The translations under genes were made by a program, and so were the position numbers. Positions 1 through 64,000 of a stretch of 64,000 nucleotides of DNA are shown in pieces. The notes under the pieces are model-generated. The model saw only the letters and a program-made list of their open reading frames with translations. It was not told the origin of the DNA and made no database searches. Position 1 is the stretch's first letter; each line of letters begins with the position of its first letter. Source of the stretch: Litorimonas cladophorae (GTDB lineage: Bacteria > Pseudomonadota > Alphaproteobacteria > Caulobacterales > Maricaulaceae); contig NZ_BMYV01000001.1 of assembly GCF_014652455.1 (NCBI RefSeq), forward strand, positions 744,001-808,000. Direction: 5' to 3'.

Positions 1-514
1 TGGCGCAAAATCAGGCGACACGCTCATCTTGATCGGTGAAACTACGGGTTGGTTAGGCTGTTCAATTTATCTCTCCGAGATACTATCTCGCGGAGACGGC
101 GCACCGCCCCCTGTCGATTTATCCGTTGAAAAACTTAACGGCGACTTTGTTCGCAAACTTATTCGCAGTCGTCGGGTTTCCGCGGTGCACGATCTCTCCG
201 ATGGTGGTCTGGCGGTTACGGCCTGCGAAATGGCATTCGCGAGTGGACTCGGTATTAAGCTTGCCAAATCGCCTCTCGCTGAGCGTCACGGTTGGCTGTT
301 TGGCGAAGACCAAGCGCGTTACCTGATCTCAGTTGAAAAGAATTCAGTAAATCCTGTGCTTTCCACTGCGAAAGCGAAGAGTATTTCAGCCCAGATCGTC
401 GGCACCGTAGGTGGGGACCGTTTGACGGCTGAAGGTGCTTTTGATCTCTCCATTGCTGATTTGCGGCAGGCCAATGAAAACTGGCTCCCGAACCTCATGG
501 CTGGAGATAAATAG
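1..514 (+). CDS. purL: Phosphoribosylformylglycinamidine synthase subunit II, C-terminal part (partial)
   Basis: PurL converts FGAR, glutamine and ATP to FGAM in cytosolic purine synthesis. Only about the last 170 residues are in the window. The frame is open from base 2, before the first internal start at 29, so the 5' end is cut by the window edge. The GETTGWLG segment, the VHDLSDGGLAV motif (typical of PurL/PurM-like ATP-binding folds) and the final small C-terminal domain fit the family. The stop codon directly abuts the ATG of the bolA-like gene, so the two are probably co-transcribed. Confidence 0.93.
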   Translation, partial: GAKSGDTLILIGETTGWLGCSIYLSEILSRGDGAPPPVDLSVEKLNGDFVRKLIRSRRVSAVHDLSDGGLAVTACEMAFASGLGIKLAKSPLAERHGWLFGEDQARYLISVEKNSVNPVLSTAKAKSISAQIVGTVGGDRLTAEGAFDLSIADLRQANENWLPNLMAGDK

Positions 515-745
515 ATGGCGATGTCAGAAGATGACATCGTTGCCATGATCAAGCAGGCGCTACCAGATGCTGAAATCGAGATGACTGATTTGGCGGGCGA
601 CAATGATCACTGGAAGGCCGTAGTGACAAGCGCAGCCTTTGTCGGCAAATCGCGCGTTGCGCAGCATCAGCTGGTTTACGCGGCCCTCAAGGGAAACATG
701 GGTGGCGTTTTGCATGCTCTCGCTCTTGAGACCCGAACGCCCTAA
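515..745 (+). CDS. BolA/IbaG-family iron-sulfur metabolism protein
   Basis: A 76-residue BolA-fold protein. The DHWKAVVTS stretch, GKSRVAQHQLVY and the C-terminal MGGVLHALALETRTP are characteristic of alphaproteobacterial BolA-like proteins found beside monothiol glutaredoxins. Family knowledge: these partners bind a shared [2Fe-2S] cluster and act in iron-sulfur trafficking and iron sensing. The ATG follows the purL stop with no spacer and grxD begins about 100 bp downstream, so a purL-bolA-grxD transcript is plausible. The conserved histidine before the LVYAAL helix, a likely cluster ligand, is present. Whether it is closer to BolA1 or to IbaG cannot be settled by eye. Confidence 0.92.
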   Translation: MAMSEDDIVAMIKQALPDAEIEMTDLAGDNDHWKAVVTSAAFVGKSRVAQHQLVYAALKGNMGGVLHALALETRTP

Positions 746-847
746 CCGACCTGCCTCAAGTAAACATTTAAACCGCGTCACTGGGCCTATCTTGATATTC
801 TCGCGCGAACGCCCATTTGCACGTGGCAAGCCAAAACGGAGACCGAC

Positions 848-1174
848 ATGTCTGCAGCAGAACGAATTCAAAAAACCGTCAGTGAAAATGACGTAGTCCT
901 TTACATGAAAGGAACGCCCGTATTCCCACAATGTGGGTTTTCATCGACCGTCGTTCAAGTTTTTGACTATCTGGGGGTCAATTACGCGAGCGTGAACGTG
1001 CTTGAGGATATGGAAATTCGTCAAGGCATTAAGGACGTCAATAACTGGCCGACGATCCCTCAGGTCTTCGTTAAAGGCGAATTCATTGGCGGATGTGATA
1101 TCGTCCGCGAAATGTTCGAAAATGGCGAGCTTAAAGCTCTGCTCACTGAAAAGGGTGTCGCAACCGCGAACTAA
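848..1174 (+). CDS. grxD: Monothiol glutaredoxin, Grx4 family
   Basis: A 108-residue cytosolic glutaredoxin with the monothiol CGFS active site at residues 29-32. The glutathione-binding TIPQVF segment with its cis-proline (about residue 72) and the GGCD motif (82-85) are present. Family knowledge: CGFS glutaredoxins assemble and deliver [2Fe-2S] clusters and pair with BolA proteins, which fits the bolA-like gene just upstream. The length is normal for a single-domain Grx4. Another reading frame overlaps the 3' end but has no family features. Confidence 0.96.
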   Translation: MSAAERIQKTVSENDVVLYMKGTPVFPQCGFSSTVVQVFDYLGVNYASVNVLEDMEIRQGIKDVNNWPTIPQVFVKGEFIGGCDIVREMFENGELKALLTEKGVATAN

Positions 1175-1411
1175 AAAACACGCAATTTTTAACCGTCAAA
1201 GATGTGTACTTCGACGAATTTACCCAGCTTTGCAGGTTGCGATATCCTCGCACCCTGCACCTGTCACACCAATTTCTACCGATAAATACAAGAGTTTCAA
1301 TTTCCTACGTAGTTATTGACTCACTAACTTCAGCTTAAACTGACGATAACTGCCTGTGTGCTAACCTCCTACCTGCGACGCTGTGGGGGCTGAGCAAAAG
1401 GAGATATCGAA

Positions 1412-2008
1412 ATGCCGATGTTTGGAATGAAAGTGAAGTCGCGCCGAAAGGCGGGCGCACAAGGTTTCAATGTAGAATACCTGAACAACAAGACAGCAAT
1501 CCGACAGCGTAAGCAAATAGGCTATATCCGCTCCATTTTTTCCGCGCTCTCGTTGCTCTTCGGCGCATTTATGATTTACGTCGCAATGCACTATCTTCCC
1601 GCGTTGGTTCAGCCCAAAAAAATCCTCAAGATTGCCTCGGGCGACTCTGCCGCCAGCAAGACTTATGATTTCGAGAGAAGCTCAAAACTGCACAATGTTA
1701 TCGCGCCTTATGTTGAGATGTTTCAATTGGATCGTGCTTATATGGGCGACGGTCAAAGTGTAAGTATCAAGTATGACCTTCCTGCTGGAGCTTATGCCGA
1801 TCTGAATATCATACAATGTCATCGCGCTTGGGTCGTTGAAATTTTTCAATGCAAAGTCGTTAGCCAATATGATGCACGTACAAAACGGCAAAAAGGCGTT
1901 GAGTCCTTCACGTTAAAGAAGGGCGGGTTCTATCATTTCAGGCAACAAGTGCACGGCATTCAAAATGACGAACCCTATCGTATTGTTTGGGAGCGGAGCG
2001 TCCAATAA
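1412..2008 (+). CDS. Single-pass membrane protein of unknown function
   Basis: 198 residues, family not recognised. A basic N-terminus (about residues 1-40, rich in Lys and Arg) precedes one hydrophobic segment at about 46-65, then a mostly hydrophilic domain with two cysteines (in IIQCHRAW and IFQCKVV). This suggests a protein anchored in the inner membrane with a periplasmic C-terminal domain. A strong AAAGGAG ribosome binding site sits just upstream of the ATG, and a terminator-like hairpin follows the stop, so it appears to be a single-gene unit convergent with rpsD. The function cannot be inferred from neighbours. Confidence 0.75.
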   Translation: MPMFGMKVKSRRKAGAQGFNVEYLNNKTAIRQRKQIGYIRSIFSALSLLFGAFMIYVAMHYLPALVQPKKILKIASGDSAASKTYDFERSSKLHNVIAPYVEMFQLDRAYMGDGQSVSIKYDLPAGAYADLNIIQCHRAWVVEIFQCKVVSQYDARTKRQKGVESFTLKKGGFYHFRQQVHGIQNDEPYRIVWERSVQ

Positions 2009-2041
2009 AAAACCCGCCGCGGCGAACCGGACGGGCTTTTC
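2007..2041. terminator. Bidirectional intrinsic terminator
   Basis: Imperfect GC-rich hairpin flanked by an A-run on the left and a T-run on the right (AAAAACCCGCC ... GGACGGGCTTTT). It lies between two convergent genes, the unknown membrane protein and rpsD, so it could end transcription in both directions. Confidence 0.7.
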
Positions 2042-2065
2042 GAAATCTGTAACCGAAGTGTCTCT

Positions 2066-2683
2066 CTAGCGAGAGTAGAATTCCACTGTCAGATTTGGTT
2101 CCATTTGTACCGGATAAGGCACTTCGTCGAACGAAGGCGTACGCGCGAAAGTCGCTTGCATCGCTTTTGGATCGACAGAGATGTAATCAGGGATTTCACG
2201 CTCGGAAGACTCAAGAGCCTCAAGCACGAGTGCCATTGTGCGTGACTTCTCACGAACTTCGATAACGTCGCCTTCTTTACAACGGTAAGATGGGATGTTG
2301 ACCTTTTTACCATTAACGAGAACGTGGCCGTGATTCACGAACTGACGCGCGGCGAAAACGGTTGGAACGAATTTAGAACGGTAAACAACCGCATCCAAAC
2401 GACGCTCAAGAAGACCGATTAGGTTCTCAGAGGCATCGCCCTTCATCCGTGTCGCTTGATCATAGGTCTTGCGGAACTGTTTCTCGGTGATGTTGCCATA
2501 ATAGCCTTTAAGCTTCTGCTTAGCGCGAAGCTGTGTACCGAAATCGGAAAGTTTACCACGACGGTTTTGACCATGCTGTCCCGGAGGGTATGCACGCTTA
2601 TTGACTGGGGACTTAGGACGACCCCAGATATTCTCGCCCATACGGCGATCAATCTTATACTTAGCTGAATGACGCTTAGACAT
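2066..2683 (-). CDS. rpsD: 30S ribosomal protein S4
   Basis: 205 residues, the normal length for bacterial S4. The N-terminus [10 protein letters not shown], the [12 protein letters not shown] region and the S4 RNA-binding domain ([14 protein letters not shown] through [14 protein letters not shown]) are clear. S4 binds the 5' domain of 16S rRNA and starts 30S assembly. The gene stands alone, as in many alphaproteobacteria. Its leader carries a promoter-like TTGACT element about 120 bp upstream of the ATG, leaving an untranslated leader that might host autoregulation. That is only a guess. Confidence 0.98.
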
Positions 2684-2775
2684 GTGCGTCCTTTCTGATT
2701 TGACGTGGCCCGGCTCACCTCACCTATGAGGTAGCGATTTCGACGGCGGCACCACACCTTCCCGTAATGGCGGGG

Positions 2776-2803
2776 TAAGTAGCGGATTATGCTTTCAAGT
2801 CAA
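2776..2803 (-). promoter_or_regulatory. Putative rpsD promoter
   Basis: On the minus strand a TTGACT -35 element is followed after 16 bases by TACTTA, a weak -10. The TTGAC core and GC-rich spacer end resemble alphaproteobacterial housekeeping promoters. It faces rpsD and leaves a leader of roughly 90 bases. Assigned by eye only. Confidence 0.45.
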
Positions 2804-2862
2804 CCGCCCTAATCACTTCGAATTTGGGTTGGCAGACCCGCCTATTGGTGACATTGGCATTT

Positions 2863-3786
2863 ATGGCATCCGCACCCAAACAAATTGACCCCAAAGACAG
2901 CAAGGCTGGATTTCTCTCTGGTCTTGCCGCCTATACGATGTGGGGGTTATTCCCAATTTATTTTGTCGCTATGCGGCATGTGCCCGCGCTGGAGCTCCTC
3001 GCGCATCGCATTGTTTGGTCGGTACCTTTTGGTCTTTTGATCCTATTGTTCCGCAAGCAAATCAAAGACACATTGCGCGCGCTAGCTAAGCCTAAGACCG
3101 TTGCTTTGCTGACAATAGCTGCCATCGCCTTAGCCGCAAATTGGGGTGTTTATATTTGGGCCATCCAGCAGAACCAGATTTTCCAAGGCAGCCTAGGTTA
3201 TTACATCAATCCCCTACTCTACGTCTTGGTCGCGGTGGTCTTTTTCAAGGAGAAACTCAGCGCCCTGCAAGGTTTGGCGATTGCCTTCGCATTCATCGGC
3301 GTCGCGATACTGACAATCAAAGGCGGCGTATTTCCCGGCATTTCCTTATTCTTGGCCTTTAGCTTCACTGTTTATGGCGTGTTGCGCAAGCAGATCGACG
3401 TTGGCGCGATGCCGGGTTTGTTCATTGAAGTCCTCGTCCTGATTTTGCCCGCTGCCGGCATGCTTTGGTACCTTTCAACCCAAGGCAGCTTGTCGTGGGG
3501 GAACTTTGACACAAAAACAGATGTTTTGATTATTTTGGCTGGGCCGCTGACAGTGCTTCCCCTCCTCGCTTTTGCTTTTGCCGCGCGACGCATTCAGCTG
3601 TCTACTCTGGGTATTTTGCAGTATATTGGACCAACAATGCAATTTGGCTGCGCCATTTACTTTGGCGAGCCATTCACCGTTGCCCATGCATGGTGCTTCG
3701 GTTTTATCTGGTTGGGCGTTGGAATCTTCGCTTTCGATGCAATACGAAAGAACAAACGCACGCCTAAGCCCGCTTCCCCGTCATAA
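2863..3786 (+). CDS. rarD: EamA-family transporter, RarD type
   Basis: An inner-membrane drug/metabolite transporter of about 307 residues with around ten hydrophobic helices. The AAYTMWGLFPIYF opening and the EAAHRIVWS-like segment (LLAHRIVWSVPFG), followed by NWGVYIWA, are hallmarks of RarD rather than generic EamA proteins. The substrate is unknown for most members. An upstream TTG at 2824 keeps the frame open, but the ATG at 2863 gives the normal RarD N-terminus and is preferred. The 3' end overlaps the convergent small membrane protein by 23 bp. Confidence 0.9.
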   Translation: MASAPKQIDPKDSKAGFLSGLAAYTMWGLFPIYFVAMRHVPALELLAHRIVWSVPFGLLILLFRKQIKDTLRALAKPKTVALLTIAAIALAANWGVYIWAIQQNQIFQGSLGYYINPLLYVLVAVVFFKEKLSALQGLAIAFAFIGVAILTIKGGVFPGISLFLAFSFTVYGVLRKQIDVGAMPGLFIEVLVLILPAAGMLWYLSTQGSLSWGNFDTKTDVLIILAGPLTVLPLLAFAFAARRIQLSTLGILQYIGPTMQFGCAIYFGEPFTVAHAWCFGFIWLGVGIFAFDAIRKNKRTPKPASPS

Positions 3787-4057
3787 AGTCTGTGAAGAAC
3801 GACCCGCCCGGGCTTCCGATAAACACACCCAATAAATAGACGGCAAACAGAATGAGAAGTTGCCCGAAAAAGAGATAAACACCGTCGATTAACATATTTT
3901 GGTCAGGGGCCTGGGGCGTGCTTTTTAGATTTTTTCGCCGCGCCGAAGCAAAAACGAGTGTCGACAGCAAAGCGATCAAGAAAACGAACCAGACGCGGAC
4001 GCCGAAATAACCAGCGACACCGCCAAGCAGGAGTAAGAGATAACCAAGATATTTCAT
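3764..4057 (-). CDS. Small hypothetical membrane protein
   Basis: 97 residues with three hydrophobic stretches (about 2-16, 22-38 and 60-82) separated by a basic loop (SARRKNLKS). No family recognised. The gene converges on rarD and overlaps its end by 23 bp, and it starts about 50 bp from the end of the next minus-strand spacer. Hydrophobic pattern and a clean ATG support a real inner-membrane protein, but the function is open. Confidence 0.6.
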   Translation of the reverse strand: MKYLGYLLLLLGGVAGYFGVRVWFVFLIALLSTLVFASARRKNLKSTPQAPDQNMLIDGVYLFFGQLLILFAVYLLGVFIGSPGGSFFTDFMTGKRA

Positions 4058-4170
4058 ATTGGGCTCACTGACTGAATTGGCCCAGAGAGTAAAGTGCTCA
4101 CCGCGTATTGCTCACAGCCCATGAAGTGACCGCCTAAGCTGCATTAGACAGCGGGACGGCCACACTCAAA

Positions 4171-6099
4171 CTACTCTGCAAGAATGTCACTGATACGGCG
4201 TTGAGCGATCGGATGGTATCCAGCTTTGGCTTCAGCGAAGATGCGGTTCGCCATCTCGGCTTGACCATTCTCCTTTAGCGCGCCGTAGAGACGGTAGATA
4301 AATTTACCGCGGCCAACGGTCATGAGAAACTCTTCCAGCGCAGGATAGGCAGGCTCATACCCCCCTTCAATGGCTTGCATGTACCATGCAAAGGCTGTCT
4401 CGGCGTTTGCGGTGCCTGTGAAAGCATAAGTTTCATCGAGAACGTCTAGGGTTTCAACACCGACATCGCCGAAATCATCGAGACTGTTTAGCATGTGAAG
4501 CCATTCATGTGTGCTCCACTCTTTGGAGGCCGCGAGCATTTCATCGCCATTGCTATCTCCAGCGAGCCAAGTACCCAATAGTCCAGTGACCTCATCAAAC
4601 GCATCAGACTGCGGTGTCCGCGCGGTCGACGGAAGGCCAGGCCCATACACCCAGGCGTCTAGTTCTGCGCAGGTTAAAGCGTCTGGATTATCTTTGTGCA
4701 AATTCTCGTGCAGATAGGCGATGAAATCTTCCGTGGTCACGGATTGGAAGGCATTGTCGTTAAACCAAGCCTTTAGGAAGGGATCAAAGGCCTCACGTCC
4801 AAACCGATCTTCGAGGAAAAACAGAAAATTTGCGCCCTTCAGATAAGACACGAGGGTAAAGGCGTCGTCAGGATGCGCCATGTCATCAGGCAGTTTCAGA
4901 TGCGTCAGCTCTGGCCGCTTGGCCTCGGAAATGGCCCGTTTTAAACCCTCCATATCAAGCACCTGTTCCATCACCGCGCGGCGTTCTCCGTAGAGCTCTT
5001 CCATCACGCGGTTTTCGACGTAGCTCGTAAAGCCTTCATTCAACCACGCATCGCGCCAGCTCGCATTTGTGACGAGATTGCCAGACCAACTATGGGCCAG
5101 CTCATGGGCTACAACATTTGTCAGAGATTTATCACCCGCAATCAGCGTTGGCGTCATGAAGGACAAACGCGGATTTTCCATTCCGCCAAAGGGGAAACTC
5201 GGTGGCAAGACAATCAAGTCATAACGCCCCCAGCGATAGGGTCCGTAAAGTTCTGTATTGGCAACTTCCATCATGGGCGTTTCTGCAAACTCTTCGGCCG
5301 AGGCGTCTAAAATATAGTCTTCGGCATAGACGCCAATCGTGTCGTTGATCGCTTTGAATTTGATATCACCTACCGCGATCGCGATAAGATAGCTCGGGAT
5401 CGGCTGCGGCATGGAGAACGTCCAATTGCCATCTGCATCTTGCCCGTCTTGCGAGGCACTCATCAGAGGTAACAAGCCGTCAGGGACACGCAGTGAGGCT
5501 TCGTAAGTCAAACGTACGGCCGGTGTGTCCTGAACAGGCAACATCGTTCGCGCATTGATCGCTTGGGCTTGCGAGAAGAGATACGGCTTCTTCTTGCCCG
5601 CCGTCTGCGCTGGGGTCAGCCACTGCAATCCCTCTGCTGTCGGACTGGTTTCATAAATGATCCGAACATGCTCCGCCTCGGTCCCGATGGAAATATTCAG
5701 GGCTGAACCCAGAACGGAGTCCGCATCAGCCAAGGTATAATCAGCCGGCATCCATCCGCCTTCGGTCTCAAGCGCAACCGCTTTGATCAGAAGGTCTTTC
5801 GTATCGAGTGTAAGCGTTTGAGCCTCAGGTTTAAGGCGTTCAAATCGGAGCGTCACCGCACCGTCTAGAACCTTGCGATCAAAATTCACATCCAAGTCGA
5901 GCGCCGCATGTTTGACGACCACCTCTTGGTAATTCGCGTAGGTGAATTTGTCTGCTGTGAAAAAACGCTCGGCAGGCGCCACGGTTTCAGTCGTCGCGAC
6001 CTCTGTCGGCTCTGCCGTTGACGTATTCGGCGAACAGGCCGCTAGGGCGAAGCCCGCCGCAGTGACGAGGGACAGGGTGACCAAGCGAGTATTCGACAT
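4171..6099 (-). CDS. M1-family metallopeptidase, exported lipoprotein (leukotriene-A4-hydrolase-like)
   Basis: 642 residues. A signal peptide ends in a lipobox (LAAC, Cys22), so the protein is probably lipid-anchored in the envelope. The gluzincin zinc site HELAH is at 332-336 with the third ligand in NEGF at 354-357, and the substrate-binding GGMEN motif is at 305-309. The C-terminal helical domain resembles the leukotriene A4 hydrolase/aminopeptidase branch. It likely trims N-terminal residues from peptides outside the cytoplasm. It is divergent from another exported peptidase (M20), suggesting a shared peptide-scavenging role. Confidence 0.93.
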   Translation of the reverse strand: MSNTRLVTLSLVTAAGFALAACSPNTSTAEPTEVATTETVAPAERFFTADKFTYANYQEVVVKHAALDLDVNFDRKVLDGAVTLRFERLKPEAQTLTLDTKDLLIKAVALETEGGWMPADYTLADADSVLGSALNISIGTEAEHVRIIYETSPTAEGLQWLTPAQTAGKKKPYLFSQAQAINARTMLPVQDTPAVRLTYEASLRVPDGLLPLMSASQDGQDADGNWTFSMPQPIPSYLIAIAVGDIKFKAINDTIGVYAEDYILDASAEEFAETPMMEVANTELYGPYRWGRYDLIVLPPSFPFGGMENPRLSFMTPTLIAGDKSLTNVVAHELAHSWSGNLVTNASWRDAWLNEGFTSYVENRVMEELYGERRAVMEQVLDMEGLKRAISEAKRPELTHLKLPDDMAHPDDAFTLVSYLKGANFLFFLEDRFGREAFDPFLKAWFNDNAFQSVTTEDFIAYLHENLHKDNPDALTCAELDAWVYGPGLPSTARTPQSDAFDEVTGLLGTWLAGDSNGDEMLAASKEWSTHEWLHMLNSLDDFGDVGVETLDVLDETYAFTGTANAETAFAWYMQAIEGGYEPAYPALEEFLMTVGRGKFIYRLYGALKENGQAEMANRIFAEAKAGYHPIAQRRISDILAE

Positions 6100-6203
6100 T
6101 CTGCGACTCCAATATGCGTTGCCTGACCCTAATGGGTTTCTTCGACGCCTCCTAGGTCAGACTTCTGAACTTCACATGTTCTATTCTATTTTGCCTCCTT
6201 TGT

Positions 6204-6220
6204 TGGAATATATATTTCCA
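6204..6220. promoter_or_regulatory. AT-rich palindrome between divergent peptidase genes
   Basis: TGGAATATATATTTCCA, a 17-base near-perfect inverted repeat, lies in the 180-bp space between the two divergent peptidase lipoprotein genes. It could be an operator or a promoter core. No known regulator site is recognised. Confidence 0.35.
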
Positions 6221-6282
6221 CATGCGAGCGTGGGTGTGTAACAGGATCGGGATATCCCTGCGCAAAATATTGGTTGAATATT

Positions 6283-7635
6283 ATGAAATCTCAGTCGAAA
6301 CATCTTTGTCGAACTTTTGTTTTATCAGCTATTTTACTCTCGGGATGCTCAAGCGTCGCGTTAAACGAACCGATGCAAGCCAAGGCAACCGCTCAAGCGC
6401 AGACCGACGATGTTGCGATCAACACGGTCTATAAAACTGAAATCTTCGCGCTCAAAACCCAAGCGGCTATTCAGGCTGCGTTTGATACCATCAAATCACA
6501 CCGTGAAGAAAATAATCGCGACATGATCGAACTCAACGAAATCCCGGCGCCACCCTTTGGCGAAGAGGCACGGTCCAAACGTGTCGCCGAAATGTTTCGC
6601 GAGGCCGGACTCACCGATGTGAAAATTGACGAAGTCGGCAATGTTATTGCGATGCGACCCGGGCGGACGGGGGCCAAAACAATCGCGATGGGCGGACATA
6701 TCGACACCGTCTTTCCGATTGAAACGGACGTCACCGTCAAACGCGAAGGCGACACTTATATTGCCCCTGGCATTGGCGACAATACGCGTGGCGTAGTCGT
6801 GATGCTTAGCCTGCTCAAAGCCCTCGAAACGCACAATATTCAAACTGAGCATAATTTGATGTTTGTCGGAAATGTTGGCGAAGAAGGCTTGGGTGATTTG
6901 CGCGGTATCAAGCATCTTTATCGCGACGGCGCGCCGAAAATCGACACGTTTATTGCGGTAGATGGCGGCAGTGATGATCGCGTGGTTTACGGCGGTGTCG
7001 GATCCTATCGCTACCGCGTGACCTTCAAGGGACCAGGCGGGCATAGCTGGGGAGATTTCGGTGATGCCAATCCGCACCATGCTTTGGGGCGCGCCTCCAC
7101 GCTTTTCGCCGAACGCGCTAAAAAAGTTGCCAGTGAAGGCCCAAAAACGAGCTTTAATATTGGCCGTATTGGCGGCGGAACCTCCATCAACTCCATCCCA
7201 TTTGAGAGCTGGATGGAGGTCGACATGCGCTCGGGCAATGTCGCCAAACTCGATGAGATGGACGCTGTGTTCAAACAAGCCATGGCAGACGGACTTGCGG
7301 CGGAAAACGCGGCCCGCACACGTGGCGGTGAAATTACAGTCGACGTCAAAAAAGTGGGAGATCGTCCCGTTGCAAATGGCGACGCCAGCAGTTCCCTCGT
7401 CCAGCAAGCGATGGCGGCAATCGACGCCTTTGGCCTTGATCCGCAATTACGGATTTCATCGACTGACGCCAATATTCCGATCTCGAAAGGCTTGCCCGCA
7501 ATTACAATCAGTCGCGGCGGCATTAGCGCAGGTGCGCATTCTTTCAAAGAAACCTGGACGGATAAAGACGCACACATCGCAATCCAAATCGCTTTACTAA
7601 TCACGTTGGCGCAAGCCGAATATGCCGCGCCCTAA
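6283..7635 (+). CDS. M20/M25/M40-family zinc peptidase, lipoprotein
   Basis: 450 residues from the ATG at 6283, which gives a basic N-terminus and a lipobox (LLSGC, Cys22). A TTG three codons earlier is less likely. The M20 metal site is visible: GGHIDT (His139, Asp141), GIGDNTRG (Asp166), GEEG (catalytic/ligand Glu200-Glu201) and AVDGG (Asp227), with the dimerisation domain after about residue 240. Such enzymes are aminopeptidases or dipeptidases; the exact substrate is unknown. It is divergent from the M1 peptidase and both are predicted envelope lipoproteins. Confidence 0.9.
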   Translation: MKSQSKHLCRTFVLSAILLSGCSSVALNEPMQAKATAQAQTDDVAINTVYKTEIFALKTQAAIQAAFDTIKSHREENNRDMIELNEIPAPPFGEEARSKRVAEMFREAGLTDVKIDEVGNVIAMRPGRTGAKTIAMGGHIDTVFPIETDVTVKREGDTYIAPGIGDNTRGVVVMLSLLKALETHNIQTEHNLMFVGNVGEEGLGDLRGIKHLYRDGAPKIDTFIAVDGGSDDRVVYGGVGSYRYRVTFKGPGGHSWGDFGDANPHHALGRASTLFAERAKKVASEGPKTSFNIGRIGGGTSINSIPFESWMEVDMRSGNVAKLDEMDAVFKQAMADGLAAENAARTRGGEITVDVKKVGDRPVANGDASSSLVQQAMAAIDAFGLDPQLRISSTDANIPISKGLPAITISRGGISAGAHSFKETWTDKDAHIAIQIALLITLAQAEYAAP

Positions 7636-7840
7636 AACATACGGCCAAGCGCGAAGGCTTACAGCCCATCTCGTGACTGCCAAGGCAAAATCATAAGCGG
7701 GACGGCCCGCAGGGTCAGCACTCGCGACGGAGTACCGAAGATAATAAATTTTGTTTTACGCAAGAGATAACCCTGCGGCTGTGACGTTTTACGCAAAGGC
7801 CTCGTTAGTATGTCTCCCGCTTCACCGCTTGCGCCGTCTC

Positions 7841-7860
7841 GTTGAAACCAAAGTTTCAAC
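7841..7860. repeat. Perfect inverted repeat, 8-bp stem
   Basis: GTTGAAAC, a CAAA loop, then GTTTCAAC. It sits inside the gene-poor stretch and is followed by a second small hairpin (CCGC GTAT GCGG). No T-run follows, so it is not a typical terminator. Confidence 0.6.
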
Positions 7861-8197
7861 TCATCGAACGCAGCCGCGTATGCGGTCAGGCTCCAATGCG
7901 TAAGATAATAGGCGAAGCTGTCAAACCAGTCCTATTTCACACACAGCCTTTCGAACCAGTAAGCGACGTCTCACCTGTCCCATGCCCGAAAGAACCTGTG
8001 TAGTATGACACGACTTTTTGAGGCGGGGATCATTCTCTTTGAGACTGCGGTGTTATGGCGGATTGTGTAGGTTCAAAAACGGGAAAGATGTTCCCTTTGG
8101 GGCTTAGGGGACGTTACGCGATAGCCTAAAAATCGATCCTGTGAACCGATTTTAGTCGGATAAGTCCCCGGCAATGGCAAAGCAGACCCTTAACAGT

Positions 8198-8226
8198 GTC
8201 TTAAATCGCCCAAAGAAGGCCGCTGG
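8198..8226. repeat. REP-like intergenic repeat, copy A
   Basis: Begins GTCTTAAATCGCCCAAAG and ends CCGCTGG. It aligns with copy C at 8933-8962 at roughly 24 of 30 positions. It is a decayed copy of a palindrome bounded by GTCTTA and TAAGAC. Confidence 0.55.
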
Positions 8227-8246
8227 AAGTGTTCTGGCAATGAGGC

Positions 8247-8273
8247 GGTAATCGCCCAAAAATAAGACATTAG
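8247..8273. repeat. REP-like intergenic repeat, copy B
   Basis: Shares the core ATCGCCCAAA and the TAAGAC arm with copies A and C but lacks the left GTCTTA arm. It lies about 20 bp after copy A. Confidence 0.45.
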
Positions 8274-8319
8274 GCTCACGCGTCTGGCCTATTGAGACAC
8301 ATAAACTACAACGTGAAAT

Positions 8320-8838
8320 TCACCGCCTCGCGATTCTTTGAAAGTGATCGAAGCCCTCATAGTCAGTCGGAATGCCGACCCAGGATTTTCCCTTGAATTT
8401 CAACAAAAGCACACTCGCTGAACTGACCGCGTTATAGTTATAAACCCGCGTTAAATCCGACCAATCATACTGACGAGGTTTTCCCAACCCTTTGATATAA
8501 AGAGTATGATGATCATAAGTTATTTTAGTCGTTAATGAGCTTATCGTGACTAGTACTAAAAGGATAAAAATGCCCGACCAAAACACGTTAGACCTCATGG
8601 TGATTTCACCCTGAAGGGCTATAAAAAACATAACGAAGAAGACCAAAGTCGCGGCCCAAATCAGTATGAGAGAAATTTTCGACATTGAGCTTTGCTTGAG
8701 CTCATATGCATCACCGTTATAAAAAACGGGTTTGGCAGCTGAACGCATCGTAAAATACCCAATTACGATTGAGACAAACAGCAAACCAAAAATCCGTAAC
8801 CCCACTTCCATTCCTGATTTGTCCCATAGGTGGTTCAA
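8320..8838 (-). CDS. Hypothetical membrane protein with PH-like C-terminal domain
   Basis: 172 residues. Three hydrophobic segments (about 14-32, 54-74 and 84-103) are followed by a soluble region rich in beta-type residues (KITYDHHTLYIKG, YDWSDLTRVYNYN). That layout resembles bacterial PH-domain membrane proteins. The family is not firmly recognised. The product of the gene at 57889-58395 has the same layout but little identity. REP-like repeats flank the gene on both sides. Confidence 0.55.
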   Translation of the reverse strand: MNHLWDKSGMEVGLRIFGLLFVSIVIGYFTMRSAAKPVFYNGDAYELKQSSMSKISLILIWAATLVFFVMFFIALQGEITMRSNVFWSGIFILLVLVTISSLTTKITYDHHTLYIKGLGKPRQYDWSDLTRVYNYNAVSSASVLLLKFKGKSWVGIPTDYEGFDHFQRIARR

Positions 8839-8932
8839 TTATGCGTTCAAGATTATAGTTACTAAGCCCAAAGCAGCTGAGTCTTCCAAAATCAATTATC
8901 CCTCTGTAGATTTTATCCAGAAAAATGTGAGA

Positions 8933-8962
8933 GTCTTAAAATAGCCCAAAGTAAGACGCTGG
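8933..8962. repeat. REP-like intergenic repeat, copy C
   Basis: The best-preserved copy: GTCTTA, an inner AAATAGCCCAAAG, then TAAGAC and GCTGG. The two outer arms are perfect inverted repeats, so the unit can form a hairpin. Confidence 0.6.
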
Positions 8963-9075
8963 CTGACCTCTGCTAAGCGGGTTTATCTACCGTTTTGATG
9001 GGTCTTCTAAATGCACCCAAACAGGGTTTTGGATGAGGGTTACTGCGCCAATGAGTCTGACCTCAAAATCGCAAT

Positions 9076-9891
9076 CTAACCGCCCCGCGCGTTGCCTCGT
9101 CCTTTGGCCAGCGCCTTAATAATTCCGCGAAATGTGCGGACTTCTTGTTCGCTCATTTGCGCCCGTGTCAGCGGCGCGCGGATATTTTGGAGCATCAGGT
9201 GTTTCTTGGCAGCGGGGAAAAAGAAGCCTGCATTATCAAGCTCTTCTTCCATGTGGTTAAACAATCGCGTGAGGTCTTCGCGCGGGGCGACATCGCTGCG
9301 GACACCTTCAAAATAATCGGGAACGCCTGCCCCCATATCTGGTTTCACAGCGTCCGACATGAACTCGCTTTGCGCCCAGATAAAGGCGAACACATTCACC
9401 GCCTGCGCAAGGTTTAGCGATTGGAACGCGGGGTTCACGGGATAGGTGAGAATCGCATCAGCCAGAACAACGTCGGCATTGGTTAGCCCCGCTTTTTCAG
9501 GCCCAAACAGAATGCCGACCCCCTGCTCGACTTTGCTTCGCATCTCACGGCCGACCACTGTCGTGCCGACAACGGGTATTTCCAGCTCTCGTCGGCGCGC
9601 GGTGGCGGCCAAGACATAGGACAAATCGGCTACGGCCGCCTCAACTGTGTCGAACAGCTTCGCATTTTCGATCAATTCGACCGCGCCTGCGGCCATCGCA
9701 TCCGCGGCTGGGTTGGGCCACCCATCGCGCGGCGCGACCAAACGCAATTCTGTCAGGCCAAAATTCAACATCCCACGGCAGGCCGCGCCAATATTCTCGC
9801 CAAGTTGGGGGCGGACAAGTATGACCGCAGGTTGCGGCGCGTCCTCGCGCTCAATCACACGTCCCAGTTGGTCCTTGATGGCTTTACCCAT
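9076..9891 (-). CDS. trmJ: tRNA (cytidine/uridine-32-2'-O-)-methyltransferase, TrmJ-like
   Basis: 271 residues from the ATG at 9891. A longer open frame runs to 10050 but its N-terminus looks non-coding and would enter the icd promoter region. SPOUT/TrmH-type motifs are clear: [16 protein letters not shown] near the N-terminus, [15 protein letters not shown] in the middle, and the knotted SAM-binding [11 protein letters not shown]. Family knowledge: TrmJ methylates the 2'-OH of nucleotide 32 in tRNA anticodon loops. The gene is divergent from icd with about 80 bp between starts. Confidence 0.88.
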
Positions 9892-9970
9892 GAATCTCGG
9901 CTTTCGTTTGTCGGTGCTGGGTGTTAATGCGCGCCCAACACTTCTTATCCGTCCGCTTAATGAGGAAAAC

Positions 9971-11182
9971 ATGGCCAAAATCAAGGTAGCAAACCCCGTC
10001 GTTGATATGAATGGGGACGAAATGACCCGCATTATGTGGGACATGATCAAAGACCGCTTGATCCACCCTTACCTCGACATCGACTTGCTCGACTATGATT
10101 TGTCCATCCAATCGCGCGACGCCACAGATGATCAAATCACGATCGATGCAGCCAATGCGATCAAAAAGCATAATGTCGGCATCAAATGCGCGACCATCAC
10201 CCCAGATGAGCAACGTGTTGAAGAATTTGACCTCAAGAAAATGTGGCGTTCGCCAAACGGCACAATCCGGAATATCTTGGGCGGTGTTGTCTTCCGCGAG
10301 CCGATCATCTGTAACAATGTTCCGCGCCTCGTGCCGGGTTGGACCCAACCTATCGTGATTGGCCGCCATGCCTTTGGTGATCAGTATAAAGCGACTGACT
10401 TCCTCGTCCCCGGCGAAGGAAAGCTAACAATGAAATGGGAAGGTAAAAATGGCGAAGTGATTGAACGCGAAGTGTTTGATTTCCCAGAGGCCGGCGTTGC
10501 AATGGGGATGTATAACCTCGACGCATCTATCCGTGACTTTGCGCGCGCCACATTTAACTACGGTTTGCAACGCAAGTGGCCCGTTTACCTATCCACAAAG
10601 AATACCATCCTCAAAAAATATGACGGCCGTTTCAAAGATATCTTCCAAGAAATCTATGACACAGAATTCGCAGAGAAATTTGCTGAATTTGGTGGCGAGT
10701 ATCAGCATCGCTTGATCGACGATATGGTTGCAGCCGCCATGAAATGGTCGGGCGGCTATATCTGGGCGTGTAAGAACTATGACGGCGACGTTCAGTCAGA
10801 CACAGTTGCCCAAGGCTTTGGCTCTCTGGGCCTAATGACGTCGTTCCTGTTGACCCCAGACGGCAAGACCATGGAAGCCGAAGCGGCTCACGGTACGGTG
10901 ACGCGCCATTATCGCAATCACCAGAAGGGTGAAGCGACGTCAACGAACTCGACGGCGTCTATCTTTGCGTGGACTCGCGGCCTTGCCCACCGCGGCAAGC
11001 TTGACGACAACCAAAAGCTCATCGATTTTGCAACAGGCCTCGAGAAGACCGTCATCGAAACCGTCGAACGCGGCCAAATGACAAAAGACCTCGCCCTCCT
11101 CGTCGGCGATCAGCAAGGCTGGTTGACGACTGAAGGGTATCTGGAAGCGATCGCTGAAAACTTTGAACGGAAAATGACTTAG
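9971..11182 (+). CDS. icd: NADP-dependent isocitrate dehydrogenase, dimeric eukaryote-like type
   Basis: 403 residues from ATG 9971; an upstream open frame to 9647 is spurious. The enzyme makes 2-oxoglutarate, CO2 and NADPH in the TCA cycle. The opening [11 protein letters not shown], the [15 protein letters not shown] segment and [11 protein letters not shown] are typical of the short homodimeric class II enzymes shared by alphaproteobacteria and eukaryotic mitochondria. A second, unrelated isocitrate dehydrogenase lies 470 bp downstream on the opposite strand. Confidence 0.97.
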
Positions 11183-11201
11183 GTCATTTCGAAAGGTCGT
11201 C

Positions 11202-11600
11202 ATGCACGGTCTTCGTCTCAATCAAGTAACGCTCGGCGCGATTGATTTCGCGGCGAGCGTTTTATTTTATCAAAATTTGGGTTTGAAATTGATCGTGGAC
11301 AGCGCGCCCCGATACGCGCGATTTGAATTTCCCGCCTCAGCTGAGGTCTCGGACCCCGCAACGCTGTCTCTGCACGGCGTAGAGGCGGGTTGGACCGCGC
11401 CCGCGGATTGGCCGCTAATCTATTTTGAAGTGGATGATGTTGCGGAGTTTCTGACGGACGCAGGTATAGTGCCCTTGGCTTCACCAGAAATGAAATCTTA
11501 CTTGTGGGAAGAGGCCGATATTCTGGACCCGTCAGGCAACAAAATTCGGATTTTTAAAGCTGGAGCAGCCCGGCGTTTTCCACCTTGGCGTATTGATTAG
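11202..11600 (+). CDS. VOC-family (glyoxalase/bleomycin-resistance fold) protein
   Basis: 132 residues, starting 19 bp after icd. The paired beta-alpha-beta-beta-beta layout is suggested by the N-terminal LNQVTLGAIDFAASVLFYQNLGLKLI and the C-terminal DPSGNKIRIF motif with a metal-ligand-type acid. Substrate unknown. It probably shares a transcript with icd. A short AT-rich stretch separates it from the convergent monomeric isocitrate dehydrogenase. Confidence 0.85.
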   Translation: MHGLRLNQVTLGAIDFAASVLFYQNLGLKLIVDSAPRYARFEFPASAEVSDPATLSLHGVEAGWTAPADWPLIYFEVDDVAEFLTDAGIVPLASPEMKSYLWEEADILDPSGNKIRIFKAGAARRFPPWRID

Positions 11601-11649
11601 ATCAATCCGACAAGGTGGTTTTTAAAATTAGAATTTGCGCGTAAGCCCT

Positions 11650-13842
11650 TTAAATAGAACCGATAATTTCGTTTAGCGTCGCGGACGGACGCATGATGTT
11701 CGTTACCTTTTTCGCGTCAGCATGATAATATCCGCCCATATCGGCAGGACTTCCTTCATCGGCTTTCAGCTCGGCTAAGATTGTCTCTTCGTTTTCGATC
11801 AGCTTCTTTGTGATCCCAGCAAAGTGCGTTTTCAGATCGGCATCCTCATATTGCAATGCGATGGCTTCCGCCCAGAAACGGGCGAACCAATAATGGGATG
11901 AACGATTGTCATTATCGCCGACTTTACGTCCTGGTGAATGCCCTTCGACCAACAAGAACTCTGTGGCACGCTCAACAGCTTTACCAAGAACAGCCGCCTT
12001 TGGGCGGTCCTTCGTGGCGAGAAAATTAAAGCTCTCACCAAGGGCGCAGAACTCACCGAGGCTGTCCCAGCGAAGATGGTTTTCTTCTTGAAGCTGCTGC
12101 ACATGTTTCGGTGCTGAGCCCCCTGCGCCCGTTTCAAACAAACCGCCGCCATTCATGAGTTTCACGATGGAGAGCATCTTAGCGGACGTGCCAAGTTCCA
12201 GAATTGGGAACAAGTCAGTCAGGTAATCGCGCAGGACGTTGCCTGTGATCGTTACGACGTCATGACCTTTGGTCATTTCCTCTAGCGTGTATCGCGTCGC
12301 CTCGCGCGGTGCGAGGATCGGGATGTCTTTACCCGCTGCGGCCAAAGCGGGTTTGATATATTTGATCAGCTCTGCGTCATGGGCTCGGTTTTCGTCCAGC
12401 CAGAATGCGGCCAATCCAGTTGCATCAAAGCGCTCAATGCCCAGCTTGATCCAATCCAAAATTGGCGCTTTTTTGGCTGTGCAAGAACGCCAGATGTCGC
12501 CTTGCTCAACGTCATGGCTTATGATGACGTCGCCGCCCTCAAGCACGATAGAGATTGTTCCGTCCGCGCTGGCCGTGAAGGTCGTGGGGTGAGACCCATA
12601 TTCTTCGGCCTTTTGCGCCATCAGGCCGACATTCGAAACCGCGCCACATGTCGTAACGTCTAGTTTTCCGTTCGCTTTGAAAAACTCGACGGTCTCGTCA
12701 TAGACGGGTGCGTAGCAATTATCCGGAATACAGCATTTTGTGTTCGCTGGCTCGCCATCAGGGCCCCAACCAATACCACCTGCTTTGATCACTGCAGGCA
12801 TCGATGCATCGATGATGACGTCAGACGAAACGTGGAGGTTTGTAATCCCTTTATCCGAATTGACCATATAGAGCGGTGGTTTGGCGGCAAGTGCCGCTTT
12901 CAAATCCGCTTCCATCTCAGCGTTACCGGCAATAAGTTTTTCCAGCGTACCAATGCCCGAATTGGGGTTGAAATCCAGCTTATCGCCATGTTTGGCGAGG
13001 AAGTCTTCGAGATAGACCGAAACGAAATGCCCAAAAATGATGGGGTCAGAGACTTTCATCATTGTCGCCTTGAGATGGACGGAGAACAATACACCCGGTT
13101 CAATCGTTTCAACGGCGTCCTTGATATAGGCACGCAAGGCTTTTGCGGACATGTATGTTCCGTCAACGATTGTCCCGTCTTCGTAAGATAGGCCGTCCTT
13201 CAATACAGTCTCAGCGCCAATCTTGTCCGTGAAGAGAATTTTTGCACCGCCAGCTTGAGCGGCGGAGATAGTCACGGATTTTTCATTCGCAAAGAAATCA
13301 TTGCCTGGCATGGAGGCGACTGACGTTTTGTTATCCGCAGTCCACTCACCCATACGATGCGGATTGAGCTTGGCATAAGATTTCACAGCTTTAGCCGAAC
13401 GACGATCAGAATTCCCTTCACGCAAGACGGGATTCACAGCGGAGCCTTTGATCCCATCATATTTCGCCCGTGTCGCTTTTTCCGCATCTGATTGAGGATC
13501 GGTTGGATAATCTGGAATGGGATAGCCCTGCGACTGAAGCTCTTTGATCGCTTCTTGCAACTGAGGAACAGAGGCCGAGATATTTGGCAGCTTGATGACG
13601 TTTGCGTCCGGCGTTTTAACAAGCTTACCAAGCTCCGCCAAATCATCGGACACGCGCTGTTCGTCAGATAGAAGATCAGGGAACAAAGACAGAATGCGAC
13701 CTGCCAGTGAAATATCGCGAGTCTCGATTTTGATATCAGCCGCGTCTGCGAAAGCTGAAATAATCGGCAGCAAAGAATTGCGCGCTAACTCGGGCGCCTC
13801 GTCGACGATTGTATAGATAATATCGGCTGTGGTCTTTGTCAT
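11650..13842 (-). CDS. icd2: NADP-dependent isocitrate dehydrogenase, monomeric type
   Basis: 730 residues from the ATG at 13842; the open frame reaches 13899 but the shorter start gives the usual [17 protein letters not shown] opening. Length and features ([16 protein letters not shown]-like region, [17 protein letters not shown], and [16 protein letters not shown]) match the large monomeric family, which is unrelated in length to the dimeric enzyme upstream. It catalyses the same NADP-linked reaction. Having both types this close together is unusual and suggests different regulation or conditions of use. Confidence 0.96.
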
Positions 13843-14012
13843 ATCGGTCGATCTCTTAGGCTTTTCAAAGTATTCTCGCCTCTCAGTGATCAACGTCATG
13901 CATAGACAGGATCGGAAAGGGTCTCTTAGAGAGGCCTACCTACAGAAATAGGCGACTGTTTCAAAGTGTAATCAAAAATCCTGATGATATTTTTCGCAAG
14001 CCGGTGTGTCGG

Positions 14013-14876
14013 TCATGAAAGTCCGTCAATTTGGCTAGCTTCATGTGTGGGCCTTCGGTGAAGCCAGGCCACCAAGACAAAACTTATGATCATCAATAAG
14101 AACCAACTGCCCAATTTCGCCCAACTGACCAAGTGCCATCCCGTCTCCTGCCCCGGGTAGGCCCAGGCCCGGGTAAAGGTGCCAATATTTTCAGCGAACC
14201 AAATGAATAATGCGACCAACCCTAAACCCAAAAGCAGCGGCATGGGGCGGTGAACTTCATTTGGTTTGAACCAAATCACGCAAGGACCATAAAGTCCTGC
14301 CGCCGCCAAAAAGAGGAGGACGCGGAGGTCGGGACCGAAATGATGGGTGAAGAAATTCAGATAAATCATCAACGCCAAGAGCGCCTGCGCCCAAAGTGGC
14401 GGGAATCGATCAAACCGGAATTCAAACAAACGCCATACACGCGCGATATAGCTACCGACACACGCATACATAAACCCAGAAAACAGCGGCACATCCGCAA
14501 TCCGTAAAAGGCTTTCTTCGGGATAGACCCAGCTGCCCACATGGGTTTTGAAGATTTCCATGATTGTGCCGACGATATGAAAGACAAGGATAACTTTTGC
14601 CTCCTCCCACGTTTCCAAGCGCGTCAGTAACATTGCAGCTTGAATCAGGATCGCGCCTATCGTGATGACATCATACCGTGTTACGACCGCGTCTTCCGGG
14701 TAGAACAGGAACGTCCCAATCAGTAGTGCCAGCATTAGCCCGCCAAAGATACAGGCCCAAGCTTGCTTGATCCCAAAGGCGACAAATTCAAAAATAGCAA
14801 GCGTCCACGGGCCTCTAACGAACCGCGTCTGAAGCGCCGCTTTTTGAGCGTGAAGAAATAAGAGCGGGTCAGCCAT
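14013..14876 (-). CDS. DUF817-family integral membrane protein
   Basis: 287 residues with about eight hydrophobic helices. The FVAFGIKQAWACIFGG opening, the central FKTHVGSWVYPEE segment and the C-terminal LGSWFLLMIISFVL fit the DUF817 (YoaT-like) family. Function unknown. Located in the inner membrane. The gene stands alone between the isocitrate dehydrogenase and the mipA-like gene. Confidence 0.85.
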   Translation of the reverse strand: MADPLLFLHAQKAALQTRFVRGPWTLAIFEFVAFGIKQAWACIFGGLMLALLIGTFLFYPEDAVVTRYDVITIGAILIQAAMLLTRLETWEEAKVILVFHIVGTIMEIFKTHVGSWVYPEESLLRIADVPLFSGFMYACVGSYIARVWRLFEFRFDRFPPLWAQALLALMIYLNFFTHHFGPDLRVLLFLAAAGLYGPCVIWFKPNEVHRPMPLLLGLGLVALFIWFAENIGTFTRAWAYPGQETGWHLVSWAKLGSWFLLMIISFVLVAWLHRRPTHEASQIDGLS

Positions 14877-15006
14877 ATAACGCCTATCCTGTCGGCACAG
14901 GGCAACATCAAGGCAGAACTTTGATCATTTTTGGTTGATGCAGATCTCATCCGATGAGTTTAACGCTTATATGAAGCCATCCACCGCCTTCGAACGTAAC
15001 AAACAT

Positions 15007-15810
15007 ATGAAACACCTCACCCACGCACTCCTATCTGCTTTGGTCATTTCCTTTGCACCAATCTCAGCGGACGCTCAGACGGGAGGGGATGAGACAACCG
15101 TCGACCTCGGCGGCGCGGTTCTCACGCGCCCAGCCTATGTCGGATCCGATCAATACCAAACCAACCTTCTGCCCTATATCGGATTTGAAAATCTTTACGG
15201 GTTCGACATGCGCGGCCTTGCGATCAGTTCAGACGTGATCGAGATGGGCACGGGAAAAGGACCTGGGAAATGGTCGTTAGAAGCTGGGCCGCGCGTGAGC
15301 TTTGATTTTGGTCGTGACAGCAGCGACAGTCCCACACTGGCTGGTTTGGACGATATCGACTCCAGCCTACTGTTGGGCGGGTTCACGCGCGCCACATATG
15401 GAATTATTGGCTTTGACCTTGCTGTTGGTCAGGATGTGATCGGTGGCCATGACGGGTTTGTCGCTGACGCGTCTGTGGGCACACGCTACCCGGGTCAGGG
15501 CTGGTTTGTGGCGCCTATTGTTACCCTTAGCTGGGCCAATCAAAATTTTACGCAAGACATCTACGGCATTTCTCAAGCTCAAACGGCTACTTCCGCGCTT
15601 GACCAGTTCAATACAAAGAGCGGGTTTCACCAAGTTTCAGCCACCCTGTTGGGCGGCATAGACCTAGATGAGGATTGGAGCTTAACGGGTCTTATTAGCT
15701 ACCGCGAAGCCTTGGGTGACTATCGCGATAGTCCGATTATCCAAGCCGAAGATGGCACGGCGGCAGGTGTATTTGCGACAGTTGGCATCGCGCGACGTTT
15801 TAATTTTTAA
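15007..15810 (+). CDS. MipA/OmpV-family outer membrane protein
   Basis: 267 residues from the ATG at 15007, which gives a clean signal peptide ending ADAQ. Earlier in-frame starts would add a non-signal extension. The mature part alternates aromatic and polar residues as expected for a beta-barrel, begins VDLGGAVLTRPAYVGSD and ends in a terminal aromatic strand (IARRFNF), as outer-membrane proteins do. MipA members scaffold murein enzymes or act as OmpV-like porins; the role here is not known. Confidence 0.9.
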   Translation: MKHLTHALLSALVISFAPISADAQTGGDETTVDLGGAVLTRPAYVGSDQYQTNLLPYIGFENLYGFDMRGLAISSDVIEMGTGKGPGKWSLEAGPRVSFDFGRDSSDSPTLAGLDDIDSSLLLGGFTRATYGIIGFDLAVGQDVIGGHDGFVADASVGTRYPGQGWFVAPIVTLSWANQNFTQDIYGISQAQTATSALDQFNTKSGFHQVSATLLGGIDLDEDWSLTGLISYREALGDYRDSPIIQAEDGTAAGVFATVGIARRFNF

Positions 15811-15817
15811 CGCCCGC

Positions 15818-16360
15818 TCAGACGAAAGACAAGAAACACGCAAACGCATCGGCTTCGTCCGCAGGGACATCTGGCCAACGGAAGTCGGAAGCCACGAATT
15901 TCTGAACAGAGGACCAGTCCCGCGTAAGTAACGGCTTTCCCGCAACAACTGGGGACGTGTCCGAATAGGATATGATGCAATCCCCGTAGCGGAACTCATA
16001 AAAACAATGTTCGCGCCCCGGCTGCTCATCATAAATGAAACACAGGTTATTGCCTCGGACAAACCACTTGCCTTCGGATTGAAACGCCCGCTCTCGGTAG
16101 GAAATTTTGCCATTGGTCGATAGTGTTTCGACATAACGTTGATCGCTATGGCGGGTAATGTCGTAAATTCCTGCAATGGTCTGACCCGAATATTGCGCTT
16201 TAAGCTCCTCTCCCGTGACCAATTCTAACCGACGCGAGTCTGGGACGAAGTCGTGCAAAATCGGCTGGCTCACGCCGGGCGAAGGCACCACAGTTTGCGC
16301 CGAAACGGCACAAGGCAAACCTAAAGCGAAGCAGAAAACAATGCTCTTATTCAAAGACAT
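15818..16360 (-). CDS. Secreted hypothetical protein
   Basis: 180 residues with a signal peptide (about 1-21, ending VSAQ). The mature protein contains a GKWFVRGNNLCFIYD segment and several cysteines (NNLCFIYD, REHCFYEF, GDCIISY), which could form disulfides in the periplasm. It resembles small exported proteins with a repeated FRGNxLCF-like motif common in alphaproteobacteria, but no named function is known to me. It converges on the mipA-like gene with 7 bp between stops. Confidence 0.65.
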   Translation of the reverse strand: MSLNKSIVFCFALGLPCAVSAQTVVPSPGVSQPILHDFVPDSRRLELVTGEELKAQYSGQTIAGIYDITRHSDQRYVETLSTNGKISYRERAFQSEGKWFVRGNNLCFIYDEQPGREHCFYEFRYGDCIISYSDTSPVVAGKPLLTRDWSSVQKFVASDFRWPDVPADEADAFACFLSFV

Positions 16361-16364
16361 GTTG

Positions 16365-16727
16365 CTATTCCTTCACCTCCGTCCAGACGCCTAGTTCATT
16401 CCCAGACGGGTCGTGAAAGTGAAAGCGCCGTCCGCCAGGGAAGCCGTAAGTCGGCGTCGATATTTTTCCACCTGCCTGCGCAATTGCGGCCTCAGTGACT
16501 TCTAAGTCATCTGAATAAAGAATGACGAAAACGCCCGCAGGATGTGGCGCAATATATTCGCGGCTTTCATCAAAGCCGCCTTCGACGCCTGCCCCATGAA
16601 ATGCGGCGTAGCCGGGACCATAATCGGTGAAGGTCCACCCAAAAACGTTGCCGTAAAAGGTTTTCATCGCCGTGACGGAAACAGCCGGCAGTTCGATGTA
16701 GTGGAGCTTGTGGTGGTTCTCGGACAT
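16365..16727 (-). CDS. VOC-family protein
   Basis: 120 residues from the ATG at 16727. The open frame extends to 16808 but that would overlap pcm. The HYIELPAVSVTAMKTFYGNVFGW opening (in the register of a glyoxalase-fold half) and the C-terminal FHDPSGNELGVW motif define a VOC protein of the kind annotated as glyoxalase-like or predicted lactoylglutathione lyase. Substrate unknown. It starts 37 bp after the pcm stop and 4 bp before the secreted hypothetical gene, so they may form one minus-strand run with pcm-surE-serS. Confidence 0.87.
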   Translation of the reverse strand: MSENHHKLHYIELPAVSVTAMKTFYGNVFGWTFTDYGPGYAAFHGAGVEGGFDESREYIAPHPAGVFVILYSDDLEVTEAAIAQAGGKISTPTYGFPGGRRFHFHDPSGNELGVWTEVKE

Positions 16728-16764
16728 GTTGGAATCCCTTGCAGCTACGCTCGCAATCGAAAAA

Positions 16765-17391
16765 TCAAAGTGTGCGCGACTTCCCTGCTTCCGCCATATC
16801 CAAATCAAGCGGCATGAGTTCCGTTGCCGTCACCTTTGTGCGCGGCTTCTCGAAAAGCGTCAATGTCCCATCGATAACGGCGAGCATTTTACCATTTGGT
16901 GCGAGTTGCTCTAAAATCTCTTCGGGTTCTGCGCGTAGAGCATATCCCATAACGATACGATCAAACGGCGCCTGTCCGAGCCAGCCATAACGCCCATCGC
17001 CGTGACGCGTCACGACGTTATAAATATCAAGCTGTTTAAACCGTTCATTGGCTTCGCGAATGAGGGTTTTATAGCGTTCCACGGTGTAAATTCGGGTCGC
17101 CATGCGTGACAACACCGCCGCCAGATACCCGCTGCCCAATCCCGGTGTCAGGACTTTATGGTCTGGGTTCACATCCAGCAATTGCGCCAATAAAGCCGCG
17201 GTCATGGGCGGCGGCAAAGTTTGACCGCATGGAATGGGAACATTGACCGCCTCATAGGCGACGCCACGTTTGTCATCAGGTACAAAAAAGCGACGCGGTG
17301 TGAGTTCAATCGCGCGCAATACGGCATTGGATGAAATACCACGACCACGCAGCCGCATGATCATATCAATGAGGCCAGGATCAATGCTCAC
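16765..17391 (-). CDS. pcm: Protein-L-isoaspartate O-methyltransferase
   Basis: 208 residues. It methylates isoaspartyl residues in damaged proteins using SAM. The segment MRLRGRGISSNAVLRAIE, the family's FVP...YEAVNVPIPCGQT substrate region and the SAM-binding PGLGSGYLAAVL are visible. The glycine-rich loop reads GLGSG rather than the more usual GTGSGY, a mild variation. It sits 10 bp downstream of surE, the classic neighbour of pcm. Confidence 0.93.
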   Translation of the reverse strand: MSIDPGLIDMIMRLRGRGISSNAVLRAIELTPRRFFVPDDKRGVAYEAVNVPIPCGQTLPPPMTAALLAQLLDVNPDHKVLTPGLGSGYLAAVLSRMATRIYTVERYKTLIREANERFKQLDIYNVVTRHGDGRYGWLGQAPFDRIVMGYALRAEPEEILEQLAPNGKMLAVIDGTLTLFEKPRTKVTATELMPLDLDMAEAGKSRTL

Positions 17392-17401
17392 CCGACAGCG
17401 C

Positions 17402-18154
17402 TCATGATTTTAAAACCGCAAGACTATCTTCATGGGTCAGGTTCGTATGCAGAGGCGTCACGCTAATATAACCATCATAAATCGCGCGAAGGTCTGTGCC
17501 CTGCGCTGGGTCGGATCGCTTTGCTCCATAGGTCAGCCAGAAATAATCGCCGCCCCTGGGGTGATCACGACGGTCAACGCCTGTCATCTGGAAGTCGCGG
17601 TGGCCTTGTCGCGTGTATTGCAGGCCTTTAACGGCTTCGGGCGCAACATCTGGGAAGTTCACATTCTGAATAACATGCTTGCCCCAGCCTTTGTCCAACA
17701 AGGTGCGGATAGTGGGGGCGCCATGGGCCAAAGCGGTTTCCCACGGAAGACTTTTGGCATCTTGAAAACCGCGGGCCAATGACAAGGCGATTGAAGGAAT
17801 ACCCATTTGCATTCCTTGTAACGCCCCGGCTACCGTTCCAGAAAATGTCACATCATCGGCGAGATTTTGACCCCGGTTCACTCCCGATAGAATTAAGTCT
17901 GGCAAAGCGTCAGGCATCAGGGCTTTGAGGCCAACGATCACGGAGTCCGTCGGCGTGCCTGTGACAGAATAAATCCGATCGTTTAGCTTTTTCAAATGGA
18001 CTGGATTGTGGAGCGACACACCACGAGAGGCCGCAGATTGTTCCGTGTCAGGCGCGCAAACCCAAACATCATCTGACAGCTGCAACGCGATTTCGCGCAG
18101 GACTGAGATCCCACGCGCATTTACGCCGTCATCATTGGTGAGAAGGATTTTCAC
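17402..18154 (-). CDS. surE: 5'-nucleotidase SurE (survival protein)
   Basis: 250 residues, normal length. The metal-binding [12 protein letters not shown] opening and the [22 protein letters not shown] motif are diagnostic. SurE dephosphorylates nucleoside monophosphates and is often encoded with pcm and serS. Its ATG overlaps the serS stop (4-bp ATGA junction), showing translational coupling in the serS-surE-pcm order. Confidence 0.97.
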
Positions 18155-19419
18155 CCGATAACCTCTAAACCGCCCATATAAGGCACAAGCGCCTCAGGAA
18201 CCATGATTGTGCCATCGGCGTTTTGATAATTCTCCAGAACAGCCACCAAGGTGCGACCAACTGCCAAACCCGATCCGTTCAATGTGTGAACGAAGCGGTT
18301 GTCTTTTTCAGCATGCTTATAACGGGCATTCATACGGCGCGCTTGGAATTCACCACAGTTCGAAATGGAGCTGATTTCGCGATAAGTGTCTTGGCTTGGC
18401 AACCAAACTTCCAAGTCATAAGTTCGTCGCGCACCAAACCCCAGATCGCCCGTGCAGAGTTCCACGACGCGATAAGGCAGCTCAAGTTTCTGCAAGACAA
18501 GCTCGGCGCAGCGCAACATATTTTTATGCTCGGCTTCGCTATCCTCTGGCTTACAAACCGTCACCAGTTCGACTTTGTTGAACTGATGCTGACGGATCAT
18601 ACCTTTTGTGTCGCGGCCAGCAGAGCCCGCTTCGGAACGGAAACACGGCGTGTGCGCAGTCATGCGAATTGGGAGTGTGTCTTCGTCAAGGATAGATTCA
18701 CGCACCGTATTGGTGAGTGAGACTTCTGCTGTTGGAATCAGGTAATGATCTTCACCTGCGGGATATAAATCCTCAGCAAATTTCGGAAGCTGGCCAGTTC
18801 CATGAAGAGCGGAAGGCCACACGAGAAACGGCGGGCTTGTTTCTTCGAAACCCTCTGCCGTTTGCATGTCCAACATCAGGGCCGATAAAGCGCGATCAAG
18901 ACGGCTCAGCGCCCCGCGTAACACAACAAAGCGGCTACCGCTCATTTTCGCGGCCGTTTCAAAATCCATCAGGCCAAGCTCAGTCCCGAGATCATCATGG
19001 GCCTTAGGCTCAAAATCGAACGCACGCGGTGTACCCCATTTGGTGAGCTCTACATTTTCGTCCTCGTCCGCGCCATTTGGTACATCCTCGAAAGGCACAT
19101 TCGGCAAGCTGGCCAAAAGATCATCGAGCTGGGCTTTTTCGCCGTCGACCTGCGCGCCCATAGCCGCGATCACATTTTTTGCGCCTGCGACTTCGGCTTT
19201 AAGGCGTTCGGCTTCTTCTTTGTCGCCCTTCCCCATGGCCGCACCAATTTGCTTTGAGGCTTTATTTCTCGCAGCTTCGGCCTCTTGCACAACTTGCATT
19301 GCCTTGCGGATCAGCTTGTCCTGATCGAGGATTTTCTTGGAGAGCGGCTCCAGCCCCCGTTTGGCCCAGAGTCGGTCAAACTCTTCGGGGGTTTCACGGA
19401 TGGCTTTAAGATCGAACAT
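18151..19419 (-). CDS. serS: Seryl-tRNA synthetase
   Basis: 422 residues, full length. The N-terminal coiled-coil tRNA-binding arm (about 30-100, rich in Lys, Glu and Ala) precedes a class II core with motif 2 ([23 protein letters not shown]) and motif 3 ([19 protein letters not shown]) regions. It charges tRNA-Ser. It is the first gene of the serS-surE-pcm run. Confidence 0.98.
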
Positions 19420-19564
19420 GTCGGGAATCCGGCGGTTATTGAGTGGTTTGCGCCGCTATAGCTACGCCGTGCCTTGGGGTAAAGTATAGCCTTCTGCGAG
19501 GGTTTGAAATCCCTCAGAAGTTCCGCTAACGCATCACCCAAAACTGGCATATTCGGAGTCCTAC

Positions 19565-20302
19565 ATGTTATCGCGTCTTCTTCCGTCTTTCGTCATGCTT
19601 TGCGTTGCGAGCACTGCCGCTGCGCAGGACGACCCCGGATGGACGGGGGAGATTGCCCTGAATGGGGCCAAGACGACCGGCAATAATGACACAACCGATG
19701 TGGGTCTGGCGTTTAAGGTCAACAAACGCTCAGCGGATTGGCGCCACAGCCTGAAAGGGACCACCGATTTTGGACGCAATGAAGGCAGCACGAATAAACG
19801 GCGCTATCGCTTGGGATATAAGATTGGGCGCGACCTCGCCCCGCGCGTTTATAGTTTTGCCAACCTCGATTATTACAGCGATGATTTCGGAGCCTTCAAA
19901 CACGGGTACTACGCTGGGGGTGGCGCGGGTTATTCTGTGTTGATCGATAAACCGACCCTTTGGCGCCTTGAGGGCGGCGCAGGCTATCGCTCTCAAAAGG
20001 CACGCCTGCAGGCAAATGACGTAAGCGGTCTGGCAAGTCGAAAAGAGGCATTTGTCTCTGCGCGAGCCTATTCGGATTTAGAACATCACTTTAACGAACG
20101 CGTCAGCCTGACCAATGATACAGAGCTATTTTACTCCGACATCGACACATTCGTGACCAATGAGGTGGGCGTAACATCTCAAATGTTTGAGAGCCTGTCC
20201 CTACGCGCCAGTTTCCGCGTCGAAACGCATACCGATGTTCCAGAAGGCCGGGAAAAGACAGATACTATCAGCCGCATCGGGATTGTCTATAAAGTGCATT
20301 AG
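19565..20302 (+). CDS. DUF481-family outer membrane protein (YdiY-like)
   Basis: 245 residues with a signal peptide ending TAAAQ. The mature part opens GEIALNGAKTTGNND, the typical DUF481 start (a GxxxTxGNT-like strand), and continues as alternating beta-strands (a barrel) to a final IGIVYKVH. Function unknown; YdiY in E. coli is acid-induced. It is followed 14 bp later by the sixA-like gene. Confidence 0.87.
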   Translation: MLSRLLPSFVMLCVASTAAAQDDPGWTGEIALNGAKTTGNNDTTDVGLAFKVNKRSADWRHSLKGTTDFGRNEGSTNKRRYRLGYKIGRDLAPRVYSFANLDYYSDDFGAFKHGYYAGGGAGYSVLIDKPTLWRLEGGAGYRSQKARLQANDVSGLASRKEAFVSARAYSDLEHHFNERVSLTNDTELFYSDIDTFVTNEVGVTSQMFESLSLRASFRVETHTDVPEGREKTDTISRIGIVYKVH

Positions 20303-20316
20303 GCGCATATAGCCCT

Positions 20317-20814
20317 ATGCTTTCCCGACTTCTCTTGATGCGCCACGCAAAATCTTCTTGGTCGGACGGCGGTCAAAGTGACCATGAACGGCCGTTAAAT
20401 GATCGTGGGCGGCGTGCTGCGACAGCCGTAGGCGCAGCGTTAACAGCCCGAAAATTTGCACCCGACACGATTTGGAGCTCTGATTCGAAACGGACTCGGG
20501 AAACAGCGATGCGTCTCATTCGGGCGATCCCAGGCGGACAGACCGTAAATTATACGCCAGAGTTCTATCACGCTGGCGTCGAAACCGTATTGCGAGTTTG
20601 CGGACAGCACGTCGAACCCGACGGCGCGTTGATGCTATTAGGCCATAATCCAGGGTGGGCCGAACTACACACTTACTTCACTGGGCAATATATCGACTAT
20701 CCGACTGGAGCTTGCACTGTCCTGACACGCAAAGCGGGCGGTCAAAGCGATTGGCTGGCGCCATCAGCGTGGGCATTTACCGCCCTCATTTTGCCAAGAG
20801 AGCTAGAGGTTTGA
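20317..20814 (+). CDS. SixA-like histidine phosphatase
   Basis: 165 residues. The catalytic RHA motif is at 9-11 (MRHAKSSWSD), followed by DHERPLNDRGRRAA, an SDSKRTRETA motif and the second histidine in LLGHNPG. This is the small phosphohistidine-phosphatase (SixA/RHG) branch of the histidine phosphatase superfamily. The substrate here is unknown. It is translationally coupled to the next small gene. Confidence 0.9.
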   Translation: MLSRLLLMRHAKSSWSDGGQSDHERPLNDRGRRAATAVGAALTARKFAPDTIWSSDSKRTRETAMRLIRAIPGGQTVNYTPEFYHAGVETVLRVCGQHVEPDGALMLLGHNPGWAELHTYFTGQYIDYPTGACTVLTRKAGGQSDWLAPSAWAFTALILPRELEV

Positions 20815-21017
20815 ACCGCGATTTCTTGAGAGCGGTCTGGCGGCTCACCAGAGCCACCCTGTTTTACCCCGCCGCGTTTGGTTTGATGATCTGGCTAACC
20901 GTCACGGGCCAGCATTGGGCTTGGGGAATCGCCGTAATCATAGCGGTCGTCGTTTTAGACCCGATTTATCGCATTGTTCTAGGTTCTATCCTAAAATGGC
21001 GACCGCACCCAAAATAG
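20811..21017 (+). CDS. Small hypothetical membrane protein, coupled to sixA-like gene
   Basis: 68 residues from a TTG at 20811 that overlaps the preceding stop (TTGA junction). Two hydrophobic segments (about 15-31 and 34-52) end in a basic tail. No ATG in this frame gives a comparable product, and the overlap with the upstream stop is the main support for the TTG. Function unknown. Confidence 0.55.
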   Translation: MNRDFLRAVWRLTRATLFYPAAFGLMIWLTVTGQHWAWGIAVIIAVVVLDPIYRIVLGSILKWRPHPK

Positions 21018-21270
21018 AAGAGTTCAACGAGGCGGTAAAAAACTCAAGTTTGCTTCCAAAAATACGCGACATATACATCTCCAAAGGCGCTGATTATGCG
21101 CAAAAATAGCTTGGTAAGACTTTACTCATCATAAGATTGTGTTTGTGAAAGAAATGCGTGACAAAATACAACCCTTGGTATAATTCTGAATTTGTCGGTG
21201 ATGCAACCATCCCAACTCACCATTGTCGACATGGTCGCCCTACCCCACGTTAGCGACCGTAACAGGTGGG

Positions 21271-21313
21271 CTGGTCATTGGCTTCTTCACATCCCGGTGA
21301 AGCCAGCGACCAG
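21271..21313. repeat. Long imperfect hairpin
   Basis: CTGGTC ... GACCAG outer arms and TGGCTTCTTCAC ... GTGAAGCCA inner arms around a small loop. It is in the gap between the small membrane protein and the convergent DoxX-like gene. There is no T-run on either side, so a factor-independent terminator is doubtful. Confidence 0.5.
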
Positions 21314-21326
21314 CCGCCAATTGGGG

Positions 21327-21731
21327 TTATCCTAGTTTTCCTTGAATACTCAGAAACGTATCTTCCTTGCGTAGAAGCCACAATAAACCCATTGCTGCTG
21401 CGGCAGGAATGGCCGCTAAGAACAACTGATTATAAACCTCTGTGCCGAGAATGTAGGACGGAAGAACAAGCAGAATTCCGCCTGCATGGAGGGCGAAAAC
21501 AAGACCGTAGCTGACCGTCTTTTTAAATCCGACCAAAAATGCAATCAAAAGCGCCATCCAAAAAATGCCGATGGCGAGGCCCAGTGAGGCCGACAATCCT
21601 GGCAGATGATAATATTTTTCAGCGATGCCGCTCGCCGACTCAGGTTTAGTAAACCTCATCAACTGCCAAGGCAGAAGAAAATAGAATATCGAGAGACGCG
21701 TCAGAAAAAGTGGTAGACGTAAGTTTGGCAT
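21327..21731 (-). CDS. DoxX-like small integral membrane protein
   Basis: 134 residues from the ATG at 21731, which has a strong AGGGGG ribosome binding site seven bases upstream. An upstream in-frame start at 21761 is less likely. Four hydrophobic helices are present and the opening LTRLSIFYFLLPWQLMRFTKPE resembles DoxX-family proteins. The assignment is tentative. It lies just downstream of gltX on the same strand, with a gap of about 90 bp. Confidence 0.55.
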   Translation of the reverse strand: MPNLRLPLFLTRLSIFYFLLPWQLMRFTKPESASGIAEKYYHLPGLSASLGLAIGIFWMALLIAFLVGFKKTVSYGLVFALHAGGILLVLPSYILGTEVYNQLFLAAIPAAAAMGLLWLLRKEDTFLSIQGKLG

Positions 21732-21823
21732 AAAAGCCCCCTGTTGAGTTTCGCGCGCCATAACAGCGACCTACATCAACAGGGACTCACAATCGCGCGA
21801 GCGGAATGCGCGTTTCCGTGAAG

Positions 21824-23152
21824 TTAAGCTACGTCGCCACTCAAACGGGCTTTGGCTTTCTCAGCCCCGAGTAAGACTAGCATATCATCCATGGAAGGTC
21901 CGTGACCTTGCGCCGTCAAGGCTAAACGCAATGGCATGAACAAGCCTTTGCCCTTGCGCCCCGTTTCCGTTTTCAAATGCCCAACGAGTTCCGACCAAGT
22001 TTCGGGAAGGATGGTATCGGGTAAAAACGACGCTGCAGACTTGCAGAAGTCGACATCCTCGGCAGCGATTTCACCCGCCATTGGCTTCAGGACTATGTCT
22101 GCCCATGCTTCTACGTCCGAAATTTTCTCAATATTAGCACGCACGATATTCCAGAAGGCTGCATCGCCCGGAATACGGTCGGCGACCTCTGCGTAAGGTG
22201 TCTCGTGTAGAAGCTTGGCGTTCAACGCGATCAGATCTTTTTCGTCAAAACGCGCGGGCGCGCGGCCAATTTTTGTAAATGAGAACTCCGACGCAAGCGC
22301 TTGAAGACTATGGCGAATTTCTACTGCATCGGAGGTTCCGATTTTGGACAGTAACGACGCGACGGCCATAGGCTCGATGCCTTGGTCCCGCAATTCTAAC
22401 ATGGATAGAGATCCCAAACGTTTGGAGAGAGATTTCCCATCTGCACCCACGAGCAATGGGGTATGCGCGAATGTCGGGAGATGTGTCGACAGCGCTTGGA
22501 AGACTTCAATCTGCGCCGCGGAGTTGGTCACATGGTCTTCACCACGAATAACATGGGTGATCTCGGCTTCGATATCGTCGACAACGCTGGGAAGCGTGTA
22601 GAGATAAGAGCCGTCACCACGGATGAGGACCGGATCAGACAGCGATGATACATCAATGCTCTGCTCGCCCCGCACCATGTCAGTCCAAGTGACTGTCCCA
22701 CCAGAAAGCTTAAATCGCCAATGCGGTGTCCGTCCTTCGGCTTCGTAAGCCGCCTTTTGATCATCGGTCAGCTCTAGCGCGGCGCGATTATAAACGGGTG
22801 GCTTCCCGGCGACGCGTTGCAATTTACGTTGGCGGTCCAACTCATCTGCGGTTTCATAACAAGGGTAGAGTAATCCTGCCGCGCGCAGCTTGTCTGCAGC
22901 CGCGTCATACATATCAAACCGTTCGGATTGCTTGAAGGTCTTGCCCCACGAAACCCCCAACCAAGTCAGATCATCCTTGATCCCTTGCTCATATTCGGCA
23001 GTTGAGCGTTCAACATCCGTGTCGTCAATGCGGAGAATGAACATACCCTCTTCTGCCTGCGCAAAGAGAACATTCATAAGCGCCGTGCGGACGTTACCAA
23101 CATGGAGGCGTCCCGTCGGGGACGGCGCAAATCTGACAATAGGTTTAGTCAT
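21824..23152 (-). CDS. gltX: Glutamyl-tRNA synthetase
   Basis: 442 residues. The class I HIGH-like motif (HVGN at 17-20 within PSPTGRLHVGN) and the KSLSKRLGS version of KMSKS are present. In alphaproteobacteria one GltX often misacylates tRNA-Gln for GatCAB; which kind this is cannot be told here. The start codon shares one base with the nadE stop (TAATG junction), so the two genes are coupled. Confidence 0.96.
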   Translation of the reverse strand: MTKPIVRFAPSPTGRLHVGNVRTALMNVLFAQAEEGMFILRIDDTDVERSTAEYEQGIKDDLTWLGVSWGKTFKQSERFDMYDAAADKLRAAGLLYPCYETADELDRQRKLQRVAGKPPVYNRAALELTDDQKAAYEAEGRTPHWRFKLSGGTVTWTDMVRGEQSIDVSSLSDPVLIRGDGSYLYTLPSVVDDIEAEITHVIRGEDHVTNSAAQIEVFQALSTHLPTFAHTPLLVGADGKSLSKRLGSLSMLELRDQGIEPMAVASLLSKIGTSDAVEIRHSLQALASEFSFTKIGRAPARFDEKDLIALNAKLLHETPYAEVADRIPGDAAFWNIVRANIEKISDVEAWADIVLKPMAGEIAAEDVDFCKSAASFLPDTILPETWSELVGHLKTETGRKGKGLFMPLRLALTAQGHGPSMDDMLVLLGAEKAKARLSGDVA

Positions 23153-24822
23153 TAGATTTCACCTTCAGGAATTTTATCGCGATAGCGGTTTGTAATCGGA
23201 TAACGGCGGTCGCGTCCGAAATTTTTTGTACCGATCTTTACACCCGGCGGGGCTTGTCGGCGTTTATATTCAGCGATGTAGAGCAAGTTTTGGATCCGCT
23301 TTACATCGGCAACGCTATGGCCGCGTGCCACGATCTCTTCAATCGGCAATTCCAGTTCAATCAGGCACAGCAAGAGATCATCCAATACGTCATATTCAGG
23401 CAAGCTGTCGCTGTCCTTTTGATCATCGCGCAGCTCCGCTGACGGCGGTTTTGTGATAATCCGCGTCGGGATCGGCGTTTCCGCCCCGAGCAAATCCTTT
23501 GGCGTGTTTTCATTCCGCCAATTGGCGAGGGCGAAAACTTCGGTCTTATAGACGTCTTTTAGCGGGTTATACCCGCCACACATATCGCCATAGAGTGTGG
23601 CGTAACCGACCGCCATTTCGGACTTATTCCCTGTCGTGACGAGCATGGGCCCAAACTTATTTGATAGAGCCATCAGGGTCAGGGCGCGGCTACGCGATTG
23701 GATATTCTCTTCCGCTGTTGAGGGTGCGAGATCTTTGAAAAAGGGCTCAAGCATTTCGTCGAAAGCGTCAATGGCCGGTTTGATCGGAATTGAGTCATAC
23801 CGACATCCCAGACGTTCGCAGCAGGCTTCCGCATCTGTCAGTGAGTCGCCCGACGTGTATTTAGTGGGCATCATCACCGCCCAAACGCGGTCGGGACCAA
23901 GCGCATCGACCGCAATTGTCGCCGCCATGGCACTATCAATGCCGCCGCTCATCCCTAAAATTATTTGCTTAAATCCATTCTTATTGACGTAATCGCCAAG
24001 GCCCAAACACATGGCGCGCCAATCCGCTTCATAGCCCGACAGTTGCACCTCTTTTTTAGCGTCAACACAGGTCCAGACATCGTCAATCTTTTCCCACGTC
24101 GCGAGATCGTAATCATCGACAAAACTCTTGAGCGATTGTACGATCGACCCATCTGCGGCCATTGAAAATGATGAGCCATCGAACACAAGTTCGTCTTGGC
24201 CACCGACCTGATTAACATAGACCAGAGGCAGGCCCTCCGTGATGACTTTTTCGCCCAAGGCTGCGACCCGTTCGGTCAGGGCCGTGCGGCGCCAGGGCGA
24301 CCCATTTGGCGAGATCATAATCTCCGCGCCTGCGTCTTTTAAATGATCTGCAACTGTGTCCTGCCAGAGGTCTTCGCAAATAGGCAGACCAATAGAAATG
24401 CCATTAAAATCAACAGGCTGAGGCAGATGTCCTGCCGTAAATACGCGCGCTTCATCAAAGACGCCATAATTCGGGAGATGATATTTATACCGCACATTTG
24501 TGATCAAGCCCTCACGCATGAATAGCGCGGCATTGTACAATTTTCCCGCGTCCAACCATGGCGCGGAAAAGACAATCGCAGGTCCGTCTTTTGTTTCCGC
24601 CGCAAGGCGCAAACAGGCCGTTTTACAATCCGTCACAGCCGACGGGCGCAGCACCAAATCCTCAGGTGCGTAACCGATAATGAAGAGCTCGGAGAAGACG
24701 ACAATATCGGCTCCATCGGCGGCCGCTTTGGCGTAATGCAATTGGGCTTTTTTCAAATTGCCAGCGATATCGCCCACGACTGGATTGGCTTGGATGGAAG
24801 CTATTTTGAGGCGCTGAGTCAT
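23152..24822 (-). CDS. nadE: Glutamine-dependent NAD+ synthetase
   Basis: 556 residues. The N-terminal nitrilase-type glutaminase domain (about 1-270) shows VFSELFIIGYAPEDL, and its catalytic cysteine lies in GLPICEDLWQD. The C-terminal ATP-pyrophosphatase domain has the SGGIDS loop. The enzyme amidates deamido-NAD using ammonia channelled from glutamine. It heads the nadE-gltX pair. Confidence 0.97.
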   Translation of the reverse strand: MTQRLKIASIQANPVVGDIAGNLKKAQLHYAKAAADGADIVVFSELFIIGYAPEDLVLRPSAVTDCKTACLRLAAETKDGPAIVFSAPWLDAGKLYNAALFMREGLITNVRYKYHLPNYGVFDEARVFTAGHLPQPVDFNGISIGLPICEDLWQDTVADHLKDAGAEIMISPNGSPWRRTALTERVAALGEKVITEGLPLVYVNQVGGQDELVFDGSSFSMAADGSIVQSLKSFVDDYDLATWEKIDDVWTCVDAKKEVQLSGYEADWRAMCLGLGDYVNKNGFKQIILGMSGGIDSAMAATIAVDALGPDRVWAVMMPTKYTSGDSLTDAEACCERLGCRYDSIPIKPAIDAFDEMLEPFFKDLAPSTAEENIQSRSRALTLMALSNKFGPMLVTTGNKSEMAVGYATLYGDMCGGYNPLKDVYKTEVFALANWRNENTPKDLLGAETPIPTRIITKPPSAELRDDQKDSDSLPEYDVLDDLLLCLIELELPIEEIVARGHSVADVKRIQNLLYIAEYKRRQAPPGVKIGTKNFGRDRRYPITNRYRDKIPEGEI

Positions 24823-25045
24823 AGGCCTGCGCTGTACCCCTGCCCGTCGAATTTAGCAAATACTCCGATTCACCTTCGAAAACTTTTTTCATTTTTTCGC
24901 TTGCGCAAAATTATTCTCAGCTCTAGAGGCCGCCTCCCGCTGCTCCGGCAGCCGAGCTTCTACGGTTCGGGTTCTTTGAATTCCCGACCAGTGCGCCCTG
25001 TCTCTGACGGATGCGTATGCTGTGAGCCGGATGGCGTGTTGCGGG

Positions 25046-25115
25046 TCTTGTGTAGCCAAGTGGTAAGGCGCTCGATTTAGATTCGATGAACATGGGTTCG
25101 ATTCCCATCACAATT
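25046..25115 (+). tRNA. Degenerate tRNA-like gene, anticodon loop TTTAGAT (TAG)
   Basis: A cloverleaf can be drawn: a D arm GCC/GGC with loop AAGTGGTAA, an anticodon stem (CTCGA/TCGAT, outer C-T mismatch) with anticodon TAG at 25078-25080, and a perfect T arm ATGGG/CCCAT with loop TTCGATT. Only the inner five acceptor pairs form (TTGTG/CACAA). The outer two are mismatched and no CCA follows. A TAG anticodon would read CUA (Leu), yet the long variable arm of tRNA-Leu is missing and the D-arm side resembles tRNA-Gln. It is probably not an ordinary elongator tRNA. Confidence 0.6.
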
Positions 25116-25193
25116 TGTACTGTAGCTCAGTCTGGATAGAGCACTAGATTAGTAATCTAGCTGGCGAAGGTTCGAATCCTTCCAGTAACACCA
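25116..25193 (+). tRNA. Degenerate tRNA-like gene, anticodon AGT
   Basis: It abuts the previous tRNA-like gene with no spacer. D stem GCTC/GAGC, perfect anticodon stem CTAGA/TCTAG with loop TTAGTAA (anticodon AGT at 25151-25153), variable loop CTGGC, perfect T stem GAAGG/CCTTC with loop TTCGAAT, and an encoded CCA. The acceptor stem forms only five inner pairs (TACTG/CAGTA). AGT would read ACU (Thr), but bacteria rarely carry an A34 Thr tRNA. The body is well preserved while the acceptor end is abnormal, as in tRNA mimics. Confidence 0.65.
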
Positions 25194-25255
25194 TAGGCCC
25201 TTTTACGGCCAAGCGACTGTAAATCGCTTCTCATAACGGCATCCGGGCGGATGTC
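25194..25255 (+). ncRNA. tRNA-like hairpin group (anticodon-arm mimic GTA)
   Basis: Three consecutive hairpins follow the second tRNA-like gene: GGCC/GGCC with a 7-base loop, then a perfect 6-bp stem AAGCGA/TCGCTT with a canonical 7-base anticodon loop CTGTAAA (GTA, as in tRNA-Tyr, at 25219-25221), then GGCATCC/GGATGTC with loop GGGC. No acceptor stem can be found, so this is at most a partial tRNA mimic or a decayed tRNA. Confidence 0.4.
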
Positions 25256-25646
25256 AGGGAGGTAGATACGGCGTTAAAGACTGTCCCGAACATGCCTTTT
25301 GGCGTGGGCGACGACCTGTCCGCGACCCGCATCCACCGACCTTACGAGAGATGACCGATCACGCGGCGGACCCTTTGGTGCGCCACGTGTGACAATGACG
25401 AAAATGCGTTGCCTGTTCACAGGTATCGCAGACACGACAGTAGACCACACGGCCCGCCATATGCGGTGCCCCGCGGATCCGTTGTCCTCGCGTCAGCATC
25501 TCGCCCGGATGTCTATGCAATTCACGCGGCCCTCATGGGGAGGACCGCCAAACCGGGCAAATCGCCCCTCAACACCGCGAGCCCTCATTTGGGCCCAAAC
25601 TCAAAAGGACCGTCACAGGTGAATTAGACAACACAGGAGTATCGTT
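25256..25646. other. Non-coding, hairpin-rich leader upstream of the slipin gene
   Basis: About 390 bp with no believable protein; a 107-codon frame at 25299-25622 has no family features and odd composition. Several short inverted repeats occur (CATGCC TTTT GGCGTG, CCTGT TC ACAGG, GGGC AAATC GCCC). The base composition and many CGG triplets match the slipin gene, so the leader and gene may have arrived together. The slipin ribosome binding site AGGAG lies at the end. Confidence 0.45.
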
Positions 25647-26792
25647 ATGACCAAAGTGACACACAAATTATTAGGCCTTCGGGTCGTTATCCCCGAAATG
25701 GAACGGGCTGTTATTCTCAAGGATGGCATCTTTGAGATTATCCTCAATCCAGGTCGGCACACCATAGGCACTTTGGGAACGCAATCGCATTACGATGTTC
25801 GGAACTTTCGCGTAAATGCGGAGCCCGTCATTAGCGAGCTTTTAACGTCTATCCTGCGGAATCACGGCCCCGCCGTGGTGGATCATTTGACCGTGTTTGA
25901 AACGGCCGCCGATGAAATGGCGATTGTCTCGCTCGACGGGACACCTGCCTTTCTTGTGCCGCCCTTGACACGGAAAGTCGTCTGGACGGATGCTGGCCTG
26001 TGGTCGACCGAGATCGTCAATCTGTCAGATGGTTTCGTCATGACCGACGCCATGTCGCGACGGTTGATGACCTTGCGGTCAGATTTCATCAAGCGGTTCA
26101 AGGTGGAGCACGGTCAAATCGGCCTGCTCCACGTTGATGGAAAAGTGGTTGGAGAGCTTGTCCCGGGTGGGCACGCGGTCTGGTCATACGGCAAGGTCAT
26201 CGCGGTCAAACTCGTCGATACGCGTGAAAACGCGCTCGATGTGACGGGCCAAGAAATCCTGACAAAGGACCGGGTTTCGATCCGGGCCAACTTGTCTGCG
26301 ACGTACCGTGTTGTCGATCCCGTTCTTGCCGTGACTGCGGTGAAGGACTTTGTCGACACGTTGCACCGGGCCTTGGGTTCGGCGTTCCGTCGGTCTTTGG
26401 CGACCAAAACACTCGATGAGGTTTTGGCCGAGAAAGGCGCGGTTGACGCTGAGGCCATGGCGGCTGTCGTGGCTGAAATGGCCGCAGCGGGTGTGAAAGT
26501 CTCACACGTCACCTTGAAGGATATCATCCTTCCGGGCGAGATGCGGGATATCTTGAACACCGTTGTATTGGCCGAAAAGGAAGCCGAAGCTGGCGTAATC
26601 CGTCGGCGGGAAGACGCTGCCGAAACACGGGCCTTGCTCAACACAGCCAAAGTCATGGCGGATAACCCGGCCATGATGCGGTTGAAAGAGCTCGAAGCGC
26701 TCGAGTCGATCTCCGCAAAGGTCGGCACATTAACCGTCCACTCAGGCACAAAAGGCCTGATGGAAGATTTGGTTTCGCTGTCTACGAAGTAG
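25647..26792 (+). CDS. Slipin-family SPFH/band-7 domain protein
   Basis: 381 residues. The N-terminal region (about 1-140, VIPEMERAVILKDGIFE and NPGRHTI) is followed by an SPFH core (about 145-330) with ENALDVTGQEILTKDRVSIRANLSATYRVVDP, then a charged alpha-helical stretch of Glu/Ala/Arg. No N-terminal transmembrane helix is visible, unlike canonical slipins. Family knowledge: such slipins occur in bacterial RNA-repair operons with RtcB/RtcA and tRNA-like RNAs. About 18 of 24 arginines are CGG, whereas neighbouring genes prefer CGC, suggesting transfer. It follows the tRNA-like genes; no rtcB, rtcA or rtcR is in the window. Confidence 0.88.
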   Translation: MTKVTHKLLGLRVVIPEMERAVILKDGIFEIILNPGRHTIGTLGTQSHYDVRNFRVNAEPVISELLTSILRNHGPAVVDHLTVFETAADEMAIVSLDGTPAFLVPPLTRKVVWTDAGLWSTEIVNLSDGFVMTDAMSRRLMTLRSDFIKRFKVEHGQIGLLHVDGKVVGELVPGGHAVWSYGKVIAVKLVDTRENALDVTGQEILTKDRVSIRANLSATYRVVDPVLAVTAVKDFVDTLHRALGSAFRRSLATKTLDEVLAEKGAVDAEAMAAVVAEMAAAGVKVSHVTLKDIILPGEMRDILNTVVLAEKEAEAGVIRRREDAAETRALLNTAKVMADNPAMMRLKELEALESISAKVGTLTVHSGTKGLMEDLVSLSTK

Positions 26793-26809
26793 AGGCGAAG
26801 TAAAATCAG

Positions 26810-26840
26810 CCCGTCCCGATGTTATGTCGGGGCGGGTTTA
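26810..26840. terminator. Intrinsic terminator after the slipin gene
   Basis: CCCG-T-CCCGA, a 7-base loop, then TCGGG-G-CGGG and a short T-run. The stem is strong and it sits between the slipin stop and the convergent serine hydrolase stop. Confidence 0.75.
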
Positions 26841-28349
26841 ATCCTGTTGTTTAGATAGCTCTCTCTGAGATTTAATCTCTTCAAGCATCGTTTTCCAAAT
26901 TATCTCTAATTCGTCGGCATTTGGAAGGGCACTATCTGTATCAAGCCATCCCATTTCTAACAATTCATCAAAGGCACCATCTTTGGATCTCGCAATTCCA
27001 AACACTTCCGCAAAGTTTCGACCATTTTCAATATCATCCGTAACAGCGTGGATTAGAAAGGGCGCATGCTGGGAGTTCTTCAACCAAACTTTTACATCTT
27101 GTCTAAGAGCTTCCGCGTCTAAATCTGTCTTCTGCCTAATTGCTAACTGCTCCGCCAAACTCCGGAACATATCAATATTCATATTCATGCTGTGCTGGCC
27201 ATTGCTTTGTTCAACCGTAAATTCGCGGTCAGCGGCGTTTTTCGCAATGACGATATTCATGGCGGGGTTCACATATATATATTGGCCGTAAATCCCGACG
27301 GCGAAGAAATCGCCCTTGCTCGGCCCCTCTTGCGGCATCGGCACCCACCATTGGTAGCCATAGCCCGAACCACGAATAGGATGAACATTTGGCGCGTGGT
27401 TGATCGTCGAATCTTTTACCCATGCCTCTGGCACGAGCTGCTCGCCCTGCCATTCCCCGCCTTGCAAAAACAACTGCCCGAATTTCGCATAATCGCGCGT
27501 GCGCAGGTTCAACCCACCCAAGGCGAAGGCCACATCTTCGCCGTCCGTCAAATAAAACGGCGACTTCCCCATGCCAAGATTTTCGCCATAGGTGTCTTCC
27601 CAAAGCTGATGCAGAGATTTTCCCGTCACTTTGCGTAATGCCATCGCGGCAACATGCGTATCGATGGAGACATATTGCCAGACTGTCCCCGGCTCATATT
27701 GGCGGTCTTTCAGCGTCTCGGTGTATTCATCCATAGACCCGCCAAGACCCAAGACACGGCCCATGTCATTAATGTCAGATTTCGGGTCCATGTAATCTTC
27801 GTTGAACTTCACGCCGCTGGCCATGTTCAAAATATTGGCAACCGTCGCACCTTCATAGGCTGTACCCTTTAGCTGCGGGAGGTAGAATTCGATGGGCTTG
27901 GAAATATCCATCAACCCATCTTCGATAGCCTGTCCGTAGAGACCCGACATGAATGACTTGGCAACTGACCAGCTGATACGCAAATCATCGGGGCCTGTGT
28001 CTTTATAATAGCTTTCATGGATGAGCTTGCCATCGCGGATGATCACGAGGGCCGTAGTGTCGAGCTCTGTCAGAACGTCAGCTAAAATCAACTCTTCGCC
28101 CTGCACATTGACCGTCTCTGGCAAAGGCTGGACATCCTCTTCCCACGGTTGGGGTTCACCGATGGTGAGATCATGGTGCAAGAACGCCGCGTCCATATTC
28201 GAGAAGTTTGTGACGATATTATCCGCGTCAAATAAGGTGTTCACCGTCATCAGACGTTTCACAGTCGTCCAATTTAACGCCAGTAAAAGAAGCCCCAGCG
28301 CGACAAGGGCCGCAAGCCCCATTCCAATCCACTTAAATATGCGCATCAT
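26838..28349 (-). CDS. Serine hydrolase, beta-lactamase/penicillin-binding-protein (class C) fold
   Basis: 503 residues. An N-terminal hydrophobic anchor (about 5-27) is followed by a class C-type serine hydrolase domain with SxxK motif SVAK within ISWSVAKSFMSG and a YxN-like region in WQYVSIDTHVAA. Probably periplasmic and membrane-anchored. These proteins act as esterases, amidases or peptidases and the substrate is unknown. The ATG overlaps the upstream oxidoreductase stop (ATGA), so the two are coupled. Confidence 0.87.
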   Translation of the reverse strand: MMRIFKWIGMGLAALVALGLLLLALNWTTVKRLMTVNTLFDADNIVTNFSNMDAAFLHHDLTIGEPQPWEEDVQPLPETVNVQGEELILADVLTELDTTALVIIRDGKLIHESYYKDTGPDDLRISWSVAKSFMSGLYGQAIEDGLMDISKPIEFYLPQLKGTAYEGATVANILNMASGVKFNEDYMDPKSDINDMGRVLGLGGSMDEYTETLKDRQYEPGTVWQYVSIDTHVAAMALRKVTGKSLHQLWEDTYGENLGMGKSPFYLTDGEDVAFALGGLNLRTRDYAKFGQLFLQGGEWQGEQLVPEAWVKDSTINHAPNVHPIRGSGYGYQWWVPMPQEGPSKGDFFAVGIYGQYIYVNPAMNIVIAKNAADREFTVEQSNGQHSMNMNIDMFRSLAEQLAIRQKTDLDAEALRQDVKVWLKNSQHAPFLIHAVTDDIENGRNFAEVFGIARSKDGAFDELLEMGWLDTDSALPNADELEIIWKTMLEEIKSQRELSKQQD

Positions 28350-29248
28350 TCACCCCCATCAATTTCAACGGCCGCGCGCGCCGCAATCAATCCGTCTACG
28401 GCGCTGACCAGAACAGGCGTCCCGTCCAACACCGCCCCGACGAAGATATCTGTCGCCGCGCCTAGGCTGTCTTTTGCCTGCGGATCATCCGCAAAGTCCA
28501 CATTCAAATCGAACGGTGTGGAATGCACAAGAGTTTTGGCGTTGAAATCAATACGAACCTCGCCCGATGGATAGGCAATTGTCATATGTCGCGCGCCTGT
28601 CTCAACGACCCGACTGGCGGTGAGCTTCGCGATGGCGCGTCCATATCGGAGCGTCGCCTGACTCTCATCTGGCGTCTTGGATTTGACAGGCGTTGATGTC
28701 CCCTCAACCCGATCAGGTCCTTGCCCGAATAAGGCGGTGCAGAGATCAATATCATGAGTCATTAAATCCATCGTCACGGACGTATCCGTTCCGCGCACCG
28801 AATAGGGGTTTGACCGCACCGCCGTAATTGAGAGCGGTTTCTGCCCGACTTGCTCCAAACCAATCGCGCGAAGGACCATGCGCTCCTGATGGCCTATTTG
28901 AACGACCAATTTTCGGTCTGACGCGAGACGCACAATCGCTTCTGCCTCGGCGACCTTCGTCGCAATGGGTTTCTCAATCAAGCAATGGCACCCTGCCTCT
29001 AGTGCCCTGCGTCCTACATCCCCGTGGTAACTGGCTGGACACGCTATGATGACGGCGTCGCAAGCCGCAAAAAGCGCGTCTAGTTCACAAGCTTGGACGC
29101 CATGCTTTTCGGCCAAACCCTGCGCACGCGCCGTATCTGGATCATAGAGCCCTAAAAACTCAATGCGCGGATGCGCCGCCAATTTATTCGCATGATATCC
29201 TGCGAAGACACCAGCGCCGACTAATCCTGTTTTCATTCTTTCTGTCAT
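28346..29248 (-). CDS. Gfo/Idh/MocA-family oxidoreductase
   Basis: About 300 residues from ATG 29248; MKTGLVGAGVFAGYH at 29236 is an alternative start and the open frame to 29428 is spurious. Features are a Rossmann NAD(P)-binding loop GLVGAGVFAGYHANK, a Gfo/Idh EKPIA motif (CLIEKPIATKVAEAEAI), and a C-terminal alpha/beta domain. Substrate unknown; relatives act on sugars or cyclitols. It is coupled to the serine hydrolase. Confidence 0.85.
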   Translation of the reverse strand: MTERMKTGLVGAGVFAGYHANKLAAHPRIEFLGLYDPDTARAQGLAEKHGVQACELDALFAACDAVIIACPASYHGDVGRRALEAGCHCLIEKPIATKVAEAEAIVRLASDRKLVVQIGHQERMVLRAIGLEQVGQKPLSITAVRSNPYSVRGTDTSVTMDLMTHDIDLCTALFGQGPDRVEGTSTPVKSKTPDESQATLRYGRAIAKLTASRVVETGARHMTIAYPSGEVRIDFNAKTLVHSTPFDLNVDFADDPQAKDSLGAATDIFVGAVLDGTPVLVSAVDGLIAARAAVEIDGGE

Positions 29249-29503
29249 AGGGGCCTTAACGCGGTCTGAGAAAGCTTTTGCAAGGGAAAAGGTGAGAATC
29301 ACTTTTGGCTGAGTCGGTCCAGCAATGGACAAAATTGTCGACAATGGAGGGCTCACGGTCCGATTTTCACACCGAAATCTGCTTAAATATGCCCAAAATA
29401 CCAGTAAAACTGTGGTTTTGGGTGACACGCCAATCGCAATCCTTAGGAATTACGTCAGCACCGACAACATAGTCGGCTCGCTTCATCACGAGGGAGAATC
29501 CAG

Positions 29504-29776
29504 ATGAACAAGAAAGAACTCGTCAGCGCATTGGCTGAACACACAGGCGCAACGCAGGCCGCTGCTGGCGACATGCTCAACGCATTTGTTGAAGTTATCA
29601 CGAACGAAATGAAACAAGGCGACGGCTCCAAGGTTGTCATCCCAGGTTTCGGTCAGTTCGTCGCTAAGCATCGCGAATCCCGCGAAATGCGTAACCCTGC
29701 GACAGGCAAAATGATGATGTCTAAAGCGAAAACATCGGCAGCATTTAAGCCAGCCGCTGCGCTTAAAGACCTCTAG
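29504..29776 (+). CDS. hupB: HU-family DNA-binding protein
   Basis: 90 residues: MNKKELVSALAEHTGA at the start and the arm motif GFGQFVAKHRESREMRNPATG, ending in KTSAAFKPAAALKD. A nucleoid-associated protein that bends DNA as a dimer. The 255 bp upstream likely hold its promoter. An AGGGAG ribosome binding site precedes the ATG, and a strong terminator follows the stop. Confidence 0.97.
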   Translation: MNKKELVSALAEHTGATQAAAGDMLNAFVEVITNEMKQGDGSKVVIPGFGQFVAKHRESREMRNPATGKMMMSKAKTSAAFKPAAALKDL

Positions 29777-29800
29777 GTTTTGGATTGATAAATTGACTTA

Positions 29801-29829
29801 AAGCCGCTCCATCTGGGGCGGCTTTTTTA
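29801..29829 (+). terminator. Intrinsic terminator after the HU gene
   Basis: A 10-bp GC-rich stem AAGCCGCTCC / GGGGCGGCTT with an ATCT loop and a T-run. Ideal factor-independent terminator geometry. Confidence 0.9.
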
Positions 29830-29992
29830 TTGGCACAAGCAAGCCAAGACATTGGGTACAAAGTTGAACGACTAAGGATCTAAAATGCTGTTGGACATTA
29901 ATCCAACGGCCAGCTGATTATTTTTAAGCCGATGGCGTCGTTATTTCACTGGAGGCCTTAGACAAAGAAGGCTTGGAGAAACGGCCCTTGAA

Positions 29993-30220
29993 TTGCGGGC
30001 ATTCATATACCCGTTCTTCTTTATCGGTACGATTTGCGTATTCGTCTTCTTTTTCCGCGTTTGGAAGCCGGCAGTCGGGCTTGTTGTTCGTCGCCGATAT
30101 CTTTTCGCGATCATAGTCCCTGGGTCAGTCTACGGCCTGATTTCCATCACTCCAGTTGGGGCTGAAGAAACCGAAACGCTTGGATCGCAATTGGAAGCGA
30201 TGAGAGCCGCGGGAGAGTAG
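29993..30220 (+). CDS. Small hypothetical membrane protein (uncertain)
   Basis: 75 residues if read from a TTG at 29993. Two hydrophobic stretches (about 4-20 and 38-54) and a short acidic tail (EETETLGSQLEAMRAAGE). The frame remains open upstream to 29918 with coding-like content but no ATG, so the real start may be elsewhere. It is isolated between the HU terminator and the convergent DAHP synthase. Kept because of its membrane pattern, with low certainty. Confidence 0.35.
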   Translation: MRAFIYPFFFIGTICVFVFFFRVWKPAVGLVVRRRYLFAIIVPGSVYGLISITPVGAEETETLGSQLEAMRAAGE

Positions 30221-30249
30221 CCCGCAGCTTTCGATATCAGTTTCGCGCG

Positions 30250-31629
30250 TTACGCTGTCAGACGTGCACCCTCTTCCTTGCGATAACTGCCCAGTTCTTC
30301 CGCAATCAAGAACGCAAGTTCTAATGCCTGATCTGCGTTAAGACGGGGGTCGCAATGCGTGTGGTAACGCGAGGACAAATCCTCTTCGCGTACGGCACGA
30401 GCAGAGCCGCCCAAACATTCCGTCACATTTTGGCCTGTCATTTCGAAGTGAACGCCACCTGGCCAACAACCTTCAGAATGAAGCACCTGCATAAAGCGGC
30501 TAACCTCTGTCATGATGTTGTCGAACGGACGTGTTTTATATCCGCTATCGGTTTTAATCGTGTTGCCGTGCATGGGATCACAAGACCAAACAACGTGCCG
30601 CCCGGCCCGTTTGATCGCCCGCGCCAAAGTCGGCAGATGTTGCGCAACTTTGTCGTGGCCATAACGCGCGATGAGCGTGATCTTACCCGCTTCATTTTCA
30701 GGATTGAGTACATCGAGCAGCTTCATAAGCTCATCCGGCTCTAGGCCTTCGCCGATTTTCATCGCGATTGGATTTTCAATCCCACGCATGAATTCAACAT
30801 GTGCATGGTCAAGTTGCCGTGTCCGGTTTCCGATCCACAGCATATGTGCCGATGTATCGTACCAACGCCCCGTTGTACTATCGATACGGGTCATGGCTTC
30901 TTCATAGCCAAGCAACAGACCTTCGTGAGATGTGTAATAATCCGTCGCAGACATCTGTGGTGTCGACTCAGGTGTCACCCCGCAGGCTTCCATGAAGTTC
31001 AGCGCTTCTTCGATCTTCTCGCAAAGCTCTTTGTATTTTTTAGTTTGTGGTGATCCATCGACATATCCAAGCGTCCATTGATGAATGTTCCGCAGATTCG
31101 CATAACCACCTGTCGCGAATGCTCGCAACAAGTTCATCGTCGCCGCCGATTGTCCGTAAGCCTTGAGGAGACGTTGCGGATCAGGAATGCGGGACTCAGG
31201 ACTGAACTCCATGCCGTTAATGTTATCCCCACGATAGGACGGCAATTCTACGCCATCACGAACCTCAACGGGCGAGCTGCGCGGCTTACCAAATTGGCCT
31301 GCGATGCGACCAACTTTGACGACGGGTTGACCCGCGCCATAGGTCAGAACCACGGCCATTTGCATCATGACACGAAACATATCGCGCAGGTTATCAGGAT
31401 GGAATTCTTTGAAACTCTCGGCGCAATCACCACCTTGCAGCAAAAAGGATTTGCCCATGGCAACTTGTCCCAAACGCTGTTTCAAACGACGTGCTTCGCC
31501 CGCAAAGACAAGAGGCGGATACCCCTTCAGGGTTGTCTCAACATCCGACAGTTCAGCCACGTCTGGATAGTCAGTCGGGATGTGTTTTGCGGGTTTATCG
31601 CGCCAGCTTGAGGGCGTCCATTTGGTCAT
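30250..31629 (-). CDS. Class II 3-deoxy-7-phosphoheptulonate (DAHP) synthase
   Basis: 459 residues, first enzyme of aromatic amino-acid synthesis: phosphoenolpyruvate plus erythrose 4-phosphate gives DAHP. Plant/mycobacterial-type (type II) features: LPPLVFAGEARRLK-like opening, LLQGGDCAESF, QPVVKVGRIAGQFGKPRSS, and the C-terminal CDPMHGNTIK and RLNADQALELAFLIAE. The common alphaproteobacterial enzyme is also this type. Single-gene unit. Confidence 0.96.
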   Translation of the reverse strand: MTKWTPSSWRDKPAKHIPTDYPDVAELSDVETTLKGYPPLVFAGEARRLKQRLGQVAMGKSFLLQGGDCAESFKEFHPDNLRDMFRVMMQMAVVLTYGAGQPVVKVGRIAGQFGKPRSSPVEVRDGVELPSYRGDNINGMEFSPESRIPDPQRLLKAYGQSAATMNLLRAFATGGYANLRNIHQWTLGYVDGSPQTKKYKELCEKIEEALNFMEACGVTPESTPQMSATDYYTSHEGLLLGYEEAMTRIDSTTGRWYDTSAHMLWIGNRTRQLDHAHVEFMRGIENPIAMKIGEGLEPDELMKLLDVLNPENEAGKITLIARYGHDKVAQHLPTLARAIKRAGRHVVWSCDPMHGNTIKTDSGYKTRPFDNIMTEVSRFMQVLHSEGCWPGGVHFEMTGQNVTECLGGSARAVREEDLSSRYHTHCDPRLNADQALELAFLIAEELGSYRKEEGARLTA

Positions 31630-31856
31630 GATTGTCTTCCTTTGCGCAAGATGTTTGCGTCAACGAGGGGTGCTCATAGCGGCTGCAGAAGAATTTGCCC
31701 AGCCTTGGATGAGTTCAGATCGCAAAAATGTCAGATCAGAGGTGAATAGGATTCATAGGGAAGTGAAAGGGTCGGCAGACCCGTGGAAAGACGACTCTCA
31801 AGTTAGGCAAATGGCACCCTGACATCTCAACGAGAAAAAACAGGATGTTCGCAAGC

Positions 31857-33239
31857 CTAAGACACAATCGTCGTTTTATTGGGTTCGCGCGGTTTTAGCG
31901 TGACAATCTCTTCTGCGATCGTGGGATGCACCGCACAGGTCGCGTCAAAGTCAGCCTTGGTGAGACCCGCCTTCACACAAATCCCAAGGGCCTGAATGAT
32001 TTCGCCGCTGTCATCGCCGACAAGATGGATACCTACAACAACTTCGTCTTTCCCTTGAGTGATCAGCTTCATGAAGACTTTTTGCGGACTGCCTGACAGT
32101 GTGTTTTTCATCGGGCGGAATTTCGTCGTATACACCGTCATGTCCTCGCCAAATTTCTGGCGCGCTTGTCCCTCACTCAAGCCAACAGTCCCAACAGGAG
32201 GACGCGTGAATACGGCGCTGGCAATATTGTCGTGATCATAGGCAACTGGATTATCTTTGAATGCGGTCTCAATAAAAGCGGCAGCTTCTCGGATTGCGAC
32301 AGGTGTCAGATTTACACGATTGGTCACATCACCCACGGCATAGATATTATCGGCAGTAGTTTTGGAAAGCGCATCAACCTTGATTGCGCCGCTATCTTCT
32401 ACCTCAACGCCCGCATGTTCTAAGCCAAGTGTAGCGGTATTTGGCTTTCGACCCGTCGCCATAAAGACCACATCCGTGCCAATTTTGGATCCGTCGTCGA
32501 ATGTCACGATATAGCCGCCCTTCGTCGGCTTAATCTCTGTCGGGCTGATGTTGAACTTCAAATCGATGCCGTTGTTAAGCTGAACTTCGCCGACCTGGTC
32601 GCGTACTTCGGAGTCAAAACCGTTGAGCAAACGTCCACCGCGATAAACTTGCGTCGTTTTCACACCCATGCCCGCATAAATGCCCGCAAATTCACAGGCG
32701 ATATATCCACCACCGATGATGAGAACGCGCTCTGGGAGTTTATCCAAAGTGAAGGCGTGATCGGAGACAATCGCGTGTTCGGCCCCTTTAATACCGGGCG
32801 CCCAAGGGGTTCCGCCCACAGCGATAAGAATTTTCTCCGCCGTGAAGGTTTTCCCGCTTTCACACAGGCGTATGGTGTTAGCGTCAATGAATTCCGCGCG
32901 TTCGCGAAACAAAGTTGCGCCATTTTTTTCCAAGATCGTGGAATATATTCCGGACAAGCGAGAGACTTCCTTTTGGATGGCATCGCGCAAGGTCGGCCAA
33001 TCAAATGAAACCTCACCGACTGTCCAGCCATAGGACGCAGCCTCTTTGATCGATGCGCCGTAATCCGCGCCATAAACCATGAACTTTTTCGGGACGCAGC
33101 CTCTAACAACACAGGTGCCTCCTGGCAGGCTTTCTTCTGCAACGCCGACACGTTTACCGAGCTGCGCTGCCAAGCGCCCTGCGCGAACGCCGCCTGACCC
33201 CGCGCCAATGACGAAGAGGTCGAAATCATAATCTGACAT
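31857..33239 (-). CDS. gor: Glutathione-disulfide reductase
   Basis: 460 residues. FAD-binding GAGSGGVRA (12-20), redox-active CVVRGC disulfide (Cys43, Cys48), NADPH-binding GGGYIACEFAGI and the C-terminal dimer domain with the active-site HPTIAEEIV motif. It keeps glutathione reduced for thiol redox balance, consistent with the monothiol glutaredoxin in this genome. A short hypothetical gene precedes it with a 9-bp gap. Confidence 0.95.
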   Translation of the reverse strand: MSDYDFDLFVIGAGSGGVRAGRLAAQLGKRVGVAEESLPGGTCVVRGCVPKKFMVYGADYGASIKEAASYGWTVGEVSFDWPTLRDAIQKEVSRLSGIYSTILEKNGATLFRERAEFIDANTIRLCESGKTFTAEKILIAVGGTPWAPGIKGAEHAIVSDHAFTLDKLPERVLIIGGGYIACEFAGIYAGMGVKTTQVYRGGRLLNGFDSEVRDQVGEVQLNNGIDLKFNISPTEIKPTKGGYIVTFDDGSKIGTDVVFMATGRKPNTATLGLEHAGVEVEDSGAIKVDALSKTTADNIYAVGDVTNRVNLTPVAIREAAAFIETAFKDNPVAYDHDNIASAVFTRPPVGTVGLSEGQARQKFGEDMTVYTTKFRPMKNTLSGSPQKVFMKLITQGKDEVVVGIHLVGDDSGEIIQALGICVKAGLTKADFDATCAVHPTIAEEIVTLKPREPNKTTIVS

Positions 33240-33248
33240 GGCGTAGTC

Positions 33249-33536
33249 CTAGCTAGAGCGGCGACGCCAGCGGCTGCAAAGTCGCTGGGCATGTGGGCCG
33301 GATGGAGGTGACGACTGCCATAGGCGATGTTTGGCAACGTCGATATAGAAATGCGCGGTCTTCCGCGCTTGGGCTGTTAAATTGGGAAAGATCGCCAGGC
33401 GATTCAAGACCTCACACACTTTTGCCACACTTAAAATAGGTAACATTTCTGGGATCGAGAGCGTTTCAGACACCATATCAATTACGTTATCAACATAAGC
33501 GCCTTCATAGTGGCGAAGCGAGCGGATCATTTCCAA
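33249..33536 (-). CDS. Hypothetical protein, start uncertain
   Basis: 95 residues from a TTG at 33536 (ATG at 33530). The content looks real (EMIRSLRHYEGAYVDNVIDM and a hydrophobic LPILSVAKVCEVLNRLAIF). The same frame stays open to 33620 with coding-like residues (AEKVAEKCGLYDIYFQLSAA), but no normal start codon is available there. The gene may be 5'-truncated or begin with an unusual codon. The last ~25 residues are arginine- and serine-rich and may be junk. It is 9 bp from the gor start, possibly in one transcript. Confidence 0.4.
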   Translation of the reverse strand: MEMIRSLRHYEGAYVDNVIDMVSETLSIPEMLPILSVAKVCEVLNRLAIFPNLTAQARKTAHFYIDVAKHRLWQSSPPSGPHAQRLCSRWRRRSS

Positions 33537-33831
33537 ATCTTGCGCCGCGCTTAGCTGGAAATATATGTCATATAGGCCGCATTTTTCAGCAACTTTTTCG
33601 GCGAGCGCAGGCTGCGTTTTCTAATATGGAAAAATCTAAATTTAACAGGCCCGGACAGAAGACACCCGTCAGAATGACGATGATGGAAACAGCGAAACTA
33701 AACATAAACCCCAACCCAAAGCCTAGATTATCCGACCGGACGACAACGTTGAACGGATTCGGTTAAACACAGCAATGGGAGGATTTTTCAAACACTCTGT
33801 TGCATCTATATAGGTCTCATTTATGTAGGCC

Positions 33832-34395
33832 TCATTCTGCGGCTTTTTCACGCAAAGCTTTTTCATATCTTGCGCCTGCACGCATGCCAAAGGCCTCCCC
33901 AACCGGCAACATATCACGAGACAACTTCGGTTGGTTCACAATCATTTTCTGCATTGCAGGGTCAGTATGTAAAACAATCAAACGCTCAATTTCTTCTGGC
34001 GTTAGATATTTTTCATAGAGCCTTCCAGCGTCTGCGATCATACTTGGCATTTCTTCGTCCAATGCAGCCATGAGTAGCGAACGATTTGCAGAAAGTTGAT
34101 CTGCCATTTCTTCATTGCCCGCCATTCGCATCGTTTTAATTTGAGTGTCGAATATTACCAGCATTGCTGTCTTGGTTTGGTTGACGACACCCGCCTGATA
34201 CAAGAGTTTCTCGGCGCGAGTGTTTCCGGCCAATTCATCAAACGGAACGGCTTTAACCTCAATACTTCCCAGTTGATCAGATAATTCATCAAATGATACA
34301 TCTAGGGCATCTTTCTTTGTCGGAGGCTGACAAGCTGCCAAGAACAAACAAAATAATCCTGCGCTAGTCGCGCGAAAGTTCAATGACACGGGCAT
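33832..34395 (-). CDS. DUF2059-like lipoprotein
   Basis: 187 residues with a lipobox (FLAAC, Cys22). The mature part is helical and contains the DUF2059-like segment ADAGRLYEKYLTPEEIERLIVLHTDPAMQKM. Envelope protein of unknown function. Its ATG lies 32 bp inside the 3' end of rpiA, so it is probably translated as a coupled downstream gene of the glmU-rpiA run. Confidence 0.7.
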   Translation of the reverse strand: MPVSLNFRATSAGLFCLFLAACQPPTKKDALDVSFDELSDQLGSIEVKAVPFDELAGNTRAEKLLYQAGVVNQTKTAMLVIFDTQIKTMRMAGNEEMADQLSANRSLLMAALDEEMPSMIADAGRLYEKYLTPEEIERLIVLHTDPAMQKMIVNQPKLSRDMLPVGEAFGMRAGARYEKALREKAAE

Positions 34396-35068
34396 GGTCA
34401 GCTTCTCCTACGATAACGACATCTGCCAGATCTATGAATAGACCGTGCTCCATCACCCCAGGAATTTGGCTGAGCGCGAGAGCTGTGTCAGCGGGATTGG
34501 GAATTTTCCGACAGCGGCTGTCCAGAATGTAATTTCCGCCATCTGTGACCAGAGGACCAGAACCATCCTTCATTTGCCGCAAGACCGTCTGAGCCTCTTC
34601 GCAGCCCGTTGACTTCAATGCGTCAAAAACTTGTTCCGCCGTAAGCGCCATTCCGAAAGGTTCGACTTCTATTGGCAGCGGAAAGCGACCCAACATTTCG
34701 ACCATTTTCAAACTATCGACAATGACAATCATACGGTCGCTGGCTTGGGCAATAATCTTTTCACGCAGCAGGCACGCGCCGCCGCCTTTGATTAGATTAA
34801 ACGCGGGATCGACCTCGTCCGCCCCATCAACCGTCAGATTAATGCGGTCCACTTTATCAGGTTCAACCAGCGGGACACCCGCCTCGATAGCGCATTCCGC
34901 AGTGCGTTTAGATGTTGGCACGCCAGACACTTTCAATCCGCCCGCGATCCGTTCGCCCAAGGCATCGATGAAGATTTCAGCCGTTGATCCAGAGCCGAGG
35001 CCCAAAACCATGCCGTCCTCGACAAAATCAAGCGCGGCCAATGCGGCGTTTTCTTTGACTACACTCAT
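34364..35068 (-). CDS. rpiA: Ribose-5-phosphate isomerase A
   Basis: 234 residues from ATG 35068; the longer open frame to 35119 lies inside glmU. It interconverts ribose 5-phosphate and ribulose 5-phosphate. Motifs: GLGSGSTAEIFI phosphate loop, DGADEVDPAFNLIKGGGACLLREKI, catalytic region. The start overlaps the glmU stop (ATGA junction). It precedes the DUF2059-like gene with a 32-bp overlap. Confidence 0.97.
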   Translation of the reverse strand: MSVVKENAALAALDFVEDGMVLGLGSGSTAEIFIDALGERIAGGLKVSGVPTSKRTAECAIEAGVPLVEPDKVDRINLTVDGADEVDPAFNLIKGGGACLLREKIIAQASDRMIVIVDSLKMVEMLGRFPLPIEVEPFGMALTAEQVFDALKSTGCEEAQTVLRQMKDGSGPLVTDGGNYILDSRCRKIPNPADTALALSQIPGVMEHGLFIDLADVVIVGEADHARVIELSRD

Positions 35069-36408
35069 GACTTTTTGGCTTTCAATTTTTCTTGCACGGC
35101 ACGGAATCGTGCGCCCCACCCGAGTTTATTCACTTGATCGGCGCGCGCCAACGCTAAGGCATCGTCGGGGACGTCTTTTGTCACAACGCCACCTGAGCCC
35201 AAGAACGCCCCAGCCCCGATGGTCACAGGAGCGACAAGCGAGCTGTTTGATCCTATAAAGGCACCATCGCCGATGGTCGTCTTATGCTTTTTATAGCCGT
35301 CGTAATTACACGTAATCGTACCTGCGCCAATGTTCACATTGTCGCCAAGTTCCGCATCACCGACATAGGACAGATGATTGATCTTGCTACCTCGGCCAAT
35401 GCTGGCCTTTTTAGTTTCAACAAAATTTCCGACCTTGGCGTTTTCGGCCAAAACTGTGCCCGCCCGCAATCTGGCAAAAGGCCCAACACTCGCACCCTCA
35501 CCGACGTCTGCCCCTTCGAGATGAGAGAAAGCATGGATGGTCGCCCCTCGTCTAACCGTCACTCCGGGACCAAAGACGACATTGGCTTCGACAGTCACGT
35601 CAGGCTCCAAAATCGTGTCATAAGCAAAATAGACAGTCTCGGGGTGTTTCAAACTTACGCCCGAAACCATAGCGGCTTCGCGCATCACGGCCTGAAACGC
35701 CGCTTCGGCGTTGGCCAGATCACGTCTGTCATTCACGCCGAGAACTTCGGCCTCTGACGCATGAACAACGGTCGCGCCCTTATTGTCGCCCCGTAGGATT
35801 TCGACAATATCCGTTAGGTAGTATTCGCCCTTTTTATTGTCATTGGTCACCCGGTCACAGGCCGAAAACAGGTCAGCGGCACTTGCAGCGACAACGCCCG
35901 AGTTACAGAGACTAATTTTCAATTGTTCGGCCGTGCATTCTTTCGCTTCGACAATTGCGTGAAGATCCGCTCCCTGTGTAACCAGTCGGCCATATGCGGC
36001 AGGATCTGCCGCTTCAAAACCGAGAACGGCCAGAGCATGGGTTTCAAAAGCCTCAAAAACGCGGTTTAGAGTCTTGCCTGATATGAGGGGCGTGTCAGCG
36101 TAAAGAACGACCACCTGTCCGTCGAAGTTGTCCAGTGCCGCCTTGGCACATTGCACCGCATGACCCGTACCCATTTGCGGCTCTTGAACAGCAATATCTA
36201 AACCTAAGCCCTCAGCAGCTGCACGAACATCAGCATTATCTTCGCCCACCACGCAAACGATGCGTTCGATCCCTGCCCCTTTTGCGAGGTTGGTGACCCA
36301 TTCAATCATAGGCCGACCACCGATGGGGTGTAGAACTTTAGAGCGTGAGGACTTCATCCGCGTGCTTTTGCCTGCGGCAAGGATGATAGCGGCACGTTTG
36401 GTTGTCAT
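35065..36408 (-). CDS. glmU: Bifunctional UDP-GlcNAc pyrophosphorylase / glucosamine-1-P acetyltransferase
   Basis: 447 residues. N-terminal uridyltransferase with LAAGKSTRMKS near residue 11 and a QMGTGHAVQCAK segment; C-terminal left-handed beta-helix with VGPFARLRAGTVLAENAKVGNFVETKKA and the NYDGYKKHKT acetyltransferase region. It makes UDP-GlcNAc for peptidoglycan and lipid A. It is the first gene of glmU-rpiA. Confidence 0.97.
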   Translation of the reverse strand: MTTKRAAIILAAGKSTRMKSSRSKVLHPIGGRPMIEWVTNLAKGAGIERIVCVVGEDNADVRAAAEGLGLDIAVQEPQMGTGHAVQCAKAALDNFDGQVVVLYADTPLISGKTLNRVFEAFETHALAVLGFEAADPAAYGRLVTQGADLHAIVEAKECTAEQLKISLCNSGVVAASAADLFSACDRVTNDNKKGEYYLTDIVEILRGDNKGATVVHASEAEVLGVNDRRDLANAEAAFQAVMREAAMVSGVSLKHPETVYFAYDTILEPDVTVEANVVFGPGVTVRRGATIHAFSHLEGADVGEGASVGPFARLRAGTVLAENAKVGNFVETKKASIGRGSKINHLSYVGDAELGDNVNIGAGTITCNYDGYKKHKTTIGDGAFIGSNSSLVAPVTIGAGAFLGSGGVVTKDVPDDALALARADQVNKLGWGARFRAVQEKLKAKKS

Positions 36409-36491
36409 TGTATGAGGTCTCGTCTAGGCGAAATTTCTGAGTGCGACCTAGCCTATCACATCCCTCACCGCACGGAAGAATCTAACGGTTT

Positions 36492-37193
36492 ATGAAAAAA
36501 ACGAAGACAAGCTTGTTTGATAAACGCCCTTTACAGGGATTGAGCGTCTGTTTTGACCTCGACGGCACGTTGGTTGACACGGCGCCTGACCTTGTTCGGG
36601 TCACAAATGAAGTTATTTCAGCAAGGGGGCATGGACCCGTGGACTACCGCAAAGCCCGTGCCGCAGTCGGATACGGGTCGCGGCGAATGATCACCGATGC
36701 GCTCGCCGATGTTAACGACCACGCGACGGAGGCAGAAGTTGACGCGATGCAGGCTGAATTCTTAAGCCGCTACGCCGATACACTCGACCAGCTTTCACGG
36801 CCCTTTGCGGGCGTTGAACCGACGTTGGCTCGGCTGACCGTATTGGGAGCAGAACTATCGGTTTGCACAAATAAGCCCGGCTGGTTGGCGCGGCCCCTCT
36901 TAGAGAAACTCGCTTTAGATCAGTATTTTATCCGCACGATTGGCGGCGATGAACCACCACAGAAAAAACCCTCTGCAGGTCATATTTTCACGACGGCGGG
37001 CCACCGCAATTCCGCACGAATCGTGATGGTGGGCGATAGTTGGCCCGATATGCGAGCCGCCCAAAACGCGGGCGTGCACGCTATTCTCATGACCTATGGC
37101 TACACACCCTTGCCCCAAATACGATTAAGGGCCGACACACGATTGTCGCGTTTCCGCGATATCGTGCCGACCCTTTTGGCCCGCTATCACTAG
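36492..37193 (+). CDS. gph: Phosphoglycolate phosphatase-like HAD hydrolase
   Basis: 233 residues. DxDGT nucleophile motif at 22-26 (FDLDGTLVDTAPDL), a helical cap, the CTNKP motif 2, and VGDSWPDMRAAQNAG motif 4. Gph removes phosphate from 2-phosphoglycolate formed during DNA repair. It is divergent from glmU. Other HAD phosphatase functions are possible. Confidence 0.87.
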   Translation: MKKTKTSLFDKRPLQGLSVCFDLDGTLVDTAPDLVRVTNEVISARGHGPVDYRKARAAVGYGSRRMITDALADVNDHATEAEVDAMQAEFLSRYADTLDQLSRPFAGVEPTLARLTVLGAELSVCTNKPGWLARPLLEKLALDQYFIRTIGGDEPPQKKPSAGHIFTTAGHRNSARIVMVGDSWPDMRAAQNAGVHAILMTYGYTPLPQIRLRADTRLSRFRDIVPTLLARYH

Positions 37194-37220
37194 CGGACAA
37201 AGTTCGTAATGTGGTTTGGT

Positions 37221-37421
37221 CTAACCGAAGTTTTCAGTCGACTTGACTGGAACACCATTGACCAAATTTGAGCGTACATCCGTGCGCGCCGAGCGCATGG
37301 ACGCCAAAAACCCACCTTGGATCAGGTTGACACGGACATCATGTCCACGTTCTGCCCAATAGGCTTCGATTTGCTCTTTCAATCGTTCTGCGCCTTCGCG
37401 CGTACAGTAATCACCTTTCAT
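37221..37421 (-). CDS. Small conserved hypothetical protein
   Basis: 66 residues. The ERLKEQIEAYWAERGHDVRVNL and SARTDVRSNLVNGVP segments look like a small soluble protein that I recognise as a recurring type in alphaproteobacteria, function unknown. It is convergent with gph and about 28 bp separate the two stops. Confidence 0.7.
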   Translation of the reverse strand: MKGDYCTREGAERLKEQIEAYWAERGHDVRVNLIQGGFLASMRSARTDVRSNLVNGVPVKSTENFG

Positions 37422-37766
37422 AAGGTCCTCTTGTGTCTGTGCGGGTCATCCGTCCAAGACGACGTCGCAAATTATATCTAATCCCGTGCACTCGAAATAA
37501 GAAGAGACCCGTCGATTTCCAGCGGAAACAGGCAGATATTCCTATAAACTTTCGTAATCTTTGCGCAGATGCATTTCATATGCTGCATTGCATTGACGTA
37601 CACGGGGCTAATTGGATGGGGCACATAATCTAAGTTATACACAGTGAACACCCCCAAATTACGAGTTCTCGCGATTATTTGATATTCAGATATTCGGGGT
37701 TAATGCAGCCTGAACAATACGGAACTGGCGATCGATGATTTGGACAGCAAGTTTAGCGTCTACCCG
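37422..37766. other. 345-bp intergenic stretch
   Basis: No convincing gene on either strand. It is AT-richer than its neighbours and lies between the small conserved gene (start side) and the stop of the hydroxylase-like gene. I see no clear hairpin terminator for the minus-strand lipid operon in it. Confidence 0.4.
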
Positions 37767-38576
37767 CTAACTGGCGGGGTCGCTCATCGCTTCCATATTC
37801 GCATCGGCCGTTCGAATCGCCGCTTCCAAGCGCTCTTCAGCGGTCTGAAGGTTTTTCTTTGGATCTTGGTAAAAGGCGGTCAGTTTCATGATGTTAAGGA
37901 ACGTCTTGTTCAACACACGACCGCCCCACTTCATGGGACGATCAAAATCAAAGAGCAAAATCACACGCTCTTCGTCTGTATCGTTCCAGACTTCATGCTC
38001 ATATGTGTCATCAAAGACAAAAATCTCGCCCTCTTTCCACGGCGTGATCGTGTCATCCACGCGAATGCGGCATTGGTCGCGGTCTTTGGGAATAATCAAA
38101 CCCAGGTGAGAGCGTAAAATACCTTTCGTCACGCCCTTATGGGCTGGAATGTGATAGCCGGGCGCCAAAATAGAGAACATCGCGGTTTGCAAATTCGGAA
38201 CTGATTCGAGGATTTCTGAGGTTTTTGGCGCGAGGGCCGCATTTTTCTCTAAACGCTGGCCGAAACCAAACAGCACGAAAGTCTTCCAATTATTTTCAGT
38301 CGACAGACGATATTGATCAGGCGAAATCTCGTGGAACCCTGGGATTGCATCCCTGTACCTTAGAACTTCGCGCGCTTCGGCTTGGATGACTTCCCAATTA
38401 TCGGTGAAATCGCTTAGAAACGGAAAATGCGAGTTATCGATCTTAGGCGTGTCAGGCACGGTCGATTGCTTGCTTTGGTAGGTTGCAATCTTCCTGACAA
38501 GCTTCTTGCCGTTCGTTTTAATAAACGCGCGACGCTTGTTTTTTAGATGAGCGGGTTTTTCAACAGGAGTAGCCAT
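37767..38576 (-). CDS. Aspartyl/asparaginyl beta-hydroxylase-family dioxygenase (LpxO-like)
   Basis: 269 residues from ATG 38576; TTG 38606 is less likely. The cupin-type core is visible: HIPAHKGVTKGILRSHLGLIIP, then DDTYEHEVWNDTDEERVILLFDFDRPM, with the His pair and Arg of Fe(II)/2-oxoglutarate hydroxylases. Relatives include LpxO, which hydroxylates lipid acyl chains. Placed at the end of a minus-strand lipid operon (gap of 83 bp from the NTase), it may hydroxylate a sphingolipid or lipid A acyl chain. That role is inferred. Confidence 0.8.
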   Translation of the reverse strand: MATPVEKPAHLKNKRRAFIKTNGKKLVRKIATYQSKQSTVPDTPKIDNSHFPFLSDFTDNWEVIQAEAREVLRYRDAIPGFHEISPDQYRLSTENNWKTFVLFGFGQRLEKNAALAPKTSEILESVPNLQTAMFSILAPGYHIPAHKGVTKGILRSHLGLIIPKDRDQCRIRVDDTITPWKEGEIFVFDDTYEHEVWNDTDEERVILLFDFDRPMKWGGRVLNKTFLNIMKLTAFYQDPKKNLQTAEERLEAAIRTADANMEAMSDPAS

Positions 38577-38659
38577 AACGTCGAGCGCTTTACGCCTAAG
38601 ACCCAATGTCGTCCACTGTCTATTCCCGCAGCAGAGGACATGATATCATTAATTTGGCA

Positions 38660-39415
38660 TTAGATAACGGCGAAACGCTTTCGCGCCATCTCAGAATCAC
38701 CAAAGATGGATCGGCAGACTTCATAATCTTCTGGCGTATCCAGCTCGGACCAATCATTGCCTTTGATATTGGTGGTATCGATCTGCACACCTGACGTCGC
38801 CAAACCGTGAATAACGGACAGATACCAGCTTTTTGTGCCATCGGCCGTTTTCATCAACCGCTTTAGTTCATCAGTGAAAATCTTCGGGCCAGCATTCATG
38901 AAACGCAGCATGCCGATCGATTCCCCGTGGGTTTCTGTCAGAGGCAAGGTCTTCCCTATTGCCGTCAAGACAGTGCCATCGAGTGACACTTTCATGTCAT
39001 CGCCATCGTAGTATCCCTTTTGGTCAATCGTCACGGAAATGTCTTTCGCGGGAGCCGATAAGATGCGTTGCAGGAGCTCGGGTGTGAACAGGGTGTCGCC
39101 GTTAATCACCAAGAAGTCGCTTTTCATCGATTTTCGCGCCATCCAGCAAGACGCGAGGTTATCGGCAACTTGGAAGAAAGGATTGTAACGGATCTTCACG
39201 CGCGGCCCCGATTTCCGAGCCTCGATTTCAGCTTTGACCATATGGCTATTAAAGCCTGTGACGACCGTCGCGGTCTGAATACCTTGCGCATATAATGTGT
39301 CGAGCTGCATCCCCAAGACCGTCGTGTTCCCTATTGGCAACAGACATTTTGGCAAATCTGTAGTAAGCGGCAGAAGGCGAGACCCCCGGCCAGCGGCAAG
39401 AATAATAGCGTGCAT
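38660..39415 (-). CDS. Sugar/polyol-phosphate nucleotidyltransferase (cytidylyltransferase-like)
   Basis: 251 residues. N-terminal LAAGRGSRL (6-14) and the PK motif at about 22-23 (TDLPKCLLPIG) form the nucleotide loop. INGDTLF supplies the metal-binding Asp. The sequence resembles LicC and the CTP:inositol-1-phosphate cytidylyltransferase branch more than glucose-1-P enzymes. It follows a HAD phosphatase and a CDP-alcohol phosphotransferase fusion, so it probably makes a CDP-alcohol donor for the headgroup. Substrate not identified. Confidence 0.75.
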   Translation of the reverse strand: MHAIILAAGRGSRLLPLTTDLPKCLLPIGNTTVLGMQLDTLYAQGIQTATVVTGFNSHMVKAEIEARKSGPRVKIRYNPFFQVADNLASCWMARKSMKSDFLVINGDTLFTPELLQRILSAPAKDISVTIDQKGYYDGDDMKVSLDGTVLTAIGKTLPLTETHGESIGMLRFMNAGPKIFTDELKRLMKTADGTKSWYLSVIHGLATSGVQIDTTNIKGNDWSELDTPEDYEVCRSIFGDSEMARKRFAVI

Positions 39416-39440
39416 CCGAACAACCCTTGTACGTTTTATC

Positions 39441-40112
39441 TCAAACTGACCAGTTTACGATTTCGAAATTGTGAACCTCAGCTGCTTTTGTCAGCTTTGG
39501 GTCAGAATTGACGGCAACGCCTTTGTCCGCAAATTTCATGACGGGCAAGTCGGAATAACTGTCAGAATACACTGTGATATGTGCCGCCTCGCGTTGAAAA
39601 TCATCAAATGTTTCCAAACATTTCCGAAGCATGGCAAGTTTTCCTGGCCCGTAACAGTTCTCTGAACCGAAATCTCGGGCGCAGATGTCCCCATCCCAAG
39701 CCAGTTTTGTTGAGACCACGGTATCAATATTAAGACGCGCCGCGATCGCCTCGACAATCAAATCCGCACCCGCCGACGCAATGATGAGCCGATCACCCGC
39801 GGCCCGGCGTGCTTCAATTTCCCGTACTCCGCCAGAACGCAGTCCTGATCGGATTTCTTCATCCGCGAAATCTGAAGCGAGCGCCTCAAGTTTTGTCCGC
39901 GATTGTCCTGACAAACTCCATCGCAACATACCGCGTTTGACCGAAATGCGTTCTTGAGGACCGACTTTGTAAAGGACTTGCCCGATGGCAGCTCTTGTCC
40001 AAAGGCCAATAAGTTTCCAAGGCTGTCCTTTTACGGATAACGACACGAAACGTCCCCACGTGCCACGTGTCGTAATGGTCTCGTCCAGATCAAAAACGGC
40101 GTAACGTTGCAT
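39441..40112 (-). CDS. HAD-family phosphatase (HAD-IB, SerB/CicA-like)
   Basis: 223 residues. DLDET motif (Asp8, Asp10), a small helical cap, IIASAG motif 2 and YSDSYSDLPVM motif 4. Such enzymes dephosphorylate phosphoserine or phospholipid intermediates. It lies 3 bp from the flippase/phosphotransferase fusion and 25 bp from the nucleotidyltransferase, so a role removing phosphate from a lipid headgroup precursor is likely but inferred. Confidence 0.75.
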   Translation of the reverse strand: MQRYAVFDLDETITTRGTWGRFVSLSVKGQPWKLIGLWTRAAIGQVLYKVGPQERISVKRGMLRWSLSGQSRTKLEALASDFADEEIRSGLRSGGVREIEARRAAGDRLIIASAGADLIVEAIAARLNIDTVVSTKLAWDGDICARDFGSENCYGPGKLAMLRKCLETFDDFQREAAHITVYSDSYSDLPVMKFADKGVAVNSDPKLTKAAEVHNFEIVNWSV

Positions 40113-40115
40113 GAG

Positions 40116-42620
40116 TTAGGCATCCATCCAGCTGGTTAAAGGACGTTTTACCAACCAGCCAGCGATCAAGCTGACGAAATTAGCTGCGATACAGATCCAG
40201 GTCCAAATTGCGATCAGGAGGAAAGCCCAAACACCCGCATCAGCCCATACTAGCGTCAACATAATGCCAATCATCATAATAAACGTATTCGGATTTCGCC
40301 GCGCGATAAAAAAGCGAAGACCTGAGTTGAATTTCGTCCAAACATGGATGTGGAATCCATGCTGACGCATGAAGATACCCTCGATAATTCTGTCAACCAG
40401 ATAGCCGATCCAGATGGCAATCAGAGCGATGAAGAGCGGCTCGGACATCGAATAGACGCCACCCAGACCGACAAACCAGGCCCAATACCAAAACGGAGGA
40501 TGCACTAGGTCGATGCCGTGATCATAGATATTCCCCCAATAGGAATAGGTCATCGTGGTCCGAGCCAATTTCCCATCGACCGTGTCCAAGAAGGTCATCA
40601 TCCAACCGCAAGCAAACCCCAGCGCCCATTGGCCTTGCCAGAAGAACCAAGTCGCCGCGAGCATCAGAAAGAATCCGATGGTTGTAACTTGATTGGGGCT
40701 CATTTTGATAAATGCACAAAATCGCGTGACGTAAAATGCGGGAATTGGCCAAAACCATTTCGTCACGAAATCAGTTATGCCTTTGTAGGAGCTCTTAAAT
40801 TGCTGACGCATGATATCTAAGATCGGGGTTACTTTGGTGTCGAGAACGTAAGGCGTTTCCTGTTTCCGCAAGGACTTGATATAGCCGTCATTCACATCGC
40901 CGGCGGCCACTTGTTTGAAATCATAGCCGTCGAGTGCGTCTGCACTTTTCCCGATAAGTGCTTCGGCTTCGGACCGTGTCGCGCCAGATAGGCTGACAAT
41001 CGTATCATTTTCCACCAGCGCCAAGTCGGTCGTTACGGCGAATGATTTAGATAGTTCGGCGCTCATCACCCAGTCGAGGTTGTGCCAAATCCCAATATCA
41101 TTCACGGCCAGTGGTAACGTCACATCGGCGCCCGCTTTTTTGAAAGCACGTGTCTGCCATTCCCGCAAAGGAAGCCCCCAAATCCGAGCCTTGCTGTCCC
41201 CAATTAAGCCAAAGCCAGGCGCTGGCACTTCATCTGAAACGCCTCCTTCTTGTTCTTGCTTCACAATTTTATCCAATGCCTGTTTCGCTAACCACATCAC
41301 TAGTCCGACGGCCACGACGTTGCCGGCAATTGCCGCCCATCCTGGGGCCATATGCCCGATCGTTAAACTCAAAGCGAAAAAAGCTATGATATAGATGATC
41401 ACGCCCGCACCACGAGCGTAAATCGCTCGTTCGGGGTGATCGGTCGCGTAGAGTACGGGGTAAAGCGGCGCGGCCATACCCAGCAATGCCGCAGCCGGAA
41501 CAAGAAGCGAGGCCAATGGCGCGGCTTCCATATATTCTTCCGAGAGTACCGCACCCAAGGCTGTGCCAAAGAACAGCCAGATGAATAGGGACGCCAAAAG
41601 CCCGACGCCAAGCAGGATAATTGCTGCGCGCATTACTAAACGCCAGATTTTTTCAACTTCTCCTACGCTGACCATCTTGGCCAATTCGGGGTAAATGACT
41701 TGATCCAACAGTTTGAAACCTTCGGATAGGAGTTTCGCAATTTCTTCGGCCGTGCGGTAAACCGAGACCCAGATCGGCCCGAACACAAACATGACCAGCA
41801 AAACAGGCAGATGCACATTGGAAGCCGCTAGGGTCGAATCGACATTCGCCTTCCAGACAAAAGGCCAAACCCCTTTACGCGGGGAACGAATGCTGGCTTT
41901 GGCCTGCAGAACAGGTTTGAGCAAATTTCGTTTCGACAATTCTCGTGCGGCCAAAATGGGTAAAGACAAGTAGTCCACCAGAGACCCGACGAACCACGCC
42001 AACAAGAAGCCCTCCATTCCTGCACCTAGCAATGCAGCAATGACGACCCCAATGAACCGAACGCCCGTCATGACAACGCCATGCCACGCCAAAACATCAA
42101 ATCGGTCGAACAATCTGAAGACGCCAATTGACGCCCCGCGATGGCGAATGATTAGCAGAGAGCAATAGAGCGCCACCATGCCAAAGGAGGCCGATACGTC
42201 GCTTTCTCCCGCTTCGCGGCCCAGCAAATTGGGGAAAATATCTCCGAAAATCAAAACGATTTTATAGCAGAGCAAGGCGCCAATAAAGGCGACGATTGCG
42301 GATAAAACGTCCAGTTTGTATCCAAATTGTATCAACCGAGAGAGGCTGTTCACATCGTTATTTTTTACGTCATCCATCCCAAACCGAATGATCGTCTGCC
42401 ACGCCTGAAAGGTAGCCAATTGTGCGAAAAACAAATGATAGGAGTGTAGAAAGAAGATCACGCCTAGCGCGGTGATGCTTATCGATTTCGCCGCAATGAT
42501 TAGGCTTGCCAGACCCAAGACCGCGGCAAGTGCCTTGGAGCCGACCATCAACCCTGTGTTGGCCGCAATCCGTTTTCCAACAGTTTTGCTCGATGCAATG
42601 TCAAGATGAGGTATTGTCAT
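40116..42620 (-). CDS. Fused lipid/oligosaccharide flippase, linker and CDP-alcohol phosphatidyltransferase
   Basis: 834 residues. Residues about 1-445 look like a MATE/MurJ-like or polysaccharide-flippase fold (about 12 helices, starting KRIAANTGLMVGSKAL). Residues about 460-600 are soluble (GLIGDSKARIWGLPL, then YIKSLRKQETPYV) and resemble a decayed nucleotidyltransferase. Residues about 630-834 carry the CDP-alcohol phosphotransferase signature DTVDGKLAR ... G ... D ... D with perfect spacing (679-705). It may make a lipid headgroup and flip the product. The ATG overlaps the upstream NTase stop (ATGA). Confidence 0.85.
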   Translation of the reverse strand: MTIPHLDIASSKTVGKRIAANTGLMVGSKALAAVLGLASLIIAAKSISITALGVIFFLHSYHLFFAQLATFQAWQTIIRFGMDDVKNNDVNSLSRLIQFGYKLDVLSAIVAFIGALLCYKIVLIFGDIFPNLLGREAGESDVSASFGMVALYCSLLIIRHRGASIGVFRLFDRFDVLAWHGVVMTGVRFIGVVIAALLGAGMEGFLLAWFVGSLVDYLSLPILAARELSKRNLLKPVLQAKASIRSPRKGVWPFVWKANVDSTLAASNVHLPVLLVMFVFGPIWVSVYRTAEEIAKLLSEGFKLLDQVIYPELAKMVSVGEVEKIWRLVMRAAIILLGVGLLASLFIWLFFGTALGAVLSEEYMEAAPLASLLVPAAALLGMAAPLYPVLYATDHPERAIYARGAGVIIYIIAFFALSLTIGHMAPGWAAIAGNVVAVGLVMWLAKQALDKIVKQEQEGGVSDEVPAPGFGLIGDSKARIWGLPLREWQTRAFKKAGADVTLPLAVNDIGIWHNLDWVMSAELSKSFAVTTDLALVENDTIVSLSGATRSEAEALIGKSADALDGYDFKQVAAGDVNDGYIKSLRKQETPYVLDTKVTPILDIMRQQFKSSYKGITDFVTKWFWPIPAFYVTRFCAFIKMSPNQVTTIGFFLMLAATWFFWQGQWALGFACGWMMTFLDTVDGKLARTTMTYSYWGNIYDHGIDLVHPPFWYWAWFVGLGGVYSMSEPLFIALIAIWIGYLVDRIIEGIFMRQHGFHIHVWTKFNSGLRFFIARRNPNTFIMMIGIMLTLVWADAGVWAFLLIAIWTWICIAANFVSLIAGWLVKRPLTSWMDA

Positions 42621-43360
42621 GCCGAGCGGTCGCCTAATATCGTTTCCACCAACGCAAGATCAGAGGGTTTGTCGACGTCGATGGCCGCCTCAGCGAAGGG
42701 CAAAAGGACGGGTGCAGCGGTGATACCAATTTTGTCCGCCGCATATTCGAACGCGCCCCCCAAACTCAATCGACCTGTCGCGAATTTGATGCCAATGCCA
42801 ACGCCGATTTTTCGAGCCAGTTTAAGCGGGTTCTTGCGCAGATGTTGAACCGATTGCCAAAAGGAGATGGCCTTCAAACCTTCAGCATTGGCTATATAGA
42901 ACAAATTGCATCCAGATACTGCCACATCCGAGAACCGTAGATACGTCCGTTTCGTTTCGGGGTAATCAGGCTGGATAACGGCCTCTGTTGCCAATCCCAC
43001 ACAAATATCAGTGCCCGCAGCCTCTGCGCCCTCTATAAAACTTCTGACCATTTCTTCGGTTAAAAGTGCATGATCGCAGGTAGTTACAAGACAAGGGTAT
43101 TGATCAATCTGTTCGAGCGCCAGCCGCACACTATCAGCCGGCCCTGCGCCGCTAGGCACCTCAGAGAGGTTACTGCCGTCATATCCAGAGACAAAAAATG
43201 GTTCTGGTAGCGAGGCATCCCGCAAAGCAGAGACCACCCGTTGCAGCATTGGCACACCCGCTACGGGGATTTCAGCTTTGTGCGATACACCTGCAGCTTC
43301 GCACAACGGATCGACTACACCGGCACGCTGTCCGGCGAGTATCAGTACACTTGCAATCAT
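42617..43360 (-). CDS. MobA/IspD-like nucleotidyltransferase
   Basis: 247 residues. An N-terminal LILAGQRAGVVDPL and AGVPMLQRVVSALRD resemble MobA-type NTP transferases, with TTCDHALLT as the metal-binding region and a C-terminal DVDKPSDLALVE. Substrate unknown. Its start is directly after the ceramide-synthase-like gene stop and its stop overlaps the fusion gene start. It probably supplies an activated headgroup component. Confidence 0.75.
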   Translation of the reverse strand: MIASVLILAGQRAGVVDPLCEAAGVSHKAEIPVAGVPMLQRVVSALRDASLPEPFFVSGYDGSNLSEVPSGAGPADSVRLALEQIDQYPCLVTTCDHALLTEEMVRSFIEGAEAAGTDICVGLATEAVIQPDYPETKRTYLRFSDVAVSGCNLFYIANAEGLKAISFWQSVQHLRKNPLKLARKIGVGIGIKFATGRLSLGGAFEYAADKIGITAAPVLLPFAEAAIDVDKPSDLALVETILGDRSA

Positions 43361-44533
43361 TTAACCGATCCGTTTTTCATACATGCGGTATGTCTTATAC
43401 GGCACAGCACTGGCTTGTTCGCAGATCGCGACCATGCCGTCATTATCTTCTAAAATCCAAGAAAGCTCGCAATGGGTAAATCCAGCCTGTCGCGCGGCCT
43501 CAAAGGATTCTTCGCAGAGCGCGGCCGTCAGCGCGAGGCCCTTACGCGTGTTGTGGTGTTTTCGCATCAATCCCATTAGCGGGATGCGGGCTTGTTTGGC
43601 CGTTTGTTTTTTCAATCGATAGATCAGTTTTGCCCAGTTAAACGGCAAAAGTTTTCCATCAAAGCCTGCGGCCAACTCATTTAAATCTGGCAATAAGCAC
43701 AGAAATGACGCCAATTCGCCGTCAATCGAACCAAACCAGAATCGATCAGGGGCGATAATCGGCTTCATCTCTTTGGCCAGATGTCGGATGGCATCGTCTG
43801 GAAATGGAAAAAACCCCCAATTTTCAGACCAAGCGTCGTTAAAGATGTGCATCGCGCGCGCAATTTCAGCGTCAAAGTCTTTTGGGTTCAGGGTTCGCCA
43901 CGTAATAGCTTTTGATTTCTGCGCGTAATCCACCATCATCTGGGTGATTTTCGGACGCGGATAACCCGCATTTAGGTCGGCTTGAAACGCCAACATGTCC
44001 ACGGCTTTCGAATAACCAGCCAACTCTATGGCTGGCGCGTAATAGGGTCGCCCATAGGACATCAGAACAACATTCGTGTCATCAAACCCATCGACCAGAA
44101 GCCCAACTTCCTCATTCACGCTCCATTGCGCGGGCCCAACCATACGGCGTCGCCCCTTCGTTCGGGCCCAAGTCTGCGCCGCGTCCAATAGGGCCGTCAT
44201 CGTTTCAGGAGAATCAATGGCGTCAAAGTAACCGAAAAAGGCTGTGTCCTTGTCGTGATGTAGATCGTGTGCCGGGTTTAAAAAGGCAGCAATCCGTCCC
44301 ACGTCTTTGCCATCTTTGATGGCGAGGAAGAGTTGTCGATCCAAATCCCGCGCCGCAGGGTTCTTCTTTGGGTCCAGCTGCTCTTTACGTTCGATCCGCA
44401 AAGGTGGCGCCCATGCGCTTTGCCCGCGATAAATATCATATGGGAGGTCCAGAAACCGCTTCGTCTGAGCCGGCGTCCGAACCTCTATAATATCGAGCTG
44501 TGTTGTCGAAGCCTGCACCAGACCCCTCCCCAT
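43361..44533 (-). CDS. Bacterial ceramide synthase-like N-acyltransferase (GNAT fold)
   Basis: 390 residues. The LDIIEVRTPAQTKRFLDLPYDIYRG opening, a GPAQWSVNEEVGLLVDGFD motif and a C-terminal SWILEDNDGMVAICE motif match the family containing Caulobacter bacterial ceramide synthase (bCerS), a GNAT-type acyltransferase that N-acylates the sphingoid base. Same cluster as serine palmitoyltransferase, an acyl carrier protein and an acyl ligase supports this. It is 0 bp from the downstream NTase gene. Confidence 0.78.
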   Translation of the reverse strand: MGRGLVQASTTQLDIIEVRTPAQTKRFLDLPYDIYRGQSAWAPPLRIERKEQLDPKKNPAARDLDRQLFLAIKDGKDVGRIAAFLNPAHDLHHDKDTAFFGYFDAIDSPETMTALLDAAQTWARTKGRRRMVGPAQWSVNEEVGLLVDGFDDTNVVLMSYGRPYYAPAIELAGYSKAVDMLAFQADLNAGYPRPKITQMMVDYAQKSKAITWRTLNPKDFDAEIARAMHIFNDAWSENWGFFPFPDDAIRHLAKEMKPIIAPDRFWFGSIDGELASFLCLLPDLNELAAGFDGKLLPFNWAKLIYRLKKQTAKQARIPLMGLMRKHHNTRKGLALTAALCEESFEAARQAGFTHCELSWILEDNDGMVAICEQASAVPYKTYRMYEKRIG

Positions 44534-44575
44534 AATTTGCCGTGCGGCGATTAGTCGAGGGGTATCAAACGATGA

Positions 44576-45145
44576 TTAGGAAAGGTCAACCAAATGGATG
44601 TCGATATCCGCACCTTCCATCGGAACAAAAAACCCGGCTTCGGAAAATTTTGGCAAGCGTAGTGATTTGATTTCTGGATTATTCGACAAGCCGTAAGGTT
44701 CTTTAGGCTTAAAATTCCACGCTTTTTTCAAACGACGATCACCGTCTTTATCGTGATACCCAACAACGGCATAATCGCCAGGCATAGGCAAATTGATGCA
44801 GATCCGCTGTGGGCTTTCATCTGCTGGAACGCGAATACGGCGGAGTTTACCTTTTCTCTTCAAAAAATCTTGCTCACCAAACAACTCAAGTTTGAGTATG
44901 CCTTCTGCCGAAACATTGTGGATAGACGCACGAATTTGAAGGGCCCCCTCAACACATGTATCGGCTTTATCGCGATCGTAGAGTTTAAGCCCTGTCGCTA
45001 ACCCAATATCGGAATAGGCCTCCGCAACCGGTTGATCATCATCCTGTTCATCGGTGGATTGCGCCACCGCAGTAGAAGACCCCGCGATTACAGCCATCAT
45101 GACGAAAGCTTTAGTGAATTTACTCATATAGGCGTTTGATTTCAC
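44576..45145 (-). CDS. DUF2141-family periplasmic protein
   Basis: 189 residues from a GTG at 45145 with an AGGAAA ribosome binding site eight bases upstream; an ATG at 45127 has none. Signal peptide ending AVAQ. The DUF2141 core shows MPGDYAVVGYHDKDGDRR and EPYGLSNNPE. First gene of the minus-strand lipid operon and divergent from lptF. Function unknown; a role in lipid handling is only guilt by association. Confidence 0.82.
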   Translation of the reverse strand: MKSNAYMSKFTKAFVMMAVIAGSSTAVAQSTDEQDDDQPVAEAYSDIGLATGLKLYDRDKADTCVEGALQIRASIHNVSAEGILKLELFGEQDFLKRKGKLRRIRVPADESPQRICINLPMPGDYAVVGYHDKDGDRRLKKAWNFKPKEPYGLSNNPEIKSLRLPKFSEAGFFVPMEGADIDIHLVDLS

Positions 45146-45246
45146 GACAGTGTTTTCCTAAGCCAGTGCACAGACCCAAAGGGGCCTTCAATGATAATAT
45201 GGGAATTCCAATCCCCAGCGTAAAGGCATAATCACAGACCTGTTAT

Positions 45247-46461
45247 ATGGGCCGACTTAATCGATATATCCTCAAAAATGCGGCGCTGAGTATTGGCGGT
45301 CTCGTTATATTCGCCTGCTGCGTCCTGCTGCTTGAACGTCTGCTGCGTATTTTTGAGATTGTTACGGTCTCGTCCGATCCTGGTGTCGACGCGTCACGGA
45401 TGGTCGTGAACCTTCTGCCTTATTACCTTGGAATTGCTGTGCCGATTGCGCTTCTGCTAGGTACAATCATCACAGTCGATAAGTTATCCAAGTCTTCAGA
45501 ATTAACAGCCGCACTCGGCGCGGGTGTCTCCCTATTCCACATGACGAAGCCCTTTATCCTGATTTCCATATTTCTTGCGGGGATCACGATGTTTGTCGAA
45601 GGCTACCTTCAACCTATTGGACGTTACCAATATCGAGCCACTGAATATAAGGTTCGACAAACCAGCGCGACCGCAGCCTTACGGGAAGGCACCTTTACGA
45701 CAGTTGGTTCACGAACTTTTTTCGCGGGCACTGAAGGGTCGGACGGCGCAACTGGACCTATTTTTATCCACGAGGAAGTTGACCAAAATTCAGATGGCTC
45801 TGGCGGCGGGACGGGATATCGCATCACAACCGCGAACATCGGAAAGATCTCTGTCATAGACAACTCACCCGTCTTGAATCTCGCAGAAAGCAGAGGGTTT
45901 TACGTGATTGACGGAACAATGTCTGGTCAATTGAGCGTTCAAGAAACCGCCATTACAGGCGTGGTCGAAGTCAAAAAATACCAAGCCCGAGGCGATGATG
46001 AGCGTGAAATGACCTCTGGCGAACTTTTTGCGAACCGCAAGGGTAATGTCACTCAAGTCATTGATAAAAATACGAATAACGCGACTTTACATCTTCGACT
46101 GTCGAAAGCAGCTTTGCTCCTGATCCTCCCATTTATCGCCGTCCCCTTCGGCTTGAACTATGGCCGAAATCCCTCCTCTGCTGGGATATTCGTTGGGATT
46201 GTGTTTCTTGTTTCTCTCCAGAAAGCACTGGAGTTCGGACAATCGCTCGGGGCTGCGGGCAAAATTCCGCCTTGGCTGGGCATTTGGGGAATCATTTTCG
46301 CCGTCTCGATTTTTGCCGCGATCATATTTTGGAAAAGCGCCTATAAAATGGGACAGCCGCCGCTGACGGCTTTCTCACAATGGGTCGGATATATAAAAGG
46401 CGAAATTCTAAGCGGGATACAGAGCATTTTACGTCGAAAGCAGGCCACGCCACATGTTTAG
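45247..46461 (+). CDS. lptF: LptF-type LPS/lipid export permease
   Basis: 404 residues with an N-terminal and a C-terminal pair/trio of helices around a periplasmic beta-jellyroll domain. The LPYYLGIAVPIALLLG and SELTAALGAGVSLFHM region is typical of the YjgP/YjgQ family. LptF and LptG are the permease of the LptB2FG exporter. It overlaps lptG by 8 bp. Located in a ceramide locus, it may be a sphingolipid-dedicated paralogue or the only copy. Confidence 0.9.
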   Translation: MGRLNRYILKNAALSIGGLVIFACCVLLLERLLRIFEIVTVSSDPGVDASRMVVNLLPYYLGIAVPIALLLGTIITVDKLSKSSELTAALGAGVSLFHMTKPFILISIFLAGITMFVEGYLQPIGRYQYRATEYKVRQTSATAALREGTFTTVGSRTFFAGTEGSDGATGPIFIHEEVDQNSDGSGGGTGYRITTANIGKISVIDNSPVLNLAESRGFYVIDGTMSGQLSVQETAITGVVEVKKYQARGDDEREMTSGELFANRKGNVTQVIDKNTNNATLHLRLSKAALLLILPFIAVPFGLNYGRNPSSAGIFVGIVFLVSLQKALEFGQSLGAAGKIPPWLGIWGIIFAVSIFAAIIFWKSAYKMGQPPLTAFSQWVGYIKGEILSGIQSILRRKQATPHV

Positions 46462-47533
46462 CTTCGCGCGTTATATCTCGAAGATGTTCATCTTCACATG
46501 GCTGACACTGGTCTTCGGATTTTTGACCCTCATCGGACTTTTGGACAGCCTTGCCAACGGCGCTGATATTGTAAAAAGTGGCGGCGGTTTCGCCGATACA
46601 TTCCGCTATATGTTCCTGCGGGCACCCGTGATTTTTGATAGAATTTTCGTCTTCACGCTAGTCGTGGCCATTCTGATGACGTTCGTGAAGTTGATCCGCC
46701 AACACGAACTGGTTGCCCTTCTCGGCTTTGGCATCTCCGCGACAAAGCAAGTTATGCTGCTCACTCCGGCCGTCATTGGCGCGTCCGTTGCTTCTATCAT
46801 TTTCGTGGATGTTGCCATGGCGCCGGCTGTCCGCTCCCTACAAGCTTGGGGAATTGGCGAATATAAGGTGAAAAATATCACGCCAGAAAATCCACTATGG
46901 CTCGAAGACAAAGGCCAGATTATCCGTGCAACTGAGCGTTTAGGATATGATGGTTTGGGCAATATGCGCTTTTTTTTCCGAGATGAGCTCGGAGCGGTCC
47001 AACGTATTTGGGAGGTCGAAAAGGCCCGTTACGTGGGTCCAAATTGGCAATTGACGGGAATTCAAGAGCTAGAGGTTCAAGGCGCGGATGGCGAATCTCG
47101 ACCGCTCAGCACAATCGAAGGCACAAAAGTTTGGGAAACCCGCCAAACTCCGCGCTCAATTGCCCGATTAGCGGCGGAACCGCGGGACTTGTCGCTCTCC
47201 GAGATGCGTAACTTTTCAAAGCGCGGGAATAGCGGGTCAAGGCCAAGCTTTGCCTACAAATTTTGGAGCGCCCATCGCCTCACTCGACCCATAGCCGCTT
47301 TTGTTCTCTTGATCGCTTGCGCGGCCCTGATGCAACGAACTGGACGTGAAGATACGGGGAATAAAACCCTCATTATCGGCATAACAATGGCCTTCATATT
47401 CCTAATATTTGACGGGGCGATGGCCACATTTGCCGCCTCTGGAGGTCTTGCCGTTTTGCCCGCAATTGCCTTACCCCTCCTATTATTTGGGATTGCTGGC
47501 GCCTTCATGTTGTTGCGCACAGAAACGCTGTAG
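46454..47533 (+). CDS. lptG: LptG-type LPS/lipid export permease
   Basis: 359 residues, partner of LptF. Helices at the N-terminus (about 10-30, 60-85, 100-120), a periplasmic beta domain (about 150-255) and three C-terminal helices. The segment FVKLIRQHELVALLGFGISATKQVM is the conserved cytoplasmic coupling region to LptB. It overlaps lptF by 8 bp and is 6 bp before the lipid kinase gene. Confidence 0.9.
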   Translation: MFSFARYISKMFIFTWLTLVFGFLTLIGLLDSLANGADIVKSGGGFADTFRYMFLRAPVIFDRIFVFTLVVAILMTFVKLIRQHELVALLGFGISATKQVMLLTPAVIGASVASIIFVDVAMAPAVRSLQAWGIGEYKVKNITPENPLWLEDKGQIIRATERLGYDGLGNMRFFFRDELGAVQRIWEVEKARYVGPNWQLTGIQELEVQGADGESRPLSTIEGTKVWETRQTPRSIARLAAEPRDLSLSEMRNFSKRGNSGSRPSFAYKFWSAHRLTRPIAAFVLLIACAALMQRTGREDTGNKTLIIGITMAFIFLIFDGAMATFAASGGLAVLPAIALPLLLFGIAGAFMLLRTETL

Positions 47534-47539
47534 CTGCCC

Positions 47540-48442
47540 ATGTCCCGCCTGTTCATCGTCAACCCGCAGTCTGCCAGAGTTGCCAAAAAAGGCTCGACTT
47601 TGGAAACTGTCGCTTCGGAAACAGGTATTCCCTTAGTTCGATTGGATAGCTTTGATCTCCTTCCCAACGCGGTCACACAAGCCGCCGCGAATGGGGTAAT
47701 CCATGTCGTGATTGAGGGCGGAGATGGTACCGTTCAAGGTGTGATTTCCGAATTCTTGACCCAAGCGGACTCCTTTCCGAGCTTTCCAAGTTTTTCAATC
47801 GTTCCAGGTGGCATGACGAACCAAGTCGCTAAGAATATCGGTCTTAAATCAGCCTCCCCACGCGTTGTTAAGGCCGCTTTGGAAATCTCCGAAAGGACGA
47901 TTGTAACGCCTCTGCTGGAAGTCGTGGACAGCGATGGCCCAACCTATGCAGGCTTTCTTTTCTCAACTGGGGCTATTCCGCAAATCACGCGTTACACGAC
48001 GGGGGAACTTCACCGCAAAGGCATTGGCGGTTCACTCGCTGTTCTGGGCGGCATCCTCAAGGGCATGCGCGGCGACGATGAAGCCTTGATGAAGGTTACC
48101 CCTGTCCAAATTGCCGAGTTGTATGACGGCCTGCATTTAGGAACCGTTGTGACCACCCTGCCCAGCCTTATCCTCGGGATTGACCCCTTCTGGGGCGATG
48201 GTAACGGCCCGCTACGCACAACTTGGGTAACCGGGAGCTATCGTCGTTTGGCCCGCAATATTTGCGGCATCTGGATCGGCAGGAAGCAGAAAGACCGTTC
48301 ACCTGACGGGTATTATTCTGGACGATTCCCTGCCCTTTCCTACCAGTATCATGGGGACGTCGTTTTGGACGGCGAATTTCTTTCATTTCCGTCGGGTAAA
48401 TTTACTGTCCGTCCCACGCGCGATGTGACATTTCTTCGCTGA
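47540..48442 (+). CDS. Diacylglycerol/ceramide kinase-like lipid kinase
   Basis: 300 residues. DAGK catalytic motif GGDGT at 60-64 and the downstream PGGMTNQVAKNIG nucleotide-binding segment. The Caulobacter homologue in a comparable locus (CpgB) is a ceramide kinase, so ceramide phosphorylation is the best inference. It lies 6 bp after lptG and 1 bp before the next gene in an operon. Confidence 0.83.
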   Translation: MSRLFIVNPQSARVAKKGSTLETVASETGIPLVRLDSFDLLPNAVTQAAANGVIHVVIEGGDGTVQGVISEFLTQADSFPSFPSFSIVPGGMTNQVAKNIGLKSASPRVVKAALEISERTIVTPLLEVVDSDGPTYAGFLFSTGAIPQITRYTTGELHRKGIGGSLAVLGGILKGMRGDDEALMKVTPVQIAELYDGLHLGTVVTTLPSLILGIDPFWGDGNGPLRTTWVTGSYRRLARNICGIWIGRKQKDRSPDGYYSGRFPALSYQYHGDVVLDGEFLSFPSGKFTVRPTRDVTFLR

Positions 48443-48443
48443 C

Positions 48444-49358
48444 ATGCAGACCCTATTGGACATCATCAAGTCAGAGACACTCGACCCACCTGCGCGTGTG
48501 ACAGAGGTCATGAGCATCATTCAGGCGCGCCACGCAGGACGCGTGCAAGCCATGGTCTATTACGGCAGTTCACTGCGCGAACTCGACAATCCAGAAAAGA
48601 TGCTGGATTTCTACGTCTTAGTAGACAGCTACCGCAAAACCCACGGAACAGGCCTTCGCGCCCTGCTCAATCGCCTCATTCCACCCGCAGTCTATTACGT
48701 CGAACACACCTCACCCGATGGAACAGTTTCGACGTGTAAATATTCCATTCTATCGCTCTCCGAATTTGAAAAGCGGTGCAGTTCACGCGCCTTCCTAAGC
48801 CAAGTCTGGGGACGCTTCTCGCAACCCTGCGCGGTGCTCTGGTCCAAAGATCAAGCGGTGCTCGACCGTGTTTGGGCCGCACGCGTCACGGCAGTCGAAA
48901 CCATGGTGAACGAAACGGCCCCCCTCATGGCGGGCTCAGCATCGGCTCCCGAGCTTTGGGGCCGCGGGTTTTACGAGAGTTACCAAACAGAATTGCGCCC
49001 AGAGAGCTCAACGGGCCGAAGCGAAGAAATCGTTGCGCGCTTTGCCGACCGCTATGGGGCGATCACCGCTGCACTTTATGGACAAGCTGACAAAGAGGGT
49101 CGATTTGCGCTCCCGATCGACGGTCAAAGTCGCGCCAAACGCCGATGGTTTTTCAGGCGACTTTTAGGAAAGCCTGCCGCAGCGATTCGCGTTTTAAACG
49201 GAGCTGCGACATTTGATGGTGGAATAGATTATATCGCGCGCAAAGTTGAGAATCATTCGGGCGTAAAACTCGACCCCACGCCTGCTCAACGCAAACACCC
49301 CGTCCTTCATTCACCTTTCCTATTCTGGAAGATGTGGCGCAAAGGTGCGTTTCGTTAA
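48444..49358 (+). CDS. Tam41-like nucleotidyltransferase (possible CTP:phospholipid cytidylyltransferase)
   Basis: 304 residues. The core MVYYGSSLRELDN ... MLDFYVLVD (GS and D-x-V-D motifs about 38-65) resembles Tam41 and related pol-beta-fold cytidylyltransferases that form CDP-DAG. Downstream of the lipid kinase by 1 bp. It may add CMP to ceramide-1-phosphate or an alcohol, setting up transfer by the CDP-alcohol enzyme. The fold assignment is moderate and the substrate inferred. Confidence 0.65.
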   Translation: MQTLLDIIKSETLDPPARVTEVMSIIQARHAGRVQAMVYYGSSLRELDNPEKMLDFYVLVDSYRKTHGTGLRALLNRLIPPAVYYVEHTSPDGTVSTCKYSILSLSEFEKRCSSRAFLSQVWGRFSQPCAVLWSKDQAVLDRVWAARVTAVETMVNETAPLMAGSASAPELWGRGFYESYQTELRPESSTGRSEEIVARFADRYGAITAALYGQADKEGRFALPIDGQSRAKRRWFFRRLLGKPAAAIRVLNGAATFDGGIDYIARKVENHSGVKLDPTPAQRKHPVLHSPFLFWKMWRKGAFR

Positions 49359-49404
49359 GCTATATAGCGCCAACGTATGAAGTCGTTACGCTTTCGCGAA
49401 TTTG

Positions 49405-50637
49405 CTATTCGGCAGCTTGGAGCTTACTCATCATCCCAGACATGATTTCGCCTTGGCTGGCTTTCATCTTGGCGAACGTATCGATGATCGTTTGAACATC
49501 TTGTTCTGTGTGGGCTGCCGATAGGCTGATCCGCAAAAGGCTTGAGCTCTGTGGCGTTCCGGGCGGGACAGCCAGGTTCACATAAACCCCGTTTTCCATC
49601 AGCCAGTTCCATTCCATGGCGGCTACACCCTCATTCGGGCGGCGCGCGGCGATGACAGGGCTAGGCTCTGCACAGAGATCGAAATCAAGTGCCGACAAAC
49701 CCGCGTGTAATTGCTGCGCACGCGCTTTAAGGTTATCGCGTAAATGTCCGCCACTCTTGATTTTTTCAACGGCAACCCGCGCCGCACTAATGTTTGAGGG
49801 CGTCGCTGACGCTGTAAACATATAGGGACGCATGACTTTGCGCGTAATCTCAAATTCGGGATGCTTGGACGCACAAAAGCCCCCAACAGACGCCAAGGAT
49901 TTTGAGAACGTGCCGGAGATAAAGTCGACTTTATCCAAGACACCCTGCTCCTCCGCAATGCCGCAGCCTGTGGGTCCAAAAGTCCCATAACTATGGGCTT
50001 CGTCGATGAAGAGATAACCACCATGACGATGCGTCACATCAACGAATTCGTCGACGGGGGCGATGTCACCGAACATGGAATACATGCCTTCGATTACGAC
50101 CAGCGCATTACCGCCTTCAATTTCGCCCTGACGACGCAGACGTTTGTCCAAATCCTCAGGGTTATTATGACGAAAACGGATCGTCGACGCATTCGTCAAA
50201 CGGGAACCATCGATGATGCAAGCATGCGCATCAGCGTCCATGAAGATGACGTCTTTGTCACCCGCAAGTCCAGAAATCGCCGCCAAATTTGTTTGGTAAC
50301 CTGTTGTGAAAACAATACAGGATGGCATTCCGAAATGGTCGGCTAGCGCCTCTTCCAGATCTGTATGTTCGGAATATGTACCATTTGCGACGCGAGATCC
50401 TGTCGTGCCCGTCCCGTGATCATCAATCGCCTTTTTGGCAGCCGCGCGGCAATCTTCGTCAAAAGTCAAACCGAGATAATTATTGGTACCGGCCAATAGA
50501 ATTTCACGGTTCCCAATTCGGCCACGTGTCGCTGAGATAATATCGTCGAATTTCACGCCTAAGGCGTCAGAACCGATCTTCATCATCATATCGATGCGAG
50601 CCTGCAGCGGCGCGTATTTGTCGAATAAGGCTGTCAT
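49405..50637 (-). CDS. spt: Serine palmitoyltransferase
   Basis: 410 residues, alpha-oxoamine synthase fold. PLP-lysine Lys246 in GTFSKSLAS, stacking His138 in DADAHAC, Asp212/His215 in IDEAHSYG, and the GTGTTGSR segment (75-82). It condenses serine with a palmitoyl thioester to form 3-ketosphinganine. Last gene of acyl ligase-acp-spt (24 bp from acp). Other alpha-oxoamine synthases (BioF, KBL) are less likely because of the neighbours. Confidence 0.93.
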   Translation of the reverse strand: MTALFDKYAPLQARIDMMMKIGSDALGVKFDDIISATRGRIGNREILLAGTNNYLGLTFDEDCRAAAKKAIDDHGTGTTGSRVANGTYSEHTDLEEALADHFGMPSCIVFTTGYQTNLAAISGLAGDKDVIFMDADAHACIIDGSRLTNASTIRFRHNNPEDLDKRLRRQGEIEGGNALVVIEGMYSMFGDIAPVDEFVDVTHRHGGYLFIDEAHSYGTFGPTGCGIAEEQGVLDKVDFISGTFSKSLASVGGFCASKHPEFEITRKVMRPYMFTASATPSNISAARVAVEKIKSGGHLRDNLKARAQQLHAGLSALDFDLCAEPSPVIAARRPNEGVAAMEWNWLMENGVYVNLAVPPGTPQSSSLLRISLSAAHTEQDVQTIIDTFAKMKASQGEIMSGMMSKLQAAE

Positions 50638-50661
50638 CTGGTTTCCCTTTGCCTTGGGCTG

Positions 50662-50913
50662 TTACTCAGCCGTCAGGCCCTTAACCGCATTTACTAACTC
50701 ACCGACTGTTTTGATGTCGGAGACCATCTCCATGGGAATAGAGATATCGTAGTGATCTTCCAATTCCATAATCAAGTCAAAAACCGCGACAGAATCGACC
50801 TCGAGGTCTGACATAATGCCAGATGAGCGCTCAATCGGAAGGTTTTTGGGGTTATATGGCTTTAGCAGTTCACAGATTTTGTCATAAATATCTGAATCTG
50901 TAGGCGCGCTCAT
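50662..50913 (-). CDS. Acyl carrier protein for sphingolipid synthesis
   Basis: 83 residues from ATG 50913; the frame runs to 50949 but that extension looks spurious. The phosphopantetheine site DS is at 40-41 (LEVDSVAVFDL). Helices fit a typical ACP. In Caulobacter a dedicated ACP (AcpR) and acyl-ACP synthetase feed ceramide synthesis. It lies between the acyl ligase and spt on the same strand. Confidence 0.92.
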   Translation of the reverse strand: MSAPTDSDIYDKICELLKPYNPKNLPIERSSGIMSDLEVDSVAVFDLIMELEDHYDISIPMEMVSDIKTVGELVNAVKGLTAE

Positions 50914-50977
50914 GCTTGTATCTCTCTCAAACTTGCAGCGCGATACCAAACGCGCAGCGGCACGTCCAGCGAAGCCG

Positions 50978-52774
50978 TCAGGCAGTTTCGCCAGAATCCT
51001 TCACAACTCTTAGCGTATTCTCAGCTTGAAGATCGATGATTCCCCCTGCGAGGAACTTGGCTTTCACCCGCGCTCGCGACAGCTTGCCCGAGCTCGTGAT
51101 GATCATTGTCGACTTAGGCACCAGCATAAGGCGCACTGGCACCCCAACTTCTAAGCGAATAGCCGCCATAACTGTCGCATAGATTTCTTCGAGAACCTTT
51201 TGATCACGTGTGCGACATTCGAGCAAAAGCATGATGTCTTTTTCGTCGCCAGCGCCACCAATTGCGAACGCACAGGCGCGACCACCGCGCTGCGGTGCTG
51301 CCGCTTGAGCCGCCCATTCAATATCTTGTGGCCAGATATTCCGGCCATGCCAGAGGATAAGGTCTTTGAAGCGGCCAGTGACGACCAATTGGTCTTCAAG
51401 CCAATAGCCCGCATCACCCGTGTCCAACCATCCATCTTTGTAAAAAGCAGCCTCGGTGGCTTGAGTATTTCGGAAATACCCTGGGGAGACCGATGGGCCA
51501 CGTAAGCAAACGCGGCCAACTTGCTTTTCACCTAGAATATTCTCATCAAAATCACGGATTTGGACCTCGTGATCGGGTAGAACTTTACCGCATGCAACAA
51601 ATGTTCGGCGGTCCTCTTCCCGCGTGACGTCGGACGCCTCAACCGCTTCGGATGTTCGCGTGTAACGCGCCATATCAATTGTATGTTTCAGGAGGCCTTG
51701 ACCTGCTGGTGAGAACGTTGCCGCCAATGTCGTCTCGGCCAAGCCATATGATGGTGTAAAGGCACCTGGGGCGAAGCCCATGTCGCCAAAAAGCTCCTCA
51801 AAAGCCGTCAAAGGCTCTGGCCGCACCATGTCGCCGCCTATGCCCGCCGCGCGCCAACTGGAGAGATCAAGCTTGCGGTCATTCCGCCAACGACGGACAC
51901 AAAGCTCATATCCAAAGGTCGGTGAGTAAGACATTGTCCCTTCATTATCCGAGATCACTTGCAACCATGTAATTGGGCGACGTGTAAAGTCTTGCGGGTC
52001 GATAAAATCAACCGTTAGCTGGCTGACCAGTGGCGCAATCATGAACCCAATCAGACCCATGTCGTGGTAAAGCGGAAGCCAGCTCGTCGCACGGTCTTTT
52101 TCTGTGATATTCATGCCATGTTTTGAAATGGCGAGGCAGTTTGCGGTGACAGACGCTTGCGTTCCGATAATGCCCTTTGGCGAGGACGAAGACCCCGACG
52201 AGTACTGAATATAGCAGAGGTCATCTTTACCGAAGGGGCGCAATTTATCGCCCTGGGGTAACTCGCCGACTTCAGCGAATGTCAAAACTGGAATAGCTTG
52301 GTCATTTAAGGCCGATCGCATGATCGGTTCCATCGAGGCCGGTGTGAACAAAGCATGGAAATCGCCCGTATCGGCCATCCGCTGCAATTGACGCTCATAT
52401 GAGGAACGTCCGCCCAAAGTTACCGGCAAAGGCACTGGCGCAGCCACAACGCCCGCATATTGGCAAGCAAAGAACATAATCGCGAATTCAGGTGAAGAGA
52501 CCGCAGCGATACCAATCCGCGCGTTCTTTTCAGCAAATGGCACAAGGCGTTTGGCCATTGCGACAGCCTGCTCATGCAGGTCTTTGTAAGAAAGTTTCGA
52601 TTTCAACGCCGCTTTGCCGTCGAAGTAGTTGAACCCCGTTTCCGCCAAAGCTGCATAATCTAGCGCTTCGGGGAGCGTTTCGAAATCGCCATGGCGCAGC
52701 GGGATGCCGCGCGCGGTCGGTAAAGGCAACTCGGTCTGTAGGTCCGTCTGGCTCATCAACTCACTCATTTTCAT
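50978..52774 (-). CDS. Fatty acyl-AMP ligase / acyl-ACP synthetase
   Basis: About 598 residues from ATG 52774. TTG 52825 keeps the frame open and ATG 52768 or 52756 are alternatives; the start is uncertain. The ATP-binding loop YIQYSSGSSSSPKG, SWLPLYHDMGLIG and the Asp motif YWLEDQLVVTGRFKD fit the FAAL branch. It probably activates fatty acid and loads the ACP encoded 64 bp downstream, giving an acyl donor for sphingolipid synthesis (AasR-like). Promoter region contains an operator-like palindrome. Confidence 0.87.
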   Translation of the reverse strand: MKMSELMSQTDLQTELPLPTARGIPLRHGDFETLPEALDYAALAETGFNYFDGKAALKSKLSYKDLHEQAVAMAKRLVPFAEKNARIGIAAVSSPEFAIMFFACQYAGVVAAPVPLPVTLGGRSSYERQLQRMADTGDFHALFTPASMEPIMRSALNDQAIPVLTFAEVGELPQGDKLRPFGKDDLCYIQYSSGSSSSPKGIIGTQASVTANCLAISKHGMNITEKDRATSWLPLYHDMGLIGFMIAPLVSQLTVDFIDPQDFTRRPITWLQVISDNEGTMSYSPTFGYELCVRRWRNDRKLDLSSWRAAGIGGDMVRPEPLTAFEELFGDMGFAPGAFTPSYGLAETTLAATFSPAGQGLLKHTIDMARYTRTSEAVEASDVTREEDRRTFVACGKVLPDHEVQIRDFDENILGEKQVGRVCLRGPSVSPGYFRNTQATEAAFYKDGWLDTGDAGYWLEDQLVVTGRFKDLILWHGRNIWPQDIEWAAQAAAPQRGGRACAFAIGGAGDEKDIMLLLECRTRDQKVLEEIYATVMAAIRLEVGVPVRLMLVPKSTMIITSSGKLSRARVKAKFLAGGIIDLQAENTLRVVKDSGETA

Positions 52775-52869
52775 CGCCGCAGATGCGGCAGTCTCAAATT
52801 CGGCCCCACAAGGCTCGGTATTCAATCACAACGCCCTAACATATTGATGGCATTGAACGTTTCACGCGA

Positions 52870-52886
52870 TGTTACAAAATGTAACA
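52870..52886. promoter_or_regulatory. Operator-like 7-3-7 palindrome upstream of acyl ligase operon
   Basis: TGTTACA AAA TGTAACA, a perfect inverted repeat about 95 bp upstream of the chosen ligase start. TetR- and FabR-like repressors use such repeats. The regulator is not identified. Confidence 0.5.
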
Positions 52887-52978
52887 GAAATGTGGCAGTT
52901 TATGACAGTGAAGTCGAATGCAAATGCGCACGGGCGCGTCAGCAAAAATGACCAATCCTATCCCGATTGATCATACTC

Positions 52979-53053
52979 TGGTGGGCGATACTGGGATTGA
53001 ACCAGTGACCCCTACAGTGTGAATGTAGTGCTCTCCCACTGAGCTAATCGCCC
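52979..53053 (-). tRNA. tRNA-Val(CAC)
   Basis: Minus strand. Full cloverleaf: acceptor GGGCGAT/ATCGCCC, D stem GCTC/GAGC, anticodon stem CTACA/TGTAG with loop TTCACAC, anticodon CAC, T stem ACTGG/CCAGT, and encoded CCA. Reads GUG (Val). Confidence 0.93.
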
Positions 53054-53117
53054 GTCAAAATATGACGTGCGCGCCTCATAGGGCCTTGCACGAAACTGTC
53101 AACCTGATCGGACAGAG

Positions 53118-54158
53118 TTAGGAAGATACGCCCAAGCGTTCGCGGGCCATGGCATCGGCAATAACGGTCGTGGCTACGCCCTGCTCTGCGGCGCGCTCAA
53201 ATATAGTTTTCAATGTATTTTCAAGGCCTTCCAGCTTTTCTTGAACCCAAACCTTATCATAATTTCCACTGACCTCGGCCGCCACATTTATGATGCCTCC
53301 GGCGTTGATCACGTAATCCGGCGCGTACAGAACCCCACGTTGTCGACAGGCCTCCGCCATATCAGAAGTTGCTAATTGGTTGTTTGCAGCGCCCGCAATT
53401 ATAGACGCACGAATGGCGGGCAAAGTCGAATTTGAGACAGCTCCGCCCAACGCGCAAGGCGCGAAAATGTCTGCGGTAACAGCATGAATTTGATCGGGCT
53501 TAACAACAACGGCGCCAAAGTCATTTTGCGCCTGTTTTAAAACGTCTGGATTGATATCTGTCACAATCAAGTGAGCACCCGCCTGATGAAGGTGCTGACA
53601 TAGACCATATCCGACATGTCCCAATCCCTGAACGGCGACTCGGAGGCCTTTTAGCGACTCAAGTCCCATCGCGTGACGCACGGCGACTTTGATACCTCGG
53701 AACACGCCTTCGGCGGTGACAGGTGATGGATCACCAGAGGCGGCGGGCCCCTCATCCAAGCCGGCGACGTGATTGGTTTGTGTTTTGATCACACGCATAT
53801 CAGTGGGCGATACGCCGACATCTTCCGCTGTAATATATCTACCACCGACTGCTTCTACAGCCCGGCCATAAGCCCTGAAGAGAGCTTCCCGGTCAAAATC
53901 ACCCTCAGGCCGCAATATAACCGCTTTGCCACCGCCTAAGTCTAATCCCGCCATGGCATTTTTAAAGCTCATGGCTTTGGACAGACGTAGCGCGTCCGTT
54001 ACGGCGTCTTTTGGGTCCTCATAGGACCAAAACCGTGTCCCACCTGCAGCGGGTCCACGATTAGTATTATGCACAGCGATAATCGCGCGCAGGCCTGTTG
54101 CCGGATCACTGAAGACATGAACGCCTTCGTGATCATCAAAATCAGGGTGATCAAACAT
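53118..54158 (-). CDS. Leucine/phenylalanine/valine dehydrogenase
   Basis: 346 residues. LSKAMSFKNAMAGLDLGGGKAVI carries the substrate lysines and VAVQGLGHVGYG the Rossmann NAD loop; the C-terminal DYVINAGGIINVAAE is typical. It reversibly deaminates branched-chain amino acids. It follows cobT by 1 bp, an unexpected neighbour, so they may share a transcript without a shared pathway. Confidence 0.92.
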   Translation of the reverse strand: MFDHPDFDDHEGVHVFSDPATGLRAIIAVHNTNRGPAAGGTRFWSYEDPKDAVTDALRLSKAMSFKNAMAGLDLGGGKAVILRPEGDFDREALFRAYGRAVEAVGGRYITAEDVGVSPTDMRVIKTQTNHVAGLDEGPAASGDPSPVTAEGVFRGIKVAVRHAMGLESLKGLRVAVQGLGHVGYGLCQHLHQAGAHLIVTDINPDVLKQAQNDFGAVVVKPDQIHAVTADIFAPCALGGAVSNSTLPAIRASIIAGAANNQLATSDMAEACRQRGVLYAPDYVINAGGIINVAAEVSGNYDKVWVQEKLEGLENTLKTIFERAAEQGVATTVIADAMARERLGVSS

Positions 54159-54159
54159 A

Positions 54160-55140
54160 TTAGTCTTTCAAGCTTGTCAGGCCTGCCGCAGCAGCCTTTA
54201 AAACGGACAGAGCCAATGCGCCACCTGTCCCGTCTCCAATATTAACTTTCAAATTGAGGATGGGGTCCAAGTCCAATCGCGACAGCAAAGCGTCATGTGC
54301 GGGTTCCGCGGATAAATGGGACGCCTGACAATGCTGCGTTGCCCCTGGCAAAATAGCATGCAAGATCGCCGCGGCTGTGCAGCTGACATAGCCATCAAGA
54401 AAAATCGGAATGCGTTGGTGACGTGCCGCGATGATCGCGCCAACCAAGCCCGCAATGTCACGACCGCCAAAGATGCGCAGAATTTCTAACGGATCTGAGG
54501 TTTCACCGCGATGGGCATTTATGCCCGCCTCGACGGCCTTGATACGTTCCGCAGCTCCATTGCCACCGGCCCAATACTCTGCCGCCCCGCCATAAAGCGC
54601 GATGTTAATCGCCGCTGCGGCCGTCGCCGCTCCCAGCCCTGCTGCACCTAAAACTATGACGTCTGCGCCCTCAGCGACGACTTCCATACCGAACGCGATT
54701 GCGGCGGCGCATTCTCGCTCTGTCAAACTCGCGCCTTGCGTGAAATCTTCGCTCGGGTGTTCTGTACCAAATTCATAGACCTTAAAGGCCGCACCCAGCT
54801 CGGCCGCGATACCGCGAACGGCAACGGCGCCTTCCGTCAAACTGACCACGCGCGATTGAGAGGCTTGCACAATATCTTGATCGGACCCTCTGCCGGCAAC
54901 GCCATGTGTGCCCGCGAAAACAGCAATAAGCGGACGGGCCAAGCGCGGCATCGGACTATCCTGCCAATGCGCGATCGCTTCTAACGATTCTTCCAGCTGC
55001 CCGATGGGACGAAGCCCTCGGCCAAGAATTGCGGAATGACGCGAAACGTCGGACACAAATCCGTCAGACAGATTCGGCATATTTTTGATCAAAGCGCGGA
55101 TGTCGTCGAAGGGTTGTCCAGCTGTGTTTGTCTCAGTCAT
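54160..55140 (-). CDS. cobT: CobT-like nicotinate-nucleotide--dimethylbenzimidazole phosphoribosyltransferase
   Basis: 326 residues from ATG 55140, which has an AAGG ribosome binding site; ATG 55146 and 55173 are alternatives. The overall CobT layout is present (FAGTHGVAGRG, FGGRDIAGLVGAI, HLSAEPAH). The usual GEMGIGN loop reads GAAGLGA (165-171) and the active-site GEGTGA-like motif reads GDGTGG, with Asp303 where Glu is usual. The lower-ligand activation role is therefore probable but altered. No other cobalamin gene is nearby. Confidence 0.75.
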   Translation of the reverse strand: MTETNTAGQPFDDIRALIKNMPNLSDGFVSDVSRHSAILGRGLRPIGQLEESLEAIAHWQDSPMPRLARPLIAVFAGTHGVAGRGSDQDIVQASQSRVVSLTEGAVAVRGIAAELGAAFKVYEFGTEHPSEDFTQGASLTERECAAAIAFGMEVVAEGADVIVLGAAGLGAATAAAAINIALYGGAAEYWAGGNGAAERIKAVEAGINAHRGETSDPLEILRIFGGRDIAGLVGAIIAARHQRIPIFLDGYVSCTAAAILHAILPGATQHCQASHLSAEPAHDALLSRLDLDPILNLKVNIGDGTGGALALSVLKAAAAGLTSLKD

Positions 55141-55274
55141 AGTCATGCCTTTTGCCAAAACGCGGTGCTCCAACGCTTTGAAACAGAATCAATTTATTAA
55201 CCCTGTCTTCATTACGTGGCTTAGACTGCCCGCGCCTTAAATTCTTTTCAAATTTTCGCGTGTATAGGCATATC

Positions 55275-55808
55275 ATGCTTTCAAAGACCATATTCAACGC
55301 TGTTGTCATTCTTGCCGTCTCAATCGGTGGGGTAAGTTATCTCAATGCGCAAGCTAAAGAAGCTGAGGCTAAAAAAGCGGCGGCCGCCGTTGAGCCCATA
55401 AAGTCGCAGCCAAAAGCGAAGACAAAGCGGGTCTCGGCTTCTGTAGTCTCAATTCCAAAAGACCCTCGATCAGGGCAATATCATTATAAAGGTCGCGCGA
55501 ATTCTGGGTATGTCGACTTTCTGGTTGATACAGGCGCGTCCGCTGTGGCGCTTACGCTCGCCGATGCGCGTAAGGCTGGCATTAGAGAACGCGACCTGAC
55601 CTATAATGTGCCAATTAGCACAGCTGGTGGTCGGAATTATGCTGCGCGCGTGACTTTGGACCAATTAGCCTTGGGTGGGATTATCATCCGCGATGTGGAG
55701 GCTTTGGTTGTACCCGAAGGCCTAGAGACGTCTCTCTTGGGCATGACTTGGCTTGGCCAACTGCAAGAAGTTCGCGCCACGCCGAATGCTTTGATGCTGC
55801 GACTTTAG
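55275..55808 (+). CDS. TIGR02281-type retroviral-like aspartic protease
   Basis: 177 residues from ATG 55275; GTG 55260 would extend it. N-terminal hydrophobic segment (about 5-23), a charged linker, then the aspartyl protease motif VDTGASAVALT and a C-terminal SLLGMTWLGQL typical of the clan AA single-domain protease. Likely a membrane-anchored periplasmic dimer. It overlaps the stop of the convergent exporter gene by 4 bp. Confidence 0.86.
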   Translation: MLSKTIFNAVVILAVSIGGVSYLNAQAKEAEAKKAAAAVEPIKSQPKAKTKRVSASVVSIPKDPRSGQYHYKGRANSGYVDFLVDTGASAVALTLADARKAGIRERDLTYNVPISTAGGRNYAARVTLDQLALGGIIIRDVEALVVPEGLETSLLGMTWLGQLQEVRATPNALMLRL

Positions 55809-56656
55809 AAAAGTCCCGTTTTTCGCGCCATATTTATGGCAACCAAGGCCAAGCATATTCCAAAAACGCGCCGCAAAAGCGTGGCATCCATCCTATGGGC
55901 TAGCCTCGCCCCCAATGGCACCATCGGCCACGCTGCCGCAGTGATGAGCGCAAAGCCTAGACCATTGACATAGCCGAGTGATCCGAAGGGACGACCCGCA
56001 ACGCCGAGCCCGCTAATGATAAATCCTAACGTCGCTGGCACGGCGATAAACAGACCAAAAGCGGCAGCCGTCCCAATGGCGCGGTGGATCGGAACGCCGC
56101 AGAGCGAAAGCAATGGGACGGACAGCGATCCACCCCCAATGCCCATCAGTGATGATAAAATGCCGACACCCCCGCCCGCTATCATCGGCGCAGGTCCGCG
56201 CGGGACGTCATGGCGCAAGACAAAGCTTGGACGCCCAAAGATGAATTGTAGCGCCACAACTAATGCGATCGCCGCGAAAATCTGCGTTAATGCGGCGCTG
56301 GACAGTCGCGGGGCAATCCAGATCGCGGCCGCAAATGCGCCGACACCAATCCAGAGACCATAACTTTGCCACCAGTTTTCGCGGGGCCAAATCAGAGTCA
56401 TATCTACCGCATCGCGTTGGTGATGCGCCCGCGTAGAGCGTGAGGCGTTAAGGATAATAACGGCCGCACTCGTCGCAATCGCGCAATGCATGACGATGTC
56501 CTGCGGCACTCCCAGTTCAGAAAACGCAAAGAATAAGGCCGGCACCATCACCGCACCGCCACCGATGCCGAACAATCCAGATGTCAGTCCTGCGACACCG
56601 CCCACGAATATGAGAGCGACGATCAAGGGCCAATGTTGGATGAGCTGATCAATCAT
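55805..56656 (-). CDS. Sulfite exporter TauE/SafE-family permease
   Basis: 283 residues with two homologous halves of about four helices. GLTSGLFGIGGGAVMVPAL and GILSSLMGIGGGSLSVPLL are the duplicated glycine-rich family motifs. Transports sulfite or organosulfonates in some members; substrate here unknown. The ATG overlaps the dusA stop (ATGA), so the genes are coupled. Confidence 0.92.
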   Translation of the reverse strand: MIDQLIQHWPLIVALIFVGGVAGLTSGLFGIGGGAVMVPALFFAFSELGVPQDIVMHCAIATSAAVIILNASRSTRAHHQRDAVDMTLIWPRENWWQSYGLWIGVGAFAAAIWIAPRLSSAALTQIFAAIALVVALQFIFGRPSFVLRHDVPRGPAPMIAGGGVGILSSLMGIGGGSLSVPLLSLCGVPIHRAIGTAAAFGLFIAVPATLGFIISGLGVAGRPFGSLGYVNGLGFALITAAAWPMVPLGARLAHRMDATLLRRVFGICLALVAINMARKTGLF

Positions 56657-57651
56657 GCAGCGCGAGACACATCCAACATAGCGGACAGACCTTCACGCAG
56701 TATTTCTGATGGCGGCAATTTCTTAGAGAGGTTCTCAGACAGTGTCCGCCGCCATAGACGCGCACCCGGTTCCCCCGCAAACAGGCCCATAACGTGGCGG
56801 ATAAGGGCTTTGGTCGAGCGATCGGAGCCTTCCTGAGACTCAGCATACCCAATCAAGCGCTCCGCAATCTCGAGTCGTGACGGTTGGAAACTGTCAGCAG
56901 CAAACCAATGCGAGTCGACCTCAGTCAAAATCCATGGCGTATTATAGGCCGCGCGGCCAAACATAGCGCCGTCCAAGCTTTCGCCCATAATTTCCGCCGC
57001 ATGACTGACATCCTCCAGCTGCCCATTCACAATGATCTCCAGATCTGGGAATCGCGCCTTCATCGCATGGACTAAATTATAGTCGATGGGGGGGATGGTA
57101 CGGTTGTCCTTGGGCGATAAACCTTTGAGCCAGGCTTTACGCGCATGAATGATAAAGGTTTTGCATCCCGCGCTCGCCACGGTTTCGATGAAACGCGGCA
57201 GTTCAATGTGAACATCCTGATCATCGATTCCAAGTCGGCATTTGACCGTCACTTCGACCTCGGTTGCGTCGGCCATTGCGCGAAAACATTCGCCAACTAA
57301 TGGCGCCTCGGACATCAATGTTGCGCCGAATCGGCCCGCTTGGACGCGGTCGGAAGGACAGCCCACATTCAAATTGATCTCATCATACCCATACCCCGCG
57401 CCAATTGCCGTGGCCTGCGCCAGTTTTGCAGGGTCACTGCCCCCAATTTGCAGAGCCACAACATGTTCGATGTCGTGAAACCCGAGTAGATGATCACGCG
57501 GTCCGTGGATCACGGCATCTGCGACCACCATTTCGGTGTAAAGGCGTGTCTGGGCCGAAAGCTGGCGATGAAACCACCGGCAATGGCGGTCTGTCCAATC
57601 CATCATCGGCGCAACGGAGATATTTGGGGTCGTATTCATTGGCACAGACAT
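56653..57651 (-). CDS. dusA: tRNA-dihydrouridine synthase A
   Basis: 332 residues. FMN-binding APMMDWTDRHCR start, the catalytic-region NVGCPSDRVQAGRFGA, VKCRLGIDD and FIIHARKAWLKGLSPKDNR. It reduces uridines in tRNA D loops. It follows tRNA-Asp and its terminator on the same strand. The start at 57651 (MSVPMNTTP) has an alternative at Met5. Confidence 0.96.
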   Translation of the reverse strand: MSVPMNTTPNISVAPMMDWTDRHCRWFHRQLSAQTRLYTEMVVADAVIHGPRDHLLGFHDIEHVVALQIGGSDPAKLAQATAIGAGYGYDEINLNVGCPSDRVQAGRFGATLMSEAPLVGECFRAMADATEVEVTVKCRLGIDDQDVHIELPRFIETVASAGCKTFIIHARKAWLKGLSPKDNRTIPPIDYNLVHAMKARFPDLEIIVNGQLEDVSHAAEIMGESLDGAMFGRAAYNTPWILTEVDSHWFAADSFQPSRLEIAERLIGYAESQEGSDRSTKALIRHVMGLFAGEPGARLWRRTLSENLSKKLPPSEILREGLSAMLDVSRAA

Positions 57652-57680
57652 AACAGGTCAAACAGGCTTTGAAACCTTCC

Positions 57681-57716
57681 AAAAAAAAAGCCCCGATCCG
57701 AAGATCGAGGCGTTTT
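57681..57716 (-). terminator. Intrinsic terminator downstream of tRNA-Asp
   Basis: Read on the minus strand: a GCCTCGATC / GATCGGGGC stem (one mismatch) with a TTCG loop, followed by a run of nine T. It lies between tRNA-Asp and dusA. Confidence 0.85.
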
Positions 57717-57744
57717 AATCTTAATACCATTTCCCGAAGGAGAA

Positions 57745-57821
57745 TGGCGCGAGTGACGGGACTCGAACCCGCGGCCTCTGGCGTGACAGGCCAGCGCTCT
57801 AACCAACTGAGCTACACCCGC
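57745..57821 (-). tRNA. tRNA-Asp(GTC)
   Basis: Minus strand. Acceptor GCGGGTG/CACTCGC with one G-T pair, D stem GCTC/GAGC, anticodon stem CTGGC/GCCAG with loop CTGTCAC (GTC), T stem CGCGG/CCCGT-like region with loop TTCGAGT, encoded CCA. Confidence 0.95.
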
Positions 57822-57888
57822 TAAGATGTGAGGGGCTATTAGCCATGAGGTTTCGATTGGTCAACGCGGAATAGTGAGTTTTCTCAGT

Positions 57889-58395
57889 TTATTTTGACTG
57901 ATTTGCATTTGCTATGGAACGGTCTCGGAAAGCCCGCATTATTTCGGCCAAATCATTGGCGTTATACCCATAGTTTGACCAGACTCGTACCTCGCGATGT
58001 CTTTTATCTATTACCGTAGCGGTAGGTAAATTTGCGTTCGATTCGTTTAGCTCCAACCAGACGACCCCAGGCCAATCATAGCTTCCAGGGATTTCCGGCG
58101 CGTAGATATTTCCAATGTCCTCCCAAAGGTAAAGACGATCAGATAAAACTCCCCTTATATTTAGAGCCTGTTCTGACAAAATCACACCGGCAGGGCGGAA
58201 AGCACAGAAAATAATAGCCAATAACACCGCGCCAAACGCAATACTCCAGGCGAAAATGAGACCTTGATTCCGAGTTAAAACACTAAGAATAGCCAAAGCG
58301 ACCAGCGACAACCAATATAGTGAAGAGCTTAACCTAACCCATTTGGGGGCCTTTAAAACCAATTCTAAAGGTAATGGCGCATCGTCCTTCATCAC
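57889..58395 (-). CDS. Hypothetical membrane protein with PH-like C-terminal domain
   Basis: 168 residues. Two hydrophobic segments (about 24-42 and 48-68) and then a beta-rich region (VILSEQALNIRGVLSDRLYLWEDI) in the style of bacterial PH-domain membrane proteins. No family assigned with certainty. The ATG overlaps the MmcQ-like stop (ATGA junction), so the two are coupled. Confidence 0.55.
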   Translation of the reverse strand: MMKDDAPLPLELVLKAPKWVRLSSSLYWLSLVALAILSVLTRNQGLIFAWSIAFGAVLLAIIFCAFRPAGVILSEQALNIRGVLSDRLYLWEDIGNIYAPEIPGSYDWPGVVWLELNESNANLPTATVIDKRHREVRVWSNYGYNANDLAEIMRAFRDRSIANANQSK

Positions 58396-58739
58396 AATAA
58401 TGTCGCCTGCACCCGCTTTGGCAAACCGCGTAAAACCAAATCGTAAGATGCCCGCATGCGTTCCGACACATCATCAATATCTAGTTTATCCAGCAGCAGA
58501 ACCATCCAGTTGCCGCGCGGCATGTGGGAATGAGCCTCTGCTACACCAACCTCGAATAACATCGCGCGAATTTCAGCATTGGGCGCCTTCACCGTCAGGC
58601 GGTTTGCCCCTGGCCGTAGAATCGCAAACATTTTGAAGTGCGTTTGCGTACCGACTTTAAATACATGCGCCCCGCCCCATTGTTCGGTCATATAAGTACC
58701 GGGAAATGCGAGTGCAATTTTTGTCAGTTTTGTGTCCAT
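58392..58739 (-). CDS. MmcQ/YjbR-family protein
   Basis: 115 residues from ATG 58739, giving the typical MDTKLTKIALAFPGTYM opening; ATG 58763 adds eight residues. WGGAHVFKVG, KMFAIL and SHMPRGNWMVLLLDKLD are family-typical and suggest a small DNA-binding-like or double-wing fold of unknown role. Coupled to the PH-like gene. Confidence 0.8.
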   Translation of the reverse strand: MDTKLTKIALAFPGTYMTEQWGGAHVFKVGTQTHFKMFAILRPGANRLTVKAPNAEIRAMLFEVGVAEAHSHMPRGNWMVLLLDKLDIDDVSERMRASYDLVLRGLPKRVQATLL

Positions 58740-58808
58740 AGAAACGACATAGAGCAATTGCATGTTTGAACAAAATACGTATAAGCCTGTTTCTCGATTG
58801 AATGCGTC

Positions 58809-58884
58809 GGGCGGTTAGCTCAGCTGGTAGAGCATCTCGTTTACACCGAGAGGGTCAGCGGTTCGAACCCGTTACCGCCCACCA
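58809..58884 (+). tRNA. tRNA-Val(TAC)
   Basis: Acceptor GGGCGGT/ACCGCCC, D stem GCTC/GAGC, anticodon stem TCTCG/CGAGA with loop TTTACAC (TAC), T stem GCGG... with loop TTCGAAC, encoded CCA. Complements the tRNA-Val(CAC) at 52979-53053. Confidence 0.95.
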
Positions 58885-59016
58885 TTCAACCTGGCCCTCA
58901 CCCGGGACCACCAATTTCCAAATTTTGATAGCGTGCCGAAAAGCCAATGGGTGTTCCCCGCCCTCTCCGACCGAAGTTTTCACGCTCCCCTTTGTCACAT
59001 TTGTCTAGTTCAGTTT

Positions 59017-59097
59017 TTGCGAATAATTCTTAAAAAGCCTCTTGCAACTCATTCTCACTCTCCGTAATGAGACTACGCAATTAAGAATTATTCGCAA
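59017..59097. promoter_or_regulatory. Inverted iron-box promoter region of siderophore receptor operon
   Basis: TTGCGAATAATTCTTAA (59017-59033) and its exact reverse complement (59081-59097) flank a TGCAACTCATTCTCA box (59043-59057). Each of the three fits a loose 7-1-7 Fur-box pattern. The right arm ends 9 bp before the small ORF start. The likely target is the downstream iron-siderophore receptor, repressed in iron-replete cells. The 17-bp arms could also pair in RNA. Confidence 0.65.
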
Positions 59098-59106
59098 GAG
59101 CTACGC

Positions 59107-59292
59107 ATGATCGTCCAAACTAAAGCCTCGACTCTCACGCAGCTGATGAAGGCCGAATGCCGGCAAGATCGCGCTGCGTTTATCGACGCCGTTCATGACG
59201 CATTGATCATGGCTCGCGAGGCCGCGCTGGCATCGCCAACACCCGACGCGATCAGCAATGATCGTACCGCCCTTCCCCACCAAAAAAGATAG
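59107..59292 (+). CDS. Small hypothetical protein upstream of siderophore receptor
   Basis: 61 residues (MIVQTKASTLTQLMKAECRQDRAAF...). It begins 9 bp after the iron-box region and stops 7 bp before the TonB receptor ATG, so it is probably co-transcribed and may be a leader or accessory protein. Helical, soluble, one cysteine. It is not a HemP/HmuP-type sequence. Function unknown. Confidence 0.55.
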   Translation: MIVQTKASTLTQLMKAECRQDRAAFIDAVHDALIMAREAALASPTPDAISNDRTALPHQKR

Positions 59293-59299
59293 AGACAAC

Positions 59300-61405
59300 A
59301 TGTCCCGCAAAACCTTTTGTAGTGCAGCAGTGCTCCTGCTTGCACTCGCACCGTCGGCCTATGCTCAAGATAGCGCTTCGGACGACGAAGACATCATCAT
59401 TGTAACAGGTCAATTCTTGTCGATCGACAAGGTCAATGCTGTTAAAACCCCAACCCCGATTATCAATGTTCCGCAAAGCCTGTCTATCGTGGGAAAGATC
59501 CAGATCGAAGATCAAGCCTTCACGAATATCGGTGATATCACTCGTTACACACCAGGCTTGACCAACTCCCAAGGCGAAGGTCACCGAGACGCAATCATCA
59601 TTCGTGGACAGCAAACGACGGCGGACTTTTTCCAAGATGGTATTCGCGATGACGTCCAATATTTCCGCCCGCTTTATAACTTAGAGCAGGTCGAAATACT
59701 GCGTGGGTCGAATGCCCTACTCTTTGGGCGTGGCGGCACAGGCGGTATCGTCAACCGCGTCACGAAAAAACCGGTGCTGGGCGATGAATTCACAACGCTA
59801 AACGCAGCCATTGATACTTTCGGCGCGTTTTACGGGGCTGTTGATACGAATTACACGGTCAACGACACGACAGGCGTGAGATTGAATGGGTTTTACGAGG
59901 AACTAAACAATCACCGTGATTTTTTCGACGGCACCCGTTTTGGTATCAACCCAACGGTTCGGTTCGACGTCTCTCCACAGACAACAATCGACCTCTCCTA
60001 TGAGTATTTGGACGATGATCGTGTAGTCGACCGTGGCGTTCCATCCCGCAATTTTGAAGGCGGTCCAGATGTGCCGTTGAAAGGGTTCGACAATACGTTC
60101 TTTGGGTCTGCGGATGAGAACTTCACGACCTTGCAAGCCCACATCCTGCGCGGGCATGTCGATCATAAGTTCAACGAAATGCTTCGCGGTAATTTCAACG
60201 TTCAATATGCGGATTACGACAAGCTCTATCAGAATCTATACGCCAGCGAAGAAGTCCAAGTCGGGGCGGATGGTCGATTTGATCAGGTCGAGTTAGATGG
60301 GTATCGCGACGCCACAGATCGCCAGAATCTCTTTTTCCAAGGCAACCTTGTCGGAGAATTTGAGACAGGCGTAATTGGCCATACCGTTTTGGTCGGCGTT
60401 GAATACGGAAATCAAGATACGTCAAATGCCCGTCAAGACACGGTGTTTGAGGCCAATGGCGATGATCAGCTTTTCATCGACTTCTCTGATCCGTTGGATA
60501 TTCCCGCTTTTGCGTTCTCGAATGCCTCGCGAAATCGCGCCTCTGACGTGACGACGTTCTCAGCCTATGCACAGAACCAAATTGACCTAACAGATCAGTT
60601 CAAACTCATCTTGGGTGGTCGTTATGATAGTTTCGACATTGCCGTGAATGATCTCCAAGCGAACGCAGAGTTTTCGCGCAAAGATGAAGAAATTTCTCCG
60701 CGTTTGGGCGCAATTTACAAGCCCGCAGAAAATGTGTCTATCTATGCCAGCTACAGCGAATCCTTCCTCCCGCGTTCGGGCGATCAATTCCTCACGCTCG
60801 ATCTGGACAGTGAAAGCACGCGGCCGCAGTCTTTTGAAAACCGAGAGATCGGCGCAAAGTGGGACCTACACTCTGGTCTCAGCCTGACCGGGGCCGTTTT
60901 CCAACTTGACCGCGAGAGTTACACCTCTGTCGATCCCGAAAACAGCGAACAGGTCATCGTCATCGAGGGATCAAAAACCGAAGGTGCTGAAATCCAACTC
61001 AGCGGAAAGTTCACGAATAAATGGACCGTCAATACAGGCTACACCTATCTAGATGGTCGCGTTGACCGCGTAGATGGAAGCGGGACGAGCGGAAATCGCA
61101 CGCGCCAGACGCCAAAGCATACGTTCTCCCTCTGGAGCCAATATGAGATTAATGATCAGATCGGCATCGGCGCGGGCGCAACGCACCAGGGCAGCTTCTT
61201 CGTGCGCGAAGATAATTCCGTGGAAGTTCCCGCGTTCATACGCTTTGACGCGTCCGCCTATTATGAGGTCTCGGATGATCTTCGCCTTCAGGTGAATATA
61301 GAAAACCTGCTGGACACGGATTATTTCCCCGATGCCCATAGTAATGACAACATCTCAACTGGTGCGCCGCTGAATGCGCGCTTCTCCATTAGACAAGCGT
61401 TCTAA
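59300..61405 (+). CDS. TonB-dependent siderophore receptor (catecholate type)
   Basis: 701 residues from ATG 59300 (the frame opens at 59258). Signal peptide ending AYAQ. The plug domain (about 40-170) has TPGLTNSQGEGHRDAIIIRG and VEILRGSNALLFGRGGTGGIVN; the barrel ends with the C-terminal FSIRQAF aromatic. Catecholate/ferric-siderophore receptors (Fiu-like) are the nearest type. Expressed from an iron-box promoter via the small ORF. Confidence 0.93.
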   Translation: MSRKTFCSAAVLLLALAPSAYAQDSASDDEDIIIVTGQFLSIDKVNAVKTPTPIINVPQSLSIVGKIQIEDQAFTNIGDITRYTPGLTNSQGEGHRDAIIIRGQQTTADFFQDGIRDDVQYFRPLYNLEQVEILRGSNALLFGRGGTGGIVNRVTKKPVLGDEFTTLNAAIDTFGAFYGAVDTNYTVNDTTGVRLNGFYEELNNHRDFFDGTRFGINPTVRFDVSPQTTIDLSYEYLDDDRVVDRGVPSRNFEGGPDVPLKGFDNTFFGSADENFTTLQAHILRGHVDHKFNEMLRGNFNVQYADYDKLYQNLYASEEVQVGADGRFDQVELDGYRDATDRQNLFFQGNLVGEFETGVIGHTVLVGVEYGNQDTSNARQDTVFEANGDDQLFIDFSDPLDIPAFAFSNASRNRASDVTTFSAYAQNQIDLTDQFKLILGGRYDSFDIAVNDLQANAEFSRKDEEISPRLGAIYKPAENVSIYASYSESFLPRSGDQFLTLDLDSESTRPQSFENREIGAKWDLHSGLSLTGAVFQLDRESYTSVDPENSEQVIVIEGSKTEGAEIQLSGKFTNKWTVNTGYTYLDGRVDRVDGSGTSGNRTRQTPKHTFSLWSQYEINDQIGIGAGATHQGSFFVREDNSVEVPAFIRFDASAYYEVSDDLRLQVNIENLLDTDYFPDAHSNDNISTGAPLNARFSIRQAF

Positions 61406-61430
61406 ATCTCCCCCTAGATTTTGGACCAGA

Positions 61431-61467
61431 AAACCGCACTCGCCTCTTGGCTGGTGCGGTTTTTTTA
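61431..61467 (+). terminator. Intrinsic terminator after siderophore receptor
   Basis: A 9- to 10-bp stem (AAACCGCAC / GTGCGGTTT) with a long loop and T-run, directly after the receptor stop. Confidence 0.85.
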
Positions 61468-61640
61468 TGGGGTAACACACGCGTTTATGGTTACTTCCGA
61501 AAAGGAGGTCGATTGATATTGTGACGAGCTAAATTCGGCCGACAAACTCTATCGTGGTTTTTCATCCCTGATAATGTAAGAGGAAGGCAAATTAGGTCGG
61601 CACATTTCCGATCCATACCTTCATCAATTCGAGGCAATTC

Positions 61641-62834
61641 ATGATGTTTACCTTCACCCGTCCCAAATCATTTTTCTTCGTAGCCTTAGCCTGCACCGCA
61701 CTTACGGCTTGCGGTAATGCCACAGCGCAAAAGGCCCCCGTCGAGACCGCTGTAAATGAGACGGTCGATGTTGCGCCTGTGGCAGAGGTCAAGGACATGA
61801 CTGGCAGCGTCAAGATCGAAACCTGGATTGACGACATGGACCAACCTTGGGGACTTGTTTTCACCGCTGAAAATACGGCGCTGATTACTCAAAAATCTGG
61901 TGAATTGTTCCTATACCAAAACGGCACGCTTACCTCTATTTCCAATGTCCCTGAGGTGAATGATGCCCGTCAAGGCGGCTTGCTGGATGTCGCGTTGGAT
62001 CCAAATTGGCCGAATGAGGATTGGATTTACCTGTCCCTCTCTGACCCGAAAACTTCGGGGTCGAGTGAAGCCATGACGAAAATTATCCGCGCCAAATTAG
62101 AGGGTACGAAGCTGACGAATATTGAAACTTTGTTCCAAGCCAAAGCGGCCGATTATGTGGACGCTGGTTTTCACTATGGGTCTCGGATCACCTTTGACGC
62201 GGCGGGGCACCTCTATTTCTCCATCGGTGACCGCGGGATCATGTCCGATGCGCAAGACATCTCTAAACCAAATGGAAAAATTCATCGGATCAATCGTGAC
62301 GGGACGATCCCGGCTGATAATCCGTTCGTCGACACAGCTGATGCCTATGCCACGATCTACAGCTACGGGAACCGAAACCCACAGGGATTAATCGTCCATC
62401 CGGATACCGATGTCCTTTGGTCGACCGAACATGGCCCAAAGGGCGGCGATGAGCTGAATGTCATTCGCAGCGGCATCAATTATGGCTGGCCCGAAATCTC
62501 CTATGGGATCAATTATAACGGTTCAGTTTTGACGGAGTTCACACAAAAACCAGGGATGGCCCAACCCATCAGTCAGTGGACACCATCCATCGCGGTGAGC
62601 GGCCTTGAGGTTTATAAAGGCGACCTATTCCCAGCGTGGAACGGTCGATTGATGGTCGGCGCACTGGCTTTCGAAGAACTCCGTCTGGTCACTGTCGACG
62701 GTGACAAATACGGCTCTGAAATTATGATTTTGCAGCAAGAAGGACGGATCCGCGACGTCACCACTGGGCCCGACGGCGCAATCTATGTTGCAACATCAGA
62801 TCAGATTTTAAGACTAAGCCCCGCTGATAAATAA
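61641..62834 (+). CDS. PQQ-type sugar (aldose) dehydrogenase, lipoprotein
   Basis: 397 residues. Lipobox LTACG near residue 24 and a soluble beta-propeller of the YliI/soluble glucose dehydrogenase type: RQGGLLDVALDPNW, HYGSRITFDAAGHLYFSIGDRG, GNRNPQGLIVHP and EHGPKGGDELNVI. Oxidises aldose sugars, probably in the periplasm with PQQ. The two starts (MMF) are one codon apart; the first is used. Confidence 0.87.
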   Translation: MMFTFTRPKSFFFVALACTALTACGNATAQKAPVETAVNETVDVAPVAEVKDMTGSVKIETWIDDMDQPWGLVFTAENTALITQKSGELFLYQNGTLTSISNVPEVNDARQGGLLDVALDPNWPNEDWIYLSLSDPKTSGSSEAMTKIIRAKLEGTKLTNIETLFQAKAADYVDAGFHYGSRITFDAAGHLYFSIGDRGIMSDAQDISKPNGKIHRINRDGTIPADNPFVDTADAYATIYSYGNRNPQGLIVHPDTDVLWSTEHGPKGGDELNVIRSGINYGWPEISYGINYNGSVLTEFTQKPGMAQPISQWTPSIAVSGLEVYKGDLFPAWNGRLMVGALAFEELRLVTVDGDKYGSEIMILQQEGRIRDVTTGPDGAIYVATSDQILRLSPADK

Positions 62835-62857
62835 GAATAACTTTCGCTAACCAAAAC

Positions 62858-62890
62858 GAAAAACCCCGACACACTGGCCGGGGTTTTAAA
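62858..62890. terminator. Intrinsic terminator between convergent genes
   Basis: AAACCCCG ... CGGGGTTT hairpin with A/T runs on both sides. It serves the sugar dehydrogenase and possibly the convergent lon gene. Confidence 0.8.
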
Positions 62891-62912
62891 ATTTACGTGG
62901 CGATATTGATCG

Positions 62913-64000
62913 CTAGTGAGCAGCAGTTCCGCCTTCTGGCATTTGTGAACCTGTCGTTCCCATCATGATGCCCGCGAGCTGAGCTTCGTCAGCAGACGTC
63001 CACTCCATCGGCGTGATCTTCTTGGTCAGCGCGTGCTCAAGAACTTCGCTAACATGTGTGACCGGAATGATTTCCAAAGCCGCTTTCACATTGTCTGGAA
63101 TATCGGCGAGATCTTTCTCATTCTCACTTGGGATCAATACAGTTTTCACGCCACCACGAAGGGCTGCGAGTAGTTTTTCTTTCAATCCACCAATGGCCGT
63201 CACACGTCCACGCAAGGTTACTTCGCCCGTCATGGCGATGTCATTACGCACAGGGATTTCAGTCAGAACCGACACAATTGCCGTGACCATCCCAATACCT
63301 GCGCTTGGCCCGTCTTTGGGCGTCGCCCCATCGGGGACGTGAACGTGGATATCGTTAGAGCGGAATTTCCGTGGGGAAATACCCAACTCGGGCGCCTTCG
63401 CCTGCACATAGGAATTCGCCGCAGAGATGGACTCTTTCATTACGTTTTTCAGATTTCCTGTCACGGTCATCTTGCCCTTGCCAGGCATAGCGAGCGCTTC
63501 GATTGTGAGGATATCACCGCCAACGGACGTCCAAGCCAAACCCGTGACAACGCCAATCTGGTCTTCTGTATCGGTCTTGCCATAGCGGAATTTTTTCACG
63601 CCTAGCAGATCATCCAGATGTTCAGATGTCACATCGATGCGTGTTTCCGCCTTGGAAACAATCTTGGTCAGAACTTTACGCGCAAGCGATGCGATTTCGC
63701 GTTTCAATCCCCGCACACCCGCTTCACGCGTGTAATACCGAATGATGTCACGCACAGCGTCTTCAGACAGCGTAAATTCGCTGGCTTTCAACCCATGTTC
63801 TTTCGTCTGCTCAGGAATGAGGTGACGCTTAGCGATCTCGACTTTTTCGTCCTCGGTGTAACCGGGAATACGAATGATCTCCATACGGTCGAGTAAAGGC
63901 TGCGCCATATCTAGGCTATTGGCCGTCGTGATGAACATGACATCAGACAGATCATAGTCCACGTCCAGATAATGATCGTTAAAGGTGTCATTCTGTTCTG
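62913..64000 (-). CDS. lon: ATP-dependent Lon protease, C-terminal part (partial)
   Basis: The frame is open to the window edge, so the N-terminus lies beyond base 64000. The ATPase lid (RMEIIRIPGYTEDEKVEIAKRHLIP) and the protease domain with the catalytic serine in PKDGPSAGIGMV and Lys in GGLKEKLLAALR are seen. Lon degrades misfolded and regulatory proteins in the cytosol. The product ends in a short glycine-rich tail. Confidence 0.96.
   Translation of the reverse strand, partial: EQNDTFNDHYLDVDYDLSDVMFITTANSLDMAQPLLDRMEIIRIPGYTEDEKVEIAKRHLIPEQTKEHGLKASEFTLSEDAVRDIIRYYTREAGVRGLKREIASLARKVLTKIVSKAETRIDVTSEHLDDLLGVKKFRYGKTDTEDQIGVVTGLAWTSVGGDILTIEALAMPGKGKMTVTGNLKNVMKESISAANSYVQAKAPELGISPRKFRSNDIHVHVPDGATPKDGPSAGIGMVTAIVSVLTEIPVRNDIAMTGEVTLRGRVTAIGGLKEKLLAALRGGVKTVLIPSENEKDLADIPDNVKAALEIIPVTHVSEVLEHALTKKITPMEWTSADEAQLAGIMMGTTGSQMPEGGTAAH

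Follow-up and report, generated by a model that had tools for sequence, protein, structure and literature searches.

Two tRNA-like cloverleafs lie head to tail upstream of a slipin gene in the window, that is, in the whole stretch of 64,000 nucleotides of Litorimonas cladophorae DNA analysed here, and raise the question of whether they are tRNAs at all. The sequence-only reading had favoured a tRNA mimic or regulatory RNA over decoding tRNAs, a proposal that is now supported by the covariation of the stems, by the linkage to one slipin subfamily and by the presence of RtcB beside the module outside Alphaproteobacteria. The elements of the locus are the following.

24964..24989, + strand: 5' hairpin (GGTTCGGG...CCCGACC), the probable 5' domain of the RNA; seen by eye
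24986..24995, + strand: GACCAGTGCG, a version of the conserved CCGGTGCG-like element; motif count
25010..25020, + strand: GATGCGTATGC, a version of the conserved G[TC]AT[GA]C element; motif count
25046..25116, + strand: tRNA-like unit 1, anticodon loop TTTAGAT, five inner acceptor pairs, no CCA; ARAGORN, Rfam tRNA model, anchor parse, covariation
25116..25190, + strand: tRNA-like unit 2, anticodon loop TTAGTAA, five inner acceptor pairs, then ACCA ending at 25193; ARAGORN, Rfam tRNA model, anchor parse, covariation, RNAalifold
25196..25210, + strand: anticodon-arm-like hairpin 1, GGCC CTTTTAC GGCC
25211..25229, + strand: anticodon-arm-like hairpin 2, AAGCGA CTGTAAA TCGCTT
25647..26792, + strand: slipin/stomatin-like SPFH (Band 7) protein of 381 residues; Pfam Band_7, E 2.9e-29

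Anatomy of the tandem pair

The description of two head-to-tail cloverleafs without a spacer was borne out by both ARAGORN and the Rfam tRNA model, which place them, abutting (spacer 0), at 25046-25190 of the + strand. ARAGORN named them tRNA-Leu(tag) (25045-25117) and tRNA-Thr(agt) (25116-25193), and the Rfam tRNA model assigned 53.9 bits to unit 1 and 56.3 bits to unit 2 (gathering score, 29), values that rank only 39th and 37th, respectively, among the 40 tRNA matches of the genome. In a fixed-anchor parse, the acceptor strands of unit 1 (TCTTGTG/CACAATT) and of unit 2 (TGTACTG/CAGTAAC) both form pairs 3-7 with pairs 1-2 broken, in agreement with the five inner pairs and two mismatched outer pairs first read by inspection. 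Also as first read, a CCA follows unit 2 only (as ACCA), and the anticodons are UAG, in a unit 1 body that lacks the long arm, and AGU in unit 2.

Unit 2 is closest to tRNA-Arg(ACG) and tRNA-Trp of the same genome (80% identity), while no clear source tRNA was found there for unit 1, the best being tRNA-Ser at 74.6%; the unit 1 D arm, judged by eye, resembles that of tRNA-Gln. A DNA search with the pair returned mostly ordinary tRNAs and, among the matches listed, most of unit 1 was covered only in genomes G010 and G013 and in the window itself. The 296-nt region 24980-25275 did not fold better than its shuffles (z 0.12).

It is very improbable that the units function in translation as stress-induced tRNAs with an unusual decoding role. 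The Rfam scores and the CCA of unit 2 are what such tRNAs would have, and in three relatives (L109, L112 and L113) unit 1 carries seven acceptor pairs followed by ACCA. However, an elongator tRNA is characterized by a seven-pair acceptor stem with a CCA end and by an anticodon that stays constant among orthologs: in the window each unit has five acceptor pairs, and the 28 last units that could be parsed, including a probable misparse in L117, have 19 different anticodons. Furthermore, ordinary tRNA-Leu(UAG) and tRNA-Thr(GGU, UGU) genes are present elsewhere in the same genome.

The slipin gene and its linkage to the tRNA-like units

The gene noticed 450 bp downstream of the pair encodes, as had been stated, a slipin: it has the SPFH/Band 7 domain and is stomatin-like, stomatin being the nearest solved structure to its profile (E 5.4e-33, with one stomatin entry contributing 16 chains). 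Orthologs are sparsely distributed, with, besides that of the window, 9 genomes out of 100 relatives at E < 1e-50 (two partial), 5 out of 385 genomes of the class at 1e-60 and 22 out of 398 of the phylum at 1e-70; 9 records of the plasmid collection matched at 1e-25, five of which were taken into the comparison of loci. The slipin, the only protein queried there, had no match in the defence-system library. A phage origin was considered and set aside, with no phage match at E 1e-15 and one contig in viral_contigs.

Loci were compared in a set of 42, made up of the window, 36 extended genome loci and the 5 from the plasmid collection. By scanning 760 nt upstream, a T-arm motif was found ahead of the slipin gene and in the same direction in 41 of the 42 (in the exception, L119, the sequence extends only 103 nt upstream, and this locus was also left out of the hairpin and motif counts given below). 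The remainder of these loci has the motif at a rate of 0.021 per 760 nt on a single strand, which excludes a chance origin. The position 5' of a slipin/stomatin-like gene, one of the marks of the SPFH-associated class of tRNA-like RNAs, is shared by the window and its relatives. There are two T-arms in 33 loci, one in 6 and three in 2, that is, at least two in 35; of the two loci with three, L121 has three units, and in L112 the third T-arm, at −153, looks spurious. The first and second T-arms are 60-77 nt apart, except in L073 (24 nt), and roughly 170 to 550 nt separate the end of the last unit from the point at which the slipin match begins. By the stricter measure of ARAGORN, at least one tRNA was called just upstream of slipin in 31 of the 42 loci and none in 11, where the units have degenerated further or, in L119, lie beyond the available sequence; at 20 loci of more distant SPFH-type matches ARAGORN called none. 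Compared over these loci, the RNA and the slipin evidently make up one conserved module.

Two loci of the set deserve a separate description. In L073, from Subdoligranulum (Bacillota), the closely spaced T-arms lie at about 5655-5695 upstream of slipin, with RtcB and RlaP downstream, and this is apparently a strongly reduced tRNA-like RNA outside Pseudomonadota. In E. coli L069 (pSTEC639_1 record), positions 5436-7889, between yjbD/rluF and lysC, comprise a sigma-54-like site, a very degenerate single tRNA-like unit, slipin and RlaP. At least 80% of L069:5000-7900 is present in 1614 of 5426 complete E. coli genomes, and among the matches listed none names an RNA feature at this locus.

Selection on the fold

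Of 66 units parsed, 44 passed the arm checks, among them 28 last and 13 first units; those with an unparsed D or anticodon stem were dropped, and T-arms for which no D arm was found were left out. The unit 2 alignment was obtained from the 28 last units by removing L117 and L130 (close to L129), giving 26 sequences, 25 of them distinct, and that of unit 1 from the 13 first units by removing the poorly parsed L115 and L132, giving 11. For unit 2, 87.4% of the cells pair and the covariation score is 0.510, versus 0.157 in shuffled alignments; for unit 1 it is 0.820 versus 0.249, and in both cases none of 500 shuffles scored as high. Since the units are of tRNA origin, some of this covariation may go back to differences among their parent tRNAs. 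The arms, the loss of which in relatives had been named as a finding that would speak for ordinary or decayed tRNAs, are instead conserved with strong covariation, and the comparison points firmly to a cloverleaf maintained by selection.

The acceptor end behaves differently. Counted over 25 rows of unit 2, the three outermost acceptor pairs fail to form in 18, 17 and 16, and RNAalifold, left unaided, omits all three, so that over the compared loci the outer acceptor stem of unit 2 appears to be mostly broken; the stem is fuller in the 11 unit 1 sequences. A selected cloverleaf with a spoiled acceptor end is another mark of the SPFH-associated class.

These results bear directly on the possibility that the pair consists of duplicated tRNAs in decay, the alternative offered by the sequence-only reading. 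It is what the broken outer acceptor pairs, the odd anticodons and the low rank among the tRNAs of the genome would suggest at first sight, yet it is scarcely credible in view of the compensatory stem changes over the 25 distinct unit 2 sequences, of a like acceptor defect in distant relatives and of the association with a single slipin subfamily; within the limits of the data, conservation refutes it. True decay can be recognised in G014, a genome of the same genus, where the slipin is also broken: at the syntenic site only two fragments of it, with 37 and 18 aligned residues, are left, and ARAGORN calls no tRNA there, with the 5' element still recognisable by eye. Slipin and tRNA-like units have, to judge from these remnants, decayed together in G014. 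Between the remnants of the RNA and those of the slipin (L170, about 4038-5400), another ORF starting MSLETIYYIGQ was seen by eye.

Elements flanking the units

Upstream of the tRNA-like units, GGG...CCC hairpins followed by a CCGGTGCG-like sequence were recognised by eye in many loci. In its loose form, the CCGGTGCG-like element is present in 26 of 41 loci versus a fraction of 0.098 of the shuffles and, in its strict form, in 18 of 41 versus 0.027, the window being outside these 18. The G[TC]AT[GA]C element was found in 19 of 41 loci, including the window, versus 0.034 of the shuffles. Just upstream of the 5' domain, at 24952-24970, there is a terminator-like hairpin, of a kind counted twice where 1.1 were expected, close to the shuffle mean.

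On the 3' side, the loop of hairpin 2 is identical to the anticodon loop of tRNA-Tyr(GUA) of the same genome, and that of hairpin 1 matches no real one. Immediately downstream of the last unit, 23 of 41 loci have an isolated hairpin with at least four pairs and a CTNNNA[AC] loop. The corresponding frequency is 0.50% among 12300 shuffled windows and 0.27% among 2211 windows drawn at random from these loci, an enrichment that is partly post hoc because the motif was defined after the loops had been seen. In the other 18 loci, which include those of Burkholderia and Photobacterium and the enterobacterial ones, the hairpin is absent. Alternatively, the isolated hairpin could be the last remnant of a third tRNA unit, three units being present in L121.

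The RNA-repair context

RtcB is encoded in the flanks of the slipin gene in all 14 non-alphaproteobacterial whole-genome loci and in 3 of the 5 from the plasmid collection, and in none of the 23 alphaproteobacterial loci, two of which (L101 and L119) are on short stretches. Genome-wide, 23 of the 37 carrier genomes have RtcB, namely, all 14 non-alphaproteobacterial ones and 9 of the 23 alphaproteobacterial ones, the other 14 of which have none; RlaP was found in 10 of the 37. Ten loci have RtcR no more than 4 kb upstream, and in 9 of these it is divergently adjacent. In all of these 9 a putative sigma-54 site, with one mismatch, precedes the RNA, starting 128-193 nt ahead of the first T-arm; judged by the general consensus, such sites would be sigma-54 promoters. 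The tenth locus, L132, in which RtcR and RtcB form a separate upstream group, is without the site. Among the 29 loci with no RtcR match in the flanks the site is present in one, E. coli L069; L106 and L126, with an RtcR-like match elsewhere in the flanks, were counted in neither group, and L119 was not scored. Outside Alphaproteobacteria, the comparison links the module to RtcB, often behind an RtcR/sigma-54 type of site.

The window is different. A search of its genome for RtcB, RtcR and RlaP found none of them, and this copy has no linkage to repair genes, a further mark of the SPFH-associated class that the 14 non-alphaproteobacterial genomes with the module show for RtcB. The best sigma-54 candidate before unit 1 has four mismatches, the window-wide count of such sites is at chance and the candidate was rejected; no sigma-70 site was found at 24700-25800. 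The suggested tie to RNA-repair operons holds, therefore, for the relatives and not for this copy, because its genome is without RtcB, RtcR and RlaP. More broadly, since RtcB is missing from the flanks of all 23 alphaproteobacterial loci and from 14 of the 23 genomes altogether, a repair role would not be general unless another ligase is used.

The arrangement of the loci also allows a quite different reading, namely, that the pair controls the expression of slipin in cis, as a leader, and does not act in trans. There is a parallel in thrS mRNA, which has a tRNA-like operator, and the same-direction position upstream of slipin in 41 of 42 loci, as well as that behind a sigma-54 site wherever RtcR is divergently adjacent (9 loci), would be expected of a leader. 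The distance left between the last unit and the slipin match, and the fact that two or three cloverleafs with a hairpin exceed what a leader needs, speak against it, neither of them decisively, and a leader is considered unlikely.

Relation to known systems

SPFH/Band-7 RNA-repair modules with a novel cognate tRNA-like RNA, ligases and a nucleotidyltransferase were reportedly described by Burroughs and Aravind in 2016; the SPFH protein with a tRNA-like RNA is what their module has in common with the present one. An individual case is Pcar_R0061 of Pelobacter carbinolicus, which a 2012 genome paper describes as a 'mutant tRNA', degenerate, with an odd anticodon, a spoiled acceptor end and reciprocal mutations in the stems, directly 5' of a stomatin-like gene that is followed by rtcA and rtcB, with rtcR divergent; the authors suggested that it takes part in RNA repair or editing (PMC3543383). 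The degeneracy, the reciprocal stem changes and the position 5' of a stomatin-like gene are all found again here. Unlike Pcar_R0061, described there as a single unit in one genome, the present RNA has two units and anticodon-arm-like hairpins, in a genome without rtcR and rtcB. In the rtc locus of Pseudomonas aeruginosa, the SPFH protein PaFlo8 is found with rtcA, rtcB and rtcR, according to the part of the 2026 paper that deals with the locus, and shares with the slipin of the related loci an SPFH gene in an RNA-repair setting; unlike the slipin locus, no word beginning with tRNA occurs in the main text of that paper (PMC13086221).

Y RNAs, given as an example by the sequence-only reading, have as their partner the ring-shaped Ro protein. 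By the Rfam YrlA model (RF02553) the pair is not a Y RNA: no match in the window reached the gathering score, and the weak matches in 3 of 9 relatives were at best 26.8 bits versus 69. Thus, unlike YrlA, the RNA does not reach the model and has a slipin as its neighbour. The likeness lies in the tRNA-like domain and, for the relatives, in the setting, YrlA being placed in an RtcR-controlled RNA-repair operon in the sections of the same study that also report that RtcR is activated by cleaved tRNAs and that the 5' half of tRNA-Leu(UAG) was the best binder among the three tRNA 5' halves tested (PMC7790460). The UAG anticodon of unit 1, found here and in three relatives, is in this respect an intriguing coincidence and no more.

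In the literature searched, with most subscription journals outside it, no paper was recognised that deals with tandem units, a ligase-free form or the hairpins. A tRNA mimic beside a stomatin-like/slipin gene has published precedents; what is new here, as far as could be seen, is the tandem form of Alphaproteobacteria, which is free of the ligase, together with the anticodon-arm-like hairpins.

Proposed role

By taking all this into account, we think it quite probable that the pair is a structured noncoding tRNA-like RNA of an RNA-repair/SPFH module, present in the window in a reduced form without RtcB, RtcR and RlaP. The RNA would consist of a 5' domain, tRNA-like unit 1, tRNA-like unit 2 with its shortened acceptor stem and the isolated anticodon-arm-like hairpins. 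It would be made together with the slipin, would not be aminoacylated and may bind the slipin cage. With less certainty, the varying anticodon loops may mimic those of real tRNAs and act as bait that attracts anticodon-loop nucleases or, alternatively, the RNA may be an assembly platform for cleaved tRNAs; the outcome would be that real tRNAs are spared or that tRNA cleavage is handled locally. The copy in the window would be a reduced form functioning without RtcB in the same genome. The report that YrlA fragments were not detected in Salmonella when tRNAs were cut, in the section of the study on this experiment, counts against this explanation (PMC7790460).

The bait mechanism can be put forward as a tentative hypothesis, itself rather doubtful, in the form of an array: the cloverleafs and lone hairpins would copy the anticodon loops of several tRNAs, shift fast between lineages as the nucleases change and bring nuclease or cleaved RNA to the slipin cage, free of RtcB in many Alphaproteobacteria. 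Loop identity was scored against the anticodon loops of 37 normal tRNAs, almost all of which belong to the genome of the window. Among the isolated CTNNNA[AC] loops, 17 of 24 (8 of 13 distinct) are identical to a normal anticodon loop, compared with 3.1 expected from random triplets and 6.5 from permuted ones. When seven-base loops were taken regardless of the motif, 18 of 51 matched (expected, 3.5 and 6.7 in the same order), and for the units the matches are 10 of 30 loops of unit 2 or single units (2.9 and 5.8) and 1 of 13 of unit 1; these counts are not independent, because the loci are related. It follows from the low figures for the units that the case for bait is carried for the most part by the isolated hairpins.

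RNA genes of this type are easily annotated as ordinary tRNAs or pseudo-tRNAs, or missed. If the bait reading is true, they would represent an RNA-based defence of the tRNA pool, and the orphan bacterial slipins would gain a nucleic-acid partner. With the RtcB-free form, of which the window provides an example, the function of the RNA and slipin may be separated from that of the ligase for testing.
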